DNA of 34,674 bases from Betaproteobacteria bacterium. Lineage in GTDB: Bacteria > Pseudomonadota > Gammaproteobacteria > Burkholderiales > Burkholderiaceae. The notes below the pieces were generated by a model, which was given only the letters and a program-made list of their open reading frames with translations, had not been told where the DNA came from and ran no database searches. This document shows, piece after piece, positions 1 to 34,674 of this stretch. Numbering within the stretch: the stretch's first letter is position 1; each line of letters starts with the position of its first letter. Both the position numbers and the translations under genes were made by a program. The stretch spans positions 1-34,674 of the forward strand of contig CANCIL010000013.1 of the NCBI GenBank assembly GCA_947378095.1, in the 5' to 3' direction.

Positions 1-852
1 CTCATCGATGGAACGTTTGGGCGCGGTGGTCACACGCAAGCATTGCTAAAGCAGTTGGGCTCAACAGCGCGCATGATCTCATTCGACAAAGATCTAGATG
101 CGATTGCGGTTGCACAGCAGATCAACGATCCTCGTTTAAAAATCGTGCACGACAGCTTTGCGTATATGGATCAGTATGCAGAGCCAGAATCGGTCGATGG
201 AATTTTGTTGGATTTAGGAATCAGCTCACCGCAGGTGGACGAGGGGCATCGGGGATTTTCATTTCGCCGCGAAGGTCCCTTGGACATGCGTATGAATACC
301 GAACACGGTTTAACGGCTGCCCAGTGGTTAGAGCAAGCACCGCAGGAGGAAATCACTCACGTGATTAAGACTTACGGAGAAGAGCGTTTTGCATTTCAGA
401 TTGCGAAGGCTATTGTGGCCAAGCGAGAAGCAGGTGCGTCACCTCAAACTACCACTCAACTCGCTGCGCTAGTTGCTAGCGTGGTACGCACGCGTGAGGC
501 CGGTCAAGATCCTGCCACGAGAACTTTTCAAGCACTCAGAATATTTATTAATCGTGAGCTAGAAGATTTAGAGTTGGGTTTAAAGGCTGCTTTGAAATTG
601 CTAAAGCCGGGCGCAAGGCTAGCGGTGATCAGTTTTCATTCTCTTGAAGATCGCATTGTGAAGCAGTTTATGCAGGCGCACTCGAAAGTAGAAGTGCCTC
701 GGGGTTTGCCAGTGCGAGAAAAAGACTTACCTCAAAGTGCGTTGGAGATGATTGGCCGCGTTAAGCCGAGTGATGTAGAGATTTTAGAAAACCCCCGTGC
801 TCGCTCAGCCATCATGCGCGTTGCTGAAAAACGAATGGGCTTAGTTGCATGA
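1..852 (+). CDS. rsmH: 16S rRNA (cytosine1402-N4)-methyltransferase RsmH, 5'-truncated by window edge
   Basis: RsmH (MraW) uses S-adenosylmethionine to methylate N4 of C1402 in the decoding centre of 16S rRNA. The frame is open from base 1, where it already reads the SAM-binding motif [10 protein letters not shown], so the true start lies upstream and roughly 30 N-terminal residues are missing; 283 residues are visible. Further family features are the [10 protein letters not shown] motif, the [15 protein letters not shown] segment and the C-terminal [16 protein letters not shown] segment. It is the first visible gene of the dcw cluster and its stop overlaps the ftsL start (ATGA). A start at the TTG codon at 43 is wrong because it would remove the SAM motif. 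Whether mraZ precedes it cannot be seen. Confidence 0.96.
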
Positions 853-1115
853 ATCGCGCTACTTTAACCTTACTTGTTCTCCTCTTAATTTGCGCACTCT
901 CTTTGGTAGCGGCTCAGCAACGCGCTCGTAAGCTATTTATTGCACAAGAACGCGCACAAATTGAAGAGCGAAAATTAAATCAAGAATGGTTGCGTCTTGA
1001 ATATGAGCAACGTAACTTATCTAAATCAGCGCGCATTCGTGATGTAGCGCGTAACCAATTACGTATGTCGCCGATCTCTCCTGAGCGTACTTTGTACTTG
1101 AGGGAGGTTAAATGA
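849..1115 (+). CDS. ftsL: cell division protein FtsL
   Basis: FtsL is a small bitopic membrane protein of the divisome; with FtsB and FtsQ it activates the FtsW/FtsI septal synthase. The 88-residue product has a short cytoplasmic start, one membrane helix at about residues 5-22, and then a charged periplasmic helix rich in Glu, Arg, Gln and Leu that fits the family's coiled coil. Sequence conservation is weak in this family, so the call rests largely on size, topology and position between rsmH and ftsI. The start overlaps the rsmH stop and the stop overlaps the ftsI start (both ATGA), which suggests translational coupling. Confidence 0.88.
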
Positions 1116-2881
1116 GACCGGTCGGCTTCTCAACTACCCCAAATTTAGTATTGCGTCTGCCTATGTGGCGGTCGCGACTGATGTTGTTCCTATTGTTCTT
1201 TGTCTTCATGTTGTTATTGATACGCGCGTTTTGGATTCAAGGTCCAGGAAATGCTTTTTATGAAGCTAAGGGTGTGCGGGGTACACAGCGAGAACTAGAA
1301 TTGCCCGCAAGTCGTGGAAAAATTTTAGATCGCAACGGTCAAGTCATTGCTACCAGCTTGGAAGCGAAGTCTGTTATCGCTTACAACGACACAGTGCCGG
1401 ATGATCTTTCTGCAGAAAAAGTAAAAGCGCTTGCTAATCTTTTGCAGATCAGCGAAACAGAGTTGCGCAAGAAGCTTAAGGAAGAGCGTAAGCAAATTTT
1501 CTTAAAACGTCAGGTTGATCCAGTAGTAGCTCAGCAAATTAAGCTATTAGAAATTCCAGGCATTGGCTTAAATAATGAATATCGTCGCTTTTACCCAGAA
1601 GGTGAGGCGATGGCGCACGTGGTTGGCTTTACTAACGTGAACGATAAGGGTCAGGAAGGCATGGAGCTCTCTAGAGAGAAAGAGCTTGCTGGTCATCCAG
1701 GACAAAGGCGGGTAGTAGTTGATCGCTTGGGACGAGTTGTGGAAGAAATGGCGATCTTACAGTTGCCACAGAATGGCAAAGATTTGAATCTCTCCATTGA
1801 TAGCAAAATTCAGTTCCTCGCCTATAACGCAGTAAAGAGTGCGGTAGAGACACATCATGCTAAAGCCGGCGGCGCAGTTGTGCTGGATACGCAAACGGGG
1901 GAAATCTTAGCGCTGGCCAATTACCCAAGCTATAACCCGAATGACCGTAAATATTTAACGGGTGAGCAATTACGTAATCGAGTCTTGACCGATACCTTCG
2001 AGCCTGGATCAACGATGAAACCTATTACGGTCTCGTTATCACTTGAAAAGGGTCAAGTACAACCCAATACCCAAATGGCGATTGGTGCGAAATATTTAAT
2101 CGGACCTAAACCAATTACAGATACACATCCCTACGGAACATTAACAGTTGCTCAAATTATTCAAAAATCGAGCAATATTGGTACTGCTAAATTAGCGATG
2201 AATACAAGCCCGCAAGAAATGTGGGATCTCTATACAGCGGCTGGTTTTGGTCAGGCTCCTAAGATTGGATTTCCTGGTGCGGTTGCCGGAACTTTGCATC
2301 CATATAAAAAATGGGTGCCATCGGATCAGGCACGTATTGCGTTTGGTTATGGTATTTCAGCATCGCTCTTTCAGGTAGCGCGTGCATATACCATTTTCGC
2401 GCGTGATGGAGAGCTTGTACCACTCACCATTGAGCGTAGCCCAGAATTTAAACCAGGCACGCCAGTGATTTCTGCAAAAACAGCGATTGAGATGCGCAGC
2501 ATGCTCGAGACTGTTACTGAGCCCGGCGGCACTGCTATCAAAGCGCAAGCAGAAGGTTTTCGAGTTGGCGGTAAAACTGGTACTGCACATAAGTTGGTTG
2601 GTAAGGGTTATGGCAACAAGTACCGCGCATATTTTGTTGGATTAGCGCCCATCAGCGCACCACGTATTGTGGTGGCTGTCATGATCGATGAGCCTACAGG
2701 TGGAAGTCACTATGGTGGAGATGTAGCGGCACCGGTGTTTTCTACTATTGTCAGTGAAACTCTGCACACATTAAATGTGTTGCCTGACGCCAAAGTGAAG
2801 CAAATGGTTTTACAAAATACAGCGCCAGAAGAGGTGCGTACTGCCAATGCTCAGGCACAACATGCGGTTCTGAAAAGATGA
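1112..2881 (+). CDS. ftsI: septal peptidoglycan transpeptidase FtsI (PBP3)
   Basis: FtsI is the class B penicillin-binding protein that crosslinks septal peptidoglycan in the periplasm, working with FtsW. The 589-residue product has a cytoplasmic N-terminus, one membrane helix at about residues 20-40, the pedestal/dimerisation domain beginning near RGKILDRNG, and a transpeptidase domain. All three active-site motifs are present: STMK with nucleophile Ser300, SSN at 353-355, and KTGT at 488-491. Length and motif spacing match the family. A good ribosome site (AGGGAGG) ends just before the start, and the start overlaps the ftsL stop. Expected to be a beta-lactam target. Confidence 0.97.
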   Translation: MRPVGFSTTPNLVLRLPMWRSRLMLFLLFFVFMLLLIRAFWIQGPGNAFYEAKGVRGTQRELELPASRGKILDRNGQVIATSLEAKSVIAYNDTVPDDLSAEKVKALANLLQISETELRKKLKEERKQIFLKRQVDPVVAQQIKLLEIPGIGLNNEYRRFYPEGEAMAHVVGFTNVNDKGQEGMELSREKELAGHPGQRRVVVDRLGRVVEEMAILQLPQNGKDLNLSIDSKIQFLAYNAVKSAVETHHAKAGGAVVLDTQTGEILALANYPSYNPNDRKYLTGEQLRNRVLTDTFEPGSTMKPITVSLSLEKGQVQPNTQMAIGAKYLIGPKPITDTHPYGTLTVAQIIQKSSNIGTAKLAMNTSPQEMWDLYTAAGFGQAPKIGFPGAVAGTLHPYKKWVPSDQARIAFGYGISASLFQVARAYTIFARDGELVPLTIERSPEFKPGTPVISAKTAIEMRSMLETVTEPGGTAIKAQAEGFRVGGKTGTAHKLVGKGYGNKYRAYFVGLAPISAPRIVVAVMIDEPTGGSHYGGDVAAPVFSTIVSETLHTLNVLPDAKVKQMVLQNTAPEEVRTANAQAQHAVLKR

Positions 2882-4428
2882 GGGTGGCATTGAATATAGA
2901 ACCCAATCATTTGATTGAACACCTTCACAGCCTTGCGAGCCCTTTGGCTAAGGTGAGTGCGGATAGTCGCCAGATAGAGTCTGGCGATATCTTTTTTGCT
3001 TACCCAGTAGGACATGGCAATGCCTTACGTGATGGACGTCAATACATTGAAGCTGCTCTGAAAAATGGTGCTGCAGCAGTTGTGTTTGATCCAGTTGATT
3101 TTGAATCTGAGTATTTAGATCATCCTCAATGCCTAGCTGTTGAGAATCTTGCACCTAAGGCCGGCGAGATATGTGCGCAATGGTATGGATACCCCAGTCA
3201 AAAATTGCGCATGATTGGTGTCACAGGCACCAATGGTAAGACGAGCATTACTCAATGGTTAGCATCAGCTCTTGATGGAGTCGATCATCGCACTGCAGTG
3301 TTAGGTACTCTCGGTACGGGATTTATGGGTTCATTGGTGCAGACCGGCTATACCACTCCCGATGCACCTCGTCTACAAACGCAACTTCATGAGTTATTGA
3401 ATGCAGGTGCAAATCAAGTGGTGATGGAGGCTTCATCGCATGCCTTAGAGCAAGGACGTATTGCTGGAGTTCAATTTAACTGCGCAGTCTTCACAAATCT
3501 CACGCAAGATCACTTGGATTACCACGGCAATATGGCTGATTATGCTGAAGCAAAAGCGAAGTTATTTGCTTTTGCTGGCTTAGAGCATGCGGTGATTAAT
3601 TTCGATGATGCATTTGGTCGCGAATTGGGTATGAAGCTACTGGCTAAGGGCGGCATCAAAGTATGGGCTTATGCGTTAAGCAAAGATGCATTAAATGGAT
3701 TTGAAAAATTTGGCCAGCGTTTAGAGCGAGTCTATACAAATGACATCACTCTCAAGGGCGTTGCTTATGATGCCAAGTTGGTACACGAGGGCGTCAGTGA
3801 AAATTCTGTTCATATTCCTGTTGTTGGGGAATTTAATTTAAGCAATGTATTAGCCGTATGGGCTGTCTTGCTTACCCAGAACCTGAGTGCTGATGAAGCA
3901 AGTAAGCGAGTTTCTAAGCTTCGCGCGGTAGCGGGGCGTATGGAGTTAATACCTCTTACTAGGGGTAATAAATCTGAGGGTTTGTTGGTCATTGTTGACT
4001 ATGCACATACACCAGATGCATTACAAAAAACGCTTCAAGCAATTCGTCCAATTGCAGAACAGCGCAAAGGAAAAATTTGGTGTGTTTTTGGTTGTGGTGG
4101 AGATCGCGATGTAGGTAAGCGTTCAAAAATGGGTGAAGTTGCAGAACAACTTGCTGACCAAGTCATCATTACTAGCGACAATCCCCGCACAGAGGATCCT
4201 CTAGAAATTATTAATATGATTCGCGCAGGCATGACTCATGATGCGTCGCATATTCAAATGATTGCTGATCGTGCAGCTGCCATCATGGCTGCTGTTCGTC
4301 ATGCTGATGCGCAAGATATTATCTTGGTTGCAGGCAAAGGTCATGAGACTTCGCAAGAGATTAATGGCAAGAAATTTGATTTTTCTGATCAAGAACATAT
4401 TCTTTTAGCAGCTGGGGGCGCAGTCTGA
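2878..4428 (+). CDS. murE: UDP-MurNAc-L-Ala-D-Glu:meso-diaminopimelate ligase MurE
   Basis: MurE is the cytoplasmic ATP-dependent ligase that adds the third residue of the peptidoglycan stem peptide. The 516-residue protein has the N-terminal UDP-binding domain (SADSRQIESGDIF), the ATP-binding GTNGKT loop at 117-122, the Mur central-domain stretch YTTPDAPRLQ, and a C-terminal domain with DNPR at 434-437. The DNPR motif marks enzymes that select meso-diaminopimelate rather than lysine, as expected in a Gram-negative bacterium. The start overlaps the ftsI stop (ATGA), and the stop overlaps the murF start by one base. Confidence 0.97.
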   Translation: MRVALNIEPNHLIEHLHSLASPLAKVSADSRQIESGDIFFAYPVGHGNALRDGRQYIEAALKNGAAAVVFDPVDFESEYLDHPQCLAVENLAPKAGEICAQWYGYPSQKLRMIGVTGTNGKTSITQWLASALDGVDHRTAVLGTLGTGFMGSLVQTGYTTPDAPRLQTQLHELLNAGANQVVMEASSHALEQGRIAGVQFNCAVFTNLTQDHLDYHGNMADYAEAKAKLFAFAGLEHAVINFDDAFGRELGMKLLAKGGIKVWAYALSKDALNGFEKFGQRLERVYTNDITLKGVAYDAKLVHEGVSENSVHIPVVGEFNLSNVLAVWAVLLTQNLSADEASKRVSKLRAVAGRMELIPLTRGNKSEGLLVIVDYAHTPDALQKTLQAIRPIAEQRKGKIWCVFGCGGDRDVGKRSKMGEVAEQLADQVIITSDNPRTEDPLEIINMIRAGMTHDASHIQMIADRAAAIMAAVRHADAQDIILVAGKGHETSQEINGKKFDFSDQEHILLAAGGAV

Positions 4429-5876
4429 TGTTTGCGATGACAACCCTTGCACAAGTGCAGGCCATGTTGCCAGGAAGCACTCTCCTGAATAGTTCCGAGC
4501 AGGCCGCCGCTCAAATCCAAATTTCCAGGGTGGGAACGGATAGTCGCCAAATTGAAGTAGGTGAATTATTTGTCGCTTTAGCTGGTGAACGTTTTGATGC
4601 GCATGATTTTTTATCTGATGTAGCTAAAGCAGGTGTGGGCGGCGTTCTTATTAGTAAACAAGATAAGTGCCCAGCCGATTTAGCTGCCGTATGTGTTTCT
4701 GATACCAGAATAGGCTTGGGTCAACTGGCCGCAGCATGGCGTATAAAACATCCAATCCCATTGGCATTGGTCACGGGTAGTAATGGCAAGACCACTGTAA
4801 AAGAGATGATTGCCTCAATTTTTAAAGCAGCCGTCGGCGAGGAATCCACCTTAGTTACTAAAGGCAATCTGAACAATGAGATTGGCTTACCCTTAACTTT
4901 ATTAAAGTTGAAATCTACAGATCAACTTGCAGTTGTTGAGTTGGGCATGAATCACCCTGGCGAGACTGCTGTGTTAGCTGCAATAGCACAAGCCAATATT
5001 GCGCTCATTAATAATGCACAGCGTGAGCATCAAGAGTTCATGGCAACAGTAGCTGCTGTTGCTGAGGAGCATTCTGCCGCTATCAAAGCCTTGCCGAAAG
5101 ATGGGATTGCTGTCTTTCCCGCTGATTCTGAGTTTGCCGATGTTTGGCATCAAGCAGCTGCCGGCCGTAAAACAATGGATTTTGTATTGTTATCAGGGAC
5201 CTCTTCTACCAAAGCTTCAGTTACTGGGCGTCTTTTGAATGATGGCCAAGTACAAGTGCAGTCTGAGCAGGGTGTGATTGAAATTCGCCTCAATACCCTG
5301 GGAAGCCATAACGTTCGTAATGCATTAGCGGCTAGCGCTGTTGCTTTGGCTGCTGGCGTCAGCCTTGAGAAGATTAAGCAAGGCCTTGAAGCTTTTGTTC
5401 CAGTAAATGGCCGTATGCAAGCAAAGCATGTCGATGCCAATTACACCCTCATTGATGATAGCTATAACGCCAATCCTGATTCTGTTAGAGCAGCGATTGA
5501 TGCATTAAAACAAAGTGGTAATAGTTCATGGCTCATTTTGGGAGATATGGGTGAGGTAGGTAATCAAGGTCCAGAATTTCATCGAGAAGTAGGCGCCTAT
5601 GCTGCGTCACAGGGCGTGAATAAATTATTTGCCATAGGTGAGCAATGCCAATTTGCTATTGCTGGATTTGAAGATGCCGAGCAGTCTTTGTCCCCTTCTG
5701 CTAGCGCTAGCCATTTTGCTGATATGGATCAGCTTATAGCGCAATTAAGAAATGAGTTGCAAGCACAGGCAATTCACGGCAATCGGCATTTAAATATTTT
5801 GGTAAAAGGTTCTCGCTTTATGCGTATGGAGCGTGTAGTTCAAGCCTTGTTAGAGGAGGCTAAAGCATGCTCTTAA
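4428..5876 (+). CDS. murF: UDP-MurNAc-tripeptide:D-Ala-D-Ala ligase MurF
   Basis: MurF adds the D-Ala-D-Ala dipeptide to complete the UDP-MurNAc-pentapeptide in the cytoplasm. The 482-residue product contains the N-terminal [17 protein letters not shown] segment, the P-loop GSNGKT at 117-122, the family signature [11 protein letters not shown], the [13 protein letters not shown] stretch, and the C-terminal [10 protein letters not shown] motif. Two in-frame starts are possible, 4428 and 4437. The first overlaps the murE stop as TGATG and is used here, but the second is not excluded. The gene overlaps mraY by 10 bases. Confidence 0.96.
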
Positions 5877-7036
5877 TCTTGGCGCAATGGTTGCAAGACG
5901 ATCTTGGGTTCTTGCGGGTATTTAACTACATTACCTTTAGAGCAGTGATGGCTACCGTTACCGCATTGTTGATTGGCCTTGCAGCAGGCCCTTGGGTGAT
6001 ACGTAAATTGACTGCTTTAAAAATGGGTCAAGCAGTTCGCACTGATGGACCTCAATCTCACTTAGTTAAATCAGGTACCCCAACCATGGGTGGGGTATTG
6101 ATTCTGATTGGTATTTTTGTCTCCTGTATGTTGTGGGCTGACCTCAGTAATCGCTTTATTTGGATTGTGATGATCGTGACCTTCGGATTTGGTCTGATTG
6201 GCTGGGTGGACGACTATCGTAAGGTTGCTCATAAAGATCCAAAGGGCATGGCTTCAAGAGAAAAATTTCTTTGGCAAACCTTGATTGGTTTGTTTGCTGC
6301 AATTTACTTAGCCTTCTCAGTTTCAGAAGTGAATAACCTGAAGGTATTGCAATTGTTTTATGAGTGGGTCAAGAGCGGTTTTGCCTTAGATCTGCCTGCT
6401 AAGACCAACCTACTCTTACCTTTTATAAAAGAAGTGAGCTATCCCCTGGGGATGATGGGATTCATCATCCTCAGTTACTTGGTAATTGTTGGTAGTAGTA
6501 ATGCAGTCAATCTCACTGATGGCTTAGATGGTTTAGTCATCATGCCCGTAATTTTGGTAGGTGCAGCATTGGGCGCATTTGCCTATGTCATGGGTAATGC
6601 TATCTACGCGAAGTATTTATTGTTCCCCTATATTCCGGGGGCCGGTGAGCTCATGATCTTCTGCGGTGCGATGGGCGGTGCGGGCCTAGCATTCCTTTGG
6701 TACAACACGCATCCAGCCCAGGTGTTTATGGGTGATGTTGGCGCATTGGCTTTGGGCGGTGCGCTAGGCACTATCGCTGTCATTGTACGACAAGAGATCG
6801 TTCTTTTTGTCATGGGCGGCATTTTTGTTGCCGAGACATTCTCTGTGATGTTGCAAGTGTTCTGGTTCAAATTTACCAAGAAGCGCTACGGAGAAGGGCG
6901 TCGAATTTTCCGCATGGCCCCATTGCATCATCACTTCGAATTAGGTGGCTGGAAAGAAACTCAAGTAGTGGTCCGTTTTTGGATCATCACCATTTTGTTG
7001 GTCTTAATTGGTTTATCTAGCTTGAAATTACGGTGA
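5867..7036 (+). CDS. mraY: phospho-MurNAc-pentapeptide transferase MraY
   Basis: MraY is the integral membrane enzyme that transfers phospho-MurNAc-pentapeptide from UDP to undecaprenyl phosphate, forming lipid I. The 389-residue protein has about ten hydrophobic segments and the family's catalytic motifs: [29 protein letters not shown] and the MAPLHHHFE histidine triad near the C-terminus. A strong ribosome site (GAGGAGG) lies inside the end of murF, and the start overlaps murF by 10 bases. A 13-base gap separates it from murD. Confidence 0.97.
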
Positions 7037-7049
7037 ACCAAAAGTAAAT

Positions 7050-8672
7050 ATGCTGAACTTAGAAAATACATTCGCAAACCCTAGCGCCATTAATAATGCG
7101 GGCTATGAAGCTCCCCATCGTTTCTTAATTTTGGGCCTGGGAGAGTCTGGCGTAGCCATGGCGAAATGGTGCTTGCGTAACGGCGCTAGTGTTCGTCTTG
7201 CGGATACCCGTGATCAGTCTAAATTGACTGATCGACAAAACGCTTACTTAGAAGAATTGCGATTTGCTGGACTCCAAGATATTCAATTTGGTCCGCTAGA
7301 TGACGCTTTGTTATCTGATATTGATGTGATCGGTATCAGCCCTGGCTTATCGCCGCTTCAAGAGCCAACCCAATCATTTTTAGTTAAGGCCAGAAAAGCT
7401 AGGGTCGATGTATGGAGTGAGATTGAATTTTTTGCTCGTGCGATCGCATCGCTTGAGCGCATGGCATTAGCTAGCGAATCATCTTATGCGACTGCTGTGC
7501 TGGCGATTACGGGCACTAACGGCAAAACAACAACGACTGCATTGACAGGTCAATTGTGTGAGCGTGCCGGCAAGAAAGTGGCTGTAGCTGGCAATATCAG
7601 CCCTGCAGCCTTAGACAAACTCATGTCATGTTTGGATGGAGCTGATCAGCTAGAAGATATGCCTGATATATGGGTATTGGAGCTCTCTAGCTTCCAGCTC
7701 GTTTACACCTCAACCCTGAATCCAAGCGCTGCGACAGTACTCAATCTTTCTCAGGATCATTTAGATTGGCATGGTGACATGTCTTCTTATGCAGAAGCAA
7801 AAGCCAAAATATTTGGCAATGACACTATCTGTATTTTGAATCGCGATGATCCCCTAGTCATGGGCTTGTTATCAGATGAGCAAAAAAATGAACGCGCTAT
7901 TGTGACATTTGGGGCGAACAGACCACATGAACAAGGCGCGTTTGGAATTGAGCATGACTTACGCGCTGGGGGTATTGATTGGTTAGTGTGGGCCGAGATC
8001 GATGAGGATGTTGAGCCTAAGCCAAAGCGTCGCCGCAAGGGAGCTGCAGTCGAGGAAGAAGAGCCTTTACGTCTGAAGCGTTTGATACCTGCTGATGCAT
8101 TACGTATCCGTGGCCGTCATAACGCCTTAAACGCACTAGCTGCCTTGGCATTAGCTAGAGCAGCTAATTTACCCATGAATATCTTATTGCATGGTTTGCG
8201 TGATTACCATGGCGAACCCCATCGCGTTCAAAGTATCGCGATTGTGAAGGACGTGGAATATATAGATGACAGCAAAGGCACTAATGTTGGTGCAACAGTT
8301 GCAGCATTAAATGGCCTTGGCAATAGTGAATCAGGCAAAAGAATTTGGTTAATAGCTGGTGGTGATGGAAAGGGCCAAGACTTTAGCCCGCTTCGCGAGC
8401 CTGCATTGCGATTTGTCAAAGGGGCTTTCTTGATTGGCGCAGATGCTGAGCGGATTGCAGAAGCGCTCAATGAGCAGGTACCTTGTACTATCAGCGTTAC
8501 ATTGCAGGCAGCTGTTCAATCGGCTGCTGCGCAAGCCCAATCAGGCGACATGGTTTTGCTATCTCCAGCCTGCGCTAGCTTTGATCAATTCCGTGACTAC
8601 GTTCAGCGTGCCGAGGTCTTTGTATCTGAGGTAGAGGAATTGGGTATGCGTTTCGAAGGAGTTCAGGCATGA
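7050..8672 (+). CDS. murD: UDP-MurNAc-L-alanine:D-glutamate ligase MurD, long form with charged insertion
   Basis: MurD adds D-glutamate to UDP-MurNAc-L-Ala in the cytoplasm. Evidence: N-terminal dinucleotide-like fold (LILGLGESGVAMAKW), ATP loop GTNGKT at 155-160, the LELSSFQL and LNLSQDHLDWHG segments, YIDDSKGTN, and the C-terminal LLSPACASFDQF motif. At 540 residues it is about 100 longer than the E. coli enzyme. Part of the excess is a strongly charged stretch around residues 324-340, a run of Lys/Arg followed by Glu. From memory, MurD of other Burkholderiales also carries a basic insertion here, so this is probably a lineage trait and not a fusion. The stop overlaps the ftsW start. Confidence 0.96.
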   Translation: MLNLENTFANPSAINNAGYEAPHRFLILGLGESGVAMAKWCLRNGASVRLADTRDQSKLTDRQNAYLEELRFAGLQDIQFGPLDDALLSDIDVIGISPGLSPLQEPTQSFLVKARKARVDVWSEIEFFARAIASLERMALASESSYATAVLAITGTNGKTTTTALTGQLCERAGKKVAVAGNISPAALDKLMSCLDGADQLEDMPDIWVLELSSFQLVYTSTLNPSAATVLNLSQDHLDWHGDMSSYAEAKAKIFGNDTICILNRDDPLVMGLLSDEQKNERAIVTFGANRPHEQGAFGIEHDLRAGGIDWLVWAEIDEDVEPKPKRRRKGAAVEEEEPLRLKRLIPADALRIRGRHNALNALAALALARAANLPMNILLHGLRDYHGEPHRVQSIAIVKDVEYIDDSKGTNVGATVAALNGLGNSESGKRIWLIAGGDGKGQDFSPLREPALRFVKGAFLIGADAERIAEALNEQVPCTISVTLQAAVQSAAAQAQSGDMVLLSPACASFDQFRDYVQRAEVFVSEVEELGMRFEGVQA

Positions 8673-9940
8673 GCTTAAGAGAAAAATTATTTCCAGAAAA
8701 TCGGATGGGACTGAATCGTTTTTGGAATTTTTCTCGAGGCGGAATTGATAATTTCCGCAGCGGTTTAAGAGATGCCGTTTCAGGTGTTGAGCAGACACGC
8801 TCACGCATGATGGATTATGACCAATTACTAGTATGGGCTGTATTGTCACTAGCGTTGATTGGTTTGGTGATGGTGTATTCAGCGTCTATTACTTTGGCTG
8901 ACGGACCTAAATATGCCAACTACAGCAGTAATTATTTCTTAATACGCCATCTCATTTCTTTAGCCATCGCAATTGGTATGGCAATTGTGGTGTTCAAGAT
9001 TCCTACAAAAGAATGGGATCGTTATTCCCCTGTCATATTTGGATTCACTGTGCTGTTGCTGATTGCTGTACTGATCCCTGGTGTTGGTAAGGGTGTGAAT
9101 GGCGCTAAACGCTGGATTCCCTTGGGATTAATGAATTTTCAGCCATCTGAATTAATGAAATTTGCAGCAGTCATCTTTGCTGCAAGCTATACCGTTCAAC
9201 GACAAGAGTATTTGCATTCATTTGTAAAGGGTATGTTGCCGATGGGTGTAGCAGTTGCCTTGGTTGGGGGCTTATTAATGGCTGAGCCTGATATGGGTGC
9301 GTTTGTGGTGGTGGCCCTGATTGCATTTGGCATTCTATTTTTAGGTGGTATCAACGCTAAATTATTTGGTGGCTTGATTGCTGTTGGCTTAATGAGTGGC
9401 GCGACGATGATTGCCTTGTCACCATTTCGCCGTGGACGAATGCTCGCCTTCATGGATCCTTGGCAAGTAGACAATGCTGCTAATAAGGGCTATCAATTGA
9501 CACATTCACTCATGGCATTTGGTCGTGGCGAGTGGTTTGGTACAGGCCTAGGTGGTAGCGTGGAGAAGTTGCACTATCTTCCTGAGGCGCATACCGATTT
9601 CATCATGGCCGTGATTGGTGAAGAGCTTGGATTCGTTGGCGTTGTTGTCATGATCTTCCTCTTTTATTGGATCGTGCGTCGCGCATTCATGATCGGGCGC
9701 ACAGCTTTACAGTTAGATCGAAGCTTTGCCGGACTTGCCGCAAAAGGTGTTGCCATTTGGATTGGTTGGCAAGCCTTTATCAATATGGGCGTGAACCTAG
9801 GTCTTCTGCCGACCAAAGGTTTGACATTGCCATTGGTCAGTTATGGTGGCTCAGGAATATTAATGAATGCTGTAGCAGTCGCAATGTTGCTACGCATTGA
9901 TTATGAGAATCGGATTTTGATGCGCGGAGGGAAGTTGTGA
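8669..9940 (+). CDS. ftsW: septal peptidoglycan glycosyltransferase FtsW
   Basis: FtsW is the SEDS-family polymerase that makes septal glycan strands from lipid II, partnered with FtsI. The 423-residue protein begins with a cytoplasmic tail of about 50 residues, then around ten membrane segments starting at about residue 53. SEDS signatures include VMVYSASI, AKRWIPLGLMNFQPSELMK and the C-terminal PTKGLTLPLVSYGGSG. The start forms an ATGA overlap with the murD stop, and the end shares GTGA with the murG start. Confidence 0.96.
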   Translation: MSLREKLFPENRMGLNRFWNFSRGGIDNFRSGLRDAVSGVEQTRSRMMDYDQLLVWAVLSLALIGLVMVYSASITLADGPKYANYSSNYFLIRHLISLAIAIGMAIVVFKIPTKEWDRYSPVIFGFTVLLLIAVLIPGVGKGVNGAKRWIPLGLMNFQPSELMKFAAVIFAASYTVQRQEYLHSFVKGMLPMGVAVALVGGLLMAEPDMGAFVVVALIAFGILFLGGINAKLFGGLIAVGLMSGATMIALSPFRRGRMLAFMDPWQVDNAANKGYQLTHSLMAFGRGEWFGTGLGGSVEKLHYLPEAHTDFIMAVIGEELGFVGVVVMIFLFYWIVRRAFMIGRTALQLDRSFAGLAAKGVAIWIGWQAFINMGVNLGLLPTKGLTLPLVSYGGSGILMNAVAVAMLLRIDYENRILMRGGKL

Positions 9941-11010
9941 CAAGACCCTCAATTCTGGTGATGGCTGGAGGTACTGGTGGGGATATCTTCCCAGGCCTCG
10001 CTGTTGCTGAATATTTGCGGATCTGCGGTTGGAAGGTCTCTTGGTTGGGTAACCAAAATGGGATGGAGTACCGCCTAGTGAAGTCCTGCGATTTTCCTTT
10101 TGAGTCAGTGGAGTTTGGTGGCTTACGCGGTAAGGGATTTAAAGCGAAGTTGATGTTGCCGATTAACTTAATGCGCGCTTGTGTTCAGAGTTGGAAGATT
10201 ATGCGTCGACTCAAACCTAGTGTGGTCTTGGGTATGGGTGGCTACATCACCTTCCCGGGTGGCCTTGTTACTAAGTTATTAAAGCAACCTTTGGTATTGC
10301 ATGAATCTAACTCGGTTGCAGGAAGTGCGAATCAGGCGCTCGCTAAAATCGCCATGCGCGTTTTGACTGGATTTCCGAATGCGATGAGCTCAGCCGAGTG
10401 GGTGGGTAATCCGATTCGTGAAGAGTTTGATCATGTTCTATCTCCTGCTTTGCGCTATGAGGAACGGCAAGGCCCATTGTCAATTTTGGTGGTGGGCGGC
10501 AGCTTAGGTGCTGCTGCTCTGAATGAGTCTATCCCGGCTGCTTTAGCCTTGATTCCTGTCGAGGATCGGCCGAAGGTCATTCATCAAGCTGGTGATAAAC
10601 ATTTAGCGGAGTTAGAAAAACGTTATGCGCAGTTAGGCGTGGCCGCAGATATTCGTCCTTTCATTGATGATATGCCTTCAGCCTATGCTCAAGCTGATTT
10701 GGTGATTTGTCGTTCCGGCGCAATGACGGTCTCTGAGTTAGCTGCATGTGGCGTTGCCTCCTGTTTAGTTCCTTTTCCGCATGCGATTGATGACCATCAA
10801 ACTGCTAATGCCCGTTTTTTGGCAGACGCTGATGCAGCTATATTGCTGCCACAAGCTTCTCTTCATCCACAAGATTTAGCAATGATGATTCAGAATATGA
10901 ATCGCACAGATTTAAAGGCGATGGCATTACGCGCACATGCATTATCCAAGCCCCATGCAACTCAACGGGTGGCTGAAGTGTGTGCAAATTGTGCGGGGGT
11001 GGGTATATGA
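9937..11010 (+). CDS. murG: lipid II synthase MurG (UDP-GlcNAc transferase) with unusual motif residues
   Basis: MurG adds GlcNAc to lipid I at the inner face of the membrane to give lipid II. The 357-residue product shows the two-domain GT-B layout: an N-terminal Gly-rich loop, [37 protein letters not shown], then [29 protein letters not shown] and [11 protein letters not shown]. Two positions stand out. The first Gly-rich loop reads AGGTGGD (Asp16), where characterised MurG enzymes have His, and the usual HEQN reads HESN at 122-125. The start is GTG, overlapping the ftsW stop and preceded by GCGGAGGG. It overlaps murC by ATGA. Confidence 0.94.
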
Positions 11011-12443
11011 AGCATATCGTTCAGCAAATTCATTTCATTGGCATCGGTGGTGCAGGCATGAGCGGTATTGCTGAAGTCCTATTGAATTTGGGTTATCAGG
11101 TATCAGGCTCCGATCTGTCAGAGAGCGCAACTACTAAGCGCCTCAAAGAATTGGGCGCACTAATTCATATTGGACATGATCCTAAAAATATTGGAACCGC
11201 GGAAGCGGTAGTGATATCTACAGCAGTAGCTGGTAACAATCCTGAAGTATTGGCTGCTCGTGCAGCAAAAATCCCCGTCATTCAGCGAGCGGTCATGTTG
11301 GGTGAGCTGATGCGTCTGAAGCAGGGCATTGCCATTGCTGGAACACATGGCAAGACCACGACTACTAGCTTAGTTGCTTCAGTATTGGCTGAAGGTGGAT
11401 TAGATCCAACCTTTGTAATCGGTGGAAAGCTGAACTCAGCGGGTGCCAATGCACGCTTAGGTCAGGGCGACTTTATTGTGGTTGAAGCAGATGAGTCGGA
11501 TGCTTCTTTCTTGCAACTATTCCCTGCGATGGAAGTGGTCACCAATATTGATGCTGATCATATGGATACCTATCAGCACGATATGGCTAGATTGAAGCAG
11601 GCGTTTGTACAGTTCATTCAACGCATGCCATTTTATGGTGTTGCAGTGCTTTGTATCGATGATGCTAACGTTCGCGACATCATTCCTTTTGTCTCTCAGC
11701 CAGTATTGCGTTACGGCCTATCTGATGACGCCGATATCCGTGCAAGTAATGTGCGTGCTGATGGAACTCAAATGCATTTCACGGTGGATCGTCGTACGGT
11801 CCGGCGACATGGCAATAAGCCAGGACCACTGAAGGTCACATTAAATTTACCAGGCTTACACAATGTTCGTAATGCCCTGGCAGCAATTGGTATCGCAACG
11901 GAATTAGGTGTTAGTGATGATGCGATTACCAAAGCCTTGTCGCAATTTGGTGGTGTTGGTCGTCGTTTCCAGCGTCATGGTGAAATCGCTTTGACATCTG
12001 GTGGTAGTTTTACGCTGATAGATGACTATGGTCATCATCCAGTAGAGATGGCTGCAACTCTAGCTGCTGCAAGAGGCGCTTATCCAAATCGTCGCCTCGT
12101 ATTGGCATTTCAACCACATCGATTTACCAGAACGCGCGATTGTTTTGGGGAGTTTGTTCAAGTGCTCAGAAATTTTGATGCTTTGGTTTTGACCGAAGTC
12201 TATCCCGCAGGTGAGCCAAAAATTCTAGGTGCGGATGGCAAAAGCCTCATGAAGGCAGCGCTTGCAGAAGATAAAAATTCAAAAGGCTTGCTCGATTCCG
12301 CGGCAGTTGTATTTGCAGAAAATGTAGGTGAGATACCTGAAAAATTAAGTCACGTTTTAAAAGATGGAGATGTATTAATTACGATGGGTGCAGGTTCAAT
12401 TTCTGCTTTGCCTAACGCGCTAGTGGAGGCAAAGCATGTCTAA
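11007..12443 (+). CDS. murC: UDP-N-acetylmuramate:L-alanine ligase MurC
   Basis: MurC attaches the first stem-peptide residue, L-alanine, to UDP-MurNAc. The product of 478 residues starts with [16 protein letters not shown], carries the ATP loop GTHGKT at 112-117, the [12 protein letters not shown] and [10 protein letters not shown] segments, and the DDYGHHPVE motif of the C-terminal domain. The reading frame extends upstream to a GTG at 10980, but the ATG at 11007 is chosen because it overlaps the murG stop (ATGA), follows a GGGGGTGG sequence, and gives the normal N-terminus of the family. It overlaps ddl by 8 bases. Confidence 0.97.
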
Positions 12444-13440
12444 GCAGTTGATAGATTGGGGTCAACGCGTACAAGCACAGCTAGCTAGTCTAGATGTGAA
12501 ATCTTTGGGTCGCGTTGGTGTTCTCTTGGGTGGACGTTCGGGCGAGCGTGAAATCTCACTGATGTCTGGCAATGGCGTTTTAGATGCATTAAGGGCTAAA
12601 GGGGTTGATGTCCATAGCTTTGACACTGGTTTACGTTGCCCTACTGAATTAGGCAAAGAAAAATTTGATCGAGTATTTATTGCTCTTCATGGTCGCTATG
12701 GTGAAGATGGAACTATTCAAGGCCTATTGGAATTACTCAACCTTCCTTATACCGGAAGCGGCGTTTTAGCATCAGCATTGGCTATCGACAAAATTGCAAC
12801 TAAACAAATTTGGATTAGCAATGGTTTGTCTACTCCAGAATTTGAAGAGCTCACTGCGAACAGCGATTGGAATGCAGTAGCGAAGAAGCTAGGCCTTCCA
12901 TTAATTGTCAAACCCGCACATGAGGGATCATCTCTTGGCCTCACTAAAGTGAAGTCGGTTGATGAGTTGCCGGCAGCTTATCAATTAGCAGCTGGATTGG
13001 ATAAAAAAGTCATTGCTGAGACCTGCATTATTGGTGACGAGCTAACTTGCCCGCTAGTGGGTCAAGGAGATACTGCTGAAGCATTACCAGTCATCAAAAT
13101 TATTCCGCCTCAAGCCAATTACGATTTTCATAATAAGTATTACTCAGATGAAACCCAATATCTTTGTCCTACGGGATTTACGCCTGAGGTGAATGCACAA
13201 GTCCAGGCTTTAGCACTCGCAGCATATAAAGCGTTGGGATGCCGCACCTGGGGGCGTGCTGATGTCATGCTCGATCAAAAAACTGGTCAACCCTATCTCT
13301 TGGAGATGAATACTTCGCCAGGCATGACTTCGCATTCTTTAGTACCAATGGCTGCAAAAGCAGCCGGTGTTGATTATGCAGATTTAACCCTTTGGTTATT
13401 AAGCCAAACTTTAGAGCAAAAGGTGAGCTCTAAGATATGA
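12436..13440 (+). CDS. ddlB: D-alanine:D-alanine ligase DdlB
   Basis: This ATP-grasp enzyme joins two D-alanines to form the dipeptide that MurF uses. The 334-residue protein shows [17 protein letters not shown] at the N-terminus, [36 protein letters not shown] for ATP binding, and the metal-binding segment [15 protein letters not shown] near the C-terminus. Its place between murC and ftsQ matches ddlB of other proteobacteria. The start is preceded by GTGGAGG inside murC, and the stop shares ATGA with ftsQ. Confidence 0.96.
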
Positions 13441-14294
13441 GTAATTTCATGGATCGGTTCGGTGAAATCTTCACCATGCTTATGTCTCCACTCTGGAATC
13501 ATCCAGCGCGGATGCAGTCAGTCAGCCGTTTCTTGATGCGTTGCTTTGCAGTGATGATGGTCATTGGAATATTGGTTTGGTTAAGTCAGAGACCCGTCTT
13601 TGCATTAAAGCAAATTCAAATTGAGCCTGTTGCAGGACAAACGCTAAAACATATTAATAAGCCGATTGTGAAACAGCGTCTTATTGAGTCGGTACAGGGT
13701 AACTTCTTTAGCATTCGTCTAGAGGATGTAAAGCGTGGTTTTGAGAGCATGCCGTGGGTTAGGCATGCCAACGTTCGTCGTGTATGGCCAAATGGTTTAG
13801 TGGTCAGCATTGAAGAGCAAAAGCCTTTTGGGACTTGGGGTGGCGCTGATAGTCAAACCTTGATGAACGTTCAAGGCGAGCTATTTGCTGGGCGAGTTTC
13901 CGACATTAATGAGGATATTCATCTAATTGATTTCCATGGACCAGCTGACGCCAGCAAAGAAGTTCTGAATCTTTATGAAAAGGCGAGCGCTTGGTTCAAA
14001 CCTTGGGGTGTAGAGGTAAGAAGTTTGGCTTTGACTGAACGATATTCATGGCATGTCAAATTATCGAATGGCATGAAGGTGGAATTTGGGCGGGATGAAG
14101 AAAATTCTGACAAGAACTTAACTGAAGAACGAGTGGCGCGATTATTTAAATATTGGCCACAAGTGCAAGAGAAATGGCCAAATCGAGTTGATGCAGTGGA
14201 CTTGCGCTATGCCAATGGATTCGCAGTGCATTTGGCTGCAGCGAATATTAAAAAGAATGATGTGGATAGTAAAAAAAGTGAGCAGAAGCAATGA
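13437..14294 (+). CDS. ftsQ: cell division protein FtsQ
   Basis: FtsQ is a bitopic divisome protein linking cytoplasmic Z-ring proteins to FtsB, FtsL, FtsW and FtsI. The 285-residue product has a cytoplasmic tail of about 30 residues, one membrane helix at about residues 34-51, and a periplasmic POTRA domain beginning [10 protein letters not shown], followed by the FtsQ region with [24 protein letters not shown]. The C-terminus is Lys-rich. It starts inside the ddlB stop (ATGA) and is separated from ftsA by 9 bases that contain the ftsA ribosome site. Confidence 0.95.
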
Positions 14295-14303
14295 GGAATT
14301 GGT

Positions 14304-15533
14304 ATGAGTAAAGACAATCGTGATCTATTGGTAGGCTTAGATATTGGAACCTCCAAGGTAGTTGCCTTGGTTGCTGAACTAGCTCCCGATGGTCAATTTA
14401 ATGTCGTTGGCGTTGGACAAACCGCATCTAAGGGTTTGAAGAAAGGTGTTGTTGTCAATATTGAAGCTACCGTTCAATCTATTCAGAAGGCTTTAGAGGA
14501 AGCTGAGGTGATGGCTGATCGTCAGATTGTCCAAGTCTTCACCGGTATTGCCGGAAATCATATTGTGAGTTTTAACTCTAGTGGCATGGTTGCCATTCGC
14601 GACAAAGAAGTTGGCCAAGGTGATGTAGAGCGCGTGCTTGAAACTGCTAAAGCAATCAATATTCCAACGGACCAACAGATACTTCACATCCTTGTTCAAG
14701 AATTCATCATTGATGGTCAAGAAGATGTACGTGAGCCAATTGGGATGAGTGGCCTTCGCTTAGAAGTGAAGGTGCATATTGTGACGGGTGCTGTTAGTGC
14801 GGCACAAAATATTGTGAAGTGTGTGCGTCGCTGCGGTCTGGAAGTCAATGATTTAATTCTGCAGCCATTGGCCTCGAGCTTAGCGGTGCTGACAGATGAT
14901 GAAAAAGAGCTTGGGGTTGTATTGGTTGATATTGGCGGAGGTACAACCGATATTGCGATTTATTGCCAGGGATCCATTCGTCATACCGCAGTGATTCCGA
15001 TTGCAGGCGATCAAATCACCAATGACATTGCGATGGCATTGCGTACGCCAACTATTGATGCAGAAGATTTAAAAATCGCACATGGTATCGCTCGTCAAGA
15101 GATGGCTGATCCCATCACCATGATCGATGTACCAGGCGTTGGTGATCGTGAGCCACGTCCAATGTCTAAGCAAGCCTTGGCTGCGGTGATTGAGCCCCGC
15201 GTGGAAGAGTTATTTACTTTGGTTAGGGGTGTAGTTCGTGACTCTGGTTATGAGGACATGGTTTCTTCGGGGATTGTTCTGACCGGCGGAACTTCTTTAA
15301 TGCCCGGAATGGTGGAGTTAGCAGAACAAGTCTTTTTAAGGCCTGCCCGTATTGGTACCCCTGAATATCGCGGTCATTTGCATGAGGTATTAAGAAGTCC
15401 TCGCTACGCTACCAGTATTGGTTTATTGATGGAAGGTCAAGCGCAGTTGTTGCGTGGTCGTCGTGTTTCGCAATCAGGCGCCTTGCAAGGAGTTATCTCG
15501 CGCATGAAGGAATGGTTTGCAGGAAATTTTTAA
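14304..15533 (+). CDS. ftsA: cell division protein FtsA
   Basis: FtsA is an actin-like ATPase that tethers FtsZ filaments to the membrane and recruits later divisome proteins. The 409-residue product has the N-terminal nucleotide motif LVGLDIGTSKVVALVAEL, the LVDIGGGTTDIAIY phosphate-2 motif, the adenosine motif IVLTGGTSLMPGM, and a C-terminal amphipathic helix (SRMKEWFAGNF) typical of the membrane-targeting sequence. The ribosome site AGGAA lies in the gap after ftsQ. A 48-base gap follows before ftsZ. Confidence 0.97.
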   Translation: MSKDNRDLLVGLDIGTSKVVALVAELAPDGQFNVVGVGQTASKGLKKGVVVNIEATVQSIQKALEEAEVMADRQIVQVFTGIAGNHIVSFNSSGMVAIRDKEVGQGDVERVLETAKAINIPTDQQILHILVQEFIIDGQEDVREPIGMSGLRLEVKVHIVTGAVSAAQNIVKCVRRCGLEVNDLILQPLASSLAVLTDDEKELGVVLVDIGGGTTDIAIYCQGSIRHTAVIPIAGDQITNDIAMALRTPTIDAEDLKIAHGIARQEMADPITMIDVPGVGDREPRPMSKQALAAVIEPRVEELFTLVRGVVRDSGYEDMVSSGIVLTGGTSLMPGMVELAEQVFLRPARIGTPEYRGHLHEVLRSPRYATSIGLLMEGQAQLLRGRRVSQSGALQGVISRMKEWFAGNF

Positions 15534-15570
15534 GTTTTTTCGTCGTCGTCAATGTAGTAAGTTAATTACC

Positions 15571-15578
15571 TAGGAGGG
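15571..15578 (+). promoter_or_regulatory. strong ftsZ ribosome binding site
   Basis: The sequence TAGGAGGG is close to a full match to the anti-Shine-Dalgarno complement, and the ftsZ ATG follows at 15582. It is one of the strongest sites in the window and fixes the ftsZ start, ahead of a second in-frame ATG at 15594. It fits the need for far more FtsZ than FtsA. Confidence 0.75.
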
Positions 15579-15581
15579 TAT

Positions 15582-16913
15582 ATGGAATTTGAAATGTTAG
15601 ATCAAGATACTGCTGGCAAGACCATTATTAAAGTGGTTGGAGTTGGTGGCGCTGGTGGCAATGCTGTCCAGCACATGATCCGTCGCGGAGTTAGTGGCGT
15701 AGAGTTTATTTGCATGAACACCGATGCAGGCGCATTGCAGCGTTCTGAAGCATCTGTGAATTTGCAACTGGGCTCTAGCGGATTGGGTGCTGGTGCAAAA
15801 CCTGAAATTGGTGCCTCTTCAGCGATTGAGGCGCGTGAGCGAATTGCCGATGCATTACAAGGCGCTCATATGGTTTTTATTACCGCTGGTATGGGTGGTG
15901 GCACAGGTACTGGTGCTGCGCCTATCGTTGCACAAGTAGCAAAAGAAATGGGCATCCTGACTGTAGGCGTGATCAGCAAGCCATTTGACTTTGAAGGCGT
16001 GAAGCGTCTCAAGGTTGCAGAGAATGGCGCTTCTGAGCTTGAGTCTTATGTCGATTCATTAATTGTTGTGCTGAATGAGAAGCTCTTTGAAGTCATGGGT
16101 GAAGATGCTGAGTTTGATAAAGCATTTGCATGTGCAGATGACGTCTTGCATAACGCTGTATCTGGCATCGCTGAAATCATCAATGTTCAAGGTTTAATAA
16201 ACGTTGACTTTGAGGACGTGAAGACCGTGATGGGAGAGCAAGGCAAAGCTATGATGGGTACTGCAACTGTATCTGGCATGGATCGTGCTCGTTTGGCTGC
16301 TGAAGCTGCTGTTGCATCTCCGCTGCTTGAAGGTGTTGATTTGTCGGGTGCACGTGGTGTATTGGTCAACATCACTGCTAGCCGTTCATTGAAGTTATCT
16401 GAAACACGTGAAGTGATGGCCGCGATACGTGGATATGCCGCTGATGATGCAACCGTTATTTTTGGTACGGTATATGACGATAGCTTAGGCGATGCATTGC
16501 GCGTGACGGTTGTTGCTACTGGTTTGAATAATCCACTAGCGCGTCAAAGCAATCAACCAGAAGTAGTTTGGAGACAGGCAACAGGTACGCATGATGCAAT
16601 GCCAACTATGGCCGATCTCAATACTTTTGCTCCTGCTAGCCCATCCGCTGCGATGAGTAAAGTCAGTATGGATTCAGCATTGGGTACTAGCGCTGCAATG
16701 GTGGGCGGTTTATCTTCTCTGCCCGCTCAGTCTGCTGGTGCTGGCAGTGTTGATTACAGTCAATATGATTTGCCAAGAGTGTTCCGTAGCTCGCGTGAAG
16801 CAACTCCTACCCCGACTTTGGGTGCAGATAGTTCTCCACAGGCAAAGACCATGCTTGATAAAGGGGCTGATTACTATGAGATTCCAGCCTTTTTACGTAA
16901 GCAAGCAGATTAA
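15582..16913 (+). CDS. ftsZ: cell division GTPase FtsZ
   Basis: FtsZ is the tubulin-like GTPase that forms the cytokinetic ring. The 443-residue protein starts with MEFEMLDQ, has [17 protein letters not shown], the tubulin signature [14 protein letters not shown] (GGGTGTG at 105-111), and the T7 region [12 protein letters not shown] variable linker of about 100 residues rich in Ala, Ser and Pro precedes a C-terminal peptide ([13 protein letters not shown]), the docking site for FtsA and other partners. The length is a little over the E. coli protein because of the linker. It is the last of the core division genes; a GC-rich hairpin follows. Confidence 0.98.
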
Positions 16914-16945
16914 TTGACTGCTTAATACAATAGATAGTTGCGAAA

Positions 16946-16994
16946 TGCCAGCGCGGCGCCCCTCCGGACGACGAATCCCGCGCTTGCGTTGGCA
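16946..16994 (+). other. GC-rich hairpin between ftsZ and the peroxiredoxin gene
   Basis: Arms TGCCAGCGC (16946-16954) and GCGTTGGCA (16986-16994) pair over nine positions with one G-U pair, around a 31-base loop. An alternative stem pairs AGCGCGG (16950-16956) with CCGCGCT (16978-16984). The block is much richer in G and C than the flanking gap. No T-run follows, so it is not a classic intrinsic terminator. It could attenuate transcription, stabilise the ftsZ mRNA 3' end, or be a dispersed repeat; the sequence alone does not decide. Confidence 0.5.
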
Positions 16995-17025
16995 TACTAA
17001 CTAACAACTACTTATTGGAGATGTC

Positions 17026-17526
17026 ATGATTGCAGTTGGACAAAAATTACCTAACGCTACTTTGAACGAGTTTTTTAATGAAGAGAGCGAAGGCTGTTCA
17101 TTAGGGCCAAATGCCTTTGAAGTTGAGAAATTAGTTGCTGGTAAAAAAATTGTTATTTTTGCTTTGCCTGGTGCCTTTACACCAACTTGTTCTGCTAAAC
17201 ATGTTCCAGGATATGTTGAGCACTACGATGCAATCAAAGCAAAAGGAGTTGATGAGATTTGGTGTATTTCCGTAAACGATCCATTTGTAATGGGCGCATG
17301 GGGACGTGACCAAAAAGTGGGTAAAAAAATTCGCATGATGGCTGATGGCAGCGCAGATTTCACCAAGAAAGTGGGCTTGGAATTAGATTTAACTGCCCGC
17401 GGTTTTGGAGTGCGTTCAGATCGTTATGCCATGATTGTTGAAGATGGCGTTGTGAAATCCTTAGATCGCGAAGCGCCAGGTAAGTTTGAGGTAAGCGATG
17501 CAGCCTCAATTTTGAAAAAACTGTAA
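17026..17526 (+). CDS. peroxiredoxin, Prx5/AhpC-TSA type
   Basis: This thiol peroxidase reduces hydrogen peroxide and organic peroxides in the cytoplasm. The 166-residue product has the Prx active-site motif PGAFTPTCS with the peroxidatic Cys at 55, and the Prx5 features IWCISVNDPFVMGAW and GVRSDRYAMIVEDGVV. A second Cys at 80 could take part in resolution, but Prx5 enzymes often use glutathione or glutaredoxin instead, and the reductant is not visible here. A GGAG ribosome site precedes the ATG. A peroxiredoxin gene between ftsZ and lpxC is a layout I associate with Burkholderiaceae. Confidence 0.92.
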   Translation: MIAVGQKLPNATLNEFFNEESEGCSLGPNAFEVEKLVAGKKIVIFALPGAFTPTCSAKHVPGYVEHYDAIKAKGVDEIWCISVNDPFVMGAWGRDQKVGKKIRMMADGSADFTKKVGLELDLTARGFGVRSDRYAMIVEDGVVKSLDREAPGKFEVSDAASILKKL

Positions 17527-17554
17527 TTTACTTTTTAAGTAGAGACGCCTCATC

Positions 17555-18469
17555 ATGATGAAGCAACGCACCATCGCTACTCCGGTGAAAACCGTGGGGA
17601 TCGGTTTGCATTCTGGTCGCAAGGTGACGATTTCGATCAAGCCTGCGCCAGTCAATTCGGGCGTTCAATTTGTTCGCATGGATACCCCAGAGAAATCAGT
17701 AGTTCCTGCTACTGCTCTGGCGGTCTGTGATACTCGGCTTGCTTCAGTCATACAAAAAGATGGTGTTCGTGTCTCTACAGTCGAGCATTTGCTCTCAGCC
17801 TGTGCTGGCCTGGGTTTAGACAATCTCTTGATTGAGTTGGACGGCGAAGAGGTGCCCATCATGGATGGTAGTGCCGCCTCTTTTTTATTCTTAATTGAAT
17901 CTGCTGGCATCGTTGAGCAAGATGCCGCACGACAGTTTGTTGTGATAAAAAAACCAGTTGAAGTGCGTGATGGCGATAAGCTTGCTCGCCTAGAACCCTT
18001 CTTTGGTTACAAGTTAGATTTCACAATCGACTTTAAACATCCTGCTTTAGATAAAACAGGCCAACGATTCATTGTAGATTTTGCTGAACACGCTTACCGC
18101 AGTGAAATTGGTCGTGCCCGCACCTTTGGTTTTGCCCATGAAGTAGAAGCATTACGCGAAATGGGTTTGGCTCGAGGTGGCAGTTTAGATAATGCGATCG
18201 TTTTAGATGAACACCGCATCTTGAATAACGAAGAGCTACGTTACGAAGATGAATTTGTGCGCCATAAAATTTTGGATGCCATTGGTGATTTGTATTTGGT
18301 GGGTCATCCCATTGTCGGCGCCTACGTTGCCGAAAAATCGGGGCATGCATTAAACAATGCCTTATTGCGTAAGTTGCTAGAAGATCCTAGTTCCTACGAA
18401 ATCTGTAGTTTCCCGATTCAAAAGGCGCCTGAAGCCTATTCTCAAGAGAGTCAACCACTCTTTTTCTGA
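17555..18469 (+). CDS. lpxC: UDP-3-O-acyl-N-acetylglucosamine deacetylase LpxC
   Basis: LpxC is the zinc amidase that commits the pathway to lipid A. The 304-residue protein starts [21 protein letters not shown] and has the zinc ligands His78 (in [10 protein letters not shown]), His237 and Asp241 (in [17 protein letters not shown]), plus the catalytic His264 in [11 protein letters not shown]. Numbering from the first of two adjacent ATG codons matches the family numbering closely; the second ATG at 17558 is also possible. No strong ribosome site is visible in the 28-base gap after the peroxiredoxin. The gene faces the dciA-like gene tail to tail. Confidence 0.97.
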
Positions 18470-18496
18470 GAAATTCCTCTTACTCAGAAATTTCTC
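18468..18496. terminator. hairpin terminator between convergent lpxC and dciA-like genes
   Basis: GAGAAATT (18468-18475) and AATTTCTC (18489-18496) are perfect inverted repeats of 8 bases around a 13-base loop. They begin at the lpxC stop codon, and T-rich sequence follows on the + strand. The stem is A/T-rich and so moderate in strength. The position in the gap between converging genes fits a terminator, possibly acting both ways. Confidence 0.6.
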
Positions 18497-18506
18497 TTCT
18501 ACTTTT

Positions 18507-19010
18507 TTACTTAGGTTTGTTTTGAAGTAGTTTCTCAACAGCCTTGCGAAGGCTGGATTCGGGATCTAATTTTTGAAGCAAATCCTGCCAGGATGTTCTC
18601 GCAATCTGGTTTAAACCTTTGGGTTTACGGGGTATTCTGGCTTCAGCCCTGGCCTGAACATCCCAGCTTGAGGTCTGAGGCTTCACCTGGACTTTAATTG
18701 CCTTACAAATTAAGCCATTATTTCCTAACTCATTGATTAGACTAGGTAAAACTTGTTGCAAGCGGCTGGCGATGCTGGCATTGCTCACAAGCAAATACAG
18801 CTCGTTTTGCCCTCCTTGGCGCCATCCAGCCTCTATTTTTTGACTAAATTGGCCTAAATCAAGGGCTGTTAAGGCTCGCGTTAATTGGGATTTCACTTTG
18901 GCTAAATCTTCAGTCTTGGCCAAAATACCCCCTAAGCCCTCCGATTCACGTAAGTAATCAACCCACTCATGGGCTGTCTGATTACGTTTCTGTTTAGGGG
19001 CAAAGTTCAT
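18507..19010 (-). CDS. dciA: DUF721 protein, probable DciA helicase loader/operator
   Basis: DUF721 proteins include DciA, which loads or operates the replicative helicase DnaB in bacteria that lack DnaC. The 167-residue product has a short basic start, a central DUF721-like region with LYLLVSNASIASRLQQVLPSLINEL, and a Lys-rich C-terminus. The domain call comes from recognising this core and from the position: DUF721 genes often sit between lpxC and secA in betaproteobacteria. It is transcribed away from secA across a 53-base gap. No clear ribosome site is seen before its ATG. A DUF721 protein with a different role remains possible. Confidence 0.72.
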   Translation of the reverse strand: MNFAPKQKRNQTAHEWVDYLRESEGLGGILAKTEDLAKVKSQLTRALTALDLGQFSQKIEAGWRQGGQNELYLLVSNASIASRLQQVLPSLINELGNNGLICKAIKVQVKPQTSSWDVQARAEARIPRKPKGLNQIARTSWQDLLQKLDPESSLRKAVEKLLQNKPK

Positions 19011-19063
19011 AAAAATGGGGTTGCGGGTGATAAACTCAAGGTCTTCATTTTCTTCAATATCCC

Positions 19064-21823
19064 ATGGTAATCGGTCTTCTTAAAACCCTGGTCGGCAGTC
19101 GTAACGACCGCCTCTTAAAGCAGTATCGCAAAGTAGTTGCTAAGGTCAATGCTTTTGAGCCCAGCCTGCAAGCTTTGGATGATGCTGCCTTGGCCGCAAA
19201 AACAGAGCAATTTAAAGCGCGTCTAGCTGCCGGTGAGGCTTTGGACGATATCGCGCCTGAAGCATTCGCAGTAGTTCGTGAGGCCAGCGTTCGAGTTATG
19301 AAGATGCGTCATTTTGATGCGCAGATCATCGGCGGCTTAGCTTTGCACCACGGCAAGATTGCCGAAATGGGAACGGGTGAAGGAAAAACCTTAACTGCTA
19401 CTTTGCCAGTGTATTTAAATGCGCTGACAGGTAAGGGTGTCCACGTTGTTACCGTGAATGACTATTTGGCTCAACGTGATGCCGAGTGGATGTCAAAGTT
19501 ATATAACTTCTTGGGTATGCAAGTGGGAATCAATCTGTCGCAGATGGATCACACTACGAAGCAAGCTGCATACGCTGCAGATATTACCTACGGAACCAAT
19601 AACGAATTTGGTTTCGATTATTTGCGCGATAACATGGTGCAAGATGCTGGTCAACGTGTTCAACGTGGCTTAGCTTATGCCATCGTTGATGAGGTCGATT
19701 CGATTTTGATTGACGAGGCGCGTACGCCATTGATCATTTCTGGTCAAGCAGATGACCATACTGATTTATATCTTAAGATTAATGCGCTTCCATCTTATTT
19801 AGATCTGCAAATTGGCGAAGAAAAAGCAGACGGAACCGGAGTTGAGAAGCCTGGCGACTACTGGGTCGATGAAAAGTCGCAACAGGTCTATTTGACAGAG
19901 CAAGGTCACGATAAGGCTGAGGCTGTGCTGGTGCAATTAGGGGCGTTAAATGATGGTAACTCCTTATATGCACCCCAAAATATTACTTTGATGCACCATG
20001 TGTACGCTGCCTTGCGCGCACATTCTTTATTTAACCGTGATCAACATTACGTTGTGCAAAACAATGAAGTGATCATTGTTGACGAATTTACTGGGCGCTT
20101 AATGCAGGGACGTCGCTGGTCTGACGGCTTGCACCAAGCGGTTGAGGCTAAAGAAGGCGTACCGATTCAGAATGAGAATCAAACTTTAGCCACCATTACT
20201 TTCCAGAATTATTTCCGCATGTACGGTAAGTTGGCGGGTATGACTGGTACGGCAGATACAGAGGCCTACGAATTCAAAGAAATTTATAGCCTAGAAACTG
20301 TTGTTATTCCTCCAAATAGGATTAGCCAGCGTAAGGATCGTCAGGATCAGATTTATAAGTCATCACGTGAGCGTTATGACGCAGTGATCAAAGATATTGA
20401 AGATTGCTATGAGCGGGGCCAACCAGTATTGGTTGGAACTACCTCAATTGAGAATTCTGAGTTGATTGCGAACTTATTAAATCAACGCAAAATGCCTCAT
20501 CAAGTGTTGAATGCAAAACAACATGCCCGTGAAGCAGAAATTATTGCGCAAGCAGGTCGTCCAAAGATGGTCACTATTGCTACTAATATGGCTGGTCGTG
20601 GAACGGATATTGTGCTCGGCGGTAATGTTGCCAAGCAATCAACCCTCATTGAGGCTGATGCATCTTTTTCAGATGCAGAAAAGTCAGCGAAGATCAAAGC
20701 GCTTCAAGACGAGTGGCAAAGTATTCATGACCAAGTATTAGCTGCAGGTGGTTTGCATATCATTGGTACAGAACGACATGAGAGCCGGCGTATTGATAAC
20801 CAATTGCGGGGTCGTTCAGGTCGTCAAGGTGACCCAGGTTCATCCCGTTTCTATCTCTCGTTAGATGACCCGTTACTGCGTATTTTTGCTGGTGATCGCC
20901 TGCGTGCAGTGATGGAGCGCTTGAAGATGCCGGATGGCGAGCCTATTGAAGCTGGTATGGTGACGCGTTCTATTGAGTCGGCTCAGCGCAAGGTTGAAGG
21001 CCGTAACTTTGATATTCGTAAGCAATTATTAGAGTATGACAACGTTGCCAATGATCAGCGCAAAGAAACCTATCGCTTAAGAAATGAAGTATTGGAAAGC
21101 AGCGATGTCGGTGAGTTAGTTGCTAACTTACGTGATGATGTTCTGCGCACCATCTGCGCCCTGTATGTTCCTCATGAATCCATGGAAGAGCAGTGGGATT
21201 TGGCTGGTCTAGAGAATGTGCTCGCCAGCGAGTGGGGCCTTACTGTAGATCTTCAAAAATGGGTTGAGAGTGCAGAATCGGTTGATGATTCTGAAATCGT
21301 AGAGCGTGTTCTACAAGCGGCTAAAGAAGTGTATGACTCTAAGGTGGAATTGTGCGGTCGTGAATCTTTTGCTGGTTTTGAGCGCTCCGTTCTCTTGTAC
21401 AGCTTAGACACCCATTGGCGTGAACATTTGGCGGCATTAGATCATTTGCGCCAGGGAATTCATTTACGTGGCTATGCCCAAAAAGATCCGAAACAAGAAT
21501 ATCGTCGCGAAGCCTTTGAGTTATATGGTGAGCTATTGGATGTGATTAAAAATGATGTTGTGAAAAGCATTATGACCGTGCAAATTCGTAGTGCTAGCGA
21601 ATTGGATCAAGCATCTGAATCGATGAATGAAGATTTGGCTAAGCTCTCTGACGTCAAATATCAACATGCTGAAGCAGAGGCTACTATTTCTAATGCTCCA
21701 GATTTAGGTGAGGTCGAATTGACTCCTGCCCCTCTTCGGGCAGGACCTAAAGTCGGTCGCAATGATCCTTGTCCTTGCGGTAGCGGCAAGAAATATAAAA
21801 ATTGCTGTGGCGCACTAGCGTAG
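19064..21823 (+). CDS. secA: preprotein translocase ATPase SecA
   Basis: SecA is the motor that pushes preproteins through SecYEG. The 919-residue protein begins with the [13 protein letters not shown] segment, and has Walker A MGTGEGKT (GTGEGKT at 103-109), the DEAD-like [16 protein letters not shown] motif, the [10 protein letters not shown] and [10 protein letters not shown] helicase motifs, and a C-terminal zinc-binding tail (Cys903, 905, 914 and 915) that contacts SecB. Length is normal. No Shine-Dalgarno sequence is visible in the T-rich bases before the ATG. I would expect argJ to be the next gene in related genomes; here the aldehyde oxidoreductase operon intervenes. Confidence 0.97.
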
Positions 21824-21845
21824 ACACTAATTTCTGCATTGCATC

Positions 21846-21874
21846 ATATGGGGGCCTAGCCCCCATATTTTTTT
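21846..21874 (+). terminator. strong intrinsic terminator after secA
   Basis: ATATGGGGGC (21846-21855) and GCCCCCATAT (21859-21868) form a perfect 10-bp stem with a 3-base loop, followed by six T residues. It lies 22 bases after the secA stop and should separate secA from the oxidoreductase operon. Confidence 0.92.
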
Positions 21875-21922
21875 AGGGCTTTCCCTAGTTATGTAGAGTG
21901 CTCTCTATCGTCGAGTATTAAT

Positions 21923-21952
21923 GCTTATATGCAAAAAATTGCATTTATAAGC
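21923..21952. promoter_or_regulatory. imperfect palindrome upstream of the aldehyde oxidoreductase operon
   Basis: Arms GCTTATATGCAA (from 21923) and TTGCATTTATAAGC (to 21952) are inverted repeats, differing only by two extra T residues in the right arm, around a 4-base A-rich centre. The element ends 13 bases before the aorA ATG, next to the AAAAGGA ribosome site. It directly follows a TATTAAT stretch that could be a -10 element, though no convincing -35 was found. It could be a dimeric repressor or activator site or an mRNA hairpin controlling translation. The TATA-containing half sites loosely recall molybdate/tungstate regulator boxes, which is only a suggestion. Confidence 0.55.
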
Positions 21953-21965
21953 AAAAGGAATCGGC

Positions 21966-22442
21966 ATGCAAAAGTCACTGCACATCAACGCAGATAAATG
22001 CACTGGTTGTCTTCAGTGTGAAATGGCCTGTAGCTATGAACACTACGGGGTGTTTAATACTTCAAAATCCCGTATCAAAGTATTTGAATTTCATAAGACG
22101 GGTAAGAAGGTGCCGTACACCTGTACCCAGTGTGATGAGGCTTGGTGCTTACAAGCTTGCCCTGTGGATGCGATTCGAGTTGATCTCATTACTGGTGCCA
22201 AAGTTGTTTCTGAGGACACCTGCGTTGGTTGCAAGGTATGCACCATCTCTTGCCCATTCGGAACAATCAACTACGTACAAGATACTGGTAAGGTGCAAAA
22301 GTGTGATCTTTGTGGCGGTGATCCAGCCTGTGCAACAGCTTGCCCAACACAAGCCATTACATATGTTGATGCTGACTGGACTGGTTTAGACAGGATGCGT
22401 GAATGGGCCGACAAACTCGGCAATCAAGATAACGCTAACTAA
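21966..22442 (+). CDS. aorA: polyferredoxin with four [4Fe-4S] clusters, AorA-like subunit
   Basis: This is the probable electron-transfer subunit of the aldehyde oxidoreductase encoded next. The 158-residue protein holds 16 cysteines in four ferredoxin groups: 12/15/18/22, 53/56/61/65, 86/89/92/96 and 113/116/122/126. That is enough for four [4Fe-4S] clusters, and no membrane segment or signal peptide is seen. Size and cluster number fit AorA of the Aromatoleum-type AOR, where this subunit is known to stack into a filament carrying AorB units; similar proteins also serve DMSO reductase and hydrogenase complexes. The ATG follows an AAGGA ribosome site. A 19-base gap separates it from the catalytic gene. 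Symbol assigned by analogy. Confidence 0.88.
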   Translation: MQKSLHINADKCTGCLQCEMACSYEHYGVFNTSKSRIKVFEFHKTGKKVPYTCTQCDEAWCLQACPVDAIRVDLITGAKVVSEDTCVGCKVCTISCPFGTINYVQDTGKVQKCDLCGGDPACATACPTQAITYVDADWTGLDRMREWADKLGNQDNAN

Positions 22443-22461
22443 AAAGCATAGGAAAAATATC

Positions 22462-24309
22462 ATGTCATGGGCTGGAAAACTTCTCCGCGTTAACTTAAGC
22501 AAGGGCACTTGCCAATCCGAACCCCTCAATATGGAGTGGGCTAAAGAGTATTTGGGATCCCGAGGTTTAGCTTCTAAGTATTTTGTTGAGGAAGTTGATC
22601 CAAAGGTCGATCCACTTTCTCCTGAAAATAAAATTATTTGGGCTACAGGTCCATTAACTGGGACTATGGCCTCTACTGGTGGTCGTTATACCGTAGTAAC
22701 TAAAGGCCCGTTAACTGGTGCAATCGCTTGCTCAAACTCTGGTGGCTATTGGGGTGCTGAACTAAAGATGGCCGGTTGGGACATGGTGATCTTTGAAGGG
22801 AAATCACCTAAGCCTGTCTACCTCTATATTGAAAACGATAAAGCTGAGTTATTAGATGCCTCTGATCTATGGGGTAGATCTGTGTGGGAGACGGAGCCCA
22901 CGATCAAGATCAAACATCAAGATCCCCAAATTCGGGTTTCTTGTATTGGACTCGCTGGTGAGAATCAAGTGTTATATGCCGCTATCGTGAATGATTTGCA
23001 TCGTGCTGCTGGTCGCTCCGGAGTTGGTGCGGTGATGGGCAGCAAGAACTTAAAAGCAGTTGCAGTTAGAGGAACCAAAGGTGTTGGCAATCTCAAAGAT
23101 CCTAAAGCGTTTATGGCAGCTACCACAGCTGCTAAGGCAGTATTGGCTGGTCATGCAGTAACTGGTCAAGGATTACCAACCTACGGCACCCAAGTATTGA
23201 TGAATGTGATTAATGAGGTAGGCGCTCTACCAACACGCAATCATCAAGATGTTCAATTTGAAGGTGCCAAGGATATTTCTGCTGAAGCGATGGCCGAACC
23301 ACGTGAATCCGATGGTAAGCCACACTTAGTAACCAACCAAGCATGCTTTGCTTGCACGATTGCTTGTGGACGCATCTCCAAAATTGATGACACCCATTTC
23401 TCTATTGAAAATAAACCACAACATATGCATGCTTCAGGTGGCCTTGAGTATGAAGCCGCCTGGGCTCTTGGTGCCGCCAATGGCGTCAATGATTTAGAGA
23501 CATTGCAATACGCTAATCAGTTATGTAATGAACAAGGTTTAGATCCAATTTCTTTTGGGGCAACTGTTGGTGCTGTGATGGAGCTTTATGAAATGGGTGT
23601 CCTAACCAAAGAGCAGATTGGAATTGAGGCGCCATTTGGTTCGGCCAAGGCCCTTTGCTATCTTGCTGAAATTACAACTGAAGGCACCGGTTTTGGAAAA
23701 GAAATGGGTCTTGGTTCAGCACGTCTTACGAAAAAATATGGTCATCCAGATCTGTCAATGAGTGTAAAAGGCCAGGAGTTTCCAGCCTATGATGGTCGCG
23801 TGATTCAAGGTATTGGTTTGGCTTATGCAACCTCCAATCGTGGTGCTTGTCATCTGCGTGGCTACACCATCGCTTCCGAAGTTTTAGGCATTCCTGTAAA
23901 AACAGAGCCTGCCGATACGAATGGCAAACCAGAGTTGGTGAAAGCCTTCCAAGATGCCACTGCTGCATTTGACTCGGCAGGTATTTGCATCTTCACAAGC
24001 TTTGCATGGACCTTAGCTGATGTTGCTCCACAACTTCAGGCAGCTTGTGGGGAAGAGTTTACGGTTGAAAACTTAACAACTATCGGCGAGCGTATTTGGA
24101 ATATGGAGCGCGATTTTAATAACCGTGCTGGCTTTACTAATAAAGATGACAAATTGCCTAAACGTTTGATGACTGAAGCAGCTAAGACTGGCCCTGGAAA
24201 AGGTTCAGTCAGCGGTCTAGATAAGATGCTACCTGAGTACTACAAGGTTCGTGGATGGGATGCTGAGGGGCGCCCTAGTGCCGAAACATTGAAGCGCTTA
24301 GGTCTTTGA
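22462..24309 (+). CDS. aorB: tungsten-containing aldehyde oxidoreductase, catalytic subunit (AorB-like)
   Basis: Enzymes of this family oxidise aldehydes to carboxylic acids, or run in reverse, at a tungsten bis-pterin site. The 615-residue product has the N-terminal MSWAGKLLRVNLS segment and the cofactor-binding stretch TGPLTGTMASTGGRY. Ligands for one [4Fe-4S] cluster are Cys295, Cys298, Cys302 (CFACTIAC) and Cys509. An EYE motif lies at 329-331 and DGRVIQGIGLAYATSNRGACHLR ends in His464; these fit the Glu and His near the tungsten in the Pyrococcus enzyme. The frame is open back to 22399, but the ATG at 22462 is chosen: it has an AGGA site upstream and begins like known AORs. Tungsten over molybdenum and the substrate are inferred from family membership. 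Confidence 0.93.
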   Translation: MSWAGKLLRVNLSKGTCQSEPLNMEWAKEYLGSRGLASKYFVEEVDPKVDPLSPENKIIWATGPLTGTMASTGGRYTVVTKGPLTGAIACSNSGGYWGAELKMAGWDMVIFEGKSPKPVYLYIENDKAELLDASDLWGRSVWETEPTIKIKHQDPQIRVSCIGLAGENQVLYAAIVNDLHRAAGRSGVGAVMGSKNLKAVAVRGTKGVGNLKDPKAFMAATTAAKAVLAGHAVTGQGLPTYGTQVLMNVINEVGALPTRNHQDVQFEGAKDISAEAMAEPRESDGKPHLVTNQACFACTIACGRISKIDDTHFSIENKPQHMHASGGLEYEAAWALGAANGVNDLETLQYANQLCNEQGLDPISFGATVGAVMELYEMGVLTKEQIGIEAPFGSAKALCYLAEITTEGTGFGKEMGLGSARLTKKYGHPDLSMSVKGQEFPAYDGRVIQGIGLAYATSNRGACHLRGYTIASEVLGIPVKTEPADTNGKPELVKAFQDATAAFDSAGICIFTSFAWTLADVAPQLQAACGEEFTVENLTTIGERIWNMERDFNNRAGFTNKDDKLPKRLMTEAAKTGPGKGSVSGLDKMLPEYYKVRGWDAEGRPSAETLKRLGL

Positions 24310-24319
24310 GGTTGCATCA

Positions 24320-25573
24320 ATGAAGCATGTCATTTTGGGTAATGGCCCAGCCGGCGTCATTGCTGCAGAGACCATTCGCAAGCGTGCGCCGCATGACCAA
24401 ATCGTCATGATTGGTTGTGAAGATGCGCCACCATATTCCCGGATGGCTATTCCTTATTTATTGATGGGGAACATTCAAGAGCCGGGGACTTATCTTCGAA
24501 AAGACGCTGATCATTTTGAGAAATTAAAGATCGAGCAAATTCGAGGCAAGGCATCTTCAGTTGATTTGAAGGCAAAGAAGATAGAGTTGGATGGTCAGTC
24601 TATTGCGTTCGATAAGTTATTAGTAGCAACTGGTTCAGTACCGGTTCAACCACCTATTCCGGGAATTGATCTTCCTGGTGTTCATCCCTGTTGGACCTTG
24701 GAAGATGCGCGAGCAATTGCTAAATTGGCAAAACCAGGATCACGAGTTTTACAAATGGGCGCTGGTTTTATTGGCTGCATTATCTTGGAGGCGCTTGCTA
24801 GTCGTAAAGTTAAGCTGACTGTGGTGGAAATGGGTGATCGTATGGTTCCCCGCATGATGACTGCTGTTGCTGGGGGCATGATTAAAAAGTGGGTTCAAGA
24901 AAAAGGCGTACAGGTCTTTACTGATACCAAAGTGGAATCTATAGCGCAGACAGGATCCTGTTTGACGGTTAAGCTTTCGAATGGAAAAGCGCTCGAAGTG
25001 GATTTAGTTATTTCAGCTACAGGCGTTAAACCCAATATTACATTTCTGAAGTCATCGGGCCTTGATATACATACTGGCATTTTGGTGAATGATCAGATGC
25101 AAACTTCCCATCCTGATGTCTATGCTGCTGGTGATGTCACCGAGAGTATTGATTTTTCTACAGGTGAGCGCATCGTCAATGCTATTCAACCGAATGCGGC
25201 TGACCAAGCCAGAATTGCTGCGATCAGTATGACTGGCGGAGATGCACAAAGTTTAGGCGCGCTGCAGATTAACGTTTTAGATACTCTGGGATTAATCTCT
25301 TCTTCATTTGGTTTATGGGCAGGTGCTAAAGGCGGTGACCATATTGAGTTAGTCGATCCAGATACATATAAATACCTGCGTCTTGAGTTTCTAGGAGACG
25401 TGCTGGTAGGAGCGACCTGTTTGGGAACAACGGAACATATTGGGGTATTACGCGGCCTCATTCAAGGAAAGATTCCACTAGGTGATTGGAAAGAAACTCT
25501 CTTAGGGGATCCAACAAAAGTAATGGATGCTTACTTAGCTGCAGGACAAGCACAATCGGCCTGGATGAATTAA
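24320..25573 (+). CDS. aorC: FAD-dependent NAD(P)H oxidoreductase subunit, AorC-like
   Basis: This is a pyridine-nucleotide-disulfide-oxidoreductase-fold protein, probably linking the AOR electron chain to NAD(P). The 417-residue product has an FAD-binding ILGNGPAG loop at 5-12, the LLVATGS strand, an NAD(P)-binding MGAGFIG loop at 146-152, and the second FAD motif VYAAGDVTES. No redox-active CxxxxC pair is seen near the flavin, so it is not a disulfide reductase; it resembles the nitrite-reductase/NADH-oxidase branch. The arrangement Fe-S protein, catalytic subunit, FAD subunit matches AorABC of Aromatoleum. It lies 10 bases after aorB and 9 before the MoaD-like gene. Confidence 0.87.
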   Translation: MKHVILGNGPAGVIAAETIRKRAPHDQIVMIGCEDAPPYSRMAIPYLLMGNIQEPGTYLRKDADHFEKLKIEQIRGKASSVDLKAKKIELDGQSIAFDKLLVATGSVPVQPPIPGIDLPGVHPCWTLEDARAIAKLAKPGSRVLQMGAGFIGCIILEALASRKVKLTVVEMGDRMVPRMMTAVAGGMIKKWVQEKGVQVFTDTKVESIAQTGSCLTVKLSNGKALEVDLVISATGVKPNITFLKSSGLDIHTGILVNDQMQTSHPDVYAAGDVTESIDFSTGERIVNAIQPNAADQARIAAISMTGGDAQSLGALQINVLDTLGLISSSFGLWAGAKGGDHIELVDPDTYKYLRLEFLGDVLVGATCLGTTEHIGVLRGLIQGKIPLGDWKETLLGDPTKVMDAYLAAGQAQSAWMN

Positions 25574-25582
25574 GCTTTAGCC

Positions 25583-25837
25583 ATGCAAGTTACCTTAAAG
25601 TTGTTTGCTAGTTTGACTAGCTATCTCCCTCCGAATAAAAAAAATGGGATTGAGGCTGATATTGAAGTCGCTGAAGGCAGCACGATTGGCGACATGATTG
25701 AGCTTTATAAGATTCCCAGTAAATCGGCTCATTTGGTGATGGTGAATGGGGTATATATCAAGCCCGAGGAACGCAACCAATATGTCCTCAAAGCAAATGA
25801 TGCATTGGCAATTTGCCCGCCTGTCGCAGGGGGCTAA
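25583..25837 (+). CDS. MoaD/ThiS-like sulfur carrier protein of the AOR operon
   Basis: The 84-residue product has the ubiquitin-like beta-grasp pattern of MoaD/ThiS: MQVTLKLFASL at the start, VEV-like hydrophobic strands, VMVNGVYI, and the C-terminal ICPPVAGG tail. The terminal Gly-Gly is the residue pair that is adenylated and thiocarboxylated in molybdopterin synthase. Its place in the operon suggests a dedicated role in making or inserting the tungsten-pterin cofactor. The general MoaD for molybdenum cofactor would be expected elsewhere in the genome. No MoeB/ThiF-type activating enzyme is seen in the window. Confidence 0.85.
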   Translation: MQVTLKLFASLTSYLPPNKKNGIEADIEVAEGSTIGDMIELYKIPSKSAHLVMVNGVYIKPEERNQYVLKANDALAICPPVAGG

Positions 25838-25859
25838 GCCCTCGGTAGTACTGAGCTAA

Positions 25860-26156
25860 ATGCCACAATATTCAAGAGAGATGGGCTGTACCCCAGAAGA
25901 TCTTGTTCGCTGGCTACCACAAGCCTTGGGGAGTCTTTACCCGCAGACTAGTCTGATCATTGATGGAAATGTTTTACTGAGCGCTGTCAAACCTAAGTTG
26001 GAGGTGATGGGTGCCAGTAAGCCAGCCCGTAAAATCGCCCTCTTAGAGATCCCTATCTTGGAGCTAAAGCTCTGTTTTTCTGAAAATTGGTCTGCTAGTG
26101 AATGCGAGGACGCTTTAAAGCGATTTGATCTTTATACTCGTAGAGGTGGGGGTTAG
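25860..26156 (+). CDS. uncharacterised small protein of the AOR operon, C-terminal RRGGG
   Basis: I cannot assign a function to this 98-residue protein. It starts MPQYSREMGCTPEDLVRWLP, contains a stretch with KPARKIALLEIPILELKLCF, and ends FDLYTRRGGG. It has two or three Cys residues without a metal-binding pattern, and no membrane segment or signal peptide. The end recalls small hypothetical proteins of Burkholderiales with the same FDLY..RGGG tail. It is the fifth gene of the AOR operon, 22 bases after the MoaD-like gene, and could take part in cofactor assembly or enzyme maturation; the Gly-rich tail even allows a carrier-like role. Coding is supported by position, codon usage like its neighbours and the conserved-looking tail. 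No clear ribosome site is visible. Confidence 0.72.
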   Translation: MPQYSREMGCTPEDLVRWLPQALGSLYPQTSLIIDGNVLLSAVKPKLEVMGASKPARKIALLEIPILELKLCFSENWSASECEDALKRFDLYTRRGGG

Positions 26157-26189
26157 TTCGACTCCTTTACTTTCTTTAATCAGCGCTCT

Positions 26190-27425
26190 ATGACAGTTAA
26201 CTTAGCTCTTCCTCAAAAAGCCGAACTCAAACCTATTGCAGGTTTTGAGATGGGTATCGCTCAAGCAGGTATTAAAAAAGCCAATCGCAAAGATTTGTTA
26301 GTGATGACCTTAGTGCCAGGGTCTCAAGTGGCTGGCGTTTTTACCCTCAATCGTTTTTGCGCAGCGCCGGTTCAGGTTTGTCGTGAGCATCTAGCTCAAG
26401 AGGGTCGTAAGGGAGAAATTCGTGCGCTGGTTGTTAATACCGGTAATGCGAATGCTGGTACGGGAGAGCAAGGCATGAAGCATGCCTTAGAGACATGTGC
26501 TGCATTAGCAAAAGATCTCAAACTGAATCCAGAACAAATTTTGCCTTTCTCCACGGGTGTGATATTGGAGCCTTTACCGGTAGAGAAAATTATTACTGCT
26601 TTGCCTAAAGCTATTGCTAACTTAGGTGCAGACAATTGGCTTGATGCGGCTGAGGCCATCATGACTACCGACACTCAGCCTAAGGCCTCATCAGCGACAG
26701 TACAGACGCCTGAAGGCCAAGTGACGATGACCGGTATCTGTAAGGGTGCTGGCATGATTCATCCTAATATGGCAACGATGTTGGGTTTCATTGCAAGCGA
26801 TGTTGGGTTTGCACCTGGATTATTAAGCAATCTCACTCGTGAGGTGGCAGACCAATCATTTAATGCCATTACGATTGACGGTGATACGTCGACCAATGAC
26901 TCTTTCATCATTATGGCGACCGGCCAATCTTCAGTTCAGATTCAATCTACTCAAGATCCAAGCTATGCAATAGTACGTGATGCATTAATAGCGCTAGCCC
27001 GAAAATTAGCGCAGATGATCGTGCGTGATGGAGAGGGCGCAACTAAATTTATGACTATTGAGGTGGTGGGTGGTAAAACTGCAGATGAATGCCGTTTAGT
27101 GGCCAAAGCCGTTGCTCATTCACCTTTGGTTAAGACGGCCTTTTTTGCTAGTGATCCCAATCTAGGCCGTATCCTGGCGGCTATTGGTTATGCCGGCATT
27201 ACTGACTTAGATGTGGGTAACGTGCAGATGTGGTTAGGTGATGTATGGGTTGCCAAAGATGGTGGCCGAAACCCTAGCTATCAAGAGGCTGATGGACAAC
27301 GCGTTATGGAAGCTTCAGAGATTACTGTCAAGATTGATCTTGGGCGTGGTAAGGCTACCCAAACGATGTGGACTTGTGATTTATCGCATGACTATGTCTC
27401 AATTAATGCAGACTATCGTTCTTAA
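26190..27425 (+). CDS. argJ: glutamate N-acetyltransferase / amino-acid acetyltransferase ArgJ
   Basis: ArgJ transfers the acetyl group from N-acetylornithine to glutamate in the cyclic arginine pathway and may also use acetyl-CoA. The 411-residue precursor is cleaved by itself at the conserved ATML site. Here [16 protein letters not shown] places the nucleophile at Thr196, giving alpha and beta chains of about 195 and 216 residues. Other marks are [26 protein letters not shown] and the C-terminal [10 protein letters not shown]. The gene follows the AOR operon by 33 bases with no terminator and only a weak ribosome site, so it may be partly read through from upstream. Confidence 0.96.
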
Positions 27426-27439
27426 GAGGATTCCAGATC

Positions 27440-28297
27440 ATGAATGAAAAATTAGACCAGCTCTTAAGTCATCTAGAAACGTTTCTACCAAAGCCATTAA
27501 CAGAAGAGCAGTGGAAATCTTCAACAGCATATAGATGGCGTCGGCGCGATAGTATCTTTGGGAGCATTGGTTTTCTGCAGCCTGTAAAGCATGTCTCTGA
27601 CATCACTTTCGAAGACCTTAAAAATATCGATCGTCAGCGTGATGCGATTCGTGACAATACAAAAAACTTTATTCATAAAAAGCCTGCCAATAATATTTTG
27701 TTGACTGGGGCTAGGGGCACTGGAAAATCTTCCTTAATTAAAGCGAGTCTGCATGAGTTTGCCGACCAGGGATTGCGTTTGGTCGAAGTAGAAAAAGAAC
27801 ATTTGGCTGATTTGGCCGATATCACCGATATTTTGGCCGAGCGCCCTGAGCGCTTCATCATTTTTTGTGATGATCTTTCCTTTGAGGATGGGGAATCAGG
27901 CTATAAGGCCATGAAATCGGCCCTAGATGGCTCAGTTTCTGCTCAAGTCGACAACATTTTGATCTATGCAACTTCTAATCGTCGCCATTTATTGCCTGAG
28001 TACATGAAAGATAACGAAAGTTATGTTCATCAAGATGATGGCGAGATTCATCCGGGTGAAGTAGTGGAAGAAAAGATTTCTTTATCAGAGCGCTTCGGTT
28101 TATGGCTATCTTTCTATCCACCAAAGCAGGATGAGTATTTAGAGATCGTGGCGCACTGGTTAAATCATTTTGGATTAACTGCTGCCCAGATTGAGGCGGC
28201 AAGGTCTGAGGCTTTGGTGTGGGCTTTAGAGCGTGGCTCTCGTTCTGGACGGGTTGCTTGGCAGTTTGCAAAACATTGGGCTGGTTCTCATCCTTAA
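27440..28297 (+). CDS. AAA+ ATPase of the DUF815 family
   Basis: The 285-residue product is a P-loop ATPase whose cellular role is not established. It has Walker A GARGTGKS at 90-97, a Walker B-like FIIFCDDLSFED beginning at 139, and the ATSNRRHLLPEYM segment acting as sensor 1, which is typical of DUF815. The N-terminal region (WKSSTAYRWRRRDSIFG) and C-terminal helical part also fit. The ATG is preceded by AGAGGA, 14 bases after the argJ stop, so it is probably co-transcribed. A DUF815 gene beside argJ and a nudix gene is a layout I associate with betaproteobacteria. Confidence 0.88.
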   Translation: MNEKLDQLLSHLETFLPKPLTEEQWKSSTAYRWRRRDSIFGSIGFLQPVKHVSDITFEDLKNIDRQRDAIRDNTKNFIHKKPANNILLTGARGTGKSSLIKASLHEFADQGLRLVEVEKEHLADLADITDILAERPERFIIFCDDLSFEDGESGYKAMKSALDGSVSAQVDNILIYATSNRRHLLPEYMKDNESYVHQDDGEIHPGEVVEEKISLSERFGLWLSFYPPKQDEYLEIVAHWLNHFGLTAAQIEAARSEALVWALERGSRSGRVAWQFAKHWAGSHP

Positions 28298-28312
28298 GCC
28301 AGTTTCATTTTG

Positions 28313-28729
28313 ATGAGCACCGATCAACGACCCATTACCGAAGTAGCGGCAGGCATTTTGCTAGATGAGCAAGGTCGCTATCTTTTGGGTCAAAGACCAG
28401 CAGGTAAACCATACGCAGGTTACTGGGAAGTTCCAGGCGGCAAGATTGAAAAAGGCGAAACCGTTTTTCAGGCCCTCAAACGTGAACTACAGGAAGAGTT
28501 GGGTATTGAGATTGAGTCAAGCGAAGAGTTAACGGTGCTTGAACATGACTATCCACACGCCTATGTCCGTCTCCATGTGAGCGTGATCAGACAGTGGTCA
28601 GGCACTCCTCAGGGGTGCGAGGGACAGGCTTTATCTTGGGAGTTGCTGGCTGCTAAAACGCCATCAGTTGAACCGCTCTTACCAGCCGCTTGGCCAATGC
28701 TGGAAAGGCTGAAGGACTTATTGGCCTAG
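28313..28729 (+). CDS. mutT: nudix hydrolase, MutT (8-oxo-dGTP diphosphatase) type
   Basis: MutT-type enzymes remove oxidised nucleotides such as 8-oxo-dGTP from the pool. The 138-residue protein has a perfect nudix box from Gly43 to Ile65 (GKIEKGE..REL.EELGI), preceded by the YWEVPGG strand, and aligns in size with MutT. The frame could start at TTG 28310, but the ATG immediately after it at 28313 is preferred. It ends inside the zapD stop region on the opposite strand. The exact substrate is inferred from similarity. Confidence 0.88.
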   Translation: MSTDQRPITEVAAGILLDEQGRYLLGQRPAGKPYAGYWEVPGGKIEKGETVFQALKRELQEELGIEIESSEELTVLEHDYPHAYVRLHVSVIRQWSGTPQGCEGQALSWELLAAKTPSVEPLLPAAWPMLERLKDLLA

Positions 28730-29478
28730 AACTGGCAAAGCGTTAATTTGAATGGCACATCGACATTCACTAGCTGTGCCTTTTTATCGCGATCCGCTTG
28801 GAGAAAGCGTATAGAGAGCAGGTACTTGTTGGCGCTGATCTCTGAAAAGAGCTTGTCATCTTCCACAGCTAAACGCATCAATTGATACACCTTCCCAGAG
28901 GGCGCTTGCTGAAAGGATCCATTGTGTGCAATGACATCTTTTGCTTCGCCTGACTGGCGGAGTAGGCGTAAAAATAATTGACAAGCTTCTTGCCAAGGCA
29001 AGAGAGGCGTCACAAAATTATCGAGAAGTTCACGACGCTCAGTCGAGGGACTATTTTTCCAAGCGTGATAACTTGGTAAATCAATTGGACTAGTTCCGCC
29101 TGGAATATTTAATCTGGTGCGAATCGCGTTTAACCATTCGCTTTCGGAGATGGCGAGATTCGGTCTTCCCATTGAGTTATTAATGCTGCCAGCAACAGAA
29201 TCAATTTCTGATAGCGTTTGCGTGAGAGCTTCTTGATCTACTTTTTGTGAAGACTTCAGTCCATTAAGCGCATATTTTTGGCGCTCAAATTCTTTTAAGA
29301 GGAGGGACTTGATATCACCCCGTGAACCAATATCACCAAGATCAAACAAAATGGAAATTGCATTATGGTGAAGTTCAGGATCATCAGAGCGATTAAAGTG
29401 ATTGAAACGCGCGAACAAATACTCCAGACGAAGCATGCTTCGTACTAATTCATTGAAGGGGTATTCGTAGACAATCAC
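28726..29478 (-). CDS. zapD: Z-ring-associated protein ZapD
   Basis: ZapD (formerly YacF, DUF1342) crosslinks FtsZ protofilaments and stabilises the Z-ring by binding the FtsZ C-terminal tail, which in this window ends [10 protein letters not shown] as its partner requires. The 250-residue product begins MIVYEYPFNELVRSMLRLEYLF, the typical start of the family, and has the predicted helical N-terminal half and beta-rich C-terminal half (KYLLSIRFL). The start is a GTG codon, 11 bases after the coaE stop. It is the last gene of the minus-strand operon. Confidence 0.93.
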   Translation of the reverse strand: MIVYEYPFNELVRSMLRLEYLFARFNHFNRSDDPELHHNAISILFDLGDIGSRGDIKSLLLKEFERQKYALNGLKSSQKVDQEALTQTLSEIDSVAGSINNSMGRPNLAISESEWLNAIRTRLNIPGGTSPIDLPSYHAWKNSPSTERRELLDNFVTPLLPWQEACQLFLRLLRQSGEAKDVIAHNGSFQQAPSGKVYQLMRLAVEDDKLFSEISANKYLLSIRFLQADRDKKAQLVNVDVPFKLTLCQF

Positions 29479-29489
29479 AAGCCCATATT

Positions 29490-30176
29490 CTATGACGAAC
29501 TGGGCTTATCTTTCTTAATCCCGAGGATTTTTTGGTGCAATTGTTCCACTGCACTTTGCAGATCGACTAGCCTGCCTTGGTTTTCGATCACGGTATCGGC
29601 GACTGCTAGTCGCTCTTGGCGAGTAGCTTGTGCTTTGAGTATTCCTTCAACTTCAATTCTGGATAAATTGCTGCGCTGCATCACCCTCTCAATCTGAAGC
29701 TCCTCGGGGCAGTCCACAACAACTAAATGGTCAATTTGCCCTTTCCAGGTCCCAGACTCAATGAGTAGGGGAACCACAAACACTAGATACGGAAAACCGG
29801 CCTGAGCAAGTTGGTTAGCCTGTTTGATGGTCTCTTGCTTAATGAGGGGGTGGGTAATGGCTTCAAGAGCTTTTTTTGCCTCAAGGTTTTGAAAAACCAG
29901 GGAACGCATTTTGCTTCTATCCAAAGCACCATTGTTAGCTATAAAGTCAGCCCCAAAATGCCCTTGAATCGGGTAAATGGCACATCCTCCAGGAGCGGTA
30001 ATTTGATGTGCAATCAGGTCGGTATCAATCACACCGGCCCCAAGTTGAGCCAATATATCGCTAACGGCAGTTTTGCCTGAGCCAATACCTCCCGTTAATC
30101 CGATGAGCGGTAAGCGAATCTTCAATTCACTTAACTGAGGTTGCCCAATAGTAGGTGTGGAATGATCTGTGGCCAT
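29490..30176 (-). CDS. coaE: dephospho-CoA kinase CoaE
   Basis: CoaE phosphorylates the ribose 3'-OH of dephospho-CoA, the last step of coenzyme A synthesis. The 228-residue product has the P-loop GGIGSGKT at 29-36, then AGVIDTDLIAHQIT and THPLIKQE. Its first 22 residues are an extension before the usual start, and the ATG at 30176 lies 46 bases inside pilD. A TTG just past the pilD stop would give a start closer to other CoaE proteins (MKIRLPLIGLTGG), but neither site has a clear ribosome site. The enzyme assignment is secure; the exact start is not. Confidence 0.95.
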   Translation of the reverse strand: MATDHSTPTIGQPQLSELKIRLPLIGLTGGIGSGKTAVSDILAQLGAGVIDTDLIAHQITAPGGCAIYPIQGHFGADFIANNGALDRSKMRSLVFQNLEAKKALEAITHPLIKQETIKQANQLAQAGFPYLVFVVPLLIESGTWKGQIDHLVVVDCPEELQIERVMQRSNLSRIEVEGILKAQATRQERLAVADTVIENQGRLVDLQSAVEQLHQKILGIKKDKPSSS

Positions 30177-30631
30177 AACAACTCAATAATGCCAGCAAAG
30201 GCAAGAAATGGTCCAAAAGGAAAAGCGCTGCGAGTATTTTGCCGCTGCCATTGCAGGTAGATGAAGCCACCGATGATTCCAGCTAAGGAGGCAATGAGCA
30301 GAATGCTGGGTAAGACCGTCCAACCCAACCACGCCCCCAAGGCGGCCAAGAGTTTTGCATCCCCCATCCCAATGCCATCTTGGTTTTTGATGAATCGATA
30401 GAGGAAATTTAATAACCAAAGCACTCCATACCCAAGCAGTGCACCCCAAAGAGCACTTTCAATATCGACAAAACGAAGTGGGGAAAAGCTGTTGAAACAT
30501 AAACCCAGCACGATGAGTGGCAAAGTGATGACATTTGGAAGCCTGAATGAACGAAGGTCTATGTAGCTGAGATAGACCAACACCAGTATGAGTGCCGCGC
30601 GAATTAAATCAATGGTATTGAAAATGCCCAT
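30131..30631 (-). CDS. pilD: prepilin peptidase, short peptidase-only form (PilD-like)
   Basis: Prepilin peptidases cut the leader from type IV pilins and type II pseudopilins at the inner membrane. This product of 166 residues has several membrane helices and the two catalytic Asp motifs of family A24: YIDLRSFRLPN (Asp25) and GMGDAK (Asp91), plus an FPFGPFLA stretch. PilD is usually about 270-290 residues, with an N-terminal domain carrying a Cys-rich N-methylating region. That domain is absent, and its place upstream is filled by pilC, so this resembles the short CpaA/TadV type. The start is ATG at 30631, overlapping the pilC TGA as TGATG; a GTG one codon earlier is possible. Confidence 0.86.
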   Translation of the reverse strand: MGIFNTIDLIRAALILVLVYLSYIDLRSFRLPNVITLPLIVLGLCFNSFSPLRFVDIESALWGALLGYGVLWLLNFLYRFIKNQDGIGMGDAKLLAALGAWLGWTVLPSILLIASLAGIIGGFIYLQWQRQNTRSAFPFGPFLAFAGIIELLWPQIIPHLLLGNLS

Positions 30632-31689
30632 CACACAATCTGTCCAAGGTTAAAAATCGGGAGATACAAAATGATGACTAAGCTTCCGATCATTATCCCG
30701 ACAATCATGATTAAAAGGGGTTCTAGCGTTTGACTCAGCGTGTTCAGACGATTGCTTAATTCATCTCCAAGAATATTAGCTCGTTTACGTAACATCTCAG
30801 GTAATGAGCCGCTTTCGGAAGCAATTCTGAGTAATTGGAGCGTTTCAATATCAAAGAGTATGTGGTTTGGATCGGCACGCCTTAAAGCTTCCCCTAAAGG
30901 CCAGCCCCGGGTTAATTGCTTAAATACCTCCGCACTGTAATCGTGGCTGATCCAGTGGTTTGAGGATTGGGCGGTAACTCTTAATGCATCTGGCAGGGAT
31001 AGACCAGAAGCGATGAGGTGACCTAGAGTTCGACACCAGTAGGTCAGCGTGGCTAATCTCAATAAGCGACCCAGAATCGGAAGGCGAAAGCTAAAAAGAT
31101 CACATCTTTTTTGGACGGCAATGGATTTTTTCCAGCATAGCAGCGCAAGGGCGATAAAACTGATTAGTCCTATTCCAATCGTTAGATAGAAATTCTCGAT
31201 CAGTGAGGAGACCTGTATGAGTAATCTTGTGGGTCCGGGAAGATCGGCCTGAAAGTGAGCAAATACGTCTTTAAATACAGGCACTACCCACATCATCATT
31301 ACGATCATTAAGGTAATTGAAGTGCACAAAGTAATACTGGGATAGGCAAGGGCTTGCTGCACTTTACGGCGAAGTTCGATTTGCGCCTCTAGTTGCTGGC
31401 AGATAGTAGTAAGAGCAAGATCGATATCACCAGTTCGTTCGCTCACAGTAATTAAATTAATAAACTCTGCAGAGAAACGATTAGATTGCATTTGCAAGCA
31501 TCGAGATAAGCTATTGCCTGCTTTCAGTTGGGCGTAAAGCTTATTTAACCATGGACGCCATGGCTTAGGGGCTGTCTGATAAATCAGCTCAATAGCATTG
31601 AGTAGAACTAAACCTGCATGCAATAAAGAAAGTAATTGCTGTGCAAAGTGAAGTTGCTCTTGTTTGGAGAGTGTTTGCTTCAAGACCAT
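30631..31689 (-). CDS. pilC: type IV pilus / type II secretion inner-membrane platform protein PilC
   Basis: PilC-type proteins form the inner-membrane platform on which the ATPase acts to assemble pilin. The 352-residue product carries two T2SF domains: one at the N-terminus (FAQQLLSLLHAGLVLLNAIE, with the ISVSERTG-like segment), and a second around 220-330 (RTLGHLIASGLSLPDAL and LLRIASESGSLPEML). Membrane helices lie near residues 120, 170 and 330. It is somewhat shorter than the usual 400 residues because the N-terminal extension is reduced. It overlaps pilB by 10 bases. Confidence 0.92.
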   Translation of the reverse strand: MVLKQTLSKQEQLHFAQQLLSLLHAGLVLLNAIELIYQTAPKPWRPWLNKLYAQLKAGNSLSRCLQMQSNRFSAEFINLITVSERTGDIDLALTTICQQLEAQIELRRKVQQALAYPSITLCTSITLMIVMMMWVVPVFKDVFAHFQADLPGPTRLLIQVSSLIENFYLTIGIGLISFIALALLCWKKSIAVQKRCDLFSFRLPILGRLLRLATLTYWCRTLGHLIASGLSLPDALRVTAQSSNHWISHDYSAEVFKQLTRGWPLGEALRRADPNHILFDIETLQLLRIASESGSLPEMLRKRANILGDELSNRLNTLSQTLEPLLIMIVGIMIGSLVIILYLPIFNLGQIV

Positions 31690-32759
31690 TTTCCTACTTC
31701 TGCATCCAGTACGCGTCGCTCAATCCATCCCTGCTGCACATGATGCAATCCGGCTTCATACATTGTGAGGTATTGGAGATCTGATGTCATGAGTTGCCGA
31801 TCACTCAGTACTTCATGAACTCCCAGTCGACCAAAGTAGCCCGTTCCATTGCAAAGCTTGCATGGTTCACTGCTTGTAGATTTTTTATTTTGACAATGGG
31901 TGCAAATCCGCTGAACAAGCCGTTGGGAGCTAATACTCCGAATACAGGATTCCATCGCTTCTCGATCGATACCTAAAGCGTGCAGCCTTGCTAATGCACC
32001 TCGCGCATTGCGAGTGTGTAAGGTGCTCAAGACAAGATGGCCTGTGTGCGCTGCTTGGATTGCTAGCTCGGCACTCGCTCTATCTCGGATTTCACCAATC
32101 ATGATGACATCGGGGTCTTGCCGAAGCAGGGCGCGAATGATGGTAGAAAAGTCTAAGCCTGCGCGTGGGTGATATGTAACTTGATTGATACCAGGGAGAC
32201 GTATTTCAACAGGATCTTCTACTGAGCAAACGTTGCGATGAGTTTGATTCAGGGCTTGAAGACAACTATAAAGGGTTCGAGTTTTACCACTACCAGTAGG
32301 GCCTGTTACTAAAATTAATCCATGAGTTTGATCTAGCGCATTTTTGAAAATAGCCAGTTGCTCAGAAAGCAAACCCAATTGATCCAATGCCAGCTCTTCA
32401 ATTCTATTGGGCAGAATACGGATGACGGCCTTTTCCCCATAAAGGGTTGGCAATAGAGATACTCGGCAATCTATATCTGGCTGAGAAAAATCACGACCAA
32501 TAGTGAGTCGGCCATCTTGTGGCAAACGTTTTTCAGCAATATCTAAACGTGCCAGAATTTTGATGCGGGTAATTAAGCGTTCATGTAACTCAGGGGGATG
32601 ATGAGCGTGCTCTTGCAGTAAGCCATCTACTCTTAAGCGAACTAAGGTGCCACTAATGCCAGCTTCAATATGAATATCACTTGCTCTGGAGTCAATCGCC
32701 TGCAGGGCGATTTCATACCAGATGCGAATAATGAGAGAGTCATCATGCGGAACGCTCAA
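31680..32759 (-). CDS. pilB: type IV pilus assembly ATPase PilB/GspE, short form without N-terminal domain
   Basis: This is a secretion-type hexameric ATPase that drives pilin assembly. The 359-residue product has the ASDIHIEA start of the N2/CTE ATPase region, Walker A GPTGSGKT at 153-160, Walker B with the Asp box (DPDVIMIGEIRD at 215-226), the His box AAHTGHLVLSTLHT, and a tetra-cysteine zinc site (Cys286, 289, 300 and 303). PilB is normally about 560-570 residues; the N-terminal MshEN-type domain, which binds cyclic-di-GMP in some homologues, is missing. The start is TTG, overlapping the preceding gene's TGA as TTGA, with no better start downstream. Confidence 0.9.
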   Translation of the reverse strand: MSVPHDDSLIIRIWYEIALQAIDSRASDIHIEAGISGTLVRLRVDGLLQEHAHHPPELHERLITRIKILARLDIAEKRLPQDGRLTIGRDFSQPDIDCRVSLLPTLYGEKAVIRILPNRIEELALDQLGLLSEQLAIFKNALDQTHGLILVTGPTGSGKTRTLYSCLQALNQTHRNVCSVEDPVEIRLPGINQVTYHPRAGLDFSTIIRALLRQDPDVIMIGEIRDRASAELAIQAAHTGHLVLSTLHTRNARGALARLHALGIDREAMESCIRSISSQRLVQRICTHCQNKKSTSSEPCKLCNGTGYFGRLGVHEVLSDRQLMTSDLQYLTMYEAGLHHVQQGWIERRVLDAEVGKWS

Positions 32760-34045
32760 TCTTGCCTGTTATTCAAAACAGGCCGATGGAGTTTGACCGT
32801 TTTAATGCCCTGTTCATCAAACTGAACAATTTCCATCACGATTCCAGAAATCCGCACGCTGACATCATGATCGGGGATGGCTTCTAGTTTTTCTAGTAAG
32901 AGACCATTCAGGGTTCGCGGTCCATCCAATGGAAGATTCAGATTGAGTAGTCGATTTAAATCACGTAATGTGGCGGCCCCACTGGCTAAATAGGTGCCAT
33001 CAGCCAGCCAATGAGGATCAGTAGAGAGATTGGAAAACGAGGTGGTGAATTCTCCAATGAGCTCTTCAACAATATCTTCAAAAGTCACTAGACCTAAGAC
33101 CTCGCCGTACTCATTAACTACCAAGCTGAGGCGCTGCTGGTTATCTTGAAAAAATTGCATCTGCTGTAGGACGGGCGTCCCACTAGGAATAAAGTAGGGC
33201 TCACTTACCAAGGATCTAAAGTCCTCATGCTTGAGATCGGTATCACCCAAAAGAGAGAGCGCTTTCTTCACAGAAAGAATGCCAATGATCCGCTCAGAAT
33301 CTCCATCACAAACTGGTAATTTATTGTGATAACAAGTTTCTAGTTGTTGCATTACCTCATCTATTGGCCTAGAAAGATCGAGCACCTCAATCTTCGCACG
33401 AGGCGTCATCACATCATCAACGGCAATATTTTCTAGGTTGAAAAGGTTAAGCAATATATTGCGGTGGTGATTAGAGACAAAACGGTTTGACTCTAGAACC
33501 AAGCTCCGTAACTCTTCTTTGCTCATTGTCCTGCTGTCAGAAGAGGACTGTAATCCAGAGACCTTCATCAATCCCGAAACAAAGCTGTTGATAAACCAAA
33601 GCAAGGGCTTGAAAAGAATGGTTAAGGGAAGAATGAACCAACCGACACTAGAGGCGATTTTTTCTGGAAATGCTGCACCAATGACTTTAGGAGTAATTTC
33701 GCTAAAGACAATAATCAGGAAGGCCACTAGCAAAGTGGCAATCGATAAAACAAATCCACTATCGCCAAAAATATGTAAGGCGATTCCTGTTACCAGAATC
33801 GGCAATACCGTATTGATTAAGTTATTTGAAATTAATAAGACTGATAGCAGTGAATCAATTCGCTTAAGCAATCTTTCTGCTAAGGCAGCGCCAGCATTGC
33901 CTCCATTTGCCATAGCCCGCAGCCGGTGACGATTAGAGGACAGCATGCTGGTCTCTGCCATCGAGAAAAAGCCAGAAAGTGCTAGTAAAAAGAGGACGAG
34001 AGCCAGTTGACCTAAAAAGGGCCAATCGTCAAAGAAAGTGTCCAT
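32756..34045 (-). CDS. CorB/CorC-type (HlyC/CorC family) CBS-domain membrane transporter
   Basis: Proteins of this DUF21-CBS-CorC_HlyC layout, related to the CNNM family, are linked to magnesium or cobalt efflux. The 429-residue product has an N-terminal DUF21 region with about four membrane segments (LALSGFFSMAETSMLSSNRHRL), a CBS pair starting near VMTPRAKIEVLD and ending at LVTFEDIVEELIGEFT, and a C-terminal CorC_HlyC domain (GPRTLNGLLLEKL). The frame opens at 34099, but the ATG at 34045 is preferred since it gives the normal family N-terminus. It is the first gene of the minus-strand operon. Whether magnesium, cobalt or another ion is moved cannot be told. Confidence 0.88.
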   Translation of the reverse strand: MDTFFDDWPFLGQLALVLFLLALSGFFSMAETSMLSSNRHRLRAMANGGNAGAALAERLLKRIDSLLSVLLISNNLINTVLPILVTGIALHIFGDSGFVLSIATLLVAFLIIVFSEITPKVIGAAFPEKIASSVGWFILPLTILFKPLLWFINSFVSGLMKVSGLQSSSDSRTMSKEELRSLVLESNRFVSNHHRNILLNLFNLENIAVDDVMTPRAKIEVLDLSRPIDEVMQQLETCYHNKLPVCDGDSERIIGILSVKKALSLLGDTDLKHEDFRSLVSEPYFIPSGTPVLQQMQFFQDNQQRLSLVVNEYGEVLGLVTFEDIVEELIGEFTTSFSNLSTDPHWLADGTYLASGAATLRDLNRLLNLNLPLDGPRTLNGLLLEKLEAIPDHDVSVRISGIVMEIVQFDEQGIKTVKLHRPVLNNRQD

Positions 34046-34124
34046 GTGTTCTGCCTGCAATAAGTAAGGATGATTCAATATAGCAAAGTGCCTTTTCACA
34101 AGCTAGAGCTGTGCTTGAAAGCTG

Positions 34125-34139
34125 GGTAGTCTGACTACC
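34125..34139. promoter_or_regulatory. perfect 15-bp palindrome in the divergent corB-like/ogt gap
   Basis: GGTAGTC, a central T, then GACTACC form a perfect inverted repeat. It lies in the 117-base gap between the divergent genes, and a TTGAAA sequence (34115-34120) precedes it as a possible -35 element for ogt, but no good -10 is seen. It may be an operator for one or both genes. No named regulator is recognised. Confidence 0.4.
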
Positions 34140-34162
34140 TCAATCTATGTAAGAATCTTCTT

Positions 34163-34672
34163 ATGGCCCGTACCCCAAGCAGATCTGCTGACGATTCTCA
34201 ATATTGTGTGATGAAGACGCCCTTTGGGTGTCTGGGGATAGAGACGCAAATGGTGGATGGAAGCTTGATGATTTCCAGAATCGATTATTTGCGCTCAAGC
34301 ACCCCTTTAATCAAGCCACAAAATCAATTAGCTAAAGAAGCGGTAAATCAATTCAACGCCTATTTTTTAAATCCACATTACCAGTTTGACCTTCCTTTGA
34401 AGCCTGCGGGAACGGTTCATCAATCTAAGGTATGGAAACGTGTATTGGATATTGCGTCTGGGCAAACTACGACCTATGGTGAGATTGCTCAGAACATTAA
34501 GAGTGGTGCAAGGGCAGTGGGTACTGCATGCGGTGCTAACCCCTATCCTTTGGTCACGCCTTGTCACCGAGTAGTGTCAGCGCAAGGCCTTGGAGGTTTT
34601 ATGAAAGAGGATGCTCCCGGTTTTTATCGTCAAATCAAGATCTGGCTTCTAAAGCATGAGGGTGTGCTGTAG
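34163..34672 (+). CDS. ogt: O6-alkylguanine-DNA alkyltransferase (Ogt/MGMT type)
   Basis: This enzyme repairs O6-alkylguanine by moving the alkyl group onto its own cysteine in a one-time reaction. The 169-residue product has the helix-turn-helix DNA-binding segment TTYGEIAQNIKSGARAVGTACGANPYP and the active-site motif TPCHRVV with the acceptor at Cys134, followed by GGFMKEDAPGFYRQIKIWLLKHEG as expected. It is a stand-alone protein without the N-terminal domain of Ada. The gene is complete; its TAG stop ends two bases before the window edge. No strong ribosome site is visible before the ATG. Confidence 0.92.
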   Translation: MARTPSRSADDSQYCVMKTPFGCLGIETQMVDGSLMISRIDYLRSSTPLIKPQNQLAKEAVNQFNAYFLNPHYQFDLPLKPAGTVHQSKVWKRVLDIASGQTTTYGEIAQNIKSGARAVGTACGANPYPLVTPCHRVVSAQGLGGFMKEDAPGFYRQIKIWLLKHEGVL

Positions 34673-34674
34673 TT

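Follow-up and report, generated by a model that had tools for sequence, protein, structure and literature searches.

An Aromatoleum-type aldehyde oxidoreductase operon in Polynucleobacter and the glycine-tailed family of its last gene

Introduction

The aldehyde oxidoreductase of Aromatoleum aromaticum EbN1 (AORAa) contains W without a trace of Mo and uses NAD, and its companion genes aorD and aorE were both said to resemble MoaD (PMC6365974). When aorDE was added to aorABC, specific activity was higher, at 16 instead of 4.5 U/mg (PMC9295118); phenylalanine induces the enzyme, which also reduces acids when supplied with strong donors or H2 (PMC9295118; PMC13328260). The three-subunit W enzyme class to which it belongs has been characterized once so far (PMC13328260). 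AOR-linked MoaD neighborhoods were proposed to serve the W cofactor and to be possibly mobile (PMC1779556).

Here we describe an aor operon in Polynucleobacter. It is very likely (probability about 0.85) that its five genes encode an AorABC-type tungsten aldehyde:NAD oxidoreductase plus two assembly factors, for which we infer the metal, the substrate and the chemistry of AorE.

Results

Organization of the operon

The window, that is, the whole 34,674-nt stretch of DNA that was analyzed, comes from a Polynucleobacter metagenome-assembled genome (MAG) and contains aorA–aorE as five intact ORFs on one strand between 21966 and 26156 (Table 1). All ORFs lie where the original prediction had placed them, and the intergenic gaps (19, 10, 9 and 22 bases, in order) agree with its range of 9–22 bases. 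For aorB, the mechanical ORF list gave a GTG start at 22399, overlapping aorA; the ATG at 22462 aligns with residue 1 of 8c0z. The hairpin 3' of secA is a consensus match and not proof of a terminator, since the pattern scan revealed 6 terminator-like sites in the region versus 4.7 expected from shuffling. The window gave no RNA family match at or above the gathering score, and no regulator adjoining the Polynucleobacter operon was seen within it. A GAF/Fis-type regulator cluster was present at 33 of the 80 loci described below, with one member checked. Comparison with the nearest relative compared, Polynucleobacter sp. 15G-AUS-farblos (L047), whose AorB identity to the window protein rounds to 100%, gave dN/dS values of 0.005, 0.006, 0.029, 0.000 and 0.149 for AorA to AorE, respectively.

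Table 1 Features of the aor operon and its surroundings in the window
Feature	Position	Strand	Description
variable slot	21824..26189		between secA (19064-21823) and argJ (26190-27425)
intrinsic-terminator-like hairpin 3' of secA	21846..21868	+	10-pair stem then T6; pattern scan
aorA	21966..22442	+	158 aa, 16 Cys; electron-transfer subunit, four 4Fe-4S clusters; C-terminal segment linked to filament formation
aorB	22462..24309	+	615 aa; W-bis-pyranopterin + 4Fe-4S catalytic subunit; AFOR_N + AFOR_C; 8c0z_A E 0
aorC	24320..25573	+	417 aa; FAD/NAD subunit; Pyr_redox_2; 8c0z_E E 1.2e-161
aorD	25583..25837	+	84 aa; MoaD/ThiS-like beta-grasp sulfur carrier, C-terminus VAGG
aorE	25860..26156	+	98 aa; GGG-tailed family without confident Pfam or NCBIfam match

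AorA, AorB and AorC match one solved complex

For AorA, AorB and AorC alike, the best solved structure was the A. aromaticum complex 8c0z, and the E-values to three subunits of this one complex (AorB to 8c0z_A, 0; AorA to 8c0z_C, 8.3e-83; AorC to 8c0z_E, 1.2e-161) exclude chance resemblance. AorB aligned with 8c0z_A without gaps at 75.3% identity, with cluster, pterin and substrate residues kept. It scored 1059.8 bits to AORAa versus 706.3 to the next solved sequence; by this comparison of bit scores, the catalytic subunit sides with AORAa rather than with a non-aldehyde branch of the family. As predicted, AorB carries the cluster cysteines C295/C298/C302/C509 together with E331 and a conserved histidine, H464, and all 81 AorB sequences share R75, N92, G94, R181, A182, C295, C298, C302 and E331, as well as D361, H464, Y468, D504, C509, F511 and F514. 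Sixteen of the 18 residues named in the AORAa paper are identical in the window AorB, the others being V510, which is I, and "His484", which is A. The invariant histidine is His464, versus the "His484" named in that paper.

The alignment of AorA to 8c0z_C spans residues 1–152 of 158 and thus includes the C-terminal segment, which recurs as a WTG...M..WA.K.GNQ-like motif, with a few variants, across the 79 AorA proteins listed. AorC carries R41 and M42. The AorB residues, the four-cluster AorA and the FAD/NAD-type AorC support assignment of the predicted complex to the AORAa type. The polyferredoxin with 16 Cys and the FAD/NAD(P) subunit of the original prediction were both recovered, and its Aromatoleum-type system is supported by the three-subunit match, the active-site residues and a gene set identical to that given in PMC6365974.

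Distribution among relatives and the secA–argJ slot

A match was found in 43 of 186 Polynucleobacter genomes; when the GTDB family was sampled evenly, no more than 14 of 398 genomes matched. Eighty loci were kept, with Polynucleobacter, Limnohabitans, Hydrogenophaga and Tepidimonas among their genera. They contain AorA in 79, AorB in 80, AorC in 79 and AorD in 78 cases (first-pass tblastn and ORF calling), and AorE in 75 (profile). At 43 of 186 genomes, the operon is a patchy accessory trait in Polynucleobacter; it is not peculiar to the window genome, and several genera carry aor loci. In the open-licence PMC literature, neither Polynucleobacter together with aldehyde ferredoxin oxidoreductase nor the latter together with freshwater and Limnohabitans was found; two papers name Polynucleobacter along with tungsten.

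The operon is flanked by secA and argJ, with no catabolic genes adjoining it in the window. In 13 AOR-negative relatives, the same slot was occupied by a two-gene Mo enzyme akin to aldehyde dehydrogenase (7/13) or was empty (6/13). Alternation of a W operon and a Mo cassette in one chromosomal slot is a new lead, and the slot offers a natural W-versus-Mo comparison between near relatives.

Metal and cofactor supply

At least part of the pterin pathway is present in the MAG (77% complete): one contig carries moaA and mobA along with a gene encoding a MoeA domain. In the genome search proposed with the original prediction, PF12849 (TupA-type) was not found in this MAG, versus matches in 26 of the 27 genomes searched. 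The one protein checked, from the AOR-positive relative G149, is TupA-like: it has 243.9 bits to NF041772, below the cut-off of 400, and its best solved match is a tungstate-binding protein. W-type uptake was rejected as an AOR marker, since PF12849 and PF13531 matched AOR-positive and AOR-negative genomes alike. Three ThiS-family matches were detected in 9 of 11 intact AOR-positive Polynucleobacter genomes in the set, versus two in 12 of 13 AOR-negative ones.

AorD and AorE

AorD exhibits both the beta-grasp fold and the C-terminal GG of a MoaD/ThiS sulfur carrier, as anticipated, and its tail is AGG in all 78 loci. AorE had been described as a small unknown protein; it is indeed small and without confident family match, but it is rather a member of a conserved GGG-tailed family. 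The GGG lies at the stop codon in 75/75 loci and in 206 of the 207 proteins listed (the exception is a 54-aa fragment); one homologue, in L187, ends RGGS. In a 40-row alignment, with identities of 18–65% to the window protein, the three glycines were the sole invariant columns. The predicted structure has a beta-alpha-beta-beta-beta-beta-alpha fold that is not beta-grasp, with pLDDT < 50 at residues 96–98. ThiS (Pfam) matched 0 of 50 AorE members. Given this predicted fold and the absence of ThiS matches, AorE as a plain MoaD paralogue was set aside.

Searches for relatives of AorE revealed little. Its profile matched no solved sequence at E ≤ 10, phmmer of the AorE-family protein P0181 returned only a PII protein (E 0.65), and tblastn in plasmids gave no match. 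The best Foldseek E-value was 0.047, so no fold was assigned from Foldseek alone. DUF1952 (PF09189) did not match the window AorE; among 50 A1 AorE members, one matched DUF1952 at E 0.015 and another DUF6210 at 0.0018. At E ≤ 0.1, a PF09189 class scan gave 36 matches, spread over 34 of 369 genomes; the two strongest correspond to AorE loci (one above the cut-off), and the other 34 are weak and elsewhere. P0181 and P0202 carry PF09189 in existing annotation; our rescan gave none. DUF1952 was not found in the open-licence PMC literature, and AorE with tungsten occurred there only in the three Aromatoleum papers. In the Thermus protein 1v8c, AorD matches residues 1–87, in the first domain, and AorE residues 86–165, in the second, the AorE likeness being weak.

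AFOR_C of any clade was present in 35 of 38 AorE-positive versus 0 of 20 AorE-negative genomes tested. In L236, aorE has an E1-like ThiF-family gene as its direct neighbor; in L232 and L187 such a gene is a few genes away. The aor cluster of L233 starts with moaA. In L230, a TOBE-domain ABC transporter comes before an AorE gene, and in L231 an AorE gene is followed by a molybdopterin oxidoreductase that has NuoE/F-like parts. For Thermus plasmid pTT27, an incomplete gene table lists an AOR-like gene with no MoaD beside it.

Discussion

In the mechanism that we propose, aldehydes would be oxidized at the W-bis-pyranopterin centre of AorB, yielding acids, and electrons would pass from the 4Fe-4S cluster of AorB through the four AorA clusters to FAD in AorC and on to NAD. 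AorA may polymerize into a short filament via its C-terminal helix. AorD would serve the pterin as its own MoaD-like sulfur carrier, and AorE and AorD together may make or deliver the finished cofactor, with the GGG tail as the working end of AorE, possibly activated by an E1-like enzyme. A place for the last two genes in cofactor assembly, as originally proposed, agrees with the aorDE co-expression data (PMC9295118). By analogy with Aromatoleum, the role would be aldehyde disposal.

Loading of the enzyme with Mo, or with either metal, in the Polynucleobacter host is very improbable. AORAa holds W without Mo (PMC6365974), a TupA-like protein occurs in G149, which is AOR-positive, and aorD is an extra MoaD-like gene by the ThiS-family counts; against this stand the general Moco pathway kept by the host, the Mo-type enzyme in the same slot of relatives, and the lack of a TupA-type match in the 77%-complete MAG. 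It is also unlikely that the complex serves one catabolic aldehyde (e.g., phenylacetaldehyde) or runs toward acid reduction: such roles fit the phenylalanine induction and acid reduction of AORAa (PMC9295118; PMC13328260), but only secA and argJ, and no catabolic genes, flank the operon in the window, and the substrate-contact residues Y468, F511 and F514 of the broad-range enzyme are kept.

For AorE, a serious competitor, to which we give slightly less than even odds, is a chaperone docking on apo-AorB or AorD, with the GGG tail as a flexible docking or capping element that is never activated. The predicted non-beta-grasp fold with its low-confidence tail, evolution much faster than that of AorD against the same relative, and the RGGS end in L187 would suit such a protein; invariance of the three glycines alone, ending at the stop codon in so divergent a family, and the E1-like gene adjoining aorE in L236 argue against it. 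A more speculative and rather doubtful proposal is that AorE is a second, non-beta-grasp W-cofactor carrier, its GGG tail activated by a MoeB-type E1 like that of MoaD, paired with AorD and surviving in fused form in Thermus, and that Polynucleobacter also swaps W and Mo aldehyde-oxidizing cassettes in one slot. If AorE were such a carrier, the substrates of E1 enzymes would extend beyond ubiquitin-like folds.

As an enzyme, the complex is ordinary; AorE and the slot alternation with a Mo enzyme are the new leads. The operon places a three-subunit W enzyme in a genus of lake bacteria, and the AorE family is a concrete candidate for poorly known steps of W-cofactor assembly.

Among known systems, AorABCDE of EbN1 (8c0z) shares gene content, catalytic residues and the AorA C-terminal segment with the window operon, as well as aorD, which is MoaD-like, and the small gene aorE (gene set per PMC6365974), whereas the window operon lies in Polynucleobacter between secA and argJ. 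Class III WORs of clade 87 in the 2026 WOR classification (PMC13328260) likewise have large pterin, Fe-S and FAD subunits, a likeness in subunit composition; the word MoaD is absent from its main text. The AOR-linked MoaD neighborhoods of Iyer, Burroughs and Aravind 2006 (PMC1779556) combine MoaD, AOR, pyridine disulfide oxidoreductase, 4Fe-S ferredoxin and MoeB, and the accessible part of that paper does not mention AorE, the GGG tail or a Mo enzyme that uses the same slot. In the MoaD-related protein 1v8c of Thermus thermophilus, AorD and then AorE align along one protein, in gene order.

Operon layout and enzyme identity

The five aor genes of the original prediction were found at the same coordinates on the plus strand, separated by gaps of 19, 10, 9 and 22 bases. 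The likely start of aorB is the ATG at 22462, which pairs in the alignment with residue 1 of 8c0z, the solved AorABC complex of Aromatoleum aromaticum; a longer ORF from the GTG at 22399 runs into aorA and overlaps it. The end of aorE lies 33 bases from argJ, and because the terminator-like site at the aorE stop is the weaker one and the region contains six such sites where 4.7 would be expected, readthrough from the operon into argJ is possible. No Rfam family reached its gathering score anywhere in the window. Upstream of secA, relatives keep the minus-strand ORF at 59–89% identity, and it matched no Pfam or NCBIfam family.

Features of the secA–argJ region (window positions)
Feature	Position	Strand	Remarks
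167-aa ORF	18507–19010	minus	between lpxC and secA
secA	19064–21823		
Terminator-like hairpin	21846–21868		between secA and aorA; 10-pair stem and T6; pattern scan
aorA	21966–22442	plus	
aorB	22462–24309	plus	
aorC	24320–25573	plus	
aorD	25583–25837	plus	
aorE	25860–26156	plus	
Weaker terminator-like hairpin			at aorE stop; pattern scan
argJ	26190–27425		

AorA, AorB and AorC, each taken separately, had 8c0z as their best match among solved structures, with AorB aligning ungapped over 615 residues at 75.3% identity. Sixteen of the 18 AorB residues named in PMC10413684 were identical in the window protein; the departures were V510, replaced by Ile, and "His484", which the paper places near the metal and which is replaced by Ala. 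Alignment of 81 AorB sequences (the window and 80 loci) revealed His at position 484 in none and an invariant His464 (81/81). His464 aligns with residue 448 of 1aor, which we take to be the histidine in the active site of this Pyrococcus enzyme. We read "His484" in PMC10413684 as a numbering slip rather than a sign that the window AorB has lost a histidine; residue 484 of 8c0z itself is also His, so a slip is likely but not certain.

Distribution of the operon

In the contig scan for relatives, at least 590 of the 596 matched stretches were confirmed as such, and 80 loci were kept. When the GTDB family was sampled evenly, a match was present in 14 of 398 genomes and 2 of 25 genera, and within Polynucleobacter 43 of 186 genomes had a match (31 of the 144 in the better quality class). 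Among these positives, the aorB gene lies in pieces with stops in G304 and G094, and the match in G264 contains stops (L016–L022, L011). The MoeA-domain matches of these three genomes are also split or truncated; the three may be reduced-genome symbionts in which enzyme and cofactor genes are possibly decaying in parallel.

Alternative contents of the secA–argJ slot

The aor operon occupies the slot between secA and argJ in the window, in 12 loci (L023–L032, L036 and L047; the contig end cuts argJ in L024) and in genomes G149, G176 and G259. Neither secA nor argJ was seen in the available flank of nine other loci with AorB identity of 85% or above (L033–L035, L037–L041, L044), titled Polynucleobacter or as beta or Burkholderiaceae MAGs. 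Among 13 AOR-negative Polynucleobacter genomes, picked from a listing rather than at random, seven (G084, G170, G064, G074, G111, G142 and G012; loci L283–L289) carry in the slot a two-gene xanthine-oxidase-family Mo cassette that pairs a 2Fe-2S subunit of 152 aa with a molybdopterin subunit of some 707 aa, and in six (G033, G135, G163, G182, G188, G200) secA adjoins argJ. The slot is likewise empty in four AOR-positive genomes that carry AOR at another location (G206, G253, G329, G334). The best solved match of the Mo subunit was 8gy3_C, an aldehyde dehydrogenase large subunit (E 1.6e-83), and all of its NCBIfam scores were below their own cut-offs.

None of the loci examined held aor and the Mo cassette together in the slot. 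On a quick DNA tree of argJ and DUF815 (32 rows), built from one flank only and carrying a long-branch warning, the Mo state appeared at three separate points, and the slot states, with empty taken as one of three, would need at least seven changes. Alternation of W and Mo enzymes in one slot is a lead, not proof. Elsewhere, a xanthine-oxidase-family 2Fe-2S subunit with 39–41% identity to that of the Mo cassette is encoded in the flank upstream of the aor operon in seven loci of Hydrogenophaga and one of Burkholderiales (L063, L068, L069, L076, L086, L089, L090, L099).

AorD, AorE and their neighbours

Pfam, the structure model and the fold all identified AorD as a MoaD-like beta-grasp protein. 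The window AorE matched nothing in Pfam or NCBIfam, and a scan of 50 members matched 11 families, one member each, the best being DUF6210 (E 0.0018) and DUF1952 (E 0.015). AorE was detected in 70 of the 80 loci by tblastn with ORF calling and in 75 by profile; of the remaining five, L055 and L077 break off within aorC, L083 stops 1.8 kb beyond aorD, and L060 and L066 either truly lack AorE or have one that went undetected. A GGG stands at the stop codon in all 75 loci and ends 206 of 207 listed homologues (98 from one set and 120 of 317 matches from another, some common), the exception being a 54-aa fragment; the L187 homologue ends in RGGS.

Across the class, AorE occurred in 39 of 369 genomes. 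AFOR_C of any clade was present in 35 of 38 AorE-positive vs 0 of 20 AorE-negative genomes, the latter being the first listed rather than a random draw (Fisher p ~1e-12); the AorE-positive genomes without it were G607 and G731, whose AorE matches each have a stop, and G834 (78% complete). Leaving out the window's own, 26 of the 29 AorE loci drawn had aorD within the 1.5-kb flank, on the opposite strand in L183, and L190, L199 and L202 had none. In L190 (G588; L230:6270–8241), AorE lies away from AOR and comes immediately after genes for an ABC permease and a TOBE-domain ATPase, a pair that we read as a molybdate/tungstate-type transporter; in L199 (G584; L231), NuoE/F-like and molybdopterin oxidoreductase genes follow AorE. 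Both genomes contain AOR on other contigs. In L236 the neighbour of aorE is a ThiF-family E1-like gene, and in L232/L187 such a gene lies a few genes from it; in L233 moaA and aorABCD are followed by two consecutive AorE copies, both GGG-ended (L233:5944–6561). As a defined, GGG-tailed, AOR-linked family, AorE is a lead and not yet proof.

Cofactor genes and the role of AorDE

Of the pterin genes that the original prediction proposed to seek, moaA, mobA and a MoeA-domain gene were found in the MAG, all on one contig, and MoeA_N was present in 27 of 27 genomes. No PF12849 match was found in the MAG, which is 77% complete, vs 26 of 27 genomes overall with a match; the PF12849 protein of G149, the single one checked, is TupA-like. 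ThiS-family matches numbered three in 9 of the 11 Polynucleobacter genomes with aorB not in pieces and two in G206 and the MAG (aorD among them), and AOR-negative Polynucleobacter had two in 12 of 13 genomes and one in G163; these counts indicate that aorD comes on top of the general pathway.

A table in PMC9295118 lists 4.5 U/mg and W 1.06 for aorABC, 16 U/mg and W 0.39 for aorABCDE, and 85 U/mg and W 1.52 for aorABCDE with tungstate. From the activity and W values in that table, we infer that AorDE serve in making competent cofactor, not in metal loading alone. The interest of the window operon lies in the AorE family and the W/Mo alternation in the slot; the operon itself belongs to an already known kind of system.
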